From: Elusimicrobiota bacterium | GTDB taxonomy: Bacteria > Elusimicrobiota > Elusimicrobia > UBA1565 > UBA9628 | Reading direction: 5' to 3' | NCBI GenBank assembly: GCA_003151975.1 | Contig: PLZD01000044.1 | Span: forward strand, 1-46,264 | DNA length: 46,264 nt | In this document: in pieces, positions 1 through 46,264 of the stretch | How the letters are laid out: each line of letters opens with the position of its first letter | Numbering within the stretch: position 1 is the first letter of the stretch | Position numbers and translations under genes: made by a program | Notes under the pieces: model-generated | Seen by the model: the letters and a program-made list of their open reading frames with translations, nothing else | Told to the model about the DNA's origin: nothing | The model's database searches: none

Positions 1-25
1 AGCGGGCTAGAATTTCTTACGGAGT
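1..25. repeat. 25-bp direct repeat, left copy
   Basis: The first 25 bases of the window recur exactly at 7525-7549 in the same orientation. The two copies bracket the polysaccharide locus. The match stops at base 26, and its left limit cannot be seen because the window starts here. In the right copy the repeat includes the last codons and stop of the minus-strand TPR gene; the left copy adjoins no homologous reading frame. It could be a short mobile or recombination repeat or an assembly-end artefact. Confidence 0.8.
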
Positions 26-94
26 TAATGGTAGCCTCAGCCGCGCGGCGGCACAATGGGGGATTCTCCCATGCATCGCTCGTAATACTCCGGA

Positions 95-124
95 TTGCCG
101 CTCTGAACCCGCGCGCGGTATAGT
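95..124 (+). promoter_or_regulatory. Probable sigma70-type promoter of the beta-barrel gene
   Basis: A TTGCCG (95-100) and a TATAGT (119-124) are separated by 18 nt. The start codon at 154 is preceded by a good GGAGG (145-149), so this transcript would have a short conventional leader of about 22 nt. Nothing else was recognised in bases 26-153. Confidence 0.5.
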
Positions 125-153
125 AGGCAGGAAGGTGCACCGCCAGGAGGGCC

Positions 154-1077
154 ATGAGCGCGACGTCCGTCGTTTTCGCCTCGGCTATTGCCCTGACGGC
201 ATGTTCACTGGGCCGAGCGGCGCAGACGTCTCCCATTGGGGTGGCGGCGTCGACAGCCGCTGCGCAGGACGGCGGGCCCACGATCGAGGTCAAGGAGAAG
301 GCGGTCGTCGGGACGCAGCACTACCGCAGCAGCGAATCCAGCCTGCAGATCAACCTGCCGTACGGCTTCAGTGCGAACGGAGAATATACTTTCTACGAGT
401 CCGATCTTTCCTCCCGGGCGACGACCATCTCTGTGGGCCTCGAAAAGGATTGGGACAAGGAATATCTCGGCTTCACCTACTCCTGGACGCCTCTGGCTAA
501 CAACTATCGTTCCGAGGCCGCGACGGCTTCCGGCGGATATAATTCGCCATCCAAGAATTTCAAGACGACCATCGGCGCGACGTTCAACGCGACACACCAC
601 ACCGAGTTCGTCCCGAGCGTCGTGCCCGACGGAGATCCGCAGCCCCTCGTCCCCGTGGATGTCTGGCAGGTGACGGGGACCTTGAATTTGAAGCAGCAGA
701 TACGGGCCGCCAAACTGACGCTTGATTTCGGGAAAAGCAGCTACGACCACAAGATCGCAAGCCTGTCCGGCAATATCAGCCCCGACAGCACGCGTCTGCA
801 GGGTTTGGAGGGACTGCTGCCCGGCTTCCCGGACCTTGAATGGAAGCTCGGGCTCTATCAAAACGTGGGAAAGTGGGTCACCCTCTGGACGGTCTACGAT
901 CACATCCGGTTTCTGGAGGCGGAGCAGTCGGGGCACGGCAATGCCGATTCTTACTTGGTGGGAATCGAAGTGTTCCGATCTTCCCGGATCACCGCCGCGC
1001 TGCAGTACAACTACCTGATCGAAACGAGCGAGCCGAAGAGCACGCAATGGGGTCTGATCCTCCGGGCCAAAATCTGA
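154..1077 (+). CDS. Exported beta-barrel-like outer-membrane protein, first gene of the polysaccharide locus
   Basis: The 307-residue product has an N-terminal signal peptide (cleavage likely near residues 22-32). After it come alternating hydrophobic/polar stretches rich in Tyr, Trp, Gly and Thr, in the pattern of transmembrane beta-strands (for example the segments around YTFYESD, YLGFTYSW, VTLWTVYDHIRF and ALQYNYLIET). The start at 154 is chosen because a GGAGG lies 5 nt upstream and the signal peptide follows at once. The gene ends 34 nt before the epimerase gene. I do not recognise a named family. By position it could be the outer-membrane pore for the polymer made by the next three genes, comparable in role to the barrel part of PgaA or AlgE, but that is inference. 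It carries no TPR domain of its own. Confidence 0.65.
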   Translation: MSATSVVFASAIALTACSLGRAAQTSPIGVAASTAAAQDGGPTIEVKEKAVVGTQHYRSSESSLQINLPYGFSANGEYTFYESDLSSRATTISVGLEKDWDKEYLGFTYSWTPLANNYRSEAATASGGYNSPSKNFKTTIGATFNATHHTEFVPSVVPDGDPQPLVPVDVWQVTGTLNLKQQIRAAKLTLDFGKSSYDHKIASLSGNISPDSTRLQGLEGLLPGFPDLEWKLGLYQNVGKWVTLWTVYDHIRFLEAEQSGHGNADSYLVGIEVFRSSRITAALQYNYLIETSEPKSTQWGLILRAKI

Positions 1078-1090
1078 GGCCCGCCGATTT

Positions 1091-1098
1091 GCTAAAAT
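1091..1098 (+). promoter_or_regulatory. Extended -10 element upstream of wecB
   Basis: TGC-TAAAAT forms an extended -10 with the hexamer at 1093-1098, in the 34-nt gap before the ATG at 1112. No clear -35 is seen. It may give the epimerase operon its own start, with a leader of about 6 nt. Confidence 0.4.
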
Positions 1099-1111
1099 AG
1101 TTCCCTCCTCA

Positions 1112-2215
1112 ATGGCTCGCCCGAACGTCCTGGTCGTCGTAGGCACCCGCCCCGAGGTCGTCAAGATGGCTCCGGTCGTGGCCGCCCTCAAGGCCTGCGC
1201 GCGCCTGCGAGCCACGGTCGTCGGCACGGCCCAGCACCGCGGGCTCATGGACCAGATGCTCGAGACTTTCGGGATCAAGCTCGATTGCGACCTCGACCTC
1301 ATGCGCCGCGACCAGACCCCCGCCCAGGTGCTCTCAGGAGCCGTCGAGCGCTTGGCGCCGGTGCTGCGCCGGGAGAAGCCCGCCATGGTCCTCGTCCAGG
1401 GCGACACCACGACCGCTCTCGCGGCGAGCCTGGCGTCCTTCTATGGGCGCTTCCCCATCGGGCACGTCGAAGCCGGCCTGCGTTCTTTCGATATGGCGCG
1501 GCCGTTCCCCGAGGAAGGCAACCGCGTCCTCATCGACCGCGTGGCCGATCTCATGTTCGCTCCGACGCGCCAGAGCCGCCGGAACCTCCTCGATGAAGGC
1601 TTGCCCTCCCGCAAGATCCACGTCACGGGAAACACCGTGGTCGACGCCGTCCAATGGCTGCTCAGGCGCAAGCCGGCGGACCTGCCCCCGACGCTGGAGA
1701 GGTTCCTGGCCGGGGACGGCCCGAAGGCCCTCATGACGCTGCACCGGCGAGAGAGCTTCGGCGCTCCCGCGCGCGATGTGTTCGACGCCGTCAGGCGGCT
1801 CTTGAGCGAGTATCCTAATCTGCGCCTGGTCTACCCGGTGCACCCCAACCCCAACGTGCGCGGCCCGGCCGAAAAGTACCTGACCCATCCCCGCGTTCTG
1901 CTGACCGCGCCGATGAGCTACCCCGTCTTCATCCACACGGCCAAAGCCTGCGACCTCATCCTGAGCGATTCGGGCGGCGTGCAGGAGGAGGCCCCGAGCC
2001 TGGGGGTGCCCGTCGTCATCTTGCGCGAGGTCACCGAGCGCCCCGAGGTGCTGAGCACGGGCCTGGCGGCCCTAGCCGGCACGGACCAGGCGAAGATCCT
2101 GCGCCACGCCCGCCGGTTCCTGACCGAAGGCCGCAAGGCCCGGGTCCGCAGCCCATTCGGCGACGGCCGCTCCGGGCCGCGCATCGTCAAGCACATCCTA
2201 GACTTCCTTGATTAG
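1112..2215 (+). CDS. wecB: UDP-N-acetylglucosamine 2-epimerase (non-hydrolysing)
   Basis: The 367-residue protein is a full-length WecB/MnaA-type enzyme that interconverts UDP-GlcNAc and UDP-ManNAc in the cytoplasm. Family motifs in order are GTRPE near residue 11, QHRGLMDQM, VQGDTTT, HVEAGLRS, PFPEEGNR, HPNPN and the UDP-binding LSDSGGVQEEAPSLGVPV block followed by REVTERPE. The ATG at 1112 gives the canonical N-terminus. The gene overlaps the next one by 8 nt, so the two are probably translated in a coupled way. Its place directly before a deacetylase-like protein and a processive GT2 synthase suggests that the polymer contains, or is built from, ManNAc-type sugars rather than GlcNAc alone; this is inference. 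Confidence 0.95.
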   Translation: MARPNVLVVVGTRPEVVKMAPVVAALKACARLRATVVGTAQHRGLMDQMLETFGIKLDCDLDLMRRDQTPAQVLSGAVERLAPVLRREKPAMVLVQGDTTTALAASLASFYGRFPIGHVEAGLRSFDMARPFPEEGNRVLIDRVADLMFAPTRQSRRNLLDEGLPSRKIHVTGNTVVDAVQWLLRRKPADLPPTLERFLAGDGPKALMTLHRRESFGAPARDVFDAVRRLLSEYPNLRLVYPVHPNPNVRGPAEKYLTHPRVLLTAPMSYPVFIHTAKACDLILSDSGGVQEEAPSLGVPVVILREVTERPEVLSTGLAALAGTDQAKILRHARRFLTEGRKARVRSPFGDGRSGPRIVKHILDFLD

Positions 2216-5200
2216 AACCTTCCTGGTCGCCGCGGCGCTGGCGGCCGGCGCGGCGCAGCCCGCGCCGCAGCTGGCCAACGGGCCTACCGTGCTGATCCTC
2301 TACGACGGGCCCGAGAAGCCGTCCAATCCCGCGCGCATCGACGCGCTCTACACGGCCAACCTGCTCGGCCACTTCACCACGCGGCGCACCCTGCGCACGC
2401 TCGAAGAATACAAAGAGGGCGACTGGAAGGGCTACGACGCCGTCTTCGGCATCGTCTACCGAAAACATTACAAGGTTCCCGACGCTTTTCTGCGCGACGC
2501 GCCGCGCATAGACCGCCCGTTCTGCTGGCTGGGCAATCAGCACGGGCAGCTCGACCGCTACGGCGCGCTGCGCCGCCACGGCCTGGCTTACGTCCGCTTT
2601 TTCGAGAACGCGCCGCTCAGCCAGGTCGTCTACAAAGGCCGCACGCTCGACAAGGGCGATCCAGACACCAACATCGTTCGCATCGTCGATCCGCGCCAAG
2701 CCCGCGTGCTGGCCTGGGCCGTCGGCCGCACGCCGCTGCGGGTCCCCTACATCGTGCAGAGCGCGCACTTCTGGCTCGTGGCCGATTCGCCGTTCTCCTA
2801 CGCGAGCGAGGGAGACCGGTATCTGGCCTTTGCCGACGTTCTGCACGACATCCTGGGCATCGACCACGCCGAGAATCACCGCGCGATCCTGCGCATCGAG
2901 GACATCAACGCCCTCTCGCGTCCCGCGCAGCTCGCCGCGACCCTCGACGTGATCCGCCGCCGCAAGATTCCGTTCGCTTTCGGCTTCGTGCCGGCGTACG
3001 TCAATCCGATCGAACGGCTGTATCTGCGTCTGGCCGACAAGCCCGAGGTGGTCGCCGAGCTCCAGAAATACGTGCAGCAGGGCGGCGCGCCCATCCTGCA
3101 CGGCTACACTCACCAGCGGCGCGGCGTCTCGACCGACGACTACGAGTTCTGGGACGATTTCGCCGACCGCCCGGTGCGCGACGACTCCGACGCGTTCGTG
3201 GCCCACCGCCTCGAGCACGCTCTTCGCGAGTCGGCGCTGGCCGGCCTTTATCCGATCGCCTGGGAAACGCCGCATTACGCCGCCTCCGAGCTCGACTACC
3301 GAGTGATCCGGCGCTACTTCGACACGGTCTTCGAGCGCCGCCTCGTCGTCAACGCGCTGGGCACGGATCAGCTCTTTCCGTACCCGGTGGTCGATCTCTA
3401 CGGACAGTACGTGATCCCCGAGAATCTCTCCTACGTGCCGCTGAGCAACCCGACGCCCGACGCCATCCTCAAGGCGGCGGAAGGCGCCTGGGTCGTGCGC
3501 GACGGCTACGCCAGCTTTTTCTACCACCCCTTCCTCAAGCCCGAACTTCTAGACGCCCTGATCGACGGCATAGAGCGGCGCGGCTTCCGCTTTTTCGACG
3601 TGCGCCTTCTGCCCAACATGACGCACGGGGCCGGCGAGGTCGTCGCCACGCGCGATGGCCCCGCCGAGGTGTCCGGTGAAGGCGGCTACCTGCTCGAGCG
3701 AGTCATCGGCGCCGCCGGGGCTCCGTCGAGTCCGAAGGTCTCCAAGGTCGCCGAGTCCGGCCCGATCCGCCGCGAGATCGAGCTCTCGCCGGGGCAGACC
3801 TACGTCGCGCTGCGGCAGGATACGACGCCGCCGAGCCTGCTGAACCGCCTTGTGCGGCTGGCCAAGGGAGACTTCACCGCGCTTCAGCGGCGCTGGGAGT
3901 CGGTCCTGTCCGGCCGCATCGCGCAGGAACCGGTTCAGGCCGTGCTGCTCTGGAATCCCAAGGCGCGGGGCGAGCAGGCGACCGACCAGGAGAGCTTCCG
4001 CGCCACGCTCGACAGCGCGGGCTTCCCGGTCGAGAAGCTGGAGCTCGCGCGCCTCGCGCAGGAAGAGAACGACTTCGGGCCGTTCACTCTGCTGGTCGTG
4101 CCCTCTGCCTCCGCCAAGGCCCTATCGGAGGAGCAGACTGAACGCATCACGCGGACCGTCAAGGGCGGCATCACGCTCGTGACCGACGGAGAGAGCCCTT
4201 TGTCGCGGGCGCTCGGCGTGCGCCTGGGCGAGGCCTCGGCGGTGAACTCGCTGACGAGCCGCGTGTTCGCCAACGAGGAAGACCGCTGGGCCGACCATCC
4301 GGTCGTGCCTTGGGTAGCCCAGCCGGTGGTGGAGGACGACAGCGTTTATTACTCGGACCGCGACCTCGGCCATCCCTTGGTTATCGGCGGCCAGCTCGGC
4401 CAGGGCCGGTTCCTGTATTTCGCGCCGCTCTATGACCCGCTGACCGGGGGCGGCTACGGCCGTTTCCCAGGGCTGGCCTACCTCCTGATCAACGACTTCC
4501 ATGTGCGGCCCATGCTCAAGCGCCGCGGGGCCGACGCCTACTTCGACCCCGGCTACCGCAACAACATCAGCATCGAACGCCTGGTACCGCTCTGGCGGCG
4601 CTCGGGCATTCGGGCGGTGCACGCCGCGGCCTGGCATTTCTACGACAAATACAGCTACGACTACGCCCGGCTCATCCGGGTCGCTCACGAGAACGGCATC
4701 CTCGTCTATGCCTGGCTCGAGTGGCCGCACATCAGCGAGTACTTCTGGAATCGCCATCCCGAGTGGAGGGAGAAGACCGCGCGGCTGACCGACGCCCATC
4801 TGGACTGGCGCTTTCTGATGAACCTCCAGAACCCGCAATGTTTGACAGCTGCCCTGGACGACCTTAAGCATTTCTTGCTCGCCAACGACTGGGACGGCGT
4901 CGACGTGGCCGAGCTCACCTTTGAATCGCAGGGGCCCGAGCACCCGGAGTCGTTCACGCCGTTCTCCGCGCAGGCGCGCGCGGGCTTCCAGAAGCAGAGC
5001 GGCTTCGATCCGATCGATCTCTTCGACGCCTCCTCACCGCACCATTGGGCCAAGGACCGAGCCGGGCTGAGCGCATTCTACGACTATCGACGCTCGGAGA
5101 ACCGGCGGCTGCTCCGCGCGATCTTGGGAGCCGTCGACGAGGCGAGCCGCGGCCGGGGCCGCCCGTGGGAGACGATCGTCACATTGATCGACGTCCTCGG

Positions 5201-6167
5201 TCATCCGGAGCTGTCGGACCAACTGGGCGTGGACGGCCCCCGCACGATTGAGACCCTCAACCGTCACCAGGCCACGCTCCAGGTCGAGGACCCCGCGCGG
5301 GATTGGGCCAAACCGCCCGAGCGGTACAAGGAGTTGGGCGAGCGCTATCGCGGCCTGCGCCTGAGCCGGCCTTTCTCGATCGACATCAACGTCGTGCCCG
5401 TCCATCCCGCCGGACAAGTCGGATTCGCCGCGGCCCAGCAGACCGGCTCGGAGCTTCTGCGCCTCTGGCAAGTGGCGGCCGGGCAGACCTCGAGAGTCTG
5501 CCTCTATTCCGAGTCGAGCGTCTCCGAGCAGGACTGGGACATCCTGCCGTACGCGATGGCCGAGAAGGCCGATGTGCGCAAGGACGGCTCTGCGTGGGTC
5601 ATCCGGACGCCGTATACGGTGAGCCTGGAGCTGGACGACCGCGCCTCCAAGCACTGGCTCGACGGAAAGCCCTGGCCCTGCTCGGACAACGGCGAGGCGC
5701 TGATCCCGCCCGGCGAGCACAGGCTGACCCTGGCCGGCTCGAAGCGCACCTGGTTCGACACCAGCGAGTTGGAGACGAAGCTGCTCTCGATCTCGGGAGA
5801 GCTTCTCGGCGCGCAGCAGCAGGGACGCGGGCTCGAGGTGGAATACTCGTCCCCGGGCCGCTGCGCGATGATGTTCAGCAATGCCTTCTCCAAAATCCTG
5901 ATCGACGGGCAGCCGGCCCTTCTCCCCATGCTCCGCGGCGACAGCGGCTACGTCGTCGTGGCGCCGCCCGGACAGCACCGCTTGACCGGCATCGGCGAGG
6001 CGACCTTCGGCTACGCCGTGCGTTTGGCGAGCCTGATCCTGGCCTCCTTGATCGTGCTGTTCGGCCTGGCCTCGAGCGGCCTGCTGGCCCTTTTGTTCGT
6101 GCTGACGACGCTCAAGCGGCGCCTGCAGGCCCTGCGCCGTTGGCTGGGGAAGGCGGCCGCCCGATGA
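2208..6167 (+). CDS. Exported polysaccharide deacetylase-like (DUF2334) / glycoside-hydrolase-like fusion with C-terminal membrane anchor
   Basis: This is a 1319-residue multidomain protein. It starts at a TTG overlapping the end of wecB; no other start is in frame upstream, and a signal peptide follows directly. Residues about 225-450 look like the DUF2334 deacetylase family: a RIEDIN motif (acidic pair at 231-232) and HGYTH at 298-302, the expected metal ligands. Residues about 520-760 resemble a flavodoxin/glutamine-amidotransferase-like regulatory fold. Residues about 770-1040 resemble the TIM-barrel of PgaB-type hydrolases (AAWHFYDKYSYDYARLI, YAWLEWPH, DWDGVDVAELTFES). One hydrophobic helix near 1280-1305 and a basic tail anchor the C-terminus. 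The combination of N-deacetylase and hydrolase in one periplasmic protein recalls PgaB, but it is about twice the size. The last 4 nt overlap the synthase gene (ATGA). Confidence 0.75.
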   Translation: MIRTFLVAAALAAGAAQPAPQLANGPTVLILYDGPEKPSNPARIDALYTANLLGHFTTRRTLRTLEEYKEGDWKGYDAVFGIVYRKHYKVPDAFLRDAPRIDRPFCWLGNQHGQLDRYGALRRHGLAYVRFFENAPLSQVVYKGRTLDKGDPDTNIVRIVDPRQARVLAWAVGRTPLRVPYIVQSAHFWLVADSPFSYASEGDRYLAFADVLHDILGIDHAENHRAILRIEDINALSRPAQLAATLDVIRRRKIPFAFGFVPAYVNPIERLYLRLADKPEVVAELQKYVQQGGAPILHGYTHQRRGVSTDDYEFWDDFADRPVRDDSDAFVAHRLEHALRESALAGLYPIAWETPHYAASELDYRVIRRYFDTVFERRLVVNALGTDQLFPYPVVDLYGQYVIPENLSYVPLSNPTPDAILKAAEGAWVVRDGYASFFYHPFLKPELLDALIDGIERRGFRFFDVRLLPNMTHGAGEVVATRDGPAEVSGEGGYLLERVIGAAGAPSSPKVSKVAESGPIRREIELSPGQTYVALRQDTTPPSLLNRLVRLAKGDFTALQRRWESVLSGRIAQEPVQAVLLWNPKARGEQATDQESFRATLDSAGFPVEKLELARLAQEENDFGPFTLLVVPSASAKALSEEQTERITRTVKGGITLVTDGESPLSRALGVRLGEASAVNSLTSRVFANEEDRWADHPVVPWVAQPVVEDDSVYYSDRDLGHPLVIGGQLGQGRFLYFAPLYDPLTGGGYGRFPGLAYLLINDFHVRPMLKRRGADAYFDPGYRNNISIERLVPLWRRSGIRAVHAAAWHFYDKYSYDYARLIRVAHENGILVYAWLEWPHISEYFWNRHPEWREKTARLTDAHLDWRFLMNLQNPQCLTAALDDLKHFLLANDWDGVDVAELTFESQGPEHPESFTPFSAQARAGFQKQSGFDPIDLFDASSPHHWAKDRAGLSAFYDYRRSENRRLLRAILGAVDEASRGRGRPWETIVTLIDVLGHPELSDQLGVDGPRTIETLNRHQATLQVEDPARDWAKPPERYKELGERYRGLRLSRPFSIDINVVPVHPAGQVGFAAAQQTGSELLRLWQVAAGQTSRVCLYSESSVSEQDWDILPYAMAEKADVRKDGSAWVIRTPYTVSLELDDRASKHWLDGKPWPCSDNGEALIPPGEHRLTLAGSKRTWFDTSELETKLLSISGELLGAQQQGRGLEVEYSSPGRCAMMFSNAFSKILIDGQPALLPMLRGDSGYVVVAPPGQHRLTGIGEATFGYAVRLASLILASLIVLFGLASSGLLALLFVLTTLKRRLQALRRWLGKAAAR

Positions 6168-7432
6168 TCGCTTACGACGCCGGCCTCTTCGTCGAGCTGG
6201 TCTTCCTGTCGACCGTGGCGCTGATCTGGTCCATGCTCGTCTACCAGTTCGTGCTCACCATGGCCGGCTACCTTTACAGCCGCGACGCCGCGCGCGAGAA
6301 GCGCCGGCTCGACGCCTCGCGCCCGCGCCTGCCCGGCGTGTCCGTGCTGGTCCCGGCGCATAATGAGGAACTCGTCATCGAGCGCACGGTCGAGAAGATC
6401 CTGGCGTCCGACTACCCGAAGGACAAGCTCGAGCTCATCGTGCTCGATGACGCCTCGACCGACGCCACGGCGTCCATCCTCGACCGGCTGGCCAAGCGCG
6501 ATGCGCGCCTGCGGATCGTCCACGTGCCCGCGGCCGAGGGCGGCAAAGGAAAGGCCGCGGTGCTCAACCGGGGGCTGAAGCTGGCGCGGCACGCCCTGAT
6601 CGGCGTTTACGACGCCGACAATCAGCCGGAGCCCGAGGCCCTGCGCTACTTGGCGGCGCAATTCGAGCTCGAAGCGCCCCTCGGCGCCGCGCTAGGCAAG
6701 TTCCGCACGGTCAACCGCAACAAGAATCTGCTCACGCGCTTCATCAACATCGAGGGCCTGAGCTTCCAATGGATCGTCCAGGCCGGACGTTGGAAGCTGC
6801 TCAAGATCGCCACGCTGCCGGGGACCAACTTCATCGTGACCAGAGCCGTGCTCGACGAGGTCGGCGGCTGGGACGAGGAGGCTTTGACCGAGGACGCCGA
6901 GCTGTCGCTGCGCATCCTGGAGGCGGGGCACCTCATCAAGTTCGTGCCGTACTCGACGACCTGGGAGCAGGAGCCCGAGGACCTGAGCACGTGGTTCAAG
7001 CAGCGCACGCGCTGGGCGCGCGGCAACTTCTATCTGATGCGCAAATTCTTCTCCAGCGTGGGCAAGGCCAAGAACAAAGCGCTGGCTTTCGAGGTCTTCT
7101 ACTTCCTGGCGCTCTACTATGTGTTCCTCGCCGCGATCGTCGTCTCGGCGCTCCTGTTCGTCCTCTCGGCGACCGGACTGGTCTCGATTCCCGTGCCGGG
7201 CCCGTACCTCGAGGTTTGGCTTGCCGCCTACTGCCTTTTCGCCGCGGAGATCGTGCTCATGCTCTCGCTCGAGCCGCATGAGGACTCGCCCTCGAACATC
7301 ATCTACTGCATGGCGATGTACTTCACGTATTGCCAGCTCTGGCCGGTGGTCGTGGCCAACGCCTTCTACCTCGAGTATCTAAAGAAAGAGCGCCGCGCCT
7401 GGGTCAAGACGCGCCGTTACGCGCAGCCTTAA
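6164..7432 (+). CDS. Processive family-2 glycosyltransferase, PgaC/IcaA-like polysaccharide synthase
   Basis: The 422-residue product has an N-terminal membrane helix (about 8-35), a cytoplasmic GT-A catalytic domain and three to four C-terminal helices (about 300-400). All residues of the processive GT2 signature are present: DD at 95-96, DAD at 150-152, TED at 242-244 and QRTRW at 280-284. The ATG at 6164 overlaps the previous stop as ATGA, and is preferred to an upstream reading frame that merely shadows the preceding gene. It would polymerise a nucleotide-activated amino sugar and translocate the chain across the inner membrane. With the epimerase and PgaB-like gene it forms a synthase-dependent exopolysaccharide operon. 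Substrate assignment (GlcNAc versus ManNAc) is not possible from sequence alone. Confidence 0.85.
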   Translation: MIAYDAGLFVELVFLSTVALIWSMLVYQFVLTMAGYLYSRDAAREKRRLDASRPRLPGVSVLVPAHNEELVIERTVEKILASDYPKDKLELIVLDDASTDATASILDRLAKRDARLRIVHVPAAEGGKGKAAVLNRGLKLARHALIGVYDADNQPEPEALRYLAAQFELEAPLGAALGKFRTVNRNKNLLTRFINIEGLSFQWIVQAGRWKLLKIATLPGTNFIVTRAVLDEVGGWDEEALTEDAELSLRILEAGHLIKFVPYSTTWEQEPEDLSTWFKQRTRWARGNFYLMRKFFSSVGKAKNKALAFEVFYFLALYYVFLAAIVVSALLFVLSATGLVSIPVPGPYLEVWLAAYCLFAAEIVLMLSLEPHEDSPSNIIYCMAMYFTYCQLWPVVVANAFYLEYLKKERRAWVKTRRYAQP

Positions 7433-7524
7433 AGGAAGGCAACGATCTGCCGCAGGACCCGGAAGAGAAAGACGCCGCGGTATTGGGGGGAAACTCTGGG
7501 GTGTGGAACGCTCGGGCGAACAGA

Positions 7525-7549
7525 AGCGGGCTAGAATTTCTTACGGAGT
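7525..7549. repeat. 25-bp direct repeat, right copy
   Basis: Exact copy of bases 1-25. It overlaps the 3' end of the minus-strand TPR gene (stop at 7541-7543) and contains a TAGAAT that looks like the -10 boxes seen elsewhere in the window, though no plus-strand gene follows it. The 92-nt stretch 7433-7524 after the synthase gene holds no recognisable gene or terminator. Confidence 0.8.
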
Positions 7550-9163
7550 AGCTTTAATCTTCCCTCGGAGTAGGAGCAAGGTGGCGTCATCGGGAGAGGC
7601 TTGCAGTCCCTTTTTGAGGCTTTCCTGGGCGCCTTGGAAGTCCTTGACCGAGGCTAATATCTCTGCTTCTCGGCGATAGAAGTTCGCGGTGGCGGCGGGC
7701 CAGGACTTGAGTACGCGCTCGGCCTCCACCTTGACCGACAAGGCCTCGTGGGGCAGGGTCGGGAGCGCGTGCTGGCTCGTCTGCCGCGCGAGGTCGGCGG
7801 CTGCCTTCTGCAGGCCGGGGTCGTCTGGACAGGATCGCAGTCCCTTCTTGACGATTTCCTGCGCGCCTTCAAGATCGTTGACCGAGGTCAAGAACTTCGC
7901 CATGCGGCGGTAAACGCCGGCACGATCATCCGGCTCCGCGGCGGCGCGGGCCTGCGAGAGGGCTTCGTGGGTGCCCTTCGCGTCGCCCAGAGCAGCGCGA
8001 GCGGCGGCGAGATCGAAATAACCCTGCTCCAAAGCGGGGCGGACCTCGTAATAATATCTCCGTTCCCCCAGGCCGTTCGGCAGGCCCGCGCGGGGCAGCG
8101 CGCTCACGGCCTTGGCGACGGCCAGCGAGATGTAGTCGAGATCGTAGGCCCGCGCGAGGATGTTAGCGGCGCGCCGCTCGTCTCCCAGGCCTGACCAGAG
8201 GCGCGCCGCGATGAGGTAGGCGTCGAGCTGCTGCCAGGGCGGGGCGTCAAGCACCTCCTCTAGAAAGCCTTGGGCCGCCTCCTCGGCCTGCGCGCGCCGG
8301 CCTGCCGCCGCGTCGCGCTCGATGAGCCGGCGCATCGACTCGAGCTCGTCGTCTCCAGCGGCCTCCTCCGCGCCCGCATCGGCGGCCGAATCCGGCGCCT
8401 CCAAGGCCGCGGGATTGGTCTGGTGGATGCGGGCGAGCCCGTTCCAGGCCACGACGTCGTCCGGGTCCCATCGGACGGCGCGCCGCAGGCTCCGCGCGGC
8501 CTTCGCCGTATCTCCCAGCTCGAGCAAGCGCTGGGCGCAGAGGCGGTACGACGCGCCGCGGCGCCATACCGGCGCGCGTTCGGCCGCCCGAAGCGCTCCC
8601 GCGGCGGCCTCCTCCGCCTCCCGCTTGTCGGCCGCGGCGGCGGCCAAGGCCAACCACGCTTCTAGATCGTCAGGATCTCCCTTCAGCTCCCGGCGCAAGG
8701 CTTTTCTCGCGCCGGCGTCGTCGCCTAGTTCTTCCAGCAGGATCCCTTCGAGCCCGGCGTCCCGCGCGCCGCGCGCGTAGACCAGGGCCTCCTCGGGCCG
8801 ATCTCGAGTGAGCCGCGCCAGAGCCCGCAGCGTCGCCTGATCGCCGGGGACGAGGGCGAGCGCTTTCTTGAGCTCGATCTCGGACTCGCGGAGGTCGCCG
8901 AGGGCCGCGCGCACGCGGGCGGCCCGGCGCAAGGCCAAGGCCCGCTCGTCGGCGGAGATGCCGGGGAGCCCCGCCGCCGTCTCGGCTGAGGCCGCCGCCT
9001 GGCCGAACAGGACGTCGGCGAGCTCGTCGCGGTAGCGTGCCTGAAGACCGTCAAAGCTGACGGCGTCGCCCGAGGGGACTTGCGGCGAGGTCTGCGACCC
9101 CCCGAAGGACGCCGTCAGCGCAATGATCCCGGCGGCTAGGCGAAGGGACCTAGTGCAAAGCAA
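7541..9163 (-). CDS. Exported TPR-repeat protein
   Basis: A 540-residue protein with a signal peptide (hydrophobic residues 7-20) followed by helical repeats over most of its length. The repeats have the TPR pattern of small and aromatic residues (for example around ALVPGDQATLRALARL, GDPDDLEAWLALAAA and WDPDDVVAWNGLARI). The C-terminal third repeats a block that ends SVNDLEGAQEIVKKGLRSCP and SVKDFQGAQESLKKGLQASP. The start is a TTG at 9163, which overlaps the end of the TRAP gene by 14 nt and implies coupling. A TPR protein next to a TRAP-type binding protein recalls the TatT/TatP pair of treponemal TPR-associated TRAP transporters. It could instead serve the neighbouring polysaccharide locus as an AlgK-like periplasmic scaffold. 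Sequence does not decide between them. Confidence 0.75.
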   Translation of the reverse strand: MLCTRSLRLAAGIIALTASFGGSQTSPQVPSGDAVSFDGLQARYRDELADVLFGQAAASAETAAGLPGISADERALALRRAARVRAALGDLRESEIELKKALALVPGDQATLRALARLTRDRPEEALVYARGARDAGLEGILLEELGDDAGARKALRRELKGDPDDLEAWLALAAAAADKREAEEAAAGALRAAERAPVWRRGASYRLCAQRLLELGDTAKAARSLRRAVRWDPDDVVAWNGLARIHQTNPAALEAPDSAADAGAEEAAGDDELESMRRLIERDAAAGRRAQAEEAAQGFLEEVLDAPPWQQLDAYLIAARLWSGLGDERRAANILARAYDLDYISLAVAKAVSALPRAGLPNGLGERRYYYEVRPALEQGYFDLAAARAALGDAKGTHEALSQARAAAEPDDRAGVYRRMAKFLTSVNDLEGAQEIVKKGLRSCPDDPGLQKAAADLARQTSQHALPTLPHEALSVKVEAERVLKSWPAATANFYRREAEILASVKDFQGAQESLKKGLQASPDDATLLLLRGKIKATP

Positions 9164-10211
9164 TCTTGTCCGGGATCAGCGGTTCCGGCTCGCCGTCCGC
9201 AGCGCTCTTGACCTTTTTGACGAAGCCCTTGCCGAGCAGGCCGTTGATCTTCTCGTACGCCGGCGCCAGCGCCGCGACGAAGGCCTTCTTCCCGGCGGCG
9301 CTCAAGTACACGGGCTTAACGCCTTTGGAGATCATTCCGAGCATCGAGTCCTGATTGAGCTTGATCGTCTTGGCGCGCTCGAGGCGTCCGGCCCTGCGCG
9401 ATTCCTCGACGATGAGCTTCTGGAACTCCTTCGGCAGGCTCGCGAAGAACTTGTCGTTGACGTAGGTCACGCTGACAAGGTACGTGGAGCCCGGCATATT
9501 GAAGTACTTGAAGGTGCGGTCGAGGTCGGTGCGCTGAAAGTTGCGCCAAGTGATGACGACCGCGTCCAGCTCGCCTTGCGAGGCGAGCAAGTTGATCTTG
9601 TCGAGGTCGTGGGCGATGGCCACGGGCTTGGCGCCGAGGCTCTCGAGCCAGGCCGCGTTGACCGCGTCTCCGTAGACGCCGACCTTCATGCCCTTGAGGT
9701 CCTCGGGCTTGCGGATCGGGCGGCTCAAGCTGGCCACGCCGTTGGCGCCGCCGCTGTAGGTGAACGAGAGCCCAGTCAGATGGTGGGCGCTCATGTCGTC
9801 AAGCAAGTTCTGCCCAACGGGCCCGTCGAGCACGCCCTCCATGTGCGTGTAGTCGCGCATCAAGTACGGGGCCTCGAACACGTTCATGCGGGGATCGAGG
9901 GGGGCCACGACGTCCGTGAAGGAGTGGCCCATCTGGGCCTCGCCGCGGGCGACCTTGCCGGCGATCTCCGGGGCCTCGGGTGCCGCGTCAGACGACTCGG
10001 GCACGATGTCCACGGCGATCCTGCCTTCGCTGCGCATCTCGACGGCCTTCTTGAAGTTGGTCGCGGCCTCCTCGAAGAAGTCCAAGTTCTTGTGGCCGAG
10101 CAGCCACTGGATCCGGTACTGCGGCCCGGCCTTCTTGGCGTCCGCCGCGTTTGCTAAGCCCGCCTGAGCGACGAGCGCCATCGATACTGCGAGCGTTAGA
10201 GCCCTCATCAT
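9150..10211 (-). CDS. TRAP-type periplasmic solute-binding protein (DctP family), orphan
   Basis: The 353-residue protein has a signal peptide ending near ANAADA and a full DctP-family fold. Typical blocks are GHSFTDVVAPLDPRMNVFEAPYL, RPIRKPEDLKGMKVGVYGD, the LASQGELDAVVITWRNFQ hinge region and YVNDKFFASLPKEFQKLIVEESR. It should capture an organic anion or similar ligand in the periplasm. A strong GGAGGAGGAG precedes the double ATG at 10211/10208. No DctQ/DctM membrane subunits lie in the window, so the partner permease is elsewhere or absent. The gene is followed without a gap by the TPR gene, and preceded by the small remnant ORF and its promoter. Confidence 0.88.
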   Translation of the reverse strand: MMRALTLAVSMALVAQAGLANAADAKKAGPQYRIQWLLGHKNLDFFEEAATNFKKAVEMRSEGRIAVDIVPESSDAAPEAPEIAGKVARGEAQMGHSFTDVVAPLDPRMNVFEAPYLMRDYTHMEGVLDGPVGQNLLDDMSAHHLTGLSFTYSGGANGVASLSRPIRKPEDLKGMKVGVYGDAVNAAWLESLGAKPVAIAHDLDKINLLASQGELDAVVITWRNFQRTDLDRTFKYFNMPGSTYLVSVTYVNDKFFASLPKEFQKLIVEESRRAGRLERAKTIKLNQDSMLGMISKGVKPVYLSAAGKKAFVAALAPAYEKINGLLGKGFVKKVKSAADGEPEPLIPDKIALH

Positions 10212-10247
10212 ATCTCCTCCTCCCTTTGCGTCATGCGATCGATCAAG

Positions 10248-10253
10248 ATCTTA
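10248..10253 (-). promoter_or_regulatory. Possible proximal -10 box for dctP
   Basis: On the minus strand GC-TAAGAT overlaps the stop codon of the small remnant frame. It resembles other -10 boxes of the window (GC-TAAAAT, GC-TAGAAT) and would give a leader of about 30 nt carrying the strong Shine-Dalgarno of dctP. No -35 is evident. Confidence 0.3.
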
Positions 10254-10367
10254 GCGCGCGACGCGGAAGTAGGAGGGATGGTACGCGTCCTGCACCCACT
10301 CGGCGGCGTTGCCTAAGGCTGGGACTATCGAAAGGCCGTGACGAAATCCCTTTTGGATCATTGTCAT
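10251..10367 (-). pseudogene. 38-codon remnant resembling a formylglycine-generating-enzyme (SUMF1) segment
   Basis: A short minus-strand frame runs from ATG (10367; a second ATG is at 10361) to TAA (10253-10251). Its second half reads GNAAEWVQDAYHPSY, closely like the GNVWEWVQDxYHxSY segment that marks SUMF1/FGE-type proteins, and then stops a few residues later. The family is normally 250 residues or more, so this is a fragment. It sits 39 nt upstream of dctP and directly downstream of a good promoter, so it may still be transcribed as a leader peptide ahead of dctP. It could also be a genuine micro-ORF with a chance resemblance. Confidence 0.45.
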
Positions 10368-10383
10368 TTATTCCCTGATTGGG

Positions 10384-10412
10384 AGTGTAACAGGAATTCG
10401 GCTAGTGCGCAA
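10384..10412 (-). promoter_or_regulatory. Promoter of the remnant ORF-dctP-TPR unit
   Basis: On the minus strand TTGCGC (10412-10407) is followed after exactly 17 nt by TACACT (10389-10384), which is itself preceded by TG in the extended -10 position. The predicted transcript starts about 12 nt before the small frame at 10367. The remaining bases of the 349-nt stretch 10212-10560 hold the remnant frame, this promoter and the plus-strand promoter at 10526. Confidence 0.6.
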
Positions 10413-10525
10413 TAGGACAGTACGACAGTCTTTTTCCCCCGCCTGTCATTTCGTTTTAAAAATGGACTCGAAGACGTCGAGGATCTTGCCGCCGCGCGTG
10501 AGGACGTTGCGCCGCGCCAAGCCCG

Positions 10526-10554
10526 TTGACGGCGGCGGCTTCAAGGGCTACACT
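10526..10554 (+). promoter_or_regulatory. Promoter for leaderless transcript at 10561
   Basis: TTGACG (10526-10531), 17 nt, TACACT (10549-10554), then 6 nt to a GTG. This spacing puts the transcription start at or next to the start codon, and no Shine-Dalgarno is present. It is the clearest example of the leaderless arrangement in this window, and it fixes the start of the following gene downstream of longer in-frame candidates. Confidence 0.7.
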
Positions 10555-10560
10555 CAACTC

Positions 10561-11328
10561 GTGACCGAGGAACCGCTGCGCTACGCCGTGCTGATCGGAA
10601 AGCCCGAGGATCTCAAGCCCGTGGAGCTTGCGCGCGCGCTGGCCCGGCACAAGAAGGTCCCCGAGCACGACCTCGCCGGCGCCGCGAAGCGCTGCTGGGG
10701 CATCGTCGAAGAGGACGCCTCGGAGGCCGCCGCCAAGGAGCTCGCCGGAGCGCTTACGGCCGCGAAGATCTCGGCGCTGGCGGTGCCCAAGACCTTGCTC
10801 GAGGAACTGCCGCCGGCCGCGAAGGCGCCGCTGCTTGCGCCCTTCAAGCCGGAACGGCTGAAGCTTCTCGCGGCGGCGGGCTTCAAGGAAACGACGATGC
10901 GCACCGTCACGACCACCGAGGGCCCCGACCCGACCCAGCGGGCCATCGGCCTCGGCATCACGATGATGACGGGGATGCCGACGGGCATCGGCAAGGCCAA
11001 GAAGGAGGTTCAAAAAAATGTCGAAAGCACCGAGCTCGTGTTTTTCTTGGATCTCGTCCTATCCGATCCCATGGAGCGCCTGCGCATCGACGCGCAAGAT
11101 TTCGATTTCTCCTGCCTCGGCGCCAAGAAGGGCTACAGCGCGATCGTCAACTTCCGTCAGCTGCTCTACGACCTGTCAGACGCCTCGCGCGGCGCCGTAC
11201 GCAATCGCGGCACGACCATCCTGCTCGAGCAGCGGCCCGTGCGCGAGATGGGCTATGAGTCGCTCTCCGACCTCGACCGGGAATCGCGCTGGCTTTTGAC
11301 TCTGTCGTCGCTCAAGCGCGGAGCGTGA
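10561..11328 (+). CDS. Conserved-looking cytoplasmic protein with an L7/L12-like N-terminal segment
   Basis: The 255-residue product has no signal peptide or membrane helix. The GTG at 10561 is chosen over the upstream ATG at 10405 because a promoter ends 6 nt before it and the upstream codons contain that promoter. Residues about 7-70 (RYAVLIGKPEDLKPVELARALAR ... WGIVEEDASEAAAKELAGALTAAKISALAVP) resemble the alternating helix/strand layout of the ribosomal L7/L12 C-terminal fold. The second half (about 150-255) is unrecognised and contains a charged segment with SDPMERLRIDAQDFDFSCLG. The similarity is by pattern only; I assign no function. Lytic transglycosylase follows 30 nt later with its own promoter. 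Confidence 0.7.
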   Translation: MTEEPLRYAVLIGKPEDLKPVELARALARHKKVPEHDLAGAAKRCWGIVEEDASEAAAKELAGALTAAKISALAVPKTLLEELPPAAKAPLLAPFKPERLKLLAAAGFKETTMRTVTTTEGPDPTQRAIGLGITMMTGMPTGIGKAKKEVQKNVESTELVFFLDLVLSDPMERLRIDAQDFDFSCLGAKKGYSAIVNFRQLLYDLSDASRGAVRNRGTTILLEQRPVREMGYESLSDLDRESRWLLTLSSLKRGA

Positions 11329-11342
11329 AACCGGCGTTCCTG

Positions 11343-11351
11343 TGCTAGAAT
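11343..11351 (+). promoter_or_regulatory. Extended -10 for leaderless mltB-like gene
   Basis: TGC-TAGAAT with the hexamer at 11346-11351, 7 nt before the GTG start at 11359. There is no Shine-Dalgarno and no convincing -35, as expected for an extended -10 promoter. Confidence 0.55.
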
Positions 11352-11358
11352 AAGCGCT

Positions 11359-12291
11359 GTGAACTCACCGCGCCTGCTGATCGCGCTTCTCTTGCTGCCG
11401 TCGCTGGCGAGACCGCAAGCCGTCATGGGCGACGCGGCGTTCTTCCGCGAACTCGGCGTGCTCAACGAGGGCGTGCAGGCCGACATCAAGGGCTCGCTCG
11501 TCGTCAAGAAAAACTCCGGCGAGCTGGCCAAGGACGACGCCGTGCGCATGGTGCTCGCGCATCTCAAAGGCTCCGGCGTGCCCGAGAGCTACGCGCGCGC
11601 CGCCTTCGACGATCCCGCGGTCAAGCTCTACCCCGACATCCCAGGCAAGTTCAAGCCCGGCGGCAACGCCGGGGCGACGCCGTACGATCAGTACCGCAAG
11701 TATTTCATGACGGAGGACCGGATTCAGGCGGGCGTCGATTTCTTCCGCGCGCATCGCGAGCTGTTGGCGCAAGCGGAGCAAGCTTACGGCGTCGATGCCG
11801 GTATTCTCACGGGGCTTCTCGGCGTCGAGACCGCCTACGGCACGCGGACCGGGACCTACATGGTTTTCTCGGCGCTCTACACGATCACGCTCAAGGTTCC
11901 CTCAAGGACCGACTGGGCCGCCAACGAGCTCGCCGAGTGGCTCAAGCTCTGCTACCGCCAGCGCATCGCGCCGCACTCCGTCAAAGGCTCGTATGCGGGC
12001 GCCTTCGGCTTCTTTCAGTTCATGCCGTCGTCCTTCAACCGCTTCGCGGTCGACTTCGACGGCGACGGGCGCATCTCCTTCGACGAGTGGCCCAACGTCG
12101 TGGGCAGCGTCGCCAATTATCTCGCTCTGGCGGGCTGGCAGCGCGGCGGCAGCCTCGACAAGCCCGCGAAGAACTACTACGCGATCTTCGCCTACAATCA
12201 CTCCGACAATTACGTCCGCGTGATCGTGGAATTGCGCGGCGAGATCATGCGGCGGCTGGCGCCTGCGCCCGCCGTGCCGGCCCAAAGCTAG
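11359..12291 (+). CDS. mltB: Lytic murein transglycosylase, MltB family (SLT_2)
   Basis: The 310-residue exported protein cleaves the MurNAc-GlcNAc bond of peptidoglycan with formation of an anhydro product. A signal peptide ends near residue 20. Family landmarks are GLLGVETAYG with the catalytic Glu at 157, the SYAGAFGFFQFMPSSFNRFAV block, a calcium-binding DFDGDGRISFDEW loop, and VGSVANYLALAGW followed by the AIFAYNHSDNYVRVI C-terminus. No lipobox is present, so it is probably soluble in the periplasm rather than a lipoprotein like E. coli MltB. The start is GTG in a leaderless context. Its stop codon overlaps that of the convergent gene by 4 nt in a CTAG palindrome. Confidence 0.92.
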   Translation: MNSPRLLIALLLLPSLARPQAVMGDAAFFRELGVLNEGVQADIKGSLVVKKNSGELAKDDAVRMVLAHLKGSGVPESYARAAFDDPAVKLYPDIPGKFKPGGNAGATPYDQYRKYFMTEDRIQAGVDFFRAHRELLAQAEQAYGVDAGILTGLLGVETAYGTRTGTYMVFSALYTITLKVPSRTDWAANELAEWLKLCYRQRIAPHSVKGSYAGAFGFFQFMPSSFNRFAVDFDGDGRISFDEWPNVVGSVANYLALAGWQRGGSLDKPAKNYYAIFAYNHSDNYVRVIVELRGEIMRRLAPAPAVPAQS

Positions 12292-13451
12292 GGCAGGTCC
12301 CGCTCGCAGGCCGTCCGGCTGAATTTGTCCTTGGAACCCTTGTCGATCGTGACCTGCCAGCCGGCGCAGCAGGAGCCGTCGGCGGGGCACTCCGAGCTTG
12401 AGAACCGGCCCGCATCGGCGGACTTGATCTTCTTGTCGCCGAGCCAAGCCTTCAGCTCGGGCAGCGCGGCGATTTTCTCGATGGCTTCCAGCTTGAACGC
12501 GCGTCGCTCGCCGCCGGCGATGCCGAGATAGAAATTCGGCTGCTCCGAGGAGCGCACGAAGCGCTCTTGCGCGGAGGATTTGAAGCCGGAAGTGGCCTGG
12601 TCCCAGGCGGATTGCAGGGCGGCGAGGTTCGCGCGCCACTGCTCGAAGCTCGCTTTTTGATAGGAATCCTTGATCGCGGCGCCGAGCACGTGGTCGACGA
12701 CGAACGGCTCTTCCTCCATCGCGATGATGACCGGCTTGCGGTGATGCTTCTGCAGAGCCTGCTCGATGACGGGCCGGCCCGGATAGATCTTGCCCCACGA
12801 AAGATCGGAATCTTTCAGCGTCTCGATAATGTAGTCGCGCATGCGCGCCGAGGTGTGCGCCGCGCCCGTGTAAGTGATCAAGATCTTCGGGCCCGCGGCT
12901 TTGAGGCCGGCCTTGACGTCGTCGCCGGGATTGAACTGGTCCTTCATCAAAGTCACGGCGACATGGGCGGCGACCAAAGGCTCGGTGTAGGGGAAGATGC
13001 CGTACGGCTCGCCGGGCTTGGTGTTCTTGCCGCTGCCGACGACGACCGAGGTCGCCTCCTGAAGAAAATCTCCGACGGAGACGCCGCCGTCGAGAATCGC
13101 GCCGACAATCGATTGCGCGGCTTTCTGCTCGGTCGGATTGCTGTGCGATTCACCGAGTTCGACGGCGTCGTATGTCCCTTGCCTGAGTCCTGCGACGATC
13201 TCCCGCGAGAGGGCGGCCGCGTCCATGGCGTTCTGCTGTTCGGCCTGACCGTACCAGCTGAATTGCGCGCCGAGAAGACGCAAGTATTTATCGACGAGCT
13301 GATGCTCGGCGATTTGGGCGGCCGCGCGCTGAATGGGTTGGATTTGAATCTGGGCCGCGTCCTGGGCGAAGGCCGCCTCTCCGGACATCTGCGCGCGGGC
13401 CGTGAGAGAGAACGACATCAGAAGGAGCAAAAGCAGGGTTGTGATTCGCAT
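12288..13451 (-). CDS. Exported protein with a GESH motif (ChaN/erythromycin-esterase-like), function unknown
   Basis: The 387-residue product has a clear signal peptide (to about residue 20, ARAQ). Around residue 97 it carries VELGESHSNPTEQKAAQSIV, and later ITYTGAAHTSARMRDYI. The Gly-Glu-x-His motif near a predicted strand and the later Ala-His are the hallmarks of the ChaN/TraB/EreA superfamily, whose members bind haem or act as hydrolases with Glu/His residues. The C-terminal 60 residues contain four Cys (SECPADGSCCAGW and ACERDLP), likely disulphides. The assignment to the superfamily is tentative and no substrate can be named. TATAAT ends 6 nt before its ATG. Confidence 0.6.
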   Translation of the reverse strand: MRITTLLLLLLMSFSLTARAQMSGEAAFAQDAAQIQIQPIQRAAAQIAEHQLVDKYLRLLGAQFSWYGQAEQQNAMDAAALSREIVAGLRQGTYDAVELGESHSNPTEQKAAQSIVGAILDGGVSVGDFLQEATSVVVGSGKNTKPGEPYGIFPYTEPLVAAHVAVTLMKDQFNPGDDVKAGLKAAGPKILITYTGAAHTSARMRDYIIETLKDSDLSWGKIYPGRPVIEQALQKHHRKPVIIAMEEEPFVVDHVLGAAIKDSYQKASFEQWRANLAALQSAWDQATSGFKSSAQERFVRSSEQPNFYLGIAGGERRAFKLEAIEKIAALPELKAWLGDKKIKSADAGRFSSSECPADGSCCAGWQVTIDKGSKDKFSRTACERDLP

Positions 13452-13457
13452 GATCGG

Positions 13458-13463
13458 ATTATA
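13458..13463 (-). promoter_or_regulatory. Consensus -10 (TATAAT) for leaderless GESH-motif gene
   Basis: On the minus strand TATAAT (13463-13458) is followed by 6 nt and the ATG at 13451. No Shine-Dalgarno is present. No strong -35 is seen at 17 nt. Confidence 0.6.
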
Positions 13464-13499
13464 CCGCTTAACGGCTCATCCAATCGCCGGCATATTTCC

Positions 13500-13505
13500 T
13501 AAAAT
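13500..13505 (+). promoter_or_regulatory. -10 box for leaderless M28 peptidase gene
   Basis: TAAAAT at 13500-13505 ends 5 nt before the GTG at 13511. It shares the 59-nt divergent region with the promoter of the gene on the other strand. Confidence 0.5.
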
Positions 13506-13510
13506 AAAGC

Positions 13511-14869
13511 GTGCCCGCCCACATGGCTTTGCGCCTGCGCCTCCTCGTCTGCGGCGCGCTGGCCTTCGCGTTGTGGTCCTGGCTTCACAGCCTCCACTGG
13601 TCGCTGTGGCTCATCGACGAGCTCTTCTTCACGCTGGCCGCGGCGCTTTGGCTTGGGCGCACCTTTCCCGAGCCGCCGCTGATCTCGATCGGCATCATCG
13701 TCGCGCTTTCCTTGAGGCCGTTCTTCTCCACGGCTGTCCTGTTGGCGCTCGAACTGCCGCTTCTCGGCCTGACCCTCTGGAAGCTGGCCCCCTGGCTTCA
13801 GGCGCGCCTCGCCTTGCCTCCGCCGCCCAAGGTCCCGCCCTCGACGCTGCGCCTAAGCCTGACTCTCGCCGTCCTCCTCGTCCTGCTCTTCCAGGCGCTG
13901 CGCCCGGCCTGGTTGATGGTCTCGCCTGACCGCCGGCACGGGGGTCTCATCGCGGTCTCGCCGAAGTTCCCGATCCACGACCCCGAAACGCTCTCTCCGC
14001 TGGCCAAGGCCCTGCGCGCCCACGTCGTGGCGCTGTCGCAGACCGTCGGCGAGCGCTCCCTGTACATGCCGCGATCCCAAGACAAGGCGAAGGACTACAT
14101 CGTCGCGCAGTTCCGCGCGGCCGGCCTCGAGCCCGAGGTTTTCGACTACACCGGCCTGCCGCACGGCGACTTCGTGCGAAAGCAGCCGTTCCATAATGTC
14201 GAGGCGACGCTGGGCCAGCCGGGACCGGAAGGGACGTGGATCGTGAGCGCGCATTACGATTCGGCGCCCGGCACGCCCGGCGCCGACGACAACGCCAGCG
14301 GCGTCGCCGTGGTCTTGGAGCTCGCCCGCTTGCTTAAGGAATCGCCGCCCGCGGCGGGAGTGCGCCTGGTCGCCTTCGGCACCGAGGAGCCGCCCTCCTT
14401 CGGCACGACCGACATGGGCAGCGAGCGCTGCGTGCGCGAACTGCAACGGCGCGGCATCAAGATCCGCGGGCTGATCAACCTCGAAATGCTGGGCTATTAC
14501 AACGACAACCCGAAGTCCCAGCTCTTTCCTCCATTCTTGAGTCTGTTCTATCCCGACCGCGGCTATTTCCTCGGGCTGGTGGGCAACTTGCGCAGCGCGA
14601 TGCTCACGGCCGCGGTCAGATCATCGTGGAAGAAAGTCTCGCCTTTGCCGCTCGAGACGACGATCCTGCCTTCGGTCTCCTCGACCTTGGCGCTTTCCGA
14701 CCAGCTCAACTTCTGGTCGGCCGGCGAGCGCGCGGTGATGCTCACCGACACCGCCTATTTCCGCTACCCGCACTACCACCAGGCCGAGGACACCGCCGAG
14801 AAGCTCGACTACGAGCGCATGGCCCAGGCGGCCTTGGGCGTGGCCGGCGTCCTGCGCGACCTGCGCTAA
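13511..14869 (+). CDS. Membrane-anchored M28-family zinc aminopeptidase
   Basis: The 452-residue protein has an N-terminal region of four to five hydrophobic helices (about 5-100 and 118-140), then a periplasmic M28 peptidase domain (about 170-452). Co-catalytic zinc ligands are visible in order: AHYDSAPGTPGADDNASG (His, Asp), FGTEEPPSFG (Glu-Glu), LEMLGYY (Asp/Glu position) and DTAYFRYPHYHQAEDT (Asp and final His). It should release N-terminal residues from peptides at the outer face of the inner membrane. GTG start in leaderless context; an internal ATG at 13523 is an alternative. The stop overlaps the next start as TAATG. Confidence 0.88.
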   Translation: MPAHMALRLRLLVCGALAFALWSWLHSLHWSLWLIDELFFTLAAALWLGRTFPEPPLISIGIIVALSLRPFFSTAVLLALELPLLGLTLWKLAPWLQARLALPPPPKVPPSTLRLSLTLAVLLVLLFQALRPAWLMVSPDRRHGGLIAVSPKFPIHDPETLSPLAKALRAHVVALSQTVGERSLYMPRSQDKAKDYIVAQFRAAGLEPEVFDYTGLPHGDFVRKQPFHNVEATLGQPGPEGTWIVSAHYDSAPGTPGADDNASGVAVVLELARLLKESPPAAGVRLVAFGTEEPPSFGTTDMGSERCVRELQRRGIKIRGLINLEMLGYYNDNPKSQLFPPFLSLFYPDRGYFLGLVGNLRSAMLTAAVRSSWKKVSPLPLETTILPSVSSTLALSDQLNFWSAGERAVMLTDTAYFRYPHYHQAEDTAEKLDYERMAQAALGVAGVLRDLR

Positions 14870-15624
14870 TGCGAATGAAGAGAAACCGGCGCGCCGTTGT
14901 ACTCGCCGTGATTTGCTTTTGCGCTTCCGCCGCGGAGGCCGCGCTCATCGGCCATCTGCTGCCGACTCCGGCGGTGGCCGCTCTCGAGCGGTGCCGGATG
15001 CCTTTCGATTACAACAACGGCGAAATCTCCGGCGTCGTGGAGTCGCCCTGGCCCGAGATTTTTATCGAGGACCGCCCGCTCAAGACAGCCAAGGACCTGG
15101 TCTCCGGCGAGAATCATTTCTGGCGCCGCTGCGGCGCGCAAAAAGATTGGCACGCCGACAATCCTCGCCGGCTGTGGGACATGCGGGCCATGTCCGTCGT
15201 TATTACACGCATGACCGCGGACTCGGAGGCGAAGGCCCGGGCCTTCGTTGCGAAAACGATGGAGACCCACGGCGGCGTCAAGCTCGACGCCCGCCGCGAT
15301 CCCACCGGGATGCTGAGCTCCTATCGACAGTTCGACGATTTGGGCACGCTTCCGATCGAGGGTCATGAGACGCCCGTCTATTGCGCGTACAGGGGCGGAG
15401 GAGGCTCGCGCTGCCTGCTGGCGTACTTCCCTGCGGCGGCTCCCGACGGCGGCCGCTATGTCTACTACGCCATCCGCACGACGGACATCTACATGGACGA
15501 GATGTTTCTCACTCCACTGCTCGCCAGCCTGAGATTTTCTCCGAAGGCTCACGCCTCGGAGAGCAAAGGTTCGCGGACGACCCTCGAGCTTTGGTCCAAT
15601 CAGCGGACGTACGTCCGGAATTAA
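14869..15624 (+). CDS. Exported protein of unknown function
   Basis: A 251-residue product with a typical signal peptide (basic MRMKRNRR, hydrophobic core, cleavage near AEA-AL). The mature part has four or five Cys and many aromatic residues and ends in a basic tail. No family is recognised; parts such as VVITRMTADSEAKARAF and VYYAIRTTDIYMDEMFL suggest an alpha/beta domain that may bind rather than catalyse. Translation is coupled to the M28 peptidase gene by TAATG (an alternative ATG lies 6 nt downstream). It ends 3 nt before the stop of the convergent JAMM-like gene. Confidence 0.65.
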   Translation: MRMKRNRRAVVLAVICFCASAAEAALIGHLLPTPAVAALERCRMPFDYNNGEISGVVESPWPEIFIEDRPLKTAKDLVSGENHFWRRCGAQKDWHADNPRRLWDMRAMSVVITRMTADSEAKARAFVAKTMETHGGVKLDARRDPTGMLSSYRQFDDLGTLPIEGHETPVYCAYRGGGGSRCLLAYFPAAAPDGGRYVYYAIRTTDIYMDEMFLTPLLASLRFSPKAHASESKGSRTTLELWSNQRTYVRN

Positions 15625-15627
15625 GCG

Positions 15628-16692
15628 CTAAGATTTCCCGGCGAGGCGGAGGGCGTCGTGGCGCTCTTGGAAGTGCCGGCGCCAATCGTCCGAGCGGTAG
15701 ACGATCTTCTTCATCTTGTTGAGGTCGATCGTCTTGGTCTCGCCGAGAACCGAGGCGTCGTACACGATGAAGCCGTCCGGCTGGAACGCGATGGTCAGGA
15801 ACTGCCCGTCGTCGACGGCGTTCTGCATGTCGGGGCCGCTGGGCTCGCTGCCGCCGCCCCAGCCGGCGGGCTCGTCGTGCGGCGGGTGGGTGTGCCAGCG
15901 GCCGACGTAGCGGCCGGACCAGTCCTGCGCGCACACGGCGCGCAGCTGCGCCGCGGGCTCCAGCGTGAAGCTGGACGCGGAATTCTCGGCGATCGTGCGC
16001 GTGGCCAAAGCGAGCAAGGCGTCGCGCTTGTCTTGAGCGTCTCCGCGCGCCTTCATGCGGTCGAGCACGCCGAGCACGCTTTTAAGCGTTCCCGCGTCGT
16101 CGATCGTCTTCATCTCCTCGGGATGTTGGTCGTAAATGGCGCGTAGGGCGGCCGGGTCGCGGCGCGCGGCCATGATCTCGTGCAGGACCGGACGCGCGAA
16201 GTCGTCGATGTAGCGCAGGCGCGGGCTCGGTTCCATCGTCGCCTCGCCGCCGACTTCGAGGACGAGCCGCCGGCCGTCCAGATCGATGGCATCGTCGATC
16301 ATCTTGTCGAAGACGGCGCGCACGGCGTCGACGCCCGCGCGCGAGAGAAAAGCGTCGCGCAGCTCGTCGGAAGTCGGGGACGGCGCTTGCCCGAGATCGA
16401 GGTACTGGCGCATGCTGTCGAGGGCGCGACCGAGCGAGTCTGAAAGAGGGATGGCGCCCGCTCCGGGCCGAGAGAGCTCGAAGCCGCGCTTGCCGAAGAC
16501 GAGATGCGCGTCCTCGGCGCCGGCGAGCGCGGCTTTGACACGCTTGGCTTCGTCTCGCGTGCCGGCGACATCGGTTGCGGCGAGGCGCTCGATACCCATC
16601 GCGAGTACGGAACCCTCCACCGGCTTCGCGGGCACGGACGGATCATTCGCGAAGGCCGCGTGGGCGATGAGCAGCAGAGCGTAAAGCGTCAC
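15628..16692 (-). CDS. Exported JAMM/MPN-like putative metallopeptidase
   Basis: The 354-residue protein begins at a GTG and has a short signal peptide (cleavage near AFA-ND). The first 250 residues are helical and unrecognised. Near the C-terminus GRYVGRWHTHP (His 267 and His 269) is followed by SEPSGPDMQNA (Ser 285, Asp 288) and FLTIAFQPDGFIVYDAS. This spacing matches the JAMM zinc-binding signature HxHP-x(n)-SxxD and the strand after it. JAMM enzymes are usually cytoplasmic isopeptidases, so an exported one is unusual. The catalytic upstream Glu could be E246 or a residue further N-terminal; I cannot place it. A TACACT box ends 6 nt before the GTG. Confidence 0.6.
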   Translation of the reverse strand: MTLYALLLIAHAAFANDPSVPAKPVEGSVLAMGIERLAATDVAGTRDEAKRVKAALAGAEDAHLVFGKRGFELSRPGAGAIPLSDSLGRALDSMRQYLDLGQAPSPTSDELRDAFLSRAGVDAVRAVFDKMIDDAIDLDGRRLVLEVGGEATMEPSPRLRYIDDFARPVLHEIMAARRDPAALRAIYDQHPEEMKTIDDAGTLKSVLGVLDRMKARGDAQDKRDALLALATRTIAENSASSFTLEPAAQLRAVCAQDWSGRYVGRWHTHPPHDEPAGWGGGSEPSGPDMQNAVDDGQFLTIAFQPDGFIVYDASVLGETKTIDLNKMKKIVYRSDDWRRHFQERHDALRLAGKS

Positions 16693-16698
16693 ATGTTC

Positions 16699-16704
16699 AG
16701 TGTA
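16699..16704 (-). promoter_or_regulatory. -10 box for leaderless JAMM-like gene
   Basis: On the minus strand TACACT (16704-16699) is followed by 6 nt and the GTG start at 16692. No Shine-Dalgarno. The surrounding 97-nt spacer is very rich in GGGC/GGCC palindromes. Confidence 0.5.
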
Positions 16705-16789
16705 GCGGGAGCATTGACCGGGCGGTTGGGCCGCTCGGCCCCGGACGGGCGGCCTACCGGCCTACAAGCGGTGCGGGTCCTTTGCCGGC

Positions 16790-17413
16790 TTAAGACTTCG
16801 CCGAGGGTTTCGGGATGGAGCGGCCGGCCGCGCCGCGCAGCCATTCCCAGAACGCGGGATTGAGGCGGTAGTAGTCGGGTAGAAGAGGGGGCTCGGCCAT
16901 GAACTCGAAGGACTCCAGGTAGCGGCGCGCGAGATCGACATCGGCGGGGGTCGGAGGTCGCGTCGCCGCGTAGACGGCGGCGACGTCCTCGGTCAGCTGA
17001 TCGAGCTCGGTGGATTTCGCCTCGAACGCGTCGTCGCTCAAGGCCAGCGCTTCCGGCGTCCAGCGCGAGGCGGCCAGCTCTTTCGGGGCGCCGGGCAGAG
17101 CGCGGCATTCGACCGGAGATCCGGCGTCCGCGTCGACGACCGCCTCGGCGGCCGGGGCGCTCAGGCGCGCGGGCGTTCCCGGGCGGCCCGACAGCGGATA
17201 AAAGAAAATCTTAAAGCGCCGTCCGTTCCATCCATCGAGCGGGACCGGCCTGCCGGCCGGCCATTCCAACGCGACGACGTTCGCGCACGGGCCCGCGAAG
17301 TGCGCGGCGCGCACGGCGGCCGCGAGCTTTCCTCCGGACGCCCGCGGCGGCGCCGGGCGCCCGCAGGCCGCGGCAAGCAGCGCGCACGCCGCGATGAACT
17401 TCCGAAGCCCCAT
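16790..17413 (-). CDS. Lipoprotein of unknown function
   Basis: The 207-residue product has an N-terminal signal ending in the lipobox LAAAC (Cys 17), so it should be acylated and membrane-anchored. The mature part is unrecognised; it is acidic in the middle (KSTELDQLTEDVAAVYAA) and contains two further Cys likely to pair. The start ATG overlaps the stop of the upstream C39-like gene by one base (TGATG), so the two are translationally coupled and probably work together. A longer in-frame extension upstream only shadows that gene and would bury the lipobox. Confidence 0.65.
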   Translation of the reverse strand: MGLRKFIAACALLAAACGRPAPPRASGGKLAAAVRAAHFAGPCANVVALEWPAGRPVPLDGWNGRRFKIFFYPLSGRPGTPARLSAPAAEAVVDADAGSPVECRALPGAPKELAASRWTPEALALSDDAFEAKSTELDQLTEDVAAVYAATRPPTPADVDLARRYLESFEFMAEPPLLPDYYRLNPAFWEWLRGAAGRSIPKPSAKS

Positions 17414-19026
17414 CACAGCGGCTCCACGACCGTCTTGTCCCACGACTTCAGAAACTGGCCGATCTCGACAAACCGGCCGCCTTCGCCCGTGCCCGTGTCG
17501 TTGATGTAATAGCCCAGAGGCTTCTTGGTCACGAGACTGACCTCGACGCCGGTGACCACGATGAGATGCTTCTGGCCGTTGTACTCGCGCTGATGCCATA
17601 AGCGCCCCGAGTCCGTGGAGACGATGATCATGCGCCCCGATGAGACGTCTTTGAATAGATCCGCCTCGCTGACCTGATACAGCCTTCTGATCGGCCGGTC
17701 CAACAGATCGCCGACGTGGTCCCAAGCGGTCGATCCGTGTTCTTTGCGATCCGGATCCGTTCCCGAACCCGCGAAATACCCGAGCGCGACCGCGCGGGCG
17801 TAGAGCTCGTCGGCTTTGGCTTGCAGCTTCTTTGGGTCCGCCGGCACTTCGCCCAGGTCGGCGAGGACCTCCACTTGCGCCCCGATGGCGCAGGTGTTCC
17901 CGGTTTGGTGAAAAATGTAGCCGGCGCGGCGGTCGACGTCGCCGAGGGTCTCGGTCTTCCCGGCTTTGCGCAAATTATTGACGGCCTTCGTCAGCAGGGG
18001 CGCGGCGTCCTCGCCCTTGGCTCCTGTAAAAACCGCCGGCTTCGGACCGGCCGCAGCGACGGATTGATTCGGCGTTGGAGAAGGAAAGGAGAGATCGAGC
18101 AGCGTCTTCTTCGCCGGTGTGAGCGTGTAGCTCGAAGGCTTGGGGTCTTTGTTCCCAGACTCGGCCTCGGAGGCCGACCCACCGTCGGCAACGCCCTTGT
18201 CTGGACCGAACGGCTCCAGATTCTTGAGGGTGGGATTCATCCGGCTCTGCAGCGCTTCGCTGATCTTCGGCGCGTTTCGCGCGGCGTCAGCGCGCGCGCC
18301 GTTGAGGGCCTGATCGAGACTCTGCAGGTGCCCCGACAACGCCGCGACGCGAGCTTGCAGGGGGTTCATCAGCGGCTGCTTGCCGCCGCCCAAGCCGTAG
18401 TCGCTGTCGGACTCGTTCAACGCGTCGGTGTGAATGAGATTCCAGAGGCTCGTGCCGTCGGCGTTGAGCTTCGTCAGGCGCGCTTCAAAAGGCTTCTTGG
18501 CCTCGGCCGAAAGCCCGCCGCCCGCCGCCTTCACATCGCCCTCGAGCTGCCGCGCTTGATTTTCAAGTCCGCTTAAATCGGAGCCGAATTTCTTGTACTG
18601 CAGCGGCACGTTCTTATCGGCCAGCACATAAATGGAAAAACCGACGTAATAATTCACGGTATGGACGGGCGTTCCGAAAGCGGGGTTCCCGTCTTTGTCG
18701 AGCGTTCCCCCGTCGGCGACACCGCGGTCGAGCAGCGCGTGGCGCCTGCGATTGTATTCGGCGAGCGCGGAAGCCGAAACGTCGGGCAGGTCCTTTTGCA
18801 GCGTGATCGAATCCGGAGAAAGCGCGATCAGCTCCGAATAGAGCTTCTCATAGTCGTCGGCCAGCGCGGGATCCGTCAGGCGAAGTTGAGCGTTCGCCTC
18901 GACGAATTTTGGATCGCATTTGTGCGCCGGGCTGCCGCAGGAAGGCGCCTCGACCGGAAACGCGGGCGACGCCGCTGCGGCGCACAAGAAAATCAGGGAA
19001 AACGTCGGCGTTAGGCCGTGGCGCAT
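17413..19026 (-). CDS. Exported protein with C-terminal C39-like papain-fold peptidase domain
   Basis: The 537-residue protein has a signal peptide, a long helical and low-complexity middle region (about 40-340) and a C-terminal domain (about 365-537) of papain-like type. Visible active-site elements are HQTGNTCAIGAQ with the nucleophile Cys 379 and oxyanion Gln 374, then NGQKHLIVVTGV with the His, and YINDTGTG as the Asp-containing strand. This order (Q..C, H, ND) fits peptidase family C39-like proteins. It may process a peptide or cross-link in the envelope. The start is ATG at 19026, 14 nt after a strong promoter, with no Shine-Dalgarno. A lipoprotein gene is coupled downstream. Confidence 0.7.
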   Translation of the reverse strand: MRHGLTPTFSLIFLCAAAASPAFPVEAPSCGSPAHKCDPKFVEANAQLRLTDPALADDYEKLYSELIALSPDSITLQKDLPDVSASALAEYNRRRHALLDRGVADGGTLDKDGNPAFGTPVHTVNYYVGFSIYVLADKNVPLQYKKFGSDLSGLENQARQLEGDVKAAGGGLSAEAKKPFEARLTKLNADGTSLWNLIHTDALNESDSDYGLGGGKQPLMNPLQARVAALSGHLQSLDQALNGARADAARNAPKISEALQSRMNPTLKNLEPFGPDKGVADGGSASEAESGNKDPKPSSYTLTPAKKTLLDLSFPSPTPNQSVAAAGPKPAVFTGAKGEDAAPLLTKAVNNLRKAGKTETLGDVDRRAGYIFHQTGNTCAIGAQVEVLADLGEVPADPKKLQAKADELYARAVALGYFAGSGTDPDRKEHGSTAWDHVGDLLDRPIRRLYQVSEADLFKDVSSGRMIIVSTDSGRLWHQREYNGQKHLIVVTGVEVSLVTKKPLGYYINDTGTGEGGRFVEIGQFLKSWDKTVVEPL

Positions 19027-19040
19027 AGAGGGGTATTCGA

Positions 19041-19069
19041 AGGATAACCCCGACGGTGGTCAAAGTCAA
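19041..19069 (-). promoter_or_regulatory. Promoter of the C39-like/lipoprotein operon
   Basis: On the minus strand TTGACT (19069-19064), 17 nt, TATCCT (19046-19041). The predicted 5' leader is only about 7 nt and has no Shine-Dalgarno. Confidence 0.65.
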
Positions 19070-19119
19070 GAGCGTCTCTTTGGGACGCGTCGATCGATTT
19101 TTCCATAGGCCGCCGCAGA

Positions 19120-19147
19120 TTGGAAATCCACGCCGACTGGCTATATC
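19120..19147 (+). promoter_or_regulatory. Probable promoter of the redox operon
   Basis: TTGGAA (19120-19125), 16 nt, TATATC (19142-19147), 20 nt before the ATG at 19168. The leader would be about 14 nt and no Shine-Dalgarno is visible. No clear activator palindrome was found in the 141-nt gap. Confidence 0.4.
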
Positions 19148-19167
19148 GTTGCGCCTTTTGTCGTCGT

Positions 19168-20064
19168 ATGAAGGAACTCAACCGGCGCGAATTCTTGACG
19201 AGCGCGCTGGCGTTGGGCTCGGTCGCCGCGCTTTCGCCCGAGGCGCGGGCCATGCGCGAAGAGACGCTCTCGCCCGACCGCATGGGCGTCCTCGTCGACA
19301 CCACGGTCTGCATCGGCTGCCGCGGCTGCGAGTGGGCCTGCAAGAAGGCCCACGCCTTGCCGACGCCGCCGCTGGAAAGCTACGAGGACAAGTCGGTCTT
19401 CAAGGCGATGCGCAGGCCCGACGAGACGGCGCTGACCGTCGTCAACCGCTACGACAATCCGAAGGACCCCGCCGCCCCGTATACCGTGAAGGTGCAGTGC
19501 ATGCATTGCGAACACCCAGCCTGCGTCTCGGCTTGCATCGTCGGGGCGCTCAAGAAGCAGGAGACGGGAGCGGTCGTCTGGGATACCAATAAGTGCATCG
19601 GCTGCCGGTACTGCATGGTCGCCTGTCCTTTCCAGATTCCGGCGTTCGAGTATCAAAAGGCGCTCCAGCCGAGGATCATGAAGTGCGACTTCTGCGCGGA
19701 TCGCCGCGCGGCGGGCGGGCTGCCGGCCTGCGTCGAGCAATGCCCCGTCGAGGCGCTGACCTATGGCCGGCGCGACGATCTCGTGCGCGCCGCGCGCGAA
19801 CGGGTCAAAGCCTCGCCTCAGCGCTACGTCGACCACGTCTACGGCGAACTCGAGGTCGGGGGCACGTCGTGGCTCTATTTGGCCGGCATGGAATTCACGG
19901 AGCTGCAGTTTCCCAAGCTCGGCAGAAGCCCGGCTCCCGGAGTGTCGGAGAGCATCCAGCACGGAGTCTTCGCGTATTTCGTGCCTCCCGTCGCGCTTTA
20001 CGCGCTGCTGGGCATGGTGATGTGGACCTCTAAGGGCCCTCCCAAGGACGACGACGAGTCGTGA
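19168..20064 (+). CDS. Tat-exported 4x[4Fe-4S] ferredoxin-like subunit (HybA/NrfC type)
   Basis: The 298-residue protein starts at ATG 19168 with a twin-arginine signal (NRREFLT at 5-11, then a hydrophobic stretch ending AEAR-like ARA). An upstream in-frame ATG at 19120 would bury this signal. Four cysteine clusters follow: CIGCRGCEWAC (48-58), CMHCEHPACVSAC, CIGCRYCMVACP and CDFCADRRAAGGLPACVEQCP. This is the layout of periplasmic electron-wire subunits that bind four cubane clusters. A single C-terminal membrane helix (about 268-290) resembles HybA. It should pass electrons between the cytochrome c and the NrfD-type subunit encoded next. Confidence 0.92.
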   Translation: MKELNRREFLTSALALGSVAALSPEARAMREETLSPDRMGVLVDTTVCIGCRGCEWACKKAHALPTPPLESYEDKSVFKAMRRPDETALTVVNRYDNPKDPAAPYTVKVQCMHCEHPACVSACIVGALKKQETGAVVWDTNKCIGCRYCMVACPFQIPAFEYQKALQPRIMKCDFCADRRAAGGLPACVEQCPVEALTYGRRDDLVRAARERVKASPQRYVDHVYGELEVGGTSWLYLAGMEFTELQFPKLGRSPAPGVSESIQHGVFAYFVPPVALYALLGMVMWTSKGPPKDDDES

Positions 20065-20065
20065 C

Positions 20066-21304
20066 ATGGACCATCAATCCCTGACGCCGACGCCGATCGC
20101 GACGAAGCCCTATTGGACTCCGGGCGTCGCCGCGCTGGCGCTGTTGGCGCTCAACGGCATCGGATTCCTCGCGGCCCGGCTCCTATTTGGAATAGGCTCC
20201 GTCACGAATTTGAGCAACCAGCACCCTTGGGGGATCTGGATCGGCGTCGACGTCGCTGGCGGCGTCGCGCTCGCGGCCGGAGGCTTCACCACGGCCGCGC
20301 TCGGGCACGTCATGCACCGCGAGAAATACCACGCGCTCGTGCGGCCGGCCCTGTTGACCGCGATGCTCGGCTACACCTTCGTCGCGTTCGGCGTCTGCAT
20401 GGACGTGGGCCGCTGGTACTACATCTGGCATCCGATCTTCATGTGGAACGGAAGCTCGGCGCTGTTCGAGGTCGGCATCTGCGTGACGATCTACCTCAAC
20501 GTGCTCTACATCGAGTTCCTGCCCGTGGTCGCCGAGCGGTTCATCGGACGCGTGGACCTCCCGGGGCCGCTGGCGCGGCTCAACGGCCCGCTCGACCGCG
20601 GGCTTCGGGCGCTCGACCGCGGGCTCTCGTCGACGATGTTCGTCTTCATCATCGCCGGCGTGGTGCTTTCCACGTTGCACCAGTCCTCGCTTGGGACGTT
20701 GATGGTCATCGCGGGCCCGAAGATGCATCCGCTCTGGCAGACTCCGATCCTGCCGCTGCTGTTCCTGCTCTCGGCCATCGCGGTGGGCTTGCCCATGGTG
20801 ATCTTCGAGTCGCTGCTCGCCGCCCGCTCGCTCGGGCTCAAGCCGGAGATGCCCCTTTTGTCCGACCTGGGGCGCATGACCGCTCCTTTGATCGGAATCT
20901 ACCTCGCTTTCAAGATCGGCGACATGGTGGTCCGAGAGACTTTCGTGCACCTGACGGTGCTCGACTCGGCGAGCGTGATGTTCATGCTCGAGATCGGGAT
21001 TCTCATGCTGGCTCTGCGCATGCTGCTGTCTCCCGGAGTCCTGAAGTCGCCTCTGCTGCTTTTCATCGCGGCGGCGCTCGTCGTCGCCGGCGTTCTCGTC
21101 AACCGCATCGACAACTTCGTCATCGCCTTCACGCCGCCCTACCAATTTAAGCCGTATCGGCCGTCTTTCGGCGAGATATCCGTGACGGTCGGCTTCATCA
21201 GTCTGCTGGTCCTCCTTTATCGAGCGGCGGTGATGATCTTTCCCGTCATCAGCTTGCCCGACCGGACCCGCGCCCCGCGGAACAAATATGCGGTCAGGGG
21301 TTGA
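20066..21304 (+). CDS. NrfD/HybB-family membrane subunit (quinone-interacting)
   Basis: The 412-residue polytopic protein has about ten hydrophobic helices and typical NrfD-family features: SNQHPWGIWIGVDVAGGVALAAGG near residues 50-75, an HxxxR-type MHREKYHALVRP, and VCMDVGRWYYIWHP. Such subunits exchange electrons between a (mena)quinone pool and the partner Fe-S protein and may move protons. It begins 1 nt after the Fe-S gene and is followed by the multihaem cytochrome c gene, so the three form a membrane-bound quinone:cytochrome oxidoreductase module, comparable in parts to Hmc, Qrc or alternative complex III. Direction of electron flow is unknown. Confidence 0.92.
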   Translation: MDHQSLTPTPIATKPYWTPGVAALALLALNGIGFLAARLLFGIGSVTNLSNQHPWGIWIGVDVAGGVALAAGGFTTAALGHVMHREKYHALVRPALLTAMLGYTFVAFGVCMDVGRWYYIWHPIFMWNGSSALFEVGICVTIYLNVLYIEFLPVVAERFIGRVDLPGPLARLNGPLDRGLRALDRGLSSTMFVFIIAGVVLSTLHQSSLGTLMVIAGPKMHPLWQTPILPLLFLLSAIAVGLPMVIFESLLAARSLGLKPEMPLLSDLGRMTAPLIGIYLAFKIGDMVVRETFVHLTVLDSASVMFMLEIGILMLALRMLLSPGVLKSPLLLFIAAALVVAGVLVNRIDNFVIAFTPPYQFKPYRPSFGEISVTVGFISLLVLLYRAAVMIFPVISLPDRTRAPRNKYAVRG

Positions 21305-21308
21305 TCTG

Positions 21309-22190
21309 ATGCGGGCGCTGGCGGCCGCCCTAGTCCTATGCGCGCTGCCGGCCTCCGCGGCGAATATGACTTGCAAGTCGTGCCACACCTCCGACCGGCC
21401 CACGAAGCAGAATCCCGATCTCGTCCGGTGTCCTCGGTCGAAGATGGGAGGGCGGCCCTCGGCCGAGGGTGTTCCGGAGACGATCGTTTTCCAGTCCAGT
21501 TCCACGACTTACGGAGCGGTCAAATTCTCCCACGCCGACCACGCGAAGATGTCTGAGCTGGGCGAGGCGTGCGCCGTTTGCCATCACTTTAACGAGGGAC
21601 GGACTATCGGCGGCTGCGCCGAGTGCCACGCGAAGGAGCGCGCGGGCGCCGACGCGAGCAAGCCCGACGCCAACGCGGCGCGCCACCGGCTTTGCCTCGA
21701 CTGCCACCGCCGCTCGGGCGTCTCGACGGACTGCGCGTCCTGCCACCGGCAAGATGAAGCAGTCAAGAAGAAAGCAGCGGGTGCCGAGCATTGGCGCCGC
21801 GCCGAGCTCAAATGCGCGGAGTGCCATCAGAAGCAGGACTGCGCGGACTGCCATGCGGCGGCCGGCGTCAAACGCTCCGCCAAGGCGGCTCATGCCGCTT
21901 GGCCGCAGAACCGCTTCCATCGCAGGCTCGATTGCCGCGACTGCCACAAGGGGACCGGCGCGTTCGTAAAGCTCGCCGCCGATTGCGATTCTTGCCATAA
22001 AGACTTGAAAAAGACTTTCGAGCACAAAAAGACCGGGCTCGCCCTCGATGAGATTCACGCGGCCCTGGAGTGCGAGAACTGCCACGCGGAAAAGACCTTC
22101 ACGGGGACGCCGGCTTGCGGTTCCTGCCATGAGCGCAGCTATCCCAAGGACAAGCCGGGAAAAATCGTGAGTCCCGGCGCGGGACACTAG
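21309..22190 (+). CDS. Periplasmic undecahaem (11 CXXCH) cytochrome c
   Basis: From the ATG at 21309 (preceded by AGGGG) the 293-residue product has a signal peptide ending PASAA and eleven CXXCH motifs: CKSCH, CAVCH, CAECH, CLDCH, CASCH, CAECH, CADCH, CRDCH, CDSCH, CENCH and CGSCH. Additional His residues such as FSHADHAKM are suited to bis-His ligation as in class III cytochromes. A longer start at 21288 overlaps the NrfD gene and weakens the signal peptide. No membrane helix follows, so it is soluble or complex-bound in the periplasm. It is the likely electron donor or acceptor of the NrfD/Fe-S pair. A GGAGG at its stop serves the downstream kinase. Confidence 0.93.
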   Translation: MRALAAALVLCALPASAANMTCKSCHTSDRPTKQNPDLVRCPRSKMGGRPSAEGVPETIVFQSSSTTYGAVKFSHADHAKMSELGEACAVCHHFNEGRTIGGCAECHAKERAGADASKPDANAARHRLCLDCHRRSGVSTDCASCHRQDEAVKKKAAGAEHWRRAELKCAECHQKQDCADCHAAAGVKRSAKAAHAAWPQNRFHRRLDCRDCHKGTGAFVKLAADCDSCHKDLKKTFEHKKTGLALDEIHAALECENCHAEKTFTGTPACGSCHERSYPKDKPGKIVSPGAGH

Positions 22191-22199
22191 GAGGCGAGC

Positions 22200-24080
22200 G
22201 TGTTCAAGCAGCGCGAGGTCACCAAACGGATCGGCTTCAAGCTGACGGCCGCCGTGGGCCTGATGACGCTGCTCACGATCGGGGTCTTCGCCTACTTCAA
22301 CATCCGCTCGCACAACGACAGCCTGCTCGCCGAAGTGGAGCGGCACGCCAGCCAACTCAGCGACGCCGTGCGCTCCGCGACGGAATACGACATGCTTCAC
22401 AACCAACGCGAGGTCGTCCACGAGAGCATCAAGCGCATGGGCCGCCAGCCGAGCATACAGCGCATCCGCGTCATGAACAAGGCGGGGCGGGTCATCTACT
22501 CCTCGGAGGCGGCCGAGATCGGCCAGATGGTCGACAAGAACGGCGAGTCCTGCTACAAATGCCACTCGGCGGGGCGTCCCCTGGAACGGCTGGAGATGAC
22601 GGACCGCACGCGTGTCTTCCGCCTGCGTTCCGGCGGCCCGCGCGCGCTGGCCATCATCAACCCGATCTACAATCAGCAGTCCTGCTGGACGGCCGCCTGC
22701 CACGCGCATTCCCGTTCGCAGACGGTGCTCGGAGTCCTCGACGTGACGCTGACCTTGGCGGAGGTCGACAAGGACATCCGGCGCGGCGAGACCGAGATGG
22801 CCGTGTTCGCGCTCGTAGCCGCGCTCTCCTTGAGCGTGATCGTGGCGTTCTTCGTGCGGCGCTGGGTGGACAAGCCGGTCGAAGAGCTACTGGCCGCCAC
22901 GAGGCACGTCGCCGGAGGCGACCTGAACTACATGATCGCCGAGAAGCGCGACGACGAGCTCGGCATGCTCGCTCGCTCGTTCAACAACATGACGCAGAAG
23001 CTCTCGGACGCGCGCTTACAGCTGTTCCAGTCCGACAAGATGGCCTCCCTCGGCAGGCTGGCGGCCGGCGTCGCCCATGAGATCAACAACCCGCTCACGG
23101 GCGTGCTGACCTACAGCAGCTTTCTGCTGAAGCGCACGCAGAATCAGCCCGAGATCCAGGAGGACCTCAAGGTCATCGTCCGCGAGACGATCCGCAGCCG
23201 CGAGATCGTCAAGAGCCTGCTCGATTTCGCTCGCCAGTCCGTCCCCAAGAAGACCGAGGTGGACATGAACCAGGTCGTCGCCCGCGCTCTGGTGGTCATC
23301 GAGAACGAGCTGGGCCTCAAGAACGTGAAGGTCGAAAAAAAACTCGACCCGAAGGCGCCGAAGGCGACGGCCGACGCCAATCAGCTCCAGCAGGTCGTCA
23401 TCAATCTCGTGGTCAACGCCGCCGACGCGATGGCGCCAAAGGGGGGGACCGTCACGATCACGACGTCTGCGTTGAACCTTTCTCCCGTCGGAACGACCCA
23501 GATCAAGAACGCCGTCTGCCCGAAAAGGCACAGCCTCATCGACAACGAGGTCCGCATCGACGGCAAGCCCTCCGTGCGGCTCAAGGCGCGCTCCGAGGGC
23601 AACGAGGGCTTCGTCTACCTCAATCCGATGTACGGGATGGACGGCCACCACCCCGGCATCTCCTACGACGTCGAGAAAGGCGTGCAGTTCGTCTGTCCCG
23701 AATGCTCGACGTCGCTGCTCGTGGAAGGCCGCTCCTGCCCGAAGTGCCGGGCGCCGCTCTACGCCTTCGAGGTCCCCTCCAAGGGCTTCGTCGAGGGCTG
23801 CGCGCGCAAGGAATGCTCCTGGCAGCGCTGGGAGGCGGTCGACGCGACGGGCCAGCGGGAGTTCGTCGAACTTTCGGTTCGCGATACCGGCTGCGGCATT
23901 CCAAAGGATTTGCGGGCCAAGATCTTCGAGCCGTTCTATTCGACGAAGGGGCAGAAAGGGACGGGCTTGGGCCTCTCGGTTCTGTGGGGCATCGTGGACA
24001 ATCATAACGGGACGATTTCGGTGGACAGCGAGGTCGGGGTGGGCACGACGTTCACGGTGCGCATCCCGTCGAAGGCATGA
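22200..24080 (+). CDS. Haem-binding sensor histidine kinase with a zinc-ribbon insertion in the ATPase domain
   Basis: The 626-residue protein starts at GTG 22200 behind AGGAGG. Layout: TM1 about 13-33; a periplasmic domain 34-198 with a haem-attachment CYKCH (118-122) and CWTAACH (162-168, a CX4CH); TM2 about 199-219; HAMP 220-272; HisKA with VAHEINNP (His 293); ATPase N-box INLVVNAADAM (401-411), G1 DTGCGIP (562-568), F-box FEPFYSTK, G2 GTGLGL (588-592). Between N-box and G1 sit about 110 extra residues with Cys 440, 499, 502, 513, 516, 534 and 539, including CPECS and CPKC, i.e. a zinc-ribbon-like insert. The kinase probably senses redox state or a gaseous ligand for the operon. Its stop overlaps the next start (ATGA). 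Confidence 0.9.
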   Translation: MFKQREVTKRIGFKLTAAVGLMTLLTIGVFAYFNIRSHNDSLLAEVERHASQLSDAVRSATEYDMLHNQREVVHESIKRMGRQPSIQRIRVMNKAGRVIYSSEAAEIGQMVDKNGESCYKCHSAGRPLERLEMTDRTRVFRLRSGGPRALAIINPIYNQQSCWTAACHAHSRSQTVLGVLDVTLTLAEVDKDIRRGETEMAVFALVAALSLSVIVAFFVRRWVDKPVEELLAATRHVAGGDLNYMIAEKRDDELGMLARSFNNMTQKLSDARLQLFQSDKMASLGRLAAGVAHEINNPLTGVLTYSSFLLKRTQNQPEIQEDLKVIVRETIRSREIVKSLLDFARQSVPKKTEVDMNQVVARALVVIENELGLKNVKVEKKLDPKAPKATADANQLQQVVINLVVNAADAMAPKGGTVTITTSALNLSPVGTTQIKNAVCPKRHSLIDNEVRIDGKPSVRLKARSEGNEGFVYLNPMYGMDGHHPGISYDVEKGVQFVCPECSTSLLVEGRSCPKCRAPLYAFEVPSKGFVEGCARKECSWQRWEAVDATGQREFVELSVRDTGCGIPKDLRAKIFEPFYSTKGQKGTGLGLSVLWGIVDNHNGTISVDSEVGVGTTFTVRIPSKA

Positions 24081-24886
24081 GGAAAGAGCGCGACATCCTG
24101 GTCGTCGACGACGAGCCCGTCGTAACGCAGGCCGTCGAGCGCATCTGCACGGCGGAGGGCTTGACCGTCGATTCGGCCTACCGCGGCGGCGCGGGGCTGG
24201 CGCTGCTCGACGAGCGCGTCTACCGGCTCGTCGTCTGCGATATCATGATGGCGGAGGTCGACGGCTTTGCGTTCCTGGCGGAAGCCGCCAAGAAGGGGGT
24301 GCGCACTCCCATCATCATGACGACGGGCTATTCGACGGTCGAGAACGCCGTGCGCTCCCTTTCTTGCGGCGCGATCGACTTCATCGCCAAGCCTTTCACG
24401 GCGGACGAACTGCTCGGAGTCGTGCGCCGGGGGCTCAAGTACGACGAGATCATGAGAGAGACCGTTCCCCCGGCCGCCGCGCGGCATGCCCCGGCCTGCC
24501 TGGCCTACGTCCCTTGCCCGGCGAAGTACGACCGGCTCGGCTACGTGAGCTGGACCGTCATGGAGGAGCGCGGCACGGCCCTTTTGGGCGTCAGCGATCT
24601 TTTTCTCAAGACCATCGGCGGTCCCGCGCGCATCAAGCTGCTGGACGTCGACGACGAGGTGTTTCAGGGCCAGACTTGCGCCTCGATCGGCTCCTCGGAC
24701 GGGGCGGAGCACCCAGTCATGTGCCCGATCAGCGGGCGAGTCGTCGCCGCCAACAGCGACGCCGTCGCGGACCCGGCCATCGTCGAGAAAGATCCGTATT
24801 TCGCCGGCTGGCTCTACCGCGTCCTGCCGACGGACCCGGCCGCCGATTTGCCGCACCTCACTTCGTGCAGTTCCGATCGAATGTAA
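24077..24886 (+). CDS. Response regulator with C-terminal glycine-cleavage-H-like domain lacking the lipoyl lysine
   Basis: A 269-residue protein. Residues 5-120 are a complete receiver: DD at 11-12, phosphoacceptor Asp 55 (VVCDIMM), Thr 83 (MTTGYS) and Lys 105 (AKPF). A short linker with two Cys leads to residues about 150-255, which follow the GcvH pattern: YDRLGYVSW, GTALLGVSDLFLKTIGG, VDDEVFQGQT, CPISGRVVAANS, VEKDPYFAGWLYRV. Where GcvH has the ESVKAV lysine that carries lipoate, this protein has GSSDGAEHP, so it cannot be lipoylated there. No DNA-binding or enzymatic output is present. ATGA overlap with the kinase gene makes the pair a cognate two-component system. Confidence 0.88.
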   Translation: MRKERDILVVDDEPVVTQAVERICTAEGLTVDSAYRGGAGLALLDERVYRLVVCDIMMAEVDGFAFLAEAAKKGVRTPIIMTTGYSTVENAVRSLSCGAIDFIAKPFTADELLGVVRRGLKYDEIMRETVPPAAARHAPACLAYVPCPAKYDRLGYVSWTVMEERGTALLGVSDLFLKTIGGPARIKLLDVDDEVFQGQTCASIGSSDGAEHPVMCPISGRVVAANSDAVADPAIVEKDPYFAGWLYRVLPTDPAADLPHLTSCSSDRM

Positions 24887-24898
24887 AGGAGAGATCAT

Positions 24899-26047
24899 AT
24901 GGTCATATTGCTCGTGTTCGCGTCGTTCGTCCTATTCGTCGTGGCCGATATCGCCGTGCGCTCCGTCGCGCGTTCGATGCATGAGAAAAGGCTGCGCAAG
25001 GAACGCGCCGAGGTCCTGGCCGTCAGCCTGAAGCTCGACTTCACGCGCGAGGCCAAGTCGCTCAAGCGCGCGGAGGTCAAGGAGCCCGCCGCCCGAATCC
25101 TCTGCGTCGACGATGAGAAAGTGATCCTCGACAGCTTCCGCAAGATCCTCGTGCTCGACGGATATTGCGTCGACACTGTCGAGACCGGGCAAGAGGCGCT
25201 AGGCTTGGTCCAGGCGCGCAATTACGATTTCGTCTTCACCGACCTGAAGATGCCGTCCATGGACGGCGTGGACGTCGTCAAGTCGGTCAAGCACATGCGG
25301 CCGGACGTCGACGTGATCGTCATCACGGGCTACGCCACGGTCGAGAGCGCGGTCGAGTGCATGAAGTTCGGCGCGATGGACTACGTCCAGAAGCCGTTCA
25401 CGGAGGATGAACTGCTCGCGTTCACGAAAAAGGCGCTCATTAAGCGCCGGGACCGCATCCAGAAGCAGCTCAAGCCGAAGGTTCACATCACCGCGCTGCC
25501 GAAGGAGGAGACGATGCCGGCGGGCGAGTTCTTGATCCCGGGCGGAGTGCTGATCTCGAAGGGGCACTGCTGGGCGAGCATGAGCCAGGACGGCTCGGTG
25601 AAGGTCGGTCTCGACGACTTCGCCAAAAAGATCATCGGTCATATCGACGACATAGAACTGCCGAACGTCGGCATGACCGTCAAGGCGGGCCAGCCGCTCT
25701 TCACGGTGCGTCAGAAGGGCCGCCGCGTCCAATTCTCGGCCCCGGTCGGCGGGCAGATCGTCAAGGTAAACGCCGCGCTCGGGGCGGACGGCGACGCCCT
25801 GGAGGTGACGCCGTACCAGAAGAACTGGACCTGCGTCATCGACGCGGATAATCTCGACAAGGACCTTCCGGCGCTCAAAATAGGCAAGTCGGCCGTGTCT
25901 CTCTTCGAGGACGACATCGACCATTTTCGGCGCATCATGCGCGACCTCGCCAAGCAGGGCGACGACGGCCAGGCGCACGTCGGCGACCTCGAACAGCTCG
26001 ACGAAACGCAGTGGGAGCGCGTCGTGGGGGAATTCTTCCGGCGCTAG
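24899..26047 (+). CDS. Membrane-tethered response regulator with a GcvH-like C-terminal domain
   Basis: The 382-residue protein opens with a membrane helix (about 2-22) and a basic helix, then a receiver (about 65-185) with DDE at 71-73, phosphoacceptor Asp 115 (FTDLKMP), Thr 143 and Lys 165 (QKPF). Residues about 210-345 again have a GcvH-like course: SKGHCWASMSQDGSVKVGLDDFAKKIIG, VGMTVKAGQPLFTV, FSAPVGGQIVKVN. At the lipoyl-lysine position it has Gly 274; a Lys lies one residue earlier, outside the usual type-I beta-turn. A short helical tail follows. The start ATG 24899 has an AAAGGAGA Shine-Dalgarno. It is the second receiver of the redox operon, and the two could share one kinase or form a relay at the membrane. 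Confidence 0.88.
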   Translation: MVILLVFASFVLFVVADIAVRSVARSMHEKRLRKERAEVLAVSLKLDFTREAKSLKRAEVKEPAARILCVDDEKVILDSFRKILVLDGYCVDTVETGQEALGLVQARNYDFVFTDLKMPSMDGVDVVKSVKHMRPDVDVIVITGYATVESAVECMKFGAMDYVQKPFTEDELLAFTKKALIKRRDRIQKQLKPKVHITALPKEETMPAGEFLIPGGVLISKGHCWASMSQDGSVKVGLDDFAKKIIGHIDDIELPNVGMTVKAGQPLFTVRQKGRRVQFSAPVGGQIVKVNAALGADGDALEVTPYQKNWTCVIDADNLDKDLPALKIGKSAVSLFEDDIDHFRRIMRDLAKQGDDGQAHVGDLEQLDETQWERVVGEFFRR

Positions 26048-26051
26048 CGGC

Positions 26052-27344
26052 TTACCAGCCGCCGTGCTCGAGCGCGATCAGGCCCACTGACACCGCGGCC
26101 AGCGCGAGCATCATGCCGGAGAGCTCTCGGCCGCGCCCGGCGAGCAGATACAACGCCGCGTGCGCGACGAAGCCCCAAAGCAGTCCTTGCGTGATCGAAA
26201 AAGTCAGCGGGATCAGCACGACGGTCAAAAACGCCGGCAGCGCGTCCTCGAGCTTCGTCAATTCGAGGCCCGTCACGCTGCGGAACATGAGACAGCCGAC
26301 CAGGATGAGCACGGGCGCCGTCGCGTAGGGCGGCACCATGCCGGCCAGCGGACCGATAAAGAAGCATGGAAGAAAGCAGAGCGCGGTGAAGACCGACGTC
26401 AGCCCGGTGCGGCCGCCCATCTCGATGCCGGCCGTGCTTTCGATGAAGGCCGTGCCCGACGAGGTGCCGGCCAAACCCGCGCCAAGCGTCGCCAAGGCGT
26501 CGACGATCAGGCCCTCTTTCAGATTGCGCGGCTCACCGTCCTTGTCGACGAGCCCCGTCGCGTGCGAGACGCCGATGAAAGTCGAGATCGAGTCGAAGAG
26601 GTCGGTGAAAAGAATGCCGATCATCGCGGGCACCAGCGCCGGCTTGAGCGCGCCCCAGATGTCGAGCTTCAGGAACACCGAAGAAAAATCCGGCCGGCTG
26701 AAGAGCGGAGAAGGCAAAGAGATCCAGCCCGCGCCCCAGGCGACCGCCGTGACGGAATAGATGCCGGCCAAAAACGCGAAGGGATTGCGCCGGCGCATGA
26801 GCAGGACGGTCAAAGCCAAACCGACGAGGCTCAAGACGACCTTGCGGTCGATCGTGCCGAGGCGGACGAGCGTCACGGGATCGGCGGCGACAAAGCCCGC
26901 GTTCTTGAGGCCGATGAAGGTCAGGAATATGCCGATGCCGGCGGCGGCCGCGATGCGCAGGTTCCGCGGGATCGCGAGCGCCACCAGCACGCGAATCGGC
27001 GTCACGGAAACCAGTATGAAGAGCAAGCCAGCCCAGAAAACGATTCCCAGCGCCTGCGTCCACGGCACGCCGCGGCCGAGCACGATGGAATAGGTGAAGT
27101 AAGCGTTGATGCCCATGCCCGGGGCGACCGCGAAGGGCAGGTCGGCGTAGAGCCCCATCAGGAGAGTGAGCGCGAAGCAGACCAGGACCGTCGCCGTGAG
27201 GACTCCCGAGAACGGCATGCCGGTTCCGGGCGCGGCGAGTATCCCGGGATTAACGACCACGATGTAGGCCATCGTGAAGAAGGTGGTGACGCCCGCGACG
27301 GCTTCCGTCTTCCAGTCGGCGCGCTTGAGCTCTTGCTCCTTCAT
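26052..27344 (-). CDS. NCS2/AzgA-family purine (hypoxanthine/guanine/adenine) permease
   Basis: The 430-residue polytopic protein (12 to 14 helices) has the AzgA-type signature: an N-terminal EAVAGVTTFFTMAYIVVVNP, then ADLPFAVAPGMGINAYFTYSIV, the helix-8 block LFTDLFDSISTFIGVSHATGLVD and GTSSGTAFIESTAGIEMGGRTGLTSV. It should be an H+-coupled importer of purine bases in the inner membrane. Length and motifs are those of PbuG/AdeQ relatives; exact base preference cannot be told. It lies between two unrelated plus-strand genes and ends 4 nt from the stop of the upstream response regulator. TATACT lies 10 nt before its ATG. Confidence 0.92.
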   Translation of the reverse strand: MKEQELKRADWKTEAVAGVTTFFTMAYIVVVNPGILAAPGTGMPFSGVLTATVLVCFALTLLMGLYADLPFAVAPGMGINAYFTYSIVLGRGVPWTQALGIVFWAGLLFILVSVTPIRVLVALAIPRNLRIAAAAGIGIFLTFIGLKNAGFVAADPVTLVRLGTIDRKVVLSLVGLALTVLLMRRRNPFAFLAGIYSVTAVAWGAGWISLPSPLFSRPDFSSVFLKLDIWGALKPALVPAMIGILFTDLFDSISTFIGVSHATGLVDKDGEPRNLKEGLIVDALATLGAGLAGTSSGTAFIESTAGIEMGGRTGLTSVFTALCFLPCFFIGPLAGMVPPYATAPVLILVGCLMFRSVTGLELTKLEDALPAFLTVVLIPLTFSITQGLLWGFVAHAALYLLAGRGRELSGMMLALAAVSVGLIALEHGGW

Positions 27345-27354
27345 GAGGGGGTAG

Positions 27355-27360
27355 AGTATA
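27355..27360 (-). promoter_or_regulatory. -10 box of the purine permease gene
   Basis: On the minus strand TATACT (27360-27355), 10 nt before the ATG at 27344, giving a leader of a few bases. No riboswitch-like leader is possible in this space. Confidence 0.45.
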
Positions 27361-27451
27361 GCCGATTTTCTGGGCCCTAGGACCCGGCGGCGCTTGGGTC
27401 GACTGTCGGCCGAAAAGGGGCCGAAAGCTCCAACCGGCGGCGCGGGGCAAC

Positions 27452-27460
27452 TGTTAAGAT
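27452..27460 (+). promoter_or_regulatory. Extended -10 for leaderless gene at 27467
   Basis: TGT-TAAGAT with the hexamer at 27455-27460, followed by 6 nt and the ATG. No Shine-Dalgarno. Confidence 0.55.
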
Positions 27461-27466
27461 GACTTT

Positions 27467-27967
27467 ATGACCAAGAAGATTTTTCTCGCCGCGTTATTCC
27501 TGCTTGCTGCCGGAGCGAAGACTCACGCCGCCGTCATGGACGCCCTGCGCGCCGCGGCCTACGACGCCGCAGCCGAAGGAGGTCTCGAGCAGCAGGCCAA
27601 GCAGGCGGGCGCCGCTTTCGAAGGGGGGCGTGTTCCGACGCGGCCGTCGCTGACCTCCGCCGGTTCGGTCCCGGGGCTTTTGCCCGCGCCCAAGGCCGGG
27701 TCTTCCGACGCGGCGCCGTCGAAGGAGCCCAAAGCGCCCGAAGATAAAGTCCCGCCGATCTCCGAAACGGAACGCCGCAATCTCAAACTCATCCGCGCGG
27801 CCGGCATCGGCGTCGCGGTCGCGGGCGGCGGCATCCTGGCTTATTCAATCCTTGCGATGAGCACCGGACCGGTCGGCTGGGCCGCGGCGGCGCTGTTCCT
27901 TGGCGGCATGTCGGCCTATCTCGCCCACCGCCGGCTTCAGGGCAAGAACGATTTCAAGCACGCTTAG
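27467..27967 (+). CDS. Small exported/membrane protein of unknown function
   Basis: The 166-residue product has a signal peptide (cleavage near THA-AV), an alanine-rich helix, a proline/serine-rich linker (about 55-100) and, near the C-terminus, two adjacent hydrophobic helices (about 108-128 and 132-150) ending in a basic HRRLQGKNDFKHA tail. It may be anchored in the inner membrane with most of its chain in the periplasm. No family is recognised. It lies 3 nt upstream of a pseudouridine synthase gene and is probably co-transcribed with it without functional link. Confidence 0.6.
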   Translation: MTKKIFLAALFLLAAGAKTHAAVMDALRAAAYDAAAEGGLEQQAKQAGAAFEGGRVPTRPSLTSAGSVPGLLPAPKAGSSDAAPSKEPKAPEDKVPPISETERRNLKLIRAAGIGVAVAGGGILAYSILAMSTGPVGWAAAALFLGGMSAYLAHRRLQGKNDFKHA

Positions 27968-27970
27968 CCG

Positions 27971-28612
27971 ATGATCTCGATCGTCTTCGAGGACGACCGG
28001 GTCATCGCCGTCTGCAAACCGTCGGGCCAGCCCACGATCCCCGGGCGCGGCGAGATCGGCGAGCCGCTCAACCGAGAGCTCGAGCGTTCTCAGGGCTGCA
28101 AGGTATTCGTCGTCCATCGCCTCGACCGCGAGGCCAGCGGCCTGGTCGTCTTCGCGAAGGATGCCAAGACCCACCGCGAGTTGTGCGCGCGATTCGAGGC
28201 GCGCTTGGTCCATAAAAAGTATCTCACGGCCGTACTCGGGGAAGTCTCCGGCGAAGGCTTCGTTAACAGCCCTATTAAGGAATACGGCTCGGGCCGCATG
28301 GGCGTCGGCGTCGGAGGCAAGCCGTCCTCGACGCGCTTTAGGTGCCTGCAGCACGCGGCGGCGGGCTCCGTCCTCGAGGTCGAGCCCGTGACCGGGAGGC
28401 GCCATCAGATCCGCGCGCACCTCTATTCCATCGGGCATCCGGTGCTCGGCGATCCGCTCTACGGCAAGGATCGTCCCGTGGGCGGAGTCCCGAGGCTGCT
28501 TCTGCACAGCCTCGAGCTCGATTTCGGCATCGGGGCGATCCCGAGCCTGCGTGTCGAACCCGGCGCGGATTTCAACGACGCCCTTTCGAACTTTCTGCGC
28601 TCTCATCCGTAA
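27971..28612 (+). CDS. RluA-family RNA pseudouridine synthase
   Basis: The 213-residue protein lacks the S4 domain and consists only of the catalytic RluA-type domain. Motifs are VFEDDRVIAVCKPSGQPT at the N-terminus, HRLDREASG with the catalytic Asp, HKKYLTAVLGE, RRHQIRAHL and HPVLGDPLYG. It isomerises a uridine in rRNA or tRNA; the target cannot be read from sequence. The HRLDREASG has Glu-Ala where HRLDxxTSG has Thr, a common variation. ATG 27971 follows the preceding stop by 3 nt. Confidence 0.93.
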   Translation: MISIVFEDDRVIAVCKPSGQPTIPGRGEIGEPLNRELERSQGCKVFVVHRLDREASGLVVFAKDAKTHRELCARFEARLVHKKYLTAVLGEVSGEGFVNSPIKEYGSGRMGVGVGGKPSSTRFRCLQHAAAGSVLEVEPVTGRRHQIRAHLYSIGHPVLGDPLYGKDRPVGGVPRLLLHSLELDFGIGAIPSLRVEPGADFNDALSNFLRSHP

Positions 28613-28632
28613 TATTAGTGACGCAAGCGCTA

Positions 28633-28646
28633 GAGCCGCAAGGCTC
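28633..28646 (+). other. GNRA-loop hairpin in the leader of the small Lys/Ala protein gene
   Basis: GAGCC-GCAA-GGCTC forms a 5-bp stem closed by a GCAA tetraloop. It lies between a TAATAT (28610-28615) and the GGAGG (28657-28661) of the next gene, so it would sit in its 5' leader and may stabilise that mRNA. Confidence 0.4.
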
Positions 28647-28669
28647 ACATCATGATGGAGGAATTCAAA

Positions 28670-28903
28670 ATGTCTACGAAGCTCATGCTGCTCGCCGCGG
28701 TTGTCTGCGGTCTCAGCCTCAACGCCGTCGCTCAGCCCGCCCCGGCTCCCGCCGCCGAGAAGCCGGCCGCCGAGCAGAAAGCCGCCCCGGCCAAGAAGGA
28801 GAAGAAGGCCCCGAAGTCCAAGGGCACCAAGAAGGCTCCGAAGGCCAAGAAGTCCGCTAAGGCCGAGACGAAGCCCGCCGCCGCTCCCGCCGCGACCAAG
28901 TAG
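28670..28903 (+). CDS. Small exported Lys/Ala/Pro-rich protein, histone-tail-like
   Basis: From the ATG at 28670, with GGAGG 8 nt upstream, the 77-residue product has a signal peptide (MSTKLMLLAAVV..., cleavage near AVAQ). The mature chain is about 55 residues made almost only of Ala, Lys, Pro and Glu, with KKAPK-type repeats. Longer starts at 28652 or 28655 would put an acidic segment before the signal. The strongly basic, disordered mature chain could bind anionic polymers such as DNA, LPS or peptidoglycan in the envelope; that is inference. The strong Shine-Dalgarno, leader hairpin and ideal terminator suggest high expression. Confidence 0.7.
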   Translation: MSTKLMLLAAVVCGLSLNAVAQPAPAPAAEKPAAEQKAAPAKKEKKAPKSKGTKKAPKAKKSAKAETKPAAAPAATK

Positions 28904-28919
28904 TTAACGACGGAAAGAT

Positions 28920-28953
28920 AGCCCCGGTGATACAGTCACCGGGGCTTTTCTTT
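28920..28953 (+). terminator. Rho-independent terminator
   Basis: AGCCCCGGTGA pairs with TCACCGGGGCT over 11 bp around a 5-nt loop, followed by TTTCTTT. It closes the small Lys/Ala gene and lies directly next to the stop of the convergent gene. Confidence 0.92.
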
Positions 28954-28955
28954 GT

Positions 28956-29747
28956 CTAGTTTTGCCCGAGTTTTTGGAGGAACAAGGACAGGGGGCCTAG
29001 GTCGACGCGCCGGGGGCGCTGTCCCAGCGCCTGCTGGAGCTCGAGCATGCGCGCGTCGCGGATTTCGGCCTGCTTGAAATAGATGCGCTGCATGTCGTAG
29101 CGGGTCGTCTTGGCCGCGGCGTGCGATTCGAAGAGCGCGTGAAGTTGGCCGACCGAGCCGACGAAGACCGTCGGCACCGAGGGCGGCGCGCGCGCGCCGC
29201 CGAAGAATTGCCGGATCGTGGGATCGATGATGAGCTGGCCGCCGGCCAGCGCGTGCAGCAAATAGTAGTGCATCTCGGCTTCGACCACGTTGACGCCGTA
29301 GCCCATGTTCCGCAGGAGCAGCCCGAGCTTCGGCGCGGCGTCGCCGCAGCAGGGGGAATCCAGGCTCGTGCCCGGTCCGCGCCATTCGCCGAGGCGCACG
29401 CTGTCCTTGAGCGACGGCAGGGCCTGAGCGACCGACGCTCCGATGGCCGCGCGGGCCTCGTTGAGTTCGGGCTCGCGCGCGGCCGACTGCGGAGTGACGA
29501 TCATGGGAGAAACTTGCCGTCCGTCCGAGATCGCGCTGATGGGCTCGCCGGCTAGAGCCGGGATGTTCCCGGGGATGACGGTCGGAGCGAGAGCGACCTG
29601 GCCGGGCAGGATGAGCGCGCAAGACGCGCAGGACGAGCGGACCTCCTGGCCCGGCAGAATGATTCGGCGGGGCGCCTCGTTGAAATCCGCCGCCCCGACG
29701 GGCAATGCGAGCCGGGCCGCGACGAGAAGTGACCAAAGGATCGTCAT
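28956..29747 (-). CDS. Exported protein with a possible papain-like (Cys-His-Asp) fold
   Basis: The 263-residue product starts at ATG 29747 with a signal peptide (cleavage near VGAA-DF); a longer upstream frame lacks a signal. The mature N-terminus has a CASC pair (40-43). Then SPCCGDAAPKLGLLLRNMGY (Cys 133/134 before a helix), VEAEMHYYLLHALAGG (His 160) and LIIDPTIRQFFGG (Asp 175) occur in the order and spacing of a papain/transglutaminase-like catalytic triad: Cys at a helix start, His at a strand start, and Asp in a DPT turn. I know this pattern from polymorphic-toxin papain-like domains, but no family match can be claimed. TATCCT ends 7 nt before the start. Confidence 0.55.
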   Translation of the reverse strand: MTILWSLLVAARLALPVGAADFNEAPRRIILPGQEVRSSCASCALILPGQVALAPTVIPGNIPALAGEPISAISDGRQVSPMIVTPQSAAREPELNEARAAIGASVAQALPSLKDSVRLGEWRGPGTSLDSPCCGDAAPKLGLLLRNMGYGVNVVEAEMHYYLLHALAGGQLIIDPTIRQFFGGARAPPSVPTVFVGSVGQLHALFESHAAAKTTRYDMQRIYFKQAEIRDARMLELQQALGQRPRRVDLGPLSLFLQKLGQN

Positions 29748-29754
29748 CGCCCTA

Positions 29755-29760
29755 AGGATA
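29755..29760 (-). promoter_or_regulatory. -10 box for leaderless papain-like gene
   Basis: On the minus strand TATCCT (29760-29755), 7 nt before the ATG at 29747. No Shine-Dalgarno. Confidence 0.45.
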
Positions 29761-29888
29761 CCACGCGCGCCGCGCGCGCGCGAGGACCGGCCGGCCCTCC
29801 CCTGAGGGACTTTAGGCCTAATCGCCCTTAGACCATTCGTCCGGGCCCTATGGGCCCAATGTTTTCGGCTTTTTGGGACCATTGGTCC

Positions 29889-29906
29889 TATTGATCTAGA
29901 TCAATA
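29889..29906. promoter_or_regulatory. FNR/CRP-family operator palindrome upstream of the AAA+/VWA locus
   Basis: TATTGATCTAGATCAATA is a perfect 18-bp palindrome whose core TTGAT-N4-ATCAA is the FNR/Anr consensus. Downstream are two -10 candidates. TAATAT at 29912-29917 would put the box near -26, a repressing position. CACAAT at 29928-29933 would put it near -42, the class II activating position. Either way the AAA+/VWA genes are likely under an oxygen- or redox-responsive regulator. The rest of the 218-nt divergent region holds GGGCCC/GGACC palindromes. Confidence 0.75.
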
Positions 29907-29965
29907 AGCGTTAATATGGTGCCGTAGCACAATGTCACGCGGCTGTCATTAGGGAGATAGACAAC

Positions 29966-32515
29966 ATGAGCGACACCAAGAGCTTCGCAGCAATCAAGCG
30001 AGTTTTCGCGGTCCTTCTTTGTCTCGCGGTTTCCGCCGGCGCTCCCGGCTCCTCGGCCTTCGCCGCCCTTTCCGAAATCAACGCCAAGATCGTCACGCTT
30101 CCCATCGGAGCCGTCGTGCCGGTGATGCCGACCGCCAACATCCGCACGCTCGGCACCACGGGCATCCCCGAACTCCCGATCGTCAACGAGGGGCCGGTCA
30201 ACGAGCCGCGCCTGATTCCTTCCATTCTCGAGGCCGCCGGCGTCGTCAATATTCCCGAAGCCGTCCTGCAGGCGCTTCAGCCGGAGGCTGGAGCGCAGGC
30301 TCATCTTGAATCGGCGGTGACATCCGCCGCGTCTCTGGAGCGCTCGGGCAAGAGCCCGTCCGGCGGCGCCGCTCCTTCCGCTGCCGAAATTAAAGAACAG
30401 CAGGACCAGGTTTACTCGGGCAGCGCCGTCTCCGGCGACTCGTCCGCGGCCGCTCCCGTTTCCGGCAACTACATGGAGAGCTCGCCCGCGCTGCCTTTGC
30501 CCAAGCTCAAGCCGAGCTGGCGCGAGTCGCAGGCGCCGTCGTCTCCCGACCTTAAGTACCGCTCCGACGCTAAGGGCCTCAAAGACATCGGCGATGAGAG
30601 CGCGCTGTCCGTCAAGGAAACGCTCAAGCCCGAGTCGGTCCCGAACGCTTTCAAGGACATCACGCCGGACAACGAGTCGCTCAGCTACGGCAAGCGCCTC
30701 TACATGGAAGTCCGCAACGGCCTGAAGGAAGCCCGCATGGTCGGCGGACGCGTGGCCTGGACCGACGCCGAGGGCAAGCTCAACCTCTACGACCCGAAGT
30801 CCGACGAGACCAAGGTCATCGCGGCGCCGATGGGCGCCATCGAGAAGTTCGTCTCGAGCCCGCACTCCGAAACACTGTACGTCATCGCCGGCGGCCACCT
30901 GCAGCGGTGGGATTTGAGCGACAACAAGGCCGTCGTCCTGCTCGACGACAAGGTCAACGAGCTGGGCATCCACGATTTCTCCGCCTTGCGCTCCTCCGAG
31001 GACGGCATCGAGATCAAGACCGACAAGGGCGATCTTTTCTGGACCCATCATAAGGTCTCGTTGTTCGAGGGCGGCCCGGGCGAAGTCGTCGCCGACCAAG
31101 GTGTCGCACCCACGCTCAAGCAGTCGGGCGAATTCTACATCGAGCAGACGGCTTCCGGTTCCCGGATCTGGCGCAACACCTTGAGCGGCTCGGGCTCGCC
31201 GGTCACCGACCTGGGCACCTTGCCCTTCGAGGTCAAGGCGGTCTCGGCCGACCAGGGCCGCGACACGATCTACGCGGTGACCGAGCAGGGCATCGTCGAA
31301 TGGGACGTCGCGGGACGGCGCTTCCGGCTGTTTGAAATCGACGGTCTGAAGAAAGCGACTCTCGGCCGGAACGTGACGCTGGACCTCAGCCTCAACGGCC
31401 GCAACGCGCTCGTGGCCGCGGGCGACAAGATCTTCCACATCGATTTCGGCGATTCGACGCGCGACGCCGAGTCGAACGAAAGCAAGGTCCGCGCTTGGTC
31501 TGAAGAGAATCCGATGACGATCAAGGACGGCGTGCTCTCCATCGGCGGCTTCACCTTCCCCGTGCAGAGCCGCCAGCCCGAGGTCGTGACGCGCTCCTTG
31601 TGGCAGCGCTTCGTCGACTTCGTCCTGCGCCGCACGCCGGCCGCGCCCAAGAACGACGGACTCGCGCTGAGCCAGGAAGATTGGCAGGCGGTCAATCTCC
31701 CGACCAACAAGTGGGCGATCTACCAGACTTTGAAGGGCTTCACGCTCGGCCAGCACGTGCTCTACATCGGCGAGACGGGCGGCGGCAAGACTTGGATGTC
31801 GGAAAAGCTCGCCAAGCTCATCGGCCGCAAGCTCTACATGGTTTCTTTCACGGAGTATACTAAGAACCAGGACCTGCTCTTCGCCCGCACCTTCGGCGAG
31901 GAAGGCAAGAACAAGACCGGCAAGACCTTCGAGACGGTGCTCCAGTGGCTCAACGACCCGCAGGGCGGCATTCTGCTGCTCGACGAGATGCACAAACCTC
32001 TCGAGGGCATCGCGGCGCTCAACAACATCCTGCAGAACCTCAAGTACCACATGGCCGGCAAGGACATCGTTGGAAATAAGAAGACGCACTTCGTCATCGG
32101 CACGATGAACCCCGTCAAGCCGCCTTATAAAGGAGAGCCTCCCTCGGGTGAGCTGTCCTCCCGCTTCGGCGTGACCCTCGAGGTGAATTACCTCCCGCGC
32201 GCCGAGGAAGCAGCACTCCTGAAAATATTCTACCCCGGCGTTAAGCAGGAAGTCGCCAAGCGGCTCGTCGACATCGCCAACGACCTGCGCAAGGTCTACC
32301 CCGACCTGCTGCCTCTGCCGGTCGCGCCCCGCACCTTGCTCCAGATCGTGGCCAAGCTCGTGGCCTTCCCGCACGATGATCCCATCGAAGCTTTTAAGAC
32401 GACGTATAATCCGGCTTCGATAGTTCAGGACCCCTCGATCATCGAGGCGATCGCGAAGGCGCTCGCCGCCCACGACCTCGCGGGCGCGGTCAACCCCGGC
32501 CAAAAAAAAAAGTAA
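29966..32515 (+). CDS. MoxR-type AAA+ ATPase with signal peptide and N-terminal propeller-like region
   Basis: The 849-residue protein has a good Shine-Dalgarno (AGGGAGA) and then a signal-peptide-like N-terminus (basic FAAIKR, hydrophobic VFAVLLCLAV, cleavage near AFA-AL). Residues about 45-230 are low-complexity. Residues about 235-510 form repeated short strands (RVAWTDAEGKLNLYDP, TLYVIAGGHLQRWDL, TIYAVTEQGIVEWDV), like a beta-propeller. Residues about 565-849 are a MoxR/CbbQ-like AAA+ module: Walker A GETGGGKT (602-609), Walker B ILLLDE (669-674), sensor-1 HFVIGTMNP and arginine-finger-type ELSSRFG. An AAA+ domain behind an export signal is exceptional. The gene ends CAA AAA AAA AAG TAA, and the -1 frame continues openly into the VWA gene. 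Confidence 0.85.
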   Translation: MSDTKSFAAIKRVFAVLLCLAVSAGAPGSSAFAALSEINAKIVTLPIGAVVPVMPTANIRTLGTTGIPELPIVNEGPVNEPRLIPSILEAAGVVNIPEAVLQALQPEAGAQAHLESAVTSAASLERSGKSPSGGAAPSAAEIKEQQDQVYSGSAVSGDSSAAAPVSGNYMESSPALPLPKLKPSWRESQAPSSPDLKYRSDAKGLKDIGDESALSVKETLKPESVPNAFKDITPDNESLSYGKRLYMEVRNGLKEARMVGGRVAWTDAEGKLNLYDPKSDETKVIAAPMGAIEKFVSSPHSETLYVIAGGHLQRWDLSDNKAVVLLDDKVNELGIHDFSALRSSEDGIEIKTDKGDLFWTHHKVSLFEGGPGEVVADQGVAPTLKQSGEFYIEQTASGSRIWRNTLSGSGSPVTDLGTLPFEVKAVSADQGRDTIYAVTEQGIVEWDVAGRRFRLFEIDGLKKATLGRNVTLDLSLNGRNALVAAGDKIFHIDFGDSTRDAESNESKVRAWSEENPMTIKDGVLSIGGFTFPVQSRQPEVVTRSLWQRFVDFVLRRTPAAPKNDGLALSQEDWQAVNLPTNKWAIYQTLKGFTLGQHVLYIGETGGGKTWMSEKLAKLIGRKLYMVSFTEYTKNQDLLFARTFGEEGKNKTGKTFETVLQWLNDPQGGILLLDEMHKPLEGIAALNNILQNLKYHMAGKDIVGNKKTHFVIGTMNPVKPPYKGEPPSGELSSRFGVTLEVNYLPRAEEAALLKIFYPGVKQEVAKRLVDIANDLRKVYPDLLPLPVAPRTLLQIVAKLVAFPHDDPIEAFKTTYNPASIVQDPSIIEAIAKALAAHDLAGAVNPGQKKK
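32502..32515 (+). other. A10 slippery run (A AAA AAG) and stop: candidate -1 frameshift site
   Basis: Ten consecutive A (32502-32511) precede G. In the zero frame this contains A AAA AAG (32506-32512), the same heptamer that E. coli dnaX uses for -1 frameshifting, followed at once by TAA. A -1 slip continues through GTA ACT GAC into the reading frame of the VWA protein with no stop, giving a fusion of about 1553 residues. Transcriptional slippage on A10 or an assembly indel (11 A) would have the same effect. Confidence 0.65.
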
Positions 32516-32532
32516 CTGACGGCGCGGCATCC

Positions 32533-32579
32533 GAGGCCCCCAAGACCGAGGCTCCTTCGAGCCCGGAGCAGGGGGCCTT
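32533..32579 (+). other. Stem-loop just downstream of the slippery run
   Basis: GAGGCCCCC (32533-32541) can pair with GGGGGCCTT (32571-32579) over 9 bp including one G-U. Inside it GGCTC-CTTC-GAGCC (32550-32563) forms a 5-bp hairpin. The structure begins 20 nt after the slippery heptamer, longer than usual for bacterial -1 sites, and lies ahead of the ATG at 32593. It could stimulate frameshifting or block an independent start. Confidence 0.5.
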
Positions 32580-32592
32580 CGATTTTGATCCG

Positions 32593-34626
32593 ATGATCAA
32601 GCCGGTCAACCCGGTCCATCGGGCGCTGGCCGACGCCGTTGAGCAGGCCGGCCTCACCGGCGATCGTTCTTTGCTGTTTCCGATGACGTTCAACACGCCC
32701 AACGGCGCTCAGGCCTCCGAGGGGCCGCAGGGGAACACGGGCTGGGCCAAGGTGCTCGAACAGTTCGTGCGCCTGCTGACCGGCTACACGCCGATGCGCT
32801 TCACTCCGTTCTACGTGCTCAAGAAGCACGGCGAGACGGAAGAGAACACGCCGCCGCGCTGGCGCACGATCCTGGGGCTCGAGGAGATCCAATATCTTCC
32901 CGAGGACGTCAACGACCCGGACAAGAACGTCTCGTTGGGCAAGACCGCCCACGAGATCTGGCACGTCCTCTTCAGCCGGCCCGAAATCATCTTCGACGAG
33001 CCCGCGCTCATCAAGAACATGGCCTTCCAGGCGCTCTGGTGGGCCATCGAGGACCCGCGCGTCAACATCCAGGGAGTCAAACGCCACCCCGGCGCCCAGG
33101 AATGGATCGACGCCGCGATGAAGAAGGACTACGAGATCAAGGACCTCGCCGCCGAGCAGAAGCGCTGGACCGAGGAGATCCCGCTGCACCTGCAGTTCAA
33201 TTACGCGTTGATCTACGAGTGGTGGTCCGGGCAGCCCGACCCGCGCGTCACCGACGAGCGCGTCAAGGAAGCGCTGGCCGAGGCCGCCGATCCGATCCGC
33301 CGCGCCTACTCCACCGGGGACGCGCGCAAGAGCTTCAAGATCATCCGCGACGAAGTCTGGCCCATCTACAAGAAGCTCGTTGACGAGTCATACCAGGACC
33401 AGCAGGACAAGCAACAAGGCGACGGCGAGAGCGAGGATCAGGACCAACAGGGTCAGGAAAGCGATCAGGATTCGGATAGTCAATCCAGCTCCTCGAGCCA
33501 GCAACAGGGAAAACAAGGCAAGCCAGGCAAGCAAGGCAAGCAGCAGAAGAAGCCGCAGAAGCCCGTCTCCGACAAGGTCAAGGAACAGATGGAGAAGAAG
33601 GAGAAGGAGTTCCGCGACAAGCACGCCAGTAAGGTCGTCGACAAGCCCGAGAAGATGAGCGAGAAGGAAAAGCAGGACGCCAAGAAGGATCTCGAGCGCA
33701 TGCGCAAGAAGATGGGCCAGAAGCAGGACGGCGACAAGCAGCAAGGCGAGCCGCAGGACGGCCAGCAGGGCCAGCCGCAGGACGGTGACGGCGACGGCGA
33801 CAAGTCGGGCGAGATGACGCAGCAGCAGAAGCAGGAGCAGCGCGAGCGTCTGAGCAAGCCCGACACGCGCGAAGAGACCGACTCGAAGGACGAGGCCGAA
33901 TACAAGGACTACTTCAGCAAGGTCCGCCACCTGGTTCCGGTCATGAAGGCGCAGTTCCAGCAGGTCATGCGCCGCAAGATCCGCCGGCGCTTCCTGCACG
34001 AGCGCAAATCCGGCGATCTCGATGAGGACGCGATCAGCGAGATCCCCAGCGGACGCTCCGACGTTTTCGAGGAGAGCATGATCGCCAACAAGACGCTTTA
34101 TCGCGTCTCCTTACTGATCGACGTCAGCGGCAGCATGAGCGGCGAAAAGAAGGAGCACTCGATTCTGGCCGCGGTCATGATGATGGAGGCGCTCGACAAG
34201 CTGCCCGGCGTGTCGTACGAGATCGTGCGCTTCGACGACAAGCCGCAGGTGGTCAAATCCTACAACGAGCGCACGACGCAAGCGATGAAGGTCGCGGTGG
34301 TCAAGGCGTTATTAAAGAACGGCGGCAGCACGCAATCTGACCTCGCCGTGCGCGAGGCCATCCAGCGCATCCGCATGGGCCGCGGCGACAAGCTCATGAT
34401 GATGATGAACGACGGCGACCCCGACAACAACTTCGACCGCGAGGCGTACCGGCAGATGATCCTCGCCGCCAAGGACATCGAGATCCACGGACTCGGCCTT
34501 GGGCCGGAGGCGCAGCTCGTCATCGATCTCTTCCCGAAGGGACGCGGCTGGTGGCTCAACGACGTGACGGAATGCGCCAAGCGCATCCGCGAAATCTTGA
34601 AAAAGAAGTTCCTCGGCGGAACTTGA
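32593..34626 (+). CDS. Metallopeptidase-like/VWA-domain protein, partner of the AAA+ ATPase
   Basis: Counted from the ATG at 32593 the product has 677 residues. However, the frame is open upstream to the A10 run, with protein-like Ala/Pro/Glu/Ser codons and no start codon or near Shine-Dalgarno. Residues about 20-250 fit the putative metallopeptidase domain found N-terminal of VWA-like domains (DUF2201-type), with HEIWH at 120-124. Residues about 270-440 are a very polar Gln/Asp/Lys-rich linker. Residues about 505-677 are a VWA domain with MIDAS DVSGSMS (510-516), then NGGSTQSDLAV and MNDGDPD. Such proteins pair with MoxR ATPases in metal-insertion or assembly chaperoning. It has no signal peptide, unlike its partner, which favours synthesis as a fusion. 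Confidence 0.88.
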   Translation: MIKPVNPVHRALADAVEQAGLTGDRSLLFPMTFNTPNGAQASEGPQGNTGWAKVLEQFVRLLTGYTPMRFTPFYVLKKHGETEENTPPRWRTILGLEEIQYLPEDVNDPDKNVSLGKTAHEIWHVLFSRPEIIFDEPALIKNMAFQALWWAIEDPRVNIQGVKRHPGAQEWIDAAMKKDYEIKDLAAEQKRWTEEIPLHLQFNYALIYEWWSGQPDPRVTDERVKEALAEAADPIRRAYSTGDARKSFKIIRDEVWPIYKKLVDESYQDQQDKQQGDGESEDQDQQGQESDQDSDSQSSSSSQQQGKQGKPGKQGKQQKKPQKPVSDKVKEQMEKKEKEFRDKHASKVVDKPEKMSEKEKQDAKKDLERMRKKMGQKQDGDKQQGEPQDGQQGQPQDGDGDGDKSGEMTQQQKQEQRERLSKPDTREETDSKDEAEYKDYFSKVRHLVPVMKAQFQQVMRRKIRRRFLHERKSGDLDEDAISEIPSGRSDVFEESMIANKTLYRVSLLIDVSGSMSGEKKEHSILAAVMMMEALDKLPGVSYEIVRFDDKPQVVKSYNERTTQAMKVAVVKALLKNGGSTQSDLAVREAIQRIRMGRGDKLMMMMNDGDPDNNFDREAYRQMILAAKDIEIHGLGLGPEAQLVIDLFPKGRGWWLNDVTECAKRIREILKKKFLGGT

Positions 34627-34638
34627 AGTAAGGAAAAA

Positions 34639-34673
34639 AGAGCCCCGCTCGACGAGAGCGGGGCTCTTTTTCT
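34639..34673 (+). terminator. Rho-independent terminator after the AAA+/VWA locus
   Basis: AGAGCCCCGCTC pairs with GAGCGGGGCTCT over 12 bp around GACGA, with an A-run before and TTTTTCTT after it. Confidence 0.95.
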
Positions 34674-34712
34674 TGCCCAGAAAATATATCAGAAAATATG
34701 AGATTATATCTA

Positions 34713-34741
34713 TTGACAAAAATTAGTTTATCTGATAAAGT
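34713..34741 (+). promoter_or_regulatory. Near-perfect sigma70 promoter in an AT-rich island
   Basis: TTGACA (34713-34718), 17 nt, TAAAGT (34736-34741) with TG in the extended position. The flanking 60 bp (34681-34740) are strikingly AT-rich for this genome and contain repeated TATC/GATA-like words (ATATATCAGA, TTATATC, TTATCTGATAA) that may be operator half-sites. This is the strongest promoter in the window. The nearest start codon that fits it is about 300 nt away. Confidence 0.85.
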
Positions 34742-34748
34742 TCGTGTC

Positions 34749-35054
34749 CCGAGGCAGTGGCGCGGAAGACCTGGGAGCCGCGCCAACGAAAATGTCCGGG
34801 AGAGATCGCAGGGAGGTCGCGCCGAGAATGAACGCCGAGAAAAAGCCCTGGTTGTTTCTGAAGAGACTCAGCACCTGGAGCCCTCTGGGGGAAGCGAGAG
34901 ACTTGCTGATCGCTCCCTTGCCGGCTTCGGGCTTGGCGCCCGTAAAAGAGCGCAAGGCCTGGAAGCTGCACGCGCGCTGGAGCCTAGAAGCTTAAGGCGT
35001 TCGCCGCGTCGGTAGGGCACCCTCCCCGTTCTTCGGGGGGGTGCTCATTTTTTT
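34749..35054 (+). ncRNA. Candidate structured leader RNA or small RNA ahead of the MerR gene
   Basis: A roughly 306-nt transcript is bounded by the consensus promoter and an intrinsic terminator. Near its start GGCGCGG pairs with CCGCGCC around an 11-nt loop. No long convincing gene lies inside. The best small frame is 34828-34995, 55 codons, with GGAGG 11 nt upstream and a Trp-rich basic product; other frames look random. It does not match RNase P, tmRNA, 6S or SRP RNA signatures that I can recall. It may be an attenuator or thermosensor-type leader of the regulator gene, an independent small RNA, or the mRNA of the 55-residue peptide. Confidence 0.45.
35015..35054 (+). terminator. Intrinsic terminator ending at the MerR start codon
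   Basis: GGGCACCCTCCC (35015-35026) pairs with GGGGGGGTGCTC (35035-35046, with G-U pairs), followed by seven T (35048-35054). The GTG start of the regulator is the next base, so transcription of that gene from the upstream promoter requires readthrough or antitermination. Confidence 0.85.
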
Positions 35055-35339
35055 GTGGTAAGAATACTGAAGCCGCTCAAGCGCACGCGCACCACTCCGA
35101 TCTACGGGATCGGTGCGGCCTCGCGTCTGTGCGGCTTGCCGATCTATACCCTGCGCTGGATCGAGAGCCACGGCCTGCTCGCGCCCAAGCGCAGCCGCGG
35201 CAAGCACCGCTTGTTCTCGGAAGAGGATCTCAACCACATTCAGGATATTCGCGATCTCATGGCGCGGAAGGTCAACCTCGCGGGCATACGCGTGATCCTG
35301 GAGATGCGGCAGGACGGGGGAGCGCGCTCTAGCCTTTGA
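35055..35339 (+). CDS. MerR-family regulator, HspR-like
   Basis: The 94-residue protein is a single MerR-type winged-helix domain: IYGIGAASRLCGLPIYTLRWIESHGLLAPKRSRGKHRLFSEEDLNHIQDIRDLM, then VNLAGIRVILEMRQ. The closing VNLAGIRVILEM is typical of HspR and its relatives, which repress heat-shock operons at HAIR-type inverted repeats, often with DnaK as co-repressor. No effector domain or metal-binding Cys pair follows. No chaperone gene is in the window. The GTG start directly abuts a terminator U-tract; there is no Shine-Dalgarno, and no better start is in frame. Autoregulation through the leader is plausible but unproven. Confidence 0.82.
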   Translation: MVRILKPLKRTRTTPIYGIGAASRLCGLPIYTLRWIESHGLLAPKRSRGKHRLFSEEDLNHIQDIRDLMARKVNLAGIRVILEMRQDGGARSSL

Positions 35340-35365
35340 GCCAAGCGTCGGGAACGCGGGGACGC

Positions 35366-35917
35366 TTACTTCGTGATCTTGAAGCTCGCGAGCAGAGCCG
35401 CCCAGGCTTTCTCGCCTTCGTCGGCGGACTCGGGCACCGGCGCCTCCCAGGCGTAGCTCAGCACGAAGAAGGCCTTCCCCGCCGCGGGCAGGACGCAGAA
35501 AGTTTCGCGCGCCTTTGGCGAGGGCCCGCCGCCGACGTCGTGCGGGTCCCCGGACGGGAGCGGGTAGGTATGGCGGTAGACGCTGACGCGCCGGCCCGAG
35601 ACGCGCGCGGCGCGCCAAGCTTCGGGCGGGCGGCCCATGCTGGTGGCTTCGGGGCCGCGCAGGAAGTCGTCGGCGCCGGCGTAGCGGGACTTCGGTCCGC
35701 CGCCGAAGTACAGAATCTGCAGGACGTGCGCGCTTTTGGTGACGCGGATGCGGCGGTCGGGCCCCTCGGCTTTCTTGTCGACGTCCCAGCCCTGGGGGAT
35801 TTTGTATTGCGCGTGCAGTTCGGCGGCGGGGTTGTCCACGGCTTTCTCCTTGTCCGCGGCCGACGAGGGTGTTACGGCGAGCAGGACGGCCAGCGCGATC
35901 AGTTTTTCGGTTATCAT
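35366..35917 (-). CDS. Exported protein of unknown function, coupled to the M49-like peptidase
   Basis: From ATG 35917 the 183-residue product has a signal peptide (MITEKLIALAVLLAV, cleavage near SSA-AD) and a compact mature domain with the course of a small alpha/beta module (YKIPQGWDVDKKA near the start, SVYRHTYPLPSG later, AFFVLSYAWEAPVPES near the end). The motif of a strand-rich domain that measures membrane-lipid-linked stress (PsbP/DUF-type) is possible but not recognised with certainty. Its start overlaps the stop of the preceding gene by ATGA, so the two are made together. An upstream in-frame start would shift the signal peptide inside. Confidence 0.65.
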   Translation of the reverse strand: MITEKLIALAVLLAVTPSSAADKEKAVDNPAAELHAQYKIPQGWDVDKKAEGPDRRIRVTKSAHVLQILYFGGGPKSRYAGADDFLRGPEATSMGRPPEAWRAARVSGRRVSVYRHTYPLPSGDPHDVGGGPSPKARETFCVLPAAGKAFFVLSYAWEAPVPESADEGEKAWAALLASFKITK

Positions 35918-37518
35918 TTTTCGTCGGGCCAGTGCTTCGGGTGGTCTCTGAGGTCGTTCTTGTACATTTCCTCGAACTCGTCCCACGTCACCTGCCCCGG
36001 CTGCGGCGGCGTCAGCGACTCGGCCTTCATGCCGCTGGTCTCGGACTGCAGGCGGTCGCGAAGCCGGGTCAAGTCGCTCTCGTTGCCGGAGAAATAGGCG
36101 TTGGAGGCGTCCGTCTTCATCTTCGCGAGCGCTTTCTTGCCGACCGGCGACGAGTAGTACGCGATGAGCACATCGAGGTACTCGTCGATGTCCTGAAGGT
36201 TCTTAAGGTGGGTAGGGTACGATACCTTCACGGCGTTGTCAATCGACTGGCGGACGGAGTTCAAAGACTCCGGCTTCATCCCGTGGACCTTCACGAAATG
36301 CTCGATCCTCGGCGTCCAGGCCTGCATTCCCTTGATCATATCTGGGACGTCGGCGATCGCCTTCCGGGTCTCCGTCTTGCGCTTCATAAGCGCCTTCATG
36401 GGGTCGGCCATGTCGGCGATGCTGAAAGTCCCGGCGTAGTACGGCAAGTTGCGGTGCAGCTCGTCGTGATAGGACTCGGGGTTCTTCAAGTAGGTCCACA
36501 TCCAGCCGTCGTCGAGCTTTCCGCCCAGCTCGGCGTTGACGAGCCAGCCGGTCAGTCCCGCGCGGGCCTCGTCGCCCCGGTAGTGCGCGTTGGTGTCGGT
36601 CACGCCCGCCTTGTCGGCCTTGAGCGCCAGCAGGCCGTGGCCCAGCATCTCGTGGCCCAGAGTGTCGGGCATGTCGTGCTGCTGGATGATCGGGTCGACC
36701 TGCAGGAGGAGCTTGTTGAAGGTCACCGTGATGACGCCGTTCTCGTAGCGCTGGTTGCCGGCCGAGCCGGAAAGTATTTTGACGCCGTTCTTCTCGATGA
36801 CGGCGGAGTGCGGCGAGTCTTCGAAGCGGATGCGGACCTTGCCGCCCGCGGCCAGCATCTGCTCCGACATCTCGCGGGCAGTCGAGCTGTCCAGCAAGCG
36901 CCTCATGATCCCGTCGACGAGCGAGGCGGTCTTCGGGTCTCCGCCGTCCTCGACGGTGGTGACGGCCTTCAGCTTCTGATAAAGGTCCTGCTTCTGGCGC
37001 GCGAGATCGGCTCCCACGGGCCCCAGGGTCGGCGCCTCATCGGGCTTGGCGGCGGCGACCTTGCCGAGCTCGATGGGGTTGAGGCCTTTCAGGAAGTCGA
37101 TCTCGGGTTGGGTGAGAAGGCTGCCGCGGCTCCAATAGAGCCAGAATCCGAGCTTCCGTTCGTCCTCGCCGAGCTTGCCGTTTTCGGATTCCTTCTGGAG
37201 CTCCGCGGTCTGCCGCGCCGCGCGCGCCTTGAGCAGCGCGATGACTTGATCGAAGGTCAGCAGGTGCTTGTCGGGGTCGGCGGCCTTCGTGTCGAGGAAG
37301 TAGACCGACTTGACGGCGTAGCGCCCGCCGTCGTCGGCGAGGATCTCGGCTTTCTCGTCGTCGGAGAGGCCGACCCCGGTGTTGCGCAGATCGAAGGGTT
37401 CCGCGCCGAGCTGGACTTTGGGCGCGACGCCCACGGGGGCGTCGCAATACTTGCAGGCCAGGGCGGGAACGCCCTGCAGGACGGCCAGAAGGACGGCGAG
37501 GGTTAGGACCCGGTTCAT
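35914..37518 (-). CDS. Exported metallopeptidase-like protein with M49-type HEXXGH motif
   Basis: The 534-residue protein starts at ATG 37518 with a signal peptide (cleavage near ALA-CK). The mature N-terminus has CKYC. The central domain contains DTLGHEMLGHGLLALKA, with HEMLGH at 289-294, and 22 residues later GDEARAGLTGWLV (Glu 317). HEXXGH followed by an E-x-R-A helix is the zinc-site pattern of peptidase family M49 (dipeptidyl peptidase III). Family members have about 550-750 residues and are normally cytosolic; the overall sequence is otherwise not recognisably DPP III. I therefore call a gluzincin-like peptidase of uncertain family. It is the first gene of a two-gene unit. Confidence 0.62.
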   Translation of the reverse strand: MNRVLTLAVLLAVLQGVPALACKYCDAPVGVAPKVQLGAEPFDLRNTGVGLSDDEKAEILADDGGRYAVKSVYFLDTKAADPDKHLLTFDQVIALLKARAARQTAELQKESENGKLGEDERKLGFWLYWSRGSLLTQPEIDFLKGLNPIELGKVAAAKPDEAPTLGPVGADLARQKQDLYQKLKAVTTVEDGGDPKTASLVDGIMRRLLDSSTAREMSEQMLAAGGKVRIRFEDSPHSAVIEKNGVKILSGSAGNQRYENGVITVTFNKLLLQVDPIIQQHDMPDTLGHEMLGHGLLALKADKAGVTDTNAHYRGDEARAGLTGWLVNAELGGKLDDGWMWTYLKNPESYHDELHRNLPYYAGTFSIADMADPMKALMKRKTETRKAIADVPDMIKGMQAWTPRIEHFVKVHGMKPESLNSVRQSIDNAVKVSYPTHLKNLQDIDEYLDVLIAYYSSPVGKKALAKMKTDASNAYFSGNESDLTRLRDRLQSETSGMKAESLTPPQPGQVTWDEFEEMYKNDLRDHPKHWPDEK

Positions 37519-37607
37519 GGGGGGTGGTCCTAGCCTAAGTATGACCCCGCAAGCCTTGCGGCGCAAGGGGAAAATGACGCTCGGCTGGAATGTCTTAAGA
37601 GGTATGC

Positions 37608-38555
37608 CTAAGAAAGCCGCGCGCCGTCGACCGCCGCGTCGATGGCCGCCAGGACGTCGGACGAGAGTGTTTTGCCTGAAGCCGCGCAGTTCTCCAACAC
37701 CTGCGCCGGCCGCGAGGCTCCGATGATCGCCGAGGCGACCTCGGGGCGGCGCAGCACCCAAGCCAGGGAGAGCTGAGAAAGAGTGAGCCCCGCCTCAAGC
37801 GCGATGGGCTTGAGCCGCTCGACGCCGGCCAAGGTCTTCGGGGTCAGGAAGCGCCCGATGAAGCCTCCCATCTCAGAGCTCGCCGCGCGCGAATCGGGCG
37901 GCGGGGGGGCGTCGGCGCGGTATTTGCCCGTAAGCGCCCCCTGCGCCAGCGGCGAGAAGACGATCTGCGAGATTCCGTGCTCGGCGCAGAGGGGAAAGGT
38001 GTCGCGCTCGTGCTTGCGCCAAAGGAGGGAATACTGCGGCTGGCTCGAGGAGAATCGCGTAACGCCCGGGATGTTGAAAGACGCCTTGATGCCCTCGATG
38101 GGCCACTCGGAGAAACCGATCGCCCTGGCCTTGCCCGCGGACACGGCCTCGCCCAGAGCGCTCATCGTCTCTTCGAGCGGGACGTGCGGGTCGAAGCGGT
38201 GGCATTGGTAGAGATCGACGTAGTCGGTGCGCAGGCGCTTGAGCGAGGCGTCGAGCTGCTTGCGCACTTGGGCGCGCGAGAGGCCCTGGTCGGCGTCCGT
38301 CATGGGAAAGAAGAGCTTGGTCGCCAGCACGTAGGAGGCGCGCGGCCGTCCCGCTAGAGCCGACCCCAGGAACTCCTCCGCCGCGCCCACGCCATAGATG
38401 TTCGACGTGTCGATGAAGTTGACGCCCGCCTCGAAGGCTGCATCAAGGCACGCGCGCGCCTTGTCCGCTTCGACGCCGACGCCGAAGGTCAGCCAGGACC
38501 CGAGCGAGATCTCGGAGACCTCGAGTGCGCTCGTCCCGAGCTTGCGGTATTTCAC
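37608..38555 (-). CDS. Aldo/keto reductase (Kv-beta/YghZ-like subfamily)
   Basis: A 315-residue TIM-barrel NAD(P)H-dependent oxidoreductase. Visible are the N-terminal MKYRKLGTSALEVSEISLGSW, the catalytic Asp/Tyr in NFIDTSNIYG, Lys in ATKLFF, His in YQCHRFD, and the cofactor-binding ends FSPLAQGALTGKY and SAIIGASRPAQVLEN. It reduces an aldehyde or ketone; the substrate is not predictable. The GTG start at 38555 is 3 nt after the stop of the kinase gene, so it is co-transcribed with it. Confidence 0.93.
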   Translation of the reverse strand: MKYRKLGTSALEVSEISLGSWLTFGVGVEADKARACLDAAFEAGVNFIDTSNIYGVGAAEEFLGSALAGRPRASYVLATKLFFPMTDADQGLSRAQVRKQLDASLKRLRTDYVDLYQCHRFDPHVPLEETMSALGEAVSAGKARAIGFSEWPIEGIKASFNIPGVTRFSSSQPQYSLLWRKHERDTFPLCAEHGISQIVFSPLAQGALTGKYRADAPPPPDSRAASSEMGGFIGRFLTPKTLAGVERLKPIALEAGLTLSQLSLAWVLRRPEVASAIIGASRPAQVLENCAASGKTLSSDVLAAIDAAVDGARLS

Positions 38556-38558
38556 GGC

Positions 38559-40292
38559 CTAGCCCTTGAGGCTCTTGAGCGAGTCCAGCAGTTCCGCGGC
38601 GGTGGCCACGCGCTTCTTGGGGTCGGGATTGAGCGTCGCGATGAAGAGGAGCTCCGCTTCTCTCGGAAGCTCGGGCGCGAGGAATTGCGGCGGCGTGTAC
38701 TTCATGCGCTCCTTCTGCGCGAGGAAATCGGGGCCCGGAAACGGCAGTTTGCCCGTCATCGACTCGTAGAGGCACACGCCCAGCGCGTAGATGTCGGAGG
38801 CCTTGGCGCACTTGCCCAGATGCTGCTCGGGCGCCATGTACCACGGAGTGCCCGCGGTGTCGGCGTGGGTCAGGCGCGTGATCGTCTCCTTGGCCTCGCG
38901 CGCGATGCCGAAGTCCATGACCTTCGCGTAGCCCGCCTTGTCGACCATGATGTTGGCGGGCTTGAGGTCGCGATGCAGGACGTGGTTCTCGTGCGCGCAG
39001 GTGATGGCCTCGCAGACGTAGGTGTAGAGCGTCTGGGTTTCCTTGAGGGTCAGGCGCTTTTTCTCCCAGAGAATCTGCGAGAGCGGCTTGCCGTCGACGA
39101 AGTCGAAGACGAGATAGACCTCGCCTTTCTCCTCGACGACGTCGTGGAACGCGACGATGTAAGGATGGCTGAGGTGCGAGATGATGCGCGCCTCGCTGAG
39201 GAACGCGGCGACCTCCTCGGGGAACTCCTTGAGCTCGGCGCGCATCTGCTTGATGGCCACGCGCCGGCCGAGCGAATGATCAAAGCCGTCGTAGACGATG
39301 CCCATGCCGCCGATGCCTATCTTGCCGCGCAGCTCGAAGCGGCCTTTGAGCAGCCCCGGCTTCAACGCGACGCCGGGACTTGCGGTGAAGGGCGCGGGCT
39401 CGGCGGGAACCGCCGTGGCACGAGGCTCGGGCGGGGCCGACGTCGAGCCCGACTGAGTGAGATCGGTGTTCGCGTAGACCGTGTCGCGCTTGGGCTTGGC
39501 CCACTGTGATGCCAGATAAAATCCGCCGCCGGCTCCGCCCAACGCCGTTAACAGCGCCAGAGCGATCCAGAACGCCGGGACGCCTCCGCCGCTCGAGCGG
39601 GCAGGCTCGGGCCTGGGTTTCTCTTGGACCACGACCCAACCCGTGTTGTCGGTGTCCTTCGAATGGTCGGGGCCGCTCAAGGGAGGCGCCACGGCGTCGT
39701 GCTTCTCGATGTGGGATGAAGCGGCTTCCTGCGCTTGGATCAGCATCTGGTTACCGGGAGCCAACTGGAGCCCGTTGCTGGCGTCCTGCACGGCCTGCTT
39801 GTAGTTCCCGAGAGAATTGTTCGCGGACGCGCGCACGAGGTAAGCGTTGGCGGACGGGCCCGCCTCGAGGGATTCCGTCGCCAGGCGCGCGGCTAAAGTC
39901 GCGTTGCCGGCTAGCAGGGCCTCCTCGGCTTTGGCCAGCTTGTCGTCTTCGGCAGGCTGCACCGTTCCCTCGGTCAGCGCTTGGAAGCCGAGCTTGACGA
40001 CGCTGCCGTCGGGCTTGACCTCGATGGGATAGGCGCTGTAGGGATCGGCGTTGGGATCGTCGGGCACGACTTGGCCGTTTTTCAACCGCAGCAATCGCTC
40101 GGGCTGGTATTTGTGGTCTCCGAGATCGCGCCAAACGAGGCCCGTGGGCGGCGGGGGCACCTTGTCGGAGAAGTGGGAGGATTCGGGGCACATGATCGGC
40201 GTGGGATCGCCGCCTTCCTCGGGATAAAAGCATTGCGCGCCGGCGTTCGCGGCGCAAAAGAACACGAACCAGACGAGAAGGCTCCTGGCCAT
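38559..40292 (-). CDS. Receptor-like Ser/Thr protein kinase with exported N-terminal TPR domain
   Basis: Counted from the ATG at 40292 the protein has 577 residues. Signal peptide 1-20; periplasmic part with a TPR-like segment (about 117-190); a Pro-rich stretch; membrane helix about 240-262; cytoplasmic Hanks kinase 315-577 with GxGGMG loop (326-331), catalytic Lys 348, HRDLKPAN (440-447), DFG (460-462) and TAGTPWYMAPEQ. Most bacterial Hanks kinases are the other way round, with the kinase at the N-terminus. A longer upstream reading frame is a shadow of the divergent gene. TTGCCA-17-TATACT ends 6 nt before the ATG. The aldo/keto reductase gene follows in the same unit. Confidence 0.9.
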   Translation of the reverse strand: MARSLLVWFVFFCAANAGAQCFYPEEGGDPTPIMCPESSHFSDKVPPPPTGLVWRDLGDHKYQPERLLRLKNGQVVPDDPNADPYSAYPIEVKPDGSVVKLGFQALTEGTVQPAEDDKLAKAEEALLAGNATLAARLATESLEAGPSANAYLVRASANNSLGNYKQAVQDASNGLQLAPGNQMLIQAQEAASSHIEKHDAVAPPLSGPDHSKDTDNTGWVVVQEKPRPEPARSSGGGVPAFWIALALLTALGGAGGGFYLASQWAKPKRDTVYANTDLTQSGSTSAPPEPRATAVPAEPAPFTASPGVALKPGLLKGRFELRGKIGIGGMGIVYDGFDHSLGRRVAIKQMRAELKEFPEEVAAFLSEARIISHLSHPYIVAFHDVVEEKGEVYLVFDFVDGKPLSQILWEKKRLTLKETQTLYTYVCEAITCAHENHVLHRDLKPANIMVDKAGYAKVMDFGIAREAKETITRLTHADTAGTPWYMAPEQHLGKCAKASDIYALGVCLYESMTGKLPFPGPDFLAQKERMKYTPPQFLAPELPREAELLFIATLNPDPKKRVATAAELLDSLKSLKG

Positions 40293-40298
40293 GCCGTG

Positions 40299-40327
40299 AG
40301 TATAACAGCCGTGGGCGTCCTTGGCAA
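40299..40327 (-). promoter_or_regulatory. Promoter for leaderless kinase transcript
   Basis: On the minus strand TTGCCA (40327-40322), 17 nt, TATACT (40304-40299), then 6 nt to the ATG at 40292. There is no Shine-Dalgarno. Confidence 0.72.
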
Positions 40328-40335
40328 GATTGGCC

Positions 40336-40364
40336 TTGACGCGCGGGCGTTTTCCGGCGAAACT
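40336..40364 (+). promoter_or_regulatory. Promoter for leaderless MFS transcript
   Basis: TTGACG (40336-40341), 17 nt, GAAACT (40359-40364), then 6 nt to the ATG at 40371. It lies back to back with the kinase promoter in a 78-nt divergent region. Confidence 0.55.
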
Positions 40365-40370
40365 TCCCGG

Positions 40371-41561
40371 ATGCGCAAGTTCCTCGCGAGCGTATGGGAT
40401 GCCGCGGCGTTTCGGCAGAGCCGCCCCGTTCTGATGACGACCTTCACCAACCGCGTCGGCTCGATCGGTCTGAGCCTCGTGCCGATCCTGCTGGTGAAGA
40501 AGGGAGTCACCACGGGGGAAGGCGCGTTCGTGCTCTCGACTTTGAAGGCGACGATACTCGTCGGAACCTTGGCCGGCGGGGCGCTCTCCGACCGTTTCCC
40601 TTCGCGCACGCTGGTCCTGTGCGCTTTCCTGATGTCGGCCTGCGGGCTTGGGCTCCTGCCCTTCCAACACGCGGTGCTGATGATCCTCTTTTTCGGGATA
40701 CTCGCCCAGCTCGCCGAGGCCATGCTCAACGTCGCGCAGCGGACCTTGCTGATGGGGCAGGTCGAGGTCGTCTATCAAAAGGAAGCGCTGGGCTGGCTCC
40801 GGATGGCTCACAACTTCGCGCAGATCTTCAGCTACGGCATCGCGGCGGCGGCCTCGTCGTTCGGCGTGATGCCGCTGATGGTCTTCGACTCGGCGACGTC
40901 GATCGCGGCCTTCTTGATGGGACGCAAGTTCTTGCCCCGCGACGCCCCGGAAGCCGCGGGCCGCCGCTTCGGCGGCGGCGAGGGCTCGCCCTCCTCGCGG
41001 ACGGCCTTTTTCGGATTGGCCGCGGTCTTGCTCGGCTGGATGTTCTTCTACGAGCTGTTCCTCGAGGGGGGCTCGGGACGGCTCGAGGTCCTGCATCCCG
41101 GCGAGGGGCTGCGGCGATTCTCATCGATGATGATCCTTAACACGATCTTGTGCGCGGCGTTCTCCGTGCGCGCGTCGCGTTTCTTCGAGCGGTCGTGGGC
41201 CGCGATCGCGGGCGGCGTCGTGCTGACGGCGGCGGGCATACTCGTCGCGGTTTGGGGAATGGCCTCGCAGCTCTGGGTCTTCTCGGGCATGGTGCTGATC
41301 ACCTCCGGCGAGCTTATGCTCGCGGCGGTAGCGCAATATACTTTGATGCGCCTGACGCCCGGGCATAAGAACGCGGGTTTCTATTACTCGATGGGTCTGA
41401 TGCTGATGCAGTGCGGCCGGATTCTGGGCGCGACCTTGGCGTTCCCTCTGCTGATCCATGCCCAGAGCCTCGTGGGTTTTACGAGCCTCATTTGCGGAGT
41501 GCTCGTGGTCTTGCTCGCCATTCTCTACTCCCTGAAGGCCCAAATCTCTCAGCTAGGCTGA
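40371..41561 (+). CDS. MFS-type membrane transporter
   Basis: From the ATG at 40371 the product has 396 residues and about 12 hydrophobic helices in two halves separated by a cytoplasmic loop (RDAPEAAGRRFGGGEGS). The first half has the MFS loop signature GGALSDRFPSRTLVL. The start is chosen because a promoter ends 6 nt upstream and the earlier in-frame part overlaps the kinase gene on the other strand. No transport substrate can be named; the divergent kinase may be unrelated. Confidence 0.85.
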   Translation: MRKFLASVWDAAAFRQSRPVLMTTFTNRVGSIGLSLVPILLVKKGVTTGEGAFVLSTLKATILVGTLAGGALSDRFPSRTLVLCAFLMSACGLGLLPFQHAVLMILFFGILAQLAEAMLNVAQRTLLMGQVEVVYQKEALGWLRMAHNFAQIFSYGIAAAASSFGVMPLMVFDSATSIAAFLMGRKFLPRDAPEAAGRRFGGGEGSPSSRTAFFGLAAVLLGWMFFYELFLEGGSGRLEVLHPGEGLRRFSSMMILNTILCAAFSVRASRFFERSWAAIAGGVVLTAAGILVAVWGMASQLWVFSGMVLITSGELMLAAVAQYTLMRLTPGHKNAGFYYSMGLMLMQCGRILGATLAFPLLIHAQSLVGFTSLICGVLVVLLAILYSLKAQISQLG

Positions 41562-41621
41562 TGGGCCCATTGCCGTCGGCACGCGGGACCTTGGGCCCAG
41601 CCGAAAAGTCGGCTTCTCCTT

Positions 41622-41627
41622 TATACT
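41622..41627 (+). promoter_or_regulatory. -10 box for leaderless beta-barrel gene
   Basis: TATACT followed by 6 nt and the ATG at 41634. No Shine-Dalgarno. Upstream lies a GGGCCC/GGGACC-rich element (41571-41600). Confidence 0.55.
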
Positions 41628-41633
41628 GACGGT

Positions 41634-42704
41634 ATGATGCGAATTTGGCTTTCCGCGGCGCTGGCGCTCTCTTTGTGCGCGCCGTCGTTCGCGCAGACCA
41701 AGCCTGAAGCGCCTGAGCGTCCCAAGGTGGACGATCTCGTCGCCATCTTGCGCACGCTGGCGCCTCTGCCGCCCGACGCAGTGCGGGCGGGGCTGGCCGC
41801 CGCCAATTCGGAGTCACCCGCCGTGCGTTATTTGGCATTCGTCGTGTCTCATTACGCCGAGGAAGGCCCGGGTGTTGATGCCTTCATCGCGGATTCCGAT
41901 CCGGATTCAAGCCTGCGTCGCGAGATCCGTTCCATCGCGACGGCGCCCGCGCAGACCGCGGGCACGGTCGCGACCCGCAAAGGCTTGGAGACCGCGGCCA
42001 AAACCATCGATGGGATCAAGGCTCAGGATTTCGACGGAGGAGGAGAGGAGCCCGAGAAGGACGGCTTCGAGCATCGCACGGGAGTCTTCGGCGGCGTGGC
42101 CAACGTCGGCCCCGCGACGATGCCGGCGGCCGGCCTTTCGCACAATACCGAGTGGAAGAAGGGCCCGTGGGGCGGCGAGTTCGAGTTCGAGGGCGTCGCC
42201 TCGCCCGGGCCGGCGACGCCTTCGACCTATTCTCTGGGAATCTCCGGGACGCGTCAACTCGGGAACAGCCGCGTGCGCGGCTTGATCGAGGCCGAAACCG
42301 ACAGCGATTCTTACCTGGGAGCCCAGGGGCTAGCCGTGCGCGCGGGCGTCAGCGTGCCCGCGGTCGAGACGAAGAAACAAGAGCTGAACATTTCATTTGG
42401 GATCGGCCCCAATCGCGAAGCCAAGTTTAACGGAGAGGTTGAGCAGTTCATCTCGCCCGCCGTGGCGGTCGAGTACGTCCTCAAACTAGGGCCCGATTTC
42501 CGCTTCATGCAGGCGGTCGAGGGGGAATTCAACGCGGTGCATCACAGCGACATCGAGTTTAAGTCTGTGACCTCGGCGATTTACGATGTCAGCAAGACCG
42601 TCGCGATTAAAGCTGCGAACACCTTCAAGCTGCGCACCGAGCAGGTCGACGGCTACGCCGCTCAGCGCACCTTCGGCACGCTCGGCGTCGTCATCAACTA
42701 CTAA
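41634..42704 (+). CDS. Exported protein with C-terminal outer-membrane beta-barrel
   Basis: The 356-residue product has a signal peptide (cleavage near SFA-QT), an alpha-helical N-terminal domain (about 25-135) and a C-terminal region (about 145-356) of alternating strands rich in Gly, Thr, Phe and Tyr (WGGEFEFEGV, TYSLGISGTRQL, VRGLIEAETDS, ELNISFGIGP, AVEYVLKLGP). It ends in GVVINY with a terminal aromatic residue, as expected for BAM substrates. Roughly eight to twelve strands are possible. The helical domain may face the periplasm. It shares its general plan, but no clear sequence identity, with the barrel gene at 154. Function unknown. Confidence 0.68.
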   Translation: MMRIWLSAALALSLCAPSFAQTKPEAPERPKVDDLVAILRTLAPLPPDAVRAGLAAANSESPAVRYLAFVVSHYAEEGPGVDAFIADSDPDSSLRREIRSIATAPAQTAGTVATRKGLETAAKTIDGIKAQDFDGGGEEPEKDGFEHRTGVFGGVANVGPATMPAAGLSHNTEWKKGPWGGEFEFEGVASPGPATPSTYSLGISGTRQLGNSRVRGLIEAETDSDSYLGAQGLAVRAGVSVPAVETKKQELNISFGIGPNREAKFNGEVEQFISPAVAVEYVLKLGPDFRFMQAVEGEFNAVHHSDIEFKSVTSAIYDVSKTVAIKAANTFKLRTEQVDGYAAQRTFGTLGVVINY

Positions 42705-42708
42705 AAGA

Positions 42709-42748
42709 AAACCCGCCCCGCGCATCGAATGCACGGGGCGGGTTTTTT
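42709..42748. terminator. Bidirectional terminator between convergent genes
   Basis: AACCCGCCCCG pairs with CGGGGCGGGTT over 11 bp around a 13-nt loop, with A-run on the left and T-run on the right, so it can serve both the barrel gene and the convergent ankyrin gene. Confidence 0.92.
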
Positions 42749-42759
42749 ATTCGAGGATT

Positions 42760-43671
42760 TTAGCGGGCGGCGATCGTCTTGGCTCCGGCGGCGCGCAGGG
42801 CCTGCGCGATCTCGGAGTAATTGTTGAGGTCGGCCAGAAACAGAGCCGAGGTCCCGCCGGTGTTGTCGTTGACGTCGACGCCGGGGGTCGCGAGCAGAAG
42901 CTTGACCAGCGCCAGCGAATTCGCCTTCACGGCGACTTTCAGCGCCGTCAGGCCGTCTTTGTCGGCGGCGTTGACGTTGGTGCGCTTGTCGGCCAAGAGA
43001 GCGGCCAGGATGTCGTTGTGCTCGGGCGCGACGTACAGGTTGACGGCCAGCAGCAAAGTCGTCTTGTCCTGCCAGTCCATCGCGTTCGGGTCGGCGCCGA
43101 GTCCCAGGAGGTAAAGGGAAACGTCCGTCTTGCCGCCGGCCACGGCCTTGACCAGCGCGGTCTCGCCGACGCAGCTCTTCTGGTCGAGCGTCGCCTTGTG
43201 GGCGATCAGCCACTGGGCGGCGTCGAGGCGGCCCTGCTCGCCGGCGGCCTGAAGCGCCGTCGTGTCGCAGGTGCCCTTGCCATCGACCTGGGCCCCGAGT
43301 TCGTAAAGCGTATTGAGTATATCGGGGTCTCCATGATCATAGACGGCCTGGGTCAGCGGCATCATGTTGTAGCCGTCGTAGGCGTTGGGATTGGCGCCCA
43401 TCGCCACGAGACGGCGGATCTCGGCGACGTTGACCGAGGACACGGCTTGCAGGAGCTTACCGTCGAGCGCCTTCTGGCGGGCCTGGGCGGGATCCTCGGC
43501 GGGAACGGCTTTCTTGGGAGCGGCGGCGAGCACGGCATTGAAGCTGACGGCGGCATCAAGAAGCGAACCGGCTCCAGAGAACGAAAGTTTTTCGAGCTCT
43601 CCAGCGGCGGCGGAGCGGAGCGAGGCGGCGACGATCAGCGCGGCGGCGATTAGCGAGAACCTTCTCATCAT
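42760..43671 (-). CDS. Exported ankyrin-repeat protein
   Basis: The 303-residue protein has a signal peptide (cleavage near AAA-GE) and at least five ankyrin repeats from about residue 75 to the end: MGANPNAYDGYNMMPLTQAV, TTALQAAGEQGRLDAAQWLI, GETALVKAVAGGKTDVSLYLL, DGLTALKVAVKANSLALVKLLL and GTSALFLADLNNYSEIAQAL. It should be a periplasmic protein-protein adaptor. The start has two ATGs (43671, 43668) behind GGAGAGG, one of the few conventional leaders in this part of the window. Confidence 0.88.
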   Translation of the reverse strand: MMRRFSLIAAALIVAASLRSAAAGELEKLSFSGAGSLLDAAVSFNAVLAAAPKKAVPAEDPAQARQKALDGKLLQAVSSVNVAEIRRLVAMGANPNAYDGYNMMPLTQAVYDHGDPDILNTLYELGAQVDGKGTCDTTALQAAGEQGRLDAAQWLIAHKATLDQKSCVGETALVKAVAGGKTDVSLYLLGLGADPNAMDWQDKTTLLLAVNLYVAPEHNDILAALLADKRTNVNAADKDGLTALKVAVKANSLALVKLLLATPGVDVNDNTGGTSALFLADLNNYSEIAQALRAAGAKTIAAR

Positions 43672-43712
43672 GGCGTAAAACCTCTCCGTGCGTCTAGATT
43701 GACGACAGCCCG

Positions 43713-43742
43713 ATTGTAGCGCAAGCGCGGGACCCCCGTCAA
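43713..43742 (-). promoter_or_regulatory. Promoter of the ankyrin gene
   Basis: On the minus strand TTGACG (43742-43737), 18 nt, TACAAT (43718-43713). The leader of about 35 nt contains the Shine-Dalgarno GGAGAGG (43687-43681). Confidence 0.6.
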
Positions 43743-43818
43743 TCGAAATAGGTCCTTAGACCTAGGGAAAGATTGGGCCCACTGGGCCGCCCCTTTCCCG
43801 GACCGCCCTTTTTATGGA

Positions 43819-43824
43819 TATACT
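43819..43824 (+). promoter_or_regulatory. -10 box for leaderless HtrA-like gene
   Basis: TATACT followed by 6 nt and the ATG at 43831. No Shine-Dalgarno. A GGTCC/GGGCCC-rich element precedes it (43750-43800). Confidence 0.55.
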
Positions 43825-43830
43825 CTACGC

Positions 43831-45297
<1,467 letters not shown>

Positions 45298-45337
45298 GAC
45301 TCGGGCCAACGACGCGGCTGGAGATAGCTGAAGCCGC

Positions 45338-46264
45338 TTAAGGCGCGGCCACGGCGCTCTTCACGCCCTTGAGGAACCAGGTGCGCATCTCGCCCTTGCC
45401 CTTGACCTCGACGAAGCCCCGCTCTTCCAGCAGAAACGGCTCGCCCAACTGACGCCGAGTCGCGTCGGTCAACTGGATGCGCCCGGCCACTCCGTGGGAT
45501 TCCATCCGGCTGGCGGTGTTCACGACGTCGCCCCATAAATCGTAGAGAAATTTGTGCCGGCCGATGACGCCGGCGACGACGGCGCCGGTGTTGATGCCGA
45601 CGCGCACCTTTAACTTGAAATGGCTTTGCTCGTTGAACCGGTCCATTTCCTCCATGATGTTCAGGGCCATGCGCGCCGCGCGGGCGGCGTGATCCGAGAC
45701 GGGGAGGGGCAGTCCCGCGGCGGCCATGTAAGCGTCGCCGATGGTTTTGATCTTCTCGAGGCCGCATTCTTCGGCGATCCGGTCAAAACGGGTGAAGATG
45801 TCGTCGAGCACGCTCACCAGAACCTCGGCGCTTACTCCCTCGGAAAACTTGGTGAAATCGACGATGTCCGCGAACAGCACCGTGGTTTCATCGAAGCGAT
45901 CGGCGATGACTTCGACGAATTTCTCGGCCATGACGTCGTTGCGGTCTTTCAAGCGTTCCGCGATGGCGTGCGGCAGCACGTTGAGCAGCAGCCGCTCCGA
46001 CACCTTCTGTTCCGCCACGACGCGGTCGTAGAGCTTCTTCGTCTCCATATGCAGCAGGCGGACTTCGAGCATGTTGTAGACGCGCAGCAGGATTTCCGGC
46101 AGATCGAAGGGCTTGCTGACGAAATCCTTCGCCCCGGCCTCCAGCGCCTGCAGTTTGTGGCCCGGCTCGGCGGTGATCACGAGGACGGGAAGATAGCCCT
46201 CGGTTTCGATTTCCTTGAGGGCTTCCATCACTTGGAATCCGTCCATGCCGGGCATCTGGAGATC
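45338..46264 (-). CDS. Response-regulator adenylate/guanylate cyclase (class III), 5' end outside the window
   Basis: Partial: the frame runs off the right edge. The visible N-terminal part is the second half of a receiver domain, with the phosphoacceptor Asp in DLQMPGMDG at the very edge and the conserved Lys in VSKPF. A helical linker (LLNVLPHAIAERLK) precedes a class III nucleotidyl cyclase domain: TTVLFADIVDFTKFSEG with metal-binding Asp, EKIKTIGDAYMAAAGLP, RVGINTGAVVAGVIG and DLWGDVVNTASRMES. It should make cAMP or cGMP in response to phosphorylation. The AGLP and DLWGDVVN positions fit adenylate rather than guanylate cyclase, with low certainty. No sensor kinase lies in the window. Confidence 0.93.
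   Translation of the reverse strand, partial: DLQMPGMDGFQVMEALKEIETEGYLPVLVITAEPGHKLQALEAGAKDFVSKPFDLPEILLRVYNMLEVRLLHMETKKLYDRVVAEQKVSERLLLNVLPHAIAERLKDRNDVMAEKFVEVIADRFDETTVLFADIVDFTKFSEGVSAEVLVSVLDDIFTRFDRIAEECGLEKIKTIGDAYMAAAGLPLPVSDHAARAARMALNIMEEMDRFNEQSHFKLKVRVGINTGAVVAGVIGRHKFLYDLWGDVVNTASRMESHGVAGRIQLTDATRRQLGEPFLLEERGFVEVKGKGEMRTWFLKGVKSAVAAP

Follow-up and report, generated by a model that had tools for sequence, protein, structure and literature searches.

The start of contig C59, from an Elusimicrobiota genome of 4.64 Mb (G000), carries wecB, a gene for a giant polymer-modifying protein and a gene for a GT2 synthase in close succession, preceded by the gene of a probable outer-membrane beta-barrel protein, and this raises the question of which polymer the locus serves and which of these genes belong together. 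Throughout, the window is the whole stretch of DNA that was analysed (46,264 nt). A first-pass annotation, made from the DNA alone, had seen an exopolysaccharide operon headed by a barrel gene without a TPR domain, with a PgaB-like giant and a PgaC-like synthase, and had proposed a ManNAc-containing polymer and a split exporter. The answer reached here, with a probability of about 0.6, is that the genes from wecB to GT2 are a transferable cassette for a synthase-dependent, partly de-N-acetylated, ManNAc-containing exopolysaccharide.

Table 1. Features of the locus, with positions in the window.
Feature	Position	Strand	Length and basis
Probable outer-membrane beta-barrel gene, a neighbour outside the conserved cassette	154..1077	+	307 aa
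Conserved element 5' of wecB (GATTTGCTAAAAT-like and -10-like, followed by CCTCA ahead of the ATG)	1084..1111	+	
wecB, non-hydrolysing UDP-GlcNAc 2-epimerase (predicted UDP-ManNAc supply)	1112..2215	+	367 aa; TIGR00236, solved-structure matches
Giant, predicted polymer-modifying protein	2208..6167	+	1319 aa, TTG start; Pfam DUF2334, models, VIA, hydropathy
Predicted deacetylase domain, giant aa 222-473	2871..3626	+	Conserved E231, D232, H298, H302; CE4-type fold matches
Glycosidase-like TIM barrel, giant aa 772-1120	4521..5567	+	Conserved E838, D896, E902; PgaB fold match
Predicted C-terminal transmembrane anchor, giant aa 1281-1299	6048..6104	+	Hydropathy
Processive-type GT2 synthase, PgaC-like	6164..7432	+	422 aa, ATG start at 6164; DAD, TED, QxxRW

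The open reading frame coordinates agree with the tight packing first described for wecB, the 1319-residue giant and GT2, the overlaps being 8 nt (wecB/giant) and 4 nt (giant/GT2); in three Aminicenantes loci both overlaps are 4 nt. With a 12-kb query, DNA homology to all three closest relatives (85-87% identity) begins at 1079, 1083 or 1086 and ends at 7431 or 7434, so that the shared block starts about 30 nt 5' of wecB and finishes at the GT2 stop, and the remaining 1.1 kb before it and 4.6 kb after it have no DNA match in these relatives. Within the 28 nt that precede wecB lies an element kept in 4/4 close Elusimicrobiota loci, beyond which the upstream sequences differ, and it includes an exact TTGCTAAAATA at 1089 (expectation 0.04 when up to one mismatch is allowed). 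The barrel gene stops just outside the block, 34 nt upstream of wecB and on the same strand. No homologue of it was found in the four relatives that have the giant (G011, G024, G036 and G049), and its best homologues, only 25-29% identical, occur in two genomes without a giant (G019 and G023), with weaker partial matches in a few other giant-less genomes. It has no Pfam match, hence no TPR domain, as the first-pass annotation had said, and its beta-barrel nature is suggested by a weak amphipathicity signal (z 2.1) and by homologues ending in ...EVRF. Taken together, the limits of the block, the kept upstream element with its -10-like motif and the lack of the barrel in relatives indicate that wecB, giant and GT2 form a unit that starts independently, and that the barrel gene only adjoins it; as an operon member in Elusimicrobiota, let alone the head of the operon, the barrel was rejected.

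The giant is 88% identical between genomes whose RpoB proteins share 76-81% identity (some RpoB sequences are fragments, and that of G011 was left out). Since giant identity exceeds RpoB identity, and the flanks are unrelated, horizontal transfer is indicated, and the region from about 1080 to 7432 is probably a self-contained, horizontally moving three-gene operon, as judged from these sequence comparisons. The triplet recurs with its gene order unchanged in both Elusimicrobiota and Aminicenantes, the proteins being 34-49% identical, which is beyond chance.

Several other features of the region were recorded. CTANAAT-like elements at window positions 1089, 11342 and 13496 each lie shortly 5' of a predicted start, which suggests that leaders in this GC-rich genome are very short. 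A perfect 25-nt direct repeat (AGCGGGCTAGAATTTCTTACGGAGT), of which chance would give none, is present at 1-25, where the contig begins, and at 7525-7549, just past GT2, and was not found with up to six mismatches in the three nearest loci; as it brackets the barrel gene together with the cassette, it could be a trace of recombination, a shared promoter or an effect of assembly. Facing GT2 on the minus strand (7541-9163) is a gene whose product has Pfam TPR matches and begins with a signal-like segment. It was dismissed as an exporter partner because it is encoded on the other strand and beyond the block, and because no homologue appears in the gene lists of three close relatives, lists that come from a simple ORF scorer, include shadow ORFs and have unreliable starts. 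Antiphage models gave no match for the giant or the window barrel.

From its N terminus, the giant is made up of a signal-like segment, a GATase1-like domain, a DUF2334/CE4-like domain, a second alpha/beta domain, a PgaB/GH42-like TIM barrel, beta domains and a transmembrane anchor. DUF2334 (PF10096) is its sole Pfam domain (aa 225-454, 140.5 bits against a cut-off of 26). AlphaFold models were made of aa 24-564 (pLDDT 82.6) and aa 560-1319 (pLDDT 84.5) for fold comparison. Residues 24-221 resemble GATase1/ThuA-like folds at Z about 14 (3rht, 4pxy), while aa 222-473 retrieve CE4-type deacetylases first in VIA (3rxz, Z 17.9, rmsd 2.4 over 209 residues). For the whole N half, Foldseek places Agd3 first (E 7e-10, TM-scores 0.36-0.42), and Agd3 is not among the best 50 VIA rows. 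The residues E231, D232, H298 and H302 are invariant in 10/10 N-half sequences and, by the CE4 pattern, probably form the metal site. The second alpha/beta domain (about aa 575-760) may also be GATase1-like, to go by its sequence and the secondary structure of the model.

For aa 560-1319, the top five matches in VIA are all PgaB C-terminal (GH153) domains, led by 4p7l (Z 26.6, rmsd 3.6, 319 residues aligned) and 6au1 (Z 25.5, rmsd 3.7, 317 aligned). GH42 enzymes come next, at Z of at most 24.6, so the margin of PgaB over GH42 is small, and PMC5933820 reports GH42 among the nearest folds of PgaB itself. E838, D896 and E902 are invariant in 14/14 C-half sequences. In a hand alignment on the DG motif, E902 falls on the PgaB catalytic aspartate, D466 in E. 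coli and D474 in Bordetella (the latter given as catalytic in PMC5933820), and the histidine that precedes this aspartate is Ala901 in the giant, so the chemistry of cleavage may differ. A single hydrophobic segment, 1281-1299, is followed by a basic tail; this is the C-terminal membrane anchor that had been called from the start, fitting a protein held in the inner membrane with its bulk outside, as far as the primary structure allows. The structure comparison proposed for the giant thus favours a PgaB-like fold, with the PgaB C-terminal domain ranking first, and the likeness does not extend to sequence profiles: the giant was discarded as a sequence homologue of PgaB or YbcH at hhalign probabilities below 1%, each against one E. 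coli sequence, which is a weak test. With PgaB folds ranking first for its glycosidase half and CE4 folds for its DUF2334 domain, the view of an exopolysaccharide operon with a PgaB-like bifunctional protein is supported at the level of fold.

The epimerase is readily identified, as it scores 397.4 bits with TIGR00236 (cut-off 210.15) and matches solved UDP-GlcNAc 2-epimerases at E 6e-93. The synthase is of the processive kind, with the DAD, TED and QxxRW motifs present in the alignment. Its naming as PgaC-like is right in that PgaC_IcaA is the closest curated family, but at 167 bits it lies below the cut-off of 422 for that family.

The spread of the cassette was followed in 57 genomes, the source genome and 56 relatives. 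Only five carry the full giant: G000 itself, G011, G024 and G036 (86-88% identity) and G049 (55%), and strong GT2 matches are confined to the same five. The closest named relatives with a giant are four 'Elusimicrobia' MAGs, and in a phylum sample the giant profile matches 7/294 genomes. A scan of named genomes found full-length giants in Candidatus Aminicenantes (34-35% identity), an incomplete one there at 37%, and proteins related to the C half alone in Bryobacterales, Solibacteraceae and Acidobacteriia, and in the phylum sample of one Aminicenantes genome 15/297 match, seven with a full-length giant, six with the N half only and two with the C half only. One Elusimicrobiota genome (G127) has a second, C-half-only paralogue (741 aa; L058 2287-4512) beside its full giant.

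The neighbourhood search proposed for wecB-giant-GT2 triplets turned them up in both Elusimicrobiota and Aminicenantes. Examined were 16 distinct full-length loci and one more cut by a contig end (L048). GT2 lies directly 3' of the giant in 16/16 full-length loci, two of these as matches cut by a contig end. Leaving aside L040 and L084, which have too little upstream sequence, 10 of the 15 testable loci, in two phyla, have wecB immediately 5' of the giant and in the same orientation (G000, G011, G024, G036, L041, L042, L043, L048, L097 and L098), so that a WecB supply linked to the synthase, a feature of the Nfr/NGR type, is found in two-thirds of them. At L095, wecB is 2.2 kb away in opposite orientation, and none was found near the giant in G049, G084, G127 and G570. 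The Elusimicrobiota among these (G049, G084 and G127) each have two WecB proteins elsewhere. The operon copy is the sole WecB in G011 and G036, and G000 has a second Epimerase_2 protein that is below the WecB cut-off. WecB is also present in all three Elusimicrobiota controls that lack the triplet (G019, G028 and G035), so its presence alone means little. The first-pass annotation had made conservation of barrel and epimerase with the synthase the test of its reading, and the outcome is divided, the epimerase being kept as above and the window barrel not.

A link to the Nfr pathway came from the N half, which is also found as a separate DUF2334 protein inside NfrB-NfrA-WecB operons of genomes in a sample of the L042 phylum. 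At L104 the genes run DUF2334, NfrB, NfrA (NfrA_C 1.7e-39), GH113 protein, WecB; at L105 they run DUF2334, NfrB, NfrA, wecB, the last of them truncated where the contig ends; and at L126 and L127 they run NfrB, NfrA, WecB, DUF2334. In a phylum sample, NfrB was detected in 14/396 genomes (E 1e-80), and at these 14 loci wecB is close in ten and the N half adjacent in four. At L134 (8548-11922), NfrB and WecB form one open frame of 1125 residues with a proline/alanine-rich linker, and such a natural fusion fits a supply of UDP-ManNAc to NfrB, at least at the level of the reading frame. According to PMC8669469 and PMC8669472, the function of E. coli NfrB needs WecB, with UDP-ManNAc proposed as substrate; wecB adjoins nfrB wherever the genome has no other copy; and the N4-receptor glycan of E. 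coli is known by genetics, its sugar being postulated as ManNAc-based. A word search of PMC8669469 gave no mention of Acidobacteria.

The samples for stand-alone halves and for NfrB were drawn separately, and the association was rechecked genome by genome, with 28 genomes searched directly (those of L040 and L048 were left out). At E 1e-60, 12 of 14 genomes that have a stand-alone half contain NfrB, not counting G680, whose N half was found via NfrB, and so does one of 15 with the full giant, namely G049, which has two; G000 has none. The background for comparison, at the stricter E 1e-80, is the 14/396 given above. Despite a stand-alone half, NfrB is missing in G540 and G127, the latter belonging to both sets through its full giant and stand-alone C half. 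A plain hypergeometric value for 7/8 stand-alone-half genomes of the 297-genome sample (9e-11) ignores kinship and reads only as 'not random', and the genomes that carry the association are kin, five of them belonging to Bryobacterales, Solibacteraceae or Acidobacteriia, and so do not count as independent cases.

No exporter gene is found within the three-gene cassette. Conservation gives no support to the split exporter that had been proposed around the window barrel. Aminicenantes-type loci have another barrel-like protein, of about 232 residues, in 7/7 cases where the relevant side is present (five from named Aminicenantes), either directly before wecB (L041, L042, L043 and L048) or directly after GT2 (L040, L095 and L098). 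It was not seen in the available sequence of L097 or of L096, which ends early downstream, nor in any of eight other giant-bearing genomes, a search that had no positive control genome. A relationship between the two barrels was rejected at an hhalign probability of 0.3%. Because this small barrel, unrelated to that of the window, accompanies the operon there, an exporter built on a barrel without TPR may yet operate in Aminicenantes. In 5/5 Acidobacteriota-type loci (L044, L047, L049, L099 and L100), the stand-alone C-half gene overlaps or touches a TPR-containing, exporter-like gene; the stand-alone C half at L058 has no such neighbour in its gene list.

From the operon block, the domain folds, the conserved catalytic-type residues and the linkage with WecB and Nfr operons, all of them computed, we infer a pathway that extends to the identity and linkage of the sugar, the two activities of the giant, its topology in vivo and the route of export. 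WecB would convert UDP-GlcNAc to UDP-ManNAc, and GT2, at the inner membrane, would polymerise a ManNAc-containing chain and pass it outward. The giant, with its bulk in the periplasm and its C-terminal helix as anchor in the inner membrane, would strip N-acetyl groups from the chain by its DUF2334 domain and cut or guide it by its PgaB-like glycosidase barrel. The result would be a cationic polymer that has lost part of its N-acetyl groups and resembles the E. coli N4-receptor glycan. For a ManNAc-containing polymer speak the wecB linkage and the Nfr/NGR precedent; the PgaC-side character of GT2 and the loci without a linked wecB count against it.

The same genes could instead serve a PNAG-type poly-GlcNAc system, with WecB in a side role, regulating UDP-GlcNAc or providing ManNAc for another glycan. 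The nearest curated family of GT2 (PgaC_IcaA, 167 bits), the closeness of the glycosidase fold to PgaB and the succession of deacetylase/hydrolase and synthase, as in pgaB-pgaC, all point that way, but the PgaC_IcaA cut-off is missed by far, wecB stays in the operon in two phyla, with genes overlapping by 4-8 nt, and the N half occurs in NfrB-WecB operons, which leaves poly-GlcNAc an unlikely product. A ManNAc polymer or oligosaccharide that stays attached to the envelope (capsule-like or wall-linked), with the giant as a periplasmic editor and no dedicated exporter, would suit a cassette without an exporter, the C-terminal inner-membrane anchor and a barrel that is not conserved in Elusimicrobiota. 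The barrel gene linked in all seven testable Aminicenantes-type loci and the exporter-like TPR gene touched by the C halves of Acidobacteriota type, L058 excepted, make it distinctly improbable. Least credible is a four-gene operon in which the window barrel is the TPR-less half of a split exporter: its place 34 nt upstream on the same strand, and the analogous barrel at the head or end of the operon in Aminicenantes, are set against a block boundary past the barrel stop, the separate conserved -10-like element, the absence of the barrel in 4/4 giant-bearing relatives and two barrel families without a profile match.

In its widest form, the reading preferred here, of a cassette for a ManNAc-containing exopolysaccharide, would describe a new, horizontally transferred pathway for a mannosamine-type, de-N-acetylated polymer in uncultured Elusimicrobiota and Aminicenantes, with a fused giant taking over the tasks that separate deacetylase and glycosidase proteins have in Nfr-like systems, and a PgaC-type synthase in place of NfrB; we regard this as tentative, at somewhat less than even odds. 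If true, the E. coli NGR glycan, which depends on WecB, would represent a single branch of a large family, and the product of the cassette may be a relative of the N4-receptor glycan that lets phage N4 enter E. coli. These operons link a deacetylase-like family, DUF2334, with WecB and NfrB in several arrangements, the NfrB-WecB fused frame among them, so that the question of the substrate becomes testable with single purified proteins and DUF2334 gains a candidate job. Literature searches (on polysaccharide synthesis in Elusimicrobiota, ManNAc synthases with PgaB, Listeria Pss, and NfrB/NfrA since 2022) listed no description of the operon.

Among known systems, the PNAG operon pgaABCD resembles the cassette, by domain order and fold, in a deacetylase-type domain followed by a glycosidase-type barrel in one periplasmic protein, beside a PgaC-kind GT2. 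It differs in that the cassette adds WecB and lacks PgaA (TPR plus barrel), and in that the giant is twice as long as PgaB, with extra domains and a membrane anchor and a DUF2334 deacetylase that has no sequence match to PgaB; the GT2, too, stays below the curated level for PgaC. Agd3 (CE18), the galactosaminogalactan deacetylase of Aspergillus, is likewise a deacetylase with extra domains and the top Foldseek match of the N half, but its TM-scores are low and the best VIA matches of the giant's deacetylase domain are CE4-type enzymes. The stand-alone C-half proteins of Bryobacterales are 33-35% identical to the C half of the giant and have the same conserved acids, but are encoded by a separate gene beside a TPR-containing, exporter-like gene. 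With Nfr/NGR of E. coli (nfrB-nfrA-ybcH plus WecB) the cassette has in common a WecB-dependent GT2 pathway with a periplasmic auxiliary, and some Nfr operons of the Acidobacteriota group hold a homologue of the N half together with wecB. Unlike that system, the GT2 of the cassette (422 aa) is on the PgaC side and has no MshEN, and periplasmic functions are fused into one giant, the C half of which has no profile match to E. coli YbcH, a DUF4434 protein; the Pfam matches of the three genes of the cassette and of the barrel gene beside them include neither NfrA nor YbcH (DUF4434). By the features tested, the cassette belongs to neither Pga nor Nfr, and the simplest account is that its polymer is deacetylated and trimmed in the periplasm as in Pga, and that the choice of sugar, ManNAc, follows Nfr.

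What the first reader, a model, noticed from the sequence alone, without database searches (positions are those of the whole stretch)
32480..32600. Possible -1 frameshift fusing an exported AAA+ ATPase to its VWA/metallopeptidase partner
The AAA+ gene ends in ten A with the zero-frame heptamer A AAA AAG directly before TAA. The -1 frame is open from there through 26 protein-like codons into the VWA gene. That gene has no start codon between the run and ATG 32593 and no near Shine-Dalgarno. A 9-bp stem with inner hairpin lies just downstream. The AAA+ part has an export signal and the VWA part has none, so a fusion would send both to one compartment. Two products (849 and about 1553 residues) could be made in a set ratio, as for dnaX.
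Basis: partly seen in the sequence, partly recalled or inferred. Interest (0 to 1): 0.85.

Follow-up and report, generated by a model that had tools for sequence, protein, structure and literature searches.

The report
Poly-A slippage site in AAA–VWA gene
In an uncultured Elusimicrobiota bacterium, one gene for an exported motor protein breaks frame at the genome's only run of ten A's, so copying slips there could let it make both a motor-only protein and a motor joined to its partner, two products that several related bacteria encode in separate gene copies; a one-base assembly error is not excluded.

Summary
The AAA+ ORF (29966-32515) ends CAA AAA AAA AAG TAA, and the -1 frame runs open into the VWA ORF, whose first start codon lies 78 nt beyond the stop. 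A codon-usage model, untold of the run, switches frame at 32512/32513. The five Elusimicrobiota relatives whose assembly spans the junction have one continuous AAA–VWA frame, without an A-run. Four relatives also carry stand-alone AAA copies; this genome has one AAA copy. So the VWA part belongs in a fusion. The run is the only A10 in 4.64 Mb and defies the gene's codon preference (AAG for 91% of lysines), so an error of one base could not have made it. Both non-fusion frames stop at once (TAA, TGA). This matches Thermus dnaX (transcriptional slippage) and fs-chlD, where one gene yields AAA-only and AAA–VWA subunits. Two tRNA-Lys (UUU, CUU) make the A_AAA_AAG ribosomal slip the less likely route, though a strong downstream structure (z about -3.6) resembles its stimulators. 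A miscounted A (true A11) is not excluded and needs reads, but an A11 run should slip as well. Verdict: most likely a slippage-expressed gene, a new variant of a known kind; unproven.

The parts
29966..32515 (+). AAA+ ORF, 849 aa: Sec-type signal (about 1-34), beta-propeller-like region, AAA_5/CbbQ-like AAA+ domain (about 595-841), ends GQKKK*
32502..32511 (+). A10 run, slippage site; only run of ten or more A/T in the genome
32506..32512 (+). zero-frame heptamer A AAA AAG
32513..32515 (+). TAA, zero-frame stop (A10 reading)
32517..32519 (+). TGA, stop of the third frame (A9/A12 reading)
32520..32592 (+). stable RNA structure starting 7 nt after the heptamer, with 9-bp stem and inner hairpin
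32512..32592 (+). 27 linker codons in the VWA frame (VTDGAASEAPKTEAPSSPEQGAFDFDP), coding-like
32593..34626 (+). rest of VWA frame (first ATG 32593): HExxH region, disordered Q/G/D-rich linker, C-terminal VWA/MIDAS domain

Best explanation
29966-34626 is one gene for an exported AAA+–VWA protein with a poly-A slippage site at the domain junction. RNA polymerase (and to a lesser degree the ribosome) slips on the A10 run. Transcripts with one extra A (or two fewer) read through into the VWA frame and give the 1553-residue fusion; transcripts in either other frame stop within three codons and give the 849-residue AAA-only protein. The two products would mix in one ring; in cytosolic relatives of this kind of machine such a ring has six AAA+ subunits and one VWA partner. 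Shown: the run, the frames, the immediate stops, fused homologues, stand-alone AAA copies in relatives, two Lys tRNAs, the downstream structure. Inferred: that slippage happens in this cell, its rate, that both products are used, and that they co-assemble.
For: Frame switch exactly at the run. Continuous AAA–VWA frame in the five relatives that span the junction. Stand-alone AAA copies ending at the same place in G036, G011, G031, G041, and tandem copies with their own signals, while G000 has a single copy. Run unique in the genome and against codon use: Lys is AAG in 112 of 123 codons of this gene pair, and eight of nine other Lys runs of the VWA ORF are all AAG, so no one-base error can have created it. 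Both non-fusion frames stop at once, 1 of 6769 positions. Strong downstream structure. Both tRNA-Lys present, the situation that a review links to the use of transcriptional slippage by Thermus dnaX, which has A9 and gives about 50% short product (PMC5009743, PMC1088944). Poly-A sites of Mg-chelatase fs-genes shift 63, 40 and 10% with 11, 9 and 7 A in E. coli (PMC3711429), and fs-chlD makes small and medium subunits from one gene (PMC9227772). CbbQ6CbbO1 stoichiometry (PMC4660213).
Against: The site is seen in one genome only; no relative of the same genus is held and the linkers of five fused relatives have no A or T run of five or more, so conservation cannot be shown. A one-base assembly error (true A11) would give the same picture apart from which product is the default. 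The slippage rate in Elusimicrobiota is unknown. G010 shows one AAA copy fused without a run, though its contig is cut at residue 527. The double-stop and structure statistics were noticed after the fact.
Confidence: 0.5

Rival explanations
1. Assembly or consensus error: the chromosome has A11 (or A8), and this is an ordinary continuous AAA–VWA fusion gene without any meaningful recoding.
For: All relatives assembled across the junction have one continuous frame; a single A restores it; ten-base homopolymers are where consensus counts fail; singleton frame breaks with fused homologues are expected by Antonov et al. to be mostly sequencing errors (PMC3711429).
Against: About 11 intragenic A8/T8 runs of this assembly all keep frame. 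The run itself cannot be produced by an error of one base, and a true A11 should slip in transcription too. Immediate stops in both other frames are not expected of an ordinary linker.
Confidence: 0.3
2. A real frameshift (fixed, or varying between cells as a hypermutable run) that splits or breaks the gene; the VWA ORF is silent or restarts poorly at ATG 32593.
For: Poly-A runs mutate fast; the only start is 78 nt past the stop without Shine-Dalgarno; single genome.
Against: Both ORFs are otherwise intact, with the AAA+ motifs and VWA/HExxH residues conserved; a restart product would lack the export signal.
Confidence: 0.14
3. Two separate genes with independent translation of the VWA protein from ATG 32593, as in the distant G005.
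For: In G005 VWA and AAA are separate genes.
Against: In G005 the VWA gene has its own signal peptide; here it has none. Codons upstream of the ATG are coding-like; the structure 32520-32592 runs up to the ATG.
Confidence: 0.06

Closest known systems
fs-chlD / magnesium-cobalt chelatase genes with poly-A frameshift (Antonov and co-workers; PMC3711429, PMC9227772)
   Same: AAA+ part, slippery AT-rich run plus downstream structure, then the VWA-type part; small and medium subunits from one gene; unshifted fused homologues exist
   Different: Chelatase family, no export signal known to me; this is a CbbQ/MoxR-like exported family with propeller and HExxH regions; here the shift is neither conserved nor tested
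Thermus thermophilus dnaX transcriptional slippage (PMC1088944, PMC5009743)
   Same: poly-A run, stops in both other frames nearby, two lysine tRNAs
   Different: There the DNA encodes the long product; here the DNA (as assembled) encodes the short one; slippage not measured here
E. coli dnaX -1 ribosomal frameshift
   Same: A AAA AAG heptamer, structure 3' of it
   Different: E. coli has a single tRNA-Lys and an upstream Shine-Dalgarno stimulator; here two tRNA-Lys and none
NorQ/NorD, CbbQ/CbbO, RavA/ViaA, and midasin (AAA ring plus VWA/MIDAS)
   Same: AAA_5/CbbQ-like AAA+ ATPase paired with a C-terminal VWA domain after a flexible linker; fold of the VWA closest to midasin MIDAS and NorD
   Different: Sec signal peptide, propeller, HExxH region, and fusion of AAA+ and VWA at the gene level

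Membership tests
Programmed -1 ribosomal frameshift (dnaX type) | X XXY YYZ slippery heptamer in the zero frame | tested here: met
   A AAA AAG at 32506-32512
Programmed -1 ribosomal frameshift (dnaX type) | 3' structure at a short spacer | tested here: met
   structure from 32520, z about -3.6, 2/394 coding windows; the strong 9-bp stem itself starts 20 nt downstream
Programmed -1 ribosomal frameshift (dnaX type) | upstream Shine-Dalgarno stimulator | tested here: not met
   GGTCAACCCCGGCC upstream of the run
Programmed -1 ribosomal frameshift (dnaX type) | slip-prone decoding of AAG by a sole tRNA-Lys(UUU) | tested here: not met
   tRNA-Lys ttt (L126) and ctt (L150); meaning from PMC5009743
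Programmed -1 ribosomal frameshift (dnaX type) | site conserved in relatives | tested here: not met
   no run of five or more A or T in five fused linkers; no same-genus genome held
Transcriptional slippage gene (Thermus dnaX type) | run of nine or more A in the coding strand | tested here: met
   A10, only one in the genome
Transcriptional slippage gene (Thermus dnaX type) | early stops in the frames that give the short product | tested here: met
   TAA and TGA within three codons
Transcriptional slippage gene (Thermus dnaX type) | heterogeneous run length in mRNA | not testable with these tools
   needs RNA reads
MoxR/CbbQ-type AAA+ ATPase | Walker A, Walker B, sensor 1, arginine finger | tested here: met
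   GETGGGKT, DE, TMNP, SSRFG invariant in seven copies; PF07728 56 bits; CbbQ_C just below its cut-off
VWA/MIDAS partner protein | DxSxS...T...D motif | tested here: met
   D538 S540 S542 T608 invariant, D635 invariant in the six-row alignment; PF00092 33 bits; fold hits MIDAS of midasin and NorD
Zinc metallopeptidase | HExxH and a peptidase family profile | tested here: inconclusive
   H148 E149 H152 invariant but no peptidase profile matched, and the model is of low confidence at HExxH
Mg/Co chelatase ChlI/ChlD | chelatase profile match | tested here: not met
   no Mg-chelatase match in Pfam or NCBIfam; CobT_C only below its cut-off

The most novel reading that the evidence does not exclude
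A lineage with a single gene copy uses a poly-A slippage site to make the AAA-only and AAA–VWA subunits that its relatives make from tandem duplicated genes, so setting the subunit ratio of an exported AAA+ ring by polymerase slippage.
Probability: 0.35. Interest if true: 0.75.

Novelty: new variant of a known kind. Interest (0 to 1): 0.55.

Why it matters
If true, it is an independent case, outside the chelatases, of an AAA+–VWA gene that yields ring subunits with and without the VWA partner from one reading unit, suggesting that recoding recurrently solves the 6:1 stoichiometry of AAA+/VWA machines. It also draws attention to a family of AAA+/VWA machines with Sec signals in Elusimicrobiota, odd because ATP is not expected outside the cytoplasm.

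Tried and rejected
Two ordinary adjacent genes: rejected as unlikely, because the coding signal starts at the run, the nearest start is 78 nt on, and the VWA part would lose its export signal. A AAA AAG ribosomal slip as the main route: demoted because of tRNA-Lys(CUU). General homopolymer errors in the assembly: about 11 intragenic A8/T8 runs intact (frame judged by codon score 210 nt to each side, about 28 distinct runs looked at), but no A10 control exists since the run is unique. A second slippage gene at T9 (C22, L189): ordinary gene end followed by a new gene. The genome-contig scan gave only the same six relatives; papers on Elusimicrobi* with MoxR and VWA: none in the library. The structure model of the VWA part was poor (mean pLDDT 52) outside the VWA domain and a helical region.

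Full report
WHAT IS THERE. The window is part of contig C59 of a 4.64 Mb genome whose relatives are named Elusimicrobia MAGs. The AAA+ ORF 29966-32515 ends ...GGC CAA AAA AAA AAG TAA; the run is A10 (32502-32511). The VWA ORF 32593-34626 lies in the -1 frame, which is open from 32410. No start codon of that frame lies between the run and ATG 32593, 78 nt beyond the stop, while the other seven same-strand gene junctions examined in the window have a start within 35 nt. A Viterbi pass with codon scores, told nothing of the run, switches frame at 32512/32513.

FUSION IS THE NORMAL STATE. Relatives at family and order level carry the AAA and VWA parts in one open frame: G010:C76 (1054 aa), G016:C71 (876), G036:C223 (912), G027:C11 (932), G039:C28 (795), all cut by the contig start. 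A sixth, G041:C6, is cut before the junction. The linker varies in length and sequence and has no A or T run of five or more. Thirteen of 341 phylum genomes have a VWA relative at E up to 1e-20. In the distant G005 the VWA part is a separate gene, and there it has its own signal peptide. In the window the VWA ORF alone has none, so only a fusion would put it where the AAA+ part goes.

STAND-ALONE AAA COPIES. Relatives have the signal–propeller–AAA unit several times, often in tandem, each complete copy with its own signal. Copies that stop just after the AAA domain occur in G036:C55 (TAG), G011:C37 (TAG), G031:C85 (TAA) and G041:C49 (TAA). G027 has two different copies. High identity of the AAA parts (91% within G036) probably explains why contigs break there. 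G000 has a single copy of this family; its two other matches are generic MoxR-like genes at E 4e-4 and 5e-4. So relatives make AAA-only and AAA–VWA proteins from separate genes, and the window's genome has one gene with a slippery run exactly between the two parts.

THE RUN IS NOT AN ORDINARY LYSINE STRETCH. It is the only A10 in the genome, against six other A9 places and about 60 A8 places; by that decline one A10 is not itself surprising. But lysine is AAG in 112 of 123 codons of this gene pair, and eight of nine other lysine runs in the VWA ORF are purely AAG. An error of one base cannot make a long A-run from AAG codons, so a run of about this length is real even if its exact count is not certain. 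Around the run both non-fusion frames stop at once: A10 gives ..KKK*, A9 or A12 gives ..SN*, while A11 or A8 gives the fusion. As fast a double stop occurs at 1 of 6769 codon positions; the marginal chances are 2.6% and 1.7%. These figures are after the fact, and the zero-frame stop is partly implied by the finding. The third-frame stop is independent of it.

RIBOSOME OR POLYMERASE. The heptamer A AAA AAG and a structure starting 7 nt downstream (-41 kcal/mol for 88 nt, z -3.5 to -3.7; 2 of 394 coding windows as extreme; stable for window lengths of 80-150, absent at 50-60) fit a -1 ribosomal site. Against it, the genome has tRNA-Lys with anticodons TTT and CTT and there is no upstream Shine-Dalgarno. 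A review of recoding links the sole tRNA-Lys of E. coli to its shift-prone dnaX site, and the two lysine tRNAs of Thermus to its use of polymerase slippage (PMC5009743). Thermus dnaX has A9 and makes about half short product (PMC1088944). I therefore rank transcriptional slippage first, with a ribosomal share possible.

PRECEDENT. Mg-chelatase genes have poly-A frame transitions with fused homologues, and shift 63, 40 and 10% with 11, 9 and 7 A when tested in E. coli (PMC3711429). In fs-chlD one gene yields small and medium chelatase subunits, with AT-rich slippery sites and downstream structures (PMC9227772); that these subunits are AAA+ and AAA+–VWA is established knowledge. The present protein is not a chelatase by profile. 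Its AAA domain matches AAA_5 and weakly CbbQ_C, with Walker A, Walker B, sensor 1 and arginine finger invariant. Its VWA fold is nearest to the midasin MIDAS domain and to NorD. CbbQ:CbbO is 6:1 (PMC4660213) and the NorD finger sits in the pore of a NorQ hexamer (PMC13036017), which gives a reason to make more AAA-only than fused subunits. That step is inference.

WHAT REMAINS OPEN. No reads, RNA or proteins could be examined, and no same-genus genome is held. About 11 intragenic A8/T8 runs keep frame, so the assembly is not grossly unreliable at homopolymers, but it gives no control at length ten. If the chromosome has A11, the fusion is the default product and slippage would give the short one; the two-product reading then survives, the frameshift reading does not.

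Noticed in passing
29966-32515 and loci L004, L005, L007, L009, L010, L029, L108, L113: A family of AAA+ ATPases with intact catalytic motifs carries conserved Sec-type signal peptides and, in the window copy, no other membrane helix; ATP is not expected outside the cytoplasm.
   Followed up: partly
L108 (G036:C55) 9123-12384: AAA copy 2 runs on without stop into copy 3, whose frame then changes near 11500; a tandem polyprotein, or an assembly or real frame break.
   Followed up: partly
L111 (G011:C3) 7840-7850: An AAA copy loses about 40 residues and changes frame inside the AAA domain; may be a repeat-driven assembly join or a broken copy.
   Followed up: no
L118 (G027:C16 36243-41625): About 4 kb of direct repeats, offset 1.37 kb, about 80% identical, upstream of the AAA gene.
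   Followed up: no
24899-26047: Response-regulator receiver joined to a glycine-cleavage-H-like domain.
   Followed up: no
38562-41096 (-): Serine/threonine protein kinase domain at the C-terminus of an 845-residue protein with a weak TPR match.
   Followed up: no
L178 (G216:C137): Single open frame of about 6184 residues holding VWA and two AAA parts after an N-terminal signal-like stretch.
   Followed up: no

Follow-up and report, generated by a model that had tools for sequence, protein, structure and literature searches.

A candidate exported MoxR-type AAA+/VWA protein with an N-terminal propeller-like domain in Elusimicrobiota

We observe that a single protein of an Elusimicrobiota bacterium (GCA_003151975.1) combines a signal-like N-terminus, a propeller and a MoxR-type AAA+ module, and that its open reading frame (ORF), judging from the sequence, covers only the 5' portion of a gene that runs on into a VWA part. 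The ORF (29966 to 32515, forward strand, as are all features below) encodes 849 aa and lies on contig PLZD01000044.1, of which positions 1 to 46,264 form the whole stretch analyzed here (46,264 nt; the window). With moderate confidence, we read the gene as coding for a Sec-exported MoxR-type AAA+/VWA remodelling machine. Domain layout, homology, the conservation of the signal-like N-termini and the relation of the two frames are seen in the sequence itself; we infer the export, the ring, the frameshifting, the ATP supply and the client. The signal peptide would carry the chain over the inner membrane, with no second membrane segment to return it, and the exported chains would fold outside. There, the propeller would probably dock clients, the CbbQ/NorQ-like modules would assemble into a hexameric ring, and the tethered VWA would couple ring motion to the client, while the ring would hydrolyse ATP kept up by a signal-tagged adenylate kinase and PPK2.

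The start codon follows a Shine-Dalgarno-like AGGGAG (29951 to 29956) placed 9 nt 5' of the ATG. Residues 1 to 33 (29966 to 30064) form a Sec-type signal-peptide-like N-terminus, called by heuristic and by eye and conserved in relatives, and are followed by an A/P-rich linker (residues 34 to 167; 30065 to 30466) that is unstructured in the AlphaFold2 model (mean pLDDT 66 for the 849-aa protein, below 50 across residues 1 to 167). A predicted beta-propeller region comes next (residues 168 to 535; 30467 to 31570), modelled as all-beta with pLDDT mostly 70 to 90; within it, residues 238 to 501 match WD40-type propellers when the model is compared with solved structures (Z about 15 to 16), and the Pfam family PQQ_2 gives a match under its cut-off (E = 0.0034). 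The MoxR-type AAA+ module (residues 566 to 839; 31661 to 32482) matches Pfam AAA_5 at residues 597 to 734 (E = 5e-15) and the solved structures of CbbQ2 (6l1q; Z = 19.0, rmsd 2.6, 236 aligned) and NorQ (Z = 18.4), with CbbQ_C at 18.3 bits against a cut-off of 20.6. Walker A (residues 602 to 609; 31769 to 31792), Walker B (669 to 675; 31970 to 31990), GTMNP (712 to 716) and SSRFG (731 to 735) are all intact, and we take the latter two to be sensor-1-like and arginine-finger-like, respectively. NCBIfam yields only weak, below-cut-off matches for the AAA+ and VWA ORFs, bpMoxR (PF20030) is absent among the Pfam matches of the AAA+ up to an E value of 1, and the midasin lid domain was not found in the protein by Pfam. 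A search for the same architecture in related genomes, as the initial annotation had proposed, recovered homologues with 28 to 62% identity that keep the N-terminus and the motifs; its assignments of a propeller-like domain and a MoxR-type AAA+ agree with the model, the AAA_5 and CbbQ2/NorQ matches and the intact motifs. A chance ORF is ruled out by this homology and these motifs, and a known defence system was also considered and rejected, with no PADLOC match for either window ORF or for a fused relative (L037).

The N-terminus of the window protein (MSDTKSFAAIKRVFAVLLCLAVSAGAPGSSAFA, then A) runs from a basic n-region through a hydrophobic core to an AxA-like site, with net positive charge ahead of the core and none behind it. 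By our own heuristic, which takes the best candidate start per protein, it rates as a signal peptide, and no hydrophobic stretch of 19 residues follows further on in the window ORF or in the VWA frame. Considering only relatives whose N-terminus falls on the contig, the same heuristic calls a signal-like N-terminus in each of the 13 other proteins tested (ten close relatives, both products of the split system in G005 and a distant AAA-WD40 protein of G048), one additional relative being judged signal-like by eye, and a later hydrophobic segment appears in just one of the 13, the G048 protein. The cores of the relatives are short and are followed by A-x-A-like sites, and none of the 15 canonical MoxR proteins of the clade receives a signal call. 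A start-site artefact as the source of the signal is countered by the Shine-Dalgarno sequence at the ATG and by the signals in all tested relatives. The signal-like N-terminus of the initial annotation therefore stands, as a heuristic call conserved in relatives; homologues lacking the hydrophobic N-terminus, which it had named as evidence against export, were not seen where the N-terminus is on the contig, and the conserved signal makes a real export signal more likely than an artefact. Real export of the window protein is, on these sequence grounds, likely. After the A/P-rich stretch, MoxR relatives and several tagged ATP enzymes also carry a phiFDG motif, of which the window protein has a degenerate form only (YSG); since FDG is also unenriched among the signal-bearing genes of the same genome (2/80 versus 5/282 called genes), the motif marks a subset and is no proven sorting signal.

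Downstream, the VWA part (32593 to 34626) is recognized by Pfam VWA (6.3e-8), by alignment and by motifs. Its N-terminal part carries HEIWH (32950 to 32964), its VWA domain a MIDAS-like DVSGSMS (34120 to 34140), and a Q/K/E-rich linker lies between HEIWH and the VWA domain. The VWA frame is also open upstream of its first ATG, across a linker (VTDGAASEAPKTEAPSSPEQGAFDFDP; 32512 to 32592) in which a codon model calls coding from 32517. AAA+ and VWA share a single open frame in all five relatives that span the junction (G010, G016, G027, G036 and G039), and the genome of the window has a single AAA+ copy and a single VWA copy of this MoxR family. The initial annotation was thus right about signal, propeller and AAA+ and incomplete about the layout, as the gene continues into the VWA part that is fused in these relatives. 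HExWH is found in all six aligned rows of the VWA half and is degenerate in G005; searches with the VWA half carrying it for a zincin-type (HExxH) metallopeptidase returned no family or structure match, and the single-sequence model of the N-terminal part of this half is poor (pLDDT 45).

The two frames meet at a run of ten adenines (A10; 32502 to 32511), where a -1 step alone would join them. The run includes, in the AAA+ frame, a slippery heptamer A AAA AAG (32506 to 32512) directly followed by the TAA stop of that frame (32513 to 32515) and, after a 7-nt spacer, by a predicted RNA hairpin (32520 to 32592; -41 kcal/mol, z = -3.25). Equal folding stability is reached by 10 of 1,478 GC-matched 85-nt windows (0.68%) and, without GC matching, by 4.4% of 3,696 windows. 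No upstream Shine-Dalgarno-like (AGGAG-like) element was seen near the heptamer on reading the sequence. The codon model, for which 125 long ORFs from the same genome served as the training set, switches frame at A10, with the AAA+ frame coding to 32510 and the VWA frame from 32517, well before position 32593, where the VWA ORF has its first ATG. The site resembles a -1 signal of the dnaX type, and a -1 step here would probably yield two forms from one gene: a short signal-propeller-AAA+ form of 849 aa and a long signal-propeller-AAA+-VWA form of 1553 aa.

The break may instead be a one-base error of assembly or base calling. The gene would then have A11 and form a single, always fused ORF of 1553 codons, an explanation that we think falls somewhat short of an even chance. 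The unbroken fusion in the five relatives speaks for it, and A10 is the longest A/T run in the 372,798 bp sampled (with one other run of nine), which makes it the likeliest place for a length error. Against it, the same sample holds no further unexplained frame break among the sites read. It contains 120 close same-strand frame changes, 14 of them without ATG or GTG near the upstream stop; the five that lack TTG as well comprise two ordinary gene starts, a false antisense call, an assembly gap and A10, while two of the nine TTG-only junctions were read (one across an assembly gap). A10 is the sole unexplained break among the junctions read. The heptamer register, the 7-nt spacer and the hairpin also suit a -1 site, and relatives encode AAA+-only forms in genes of their own, which makes the short form plausible. 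Whether A10 is real or an error, the VWA part very likely belongs to the native machine, and an A11 error leaves the export reading untouched.

Complete AAA+-only copies, which stop soon past the AAA+ module, occur in G036, G041, G011 and G031, and MoxR-family copies stand in tandem on two contigs (G036:C55 and G011:C3). Other copies stop at contig ends within the AAA+ part, as would be expected of near-identical repeats. In G005, the VWA protein and a double AAA+ protein are encoded by separate, adjoining genes, each with its own signal, which is hard to explain unless both reach the same outside place. Relatives thus appear to supply AAA+-only and AAA+-VWA subunits from separate genes, and the genome of the window may make both from one gene by shifting. 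If so, A10 would be a dnaX-like case, with frameshifting in place of gene duplication as the means of fixing the proportion of AAA+ to AAA+-VWA subunits.

Signal-like N-termini are also found on other ATP-using enzymes of the clade. ClpB-like double AAA+ proteins carry a signal in G022, G018, G013, G003, G023, G043, G036, G014, G017 and G034, and no signal was found on that of G038; in this set, the call in G019 is not credible (the ORF is cut), and four others are cut by contig ends or unclear. Canonical ClpB/ClpC has a signal at none of 15 loci. Lon has one at 8 of 30 loci (G000, G004, G008, G019, G023, G026, G030 and G033), the rest being 14 complete loci without signal, two weak calls (one clearly false, inside the Lon N-domain) and six that are cut or broken. 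The genome of the window has a tagged Lon with complete domains as well as an untagged Lon, and the tagged copy, over residues of about 110 to 330, is similar to the N-region of ClpB-like proteins with a tag (E = 1e-14 and 1e-9). Second adenylate kinase copies show a clear signal in 12 of the 17 read (one by eye); three others have charge-poor hydrophobic or ambiguous N-termini, one has no signal and one is cut. In the tagged adenylate kinase of the genome of the window, the kinase sits after another domain. Canonical adenylate kinase has no signal in the 11 read, 9 of its 20 loci having missed the motif search and been left out. Second single-domain PPK2 has a signal in 10 of 16 by heuristic and in four more by eye; that of the genome of the window has a hydrophobic yet charge-poor N-terminus, and that of G034 is without signal. 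Canonical tandem PPK2 has none in the 14 read, 6 of 20 loci having likewise missed the motif search and been left out. No tagged HSP70 was seen, one odd copy read individually being without signal, and ATP/ADP translocase gave no match in the genome of the window and mostly weak, fragmentary matches elsewhere. For Elusimicrobiota, our searches of the open-licence literature brought up no paper in which MoxR, Lon, PPK2 or adenylate kinase is exported. The set of tagged ATP enzymes could be categorically new.

With respect to ATP supply, a tagged second copy of adenylate kinase, of PPK2 or of both is present in all eight genomes with the MoxR family and in 12 of the 39 others (Fisher P = 0.0004 over 47 genomes, with no correction for genome size or kinship). 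Charge-poor N-termini are taken as tagged here, and the split G005 system is placed outside the MoxR family. Within the order, the proportions are 8/8 and 11/32, and the genomes with the MoxR family rank among the larger ones. Second copies of both enzymes are missing, however, from several genomes of genus g6 that have a tagged ClpB-like protein or split MoxR, and from some genomes with tagged Lon. These gaps count against such an ATP supply, as do the lack of an ATP/ADP translocase match in the genome of the window and the fact that no tagged HSP70 was seen. The suggestion of the initial annotation that the ATPase works where ATP is scarce becomes doubtful, since adenylate kinase and PPK2 are tagged in this way as well in the same genomes. 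More broadly, we propose, as a tentative reading that we give almost an even chance, that free-living Elusimicrobiota have a second ATP-using compartment outside the cytoplasm, with ATP from PPK2 and adenylate kinase, AAA+ machines and a shared N-terminus. This would be the periplasm or an internal compartment filled by Sec, reached through a shared sorting N-terminus (signal, A/P-rich stretch and phiFDG-type motif), where exported PPK2 and adenylate kinase would regenerate ATP from polyphosphate to drive exported MoxR-VWA, ClpB-like and Lon machines.

Export has two competitors. In one, which we regard as unlikely, the N-terminus stays uncleaved and serves as an anchor of reverse orientation, with AAA+ and VWA working on the cytoplasmic side like any other membrane-bound MoxR chaperone. 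To our knowledge, the other known MoxR proteins are all cytoplasmic, which agrees with such an anchor, and the cleavage site is a prediction. The periplasm is also regarded as ATP-free in the available part of the envelope literature (PMC11366764). The positive charge before the core and its absence after it nevertheless predict an N-in/C-out orientation, the short cores of the relatives are followed by A-x-A-like sites, the window protein has no second segment, and tagged adenylate kinase, PPK2 and Lon occur beside untagged copies. Given such pairs, the mere anchoring of five soluble enzyme kinds would make little sense. It is still less probable, indeed improbable, that the machine is secreted to act inside another cell, host or prey, with plentiful ATP instead of in its own envelope. 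A freshwater Elusimicrobiota genome did come from an amoeba culture (PMC9476967), and the HSP101 of the malaria parasite, an AAA+ unfoldase, works in the vacuole outside the parasite, according to the accessible part of that account (PMC7355975). However, no injection or delivery system was linked to the window gene here, the named relatives, which place the source organism among the Elusimicrobiota, were sampled from groundwater and lakes, the tagged Lon and adenylate kinase have the look of housekeeping enzymes and not of effectors, and nucleotide-recycling enzymes favor local ATP.

Should Sec export into the cell's own envelope hold, it would bear on a premise of envelope biology, namely, that ATP is lacking outside the inner membrane and that folding and proteolysis in that space therefore have to do without it (PMC11366764, in the portion available). 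A lineage that sends out AAA+ unfoldases together with an ATP-dependent protease and a pair of ATP-regenerating enzymes would, if real, overturn that assumption, and would break the rule that bacterial AAA+ machines use cytoplasmic ATP only.

Among described systems, NorQ/NorD and CbbQ/CbbO, which are cytoplasmic, share the AAA+ fold with the window protein (Z = 18 to 19) and have a VWA partner with DxSxS. Unlike them, the window system carries a signal peptide and a propeller at its N-terminal end and joins AAA+ and VWA in a single polypeptide. A NorQ hexamer binds one NorD, as given in the accessible text (PMC9976466); fewer VWA than AAA+ subunits are thus present there, and we predict that the same is probable for the window system. 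The same three domain kinds as in the window gene also occur in the MoxR-vWA-beta-propeller ternary systems of Kaur et al. 2020 (PMC7159879), which the available part of that text describes as separate components; the term "signal peptide" is absent from that text. The statement in the initial annotation that no family with this layout is described consequently fails in that such trios are described, and stands in that they are described only as separate components. In them, the propeller is C-terminal to the vWA and the operon has a third component, whereas in the window the propeller precedes the AAA+ within one polypeptide; the window system further differs in its unmatched bpMoxR and in having no effector domain. 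Midasin is similar in its AAA_5-type module, charged low-complexity linker and C-terminal VWA/MIDAS, with a weak profile match, but has six AAA+ modules, whereas the window protein has one, together with a propeller and a predicted export signal, and its lid domain has no counterpart found here. None of these closest systems (NorQ/NorD, CbbQ/CbbO, midasin and the trios) is exported in the literature examined, part of which was available as partial text. The A10 site can be compared with dnaX (tau/gamma), in which an A AAA AAG heptamer and a hairpin give a short AAA+ form and a long form: the window site shares the heptamer and the hairpin, with two products predicted, and differs in having no upstream Shine-Dalgarno sequence. 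Outside bacteria, torsins act in the ER lumen. Both torsins and Plasmodium HSP101 differ from the window protein in being ClpB-type, eukaryotic, supplied by known ATP sources and unrelated to MoxR. Both nevertheless place an AAA+ on the non-cytoplasmic side, as we propose for the window protein, and in the HSP101 complex a propeller-bearing partner is predicted (PMC7355975, accessible part).

Within the window, N-termini resembling a signal peptide are also seen in two other genes, in each case at a position internal to the listed ORF. The gene divergent from the propeller/AAA+ gene and upstream of it (28956-29882, minus strand) additionally has a P/V-rich stretch, and searching it against Pfam returned zero matches. 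The Ser/Thr kinase at 38559-41096 (minus strand) runs from a signal-like start through a sensor-like part and one membrane segment to a C-terminal kinase, a topology that is ordinary.

In the relative genome G036, the second and third propeller/AAA+ copies (contig C55, L032:16387-20000) are continuous in a single frame, with the third copy being without a signal and having a break in its frame near 19500. Signal-like N-termini are likewise present on ClpB-like double AAA+ proteins (L050:10033-12714; loci L109-L119). Giant or large signal-bearing proteins (L048:2997-17213, L160:3-5309, L162:584-7906, L156, L157, and L167) have open frames of up to >5,000 residues, and some contain AAA_5, WD40, midasin-type lid, and VWA domains.

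The genome to which the window belongs encodes a Lon protease with a signal-peptide-like N-terminus (contig C8, L066:9378-12881), comprising substrate-binding, AAA+, lid, and protease domains, alongside a Lon without this tag. In its second adenylate kinase copy (L228, C41:39500-45000), the signal-like N-terminus is followed by another domain that may be nuclease-like, and then by the kinase. Second single-domain PPK2 copies (L296, L298, L300, L301, L304, L307-L314, and L316; L302/L306 on C11 of the window's own genome) start with a signal-like segment in the majority of those genomes of the order that possess such a copy; the N-terminus of the own-genome copy is charge-poor. Also in this genome, signal-like N-termini precede an acyltransferase/AMP-binding pair (C11, L069:16845-19571) and a subtilase/GH77/debranching giant (C3, L061:7311-15908), enzyme types whose usual location is the cytoplasm.
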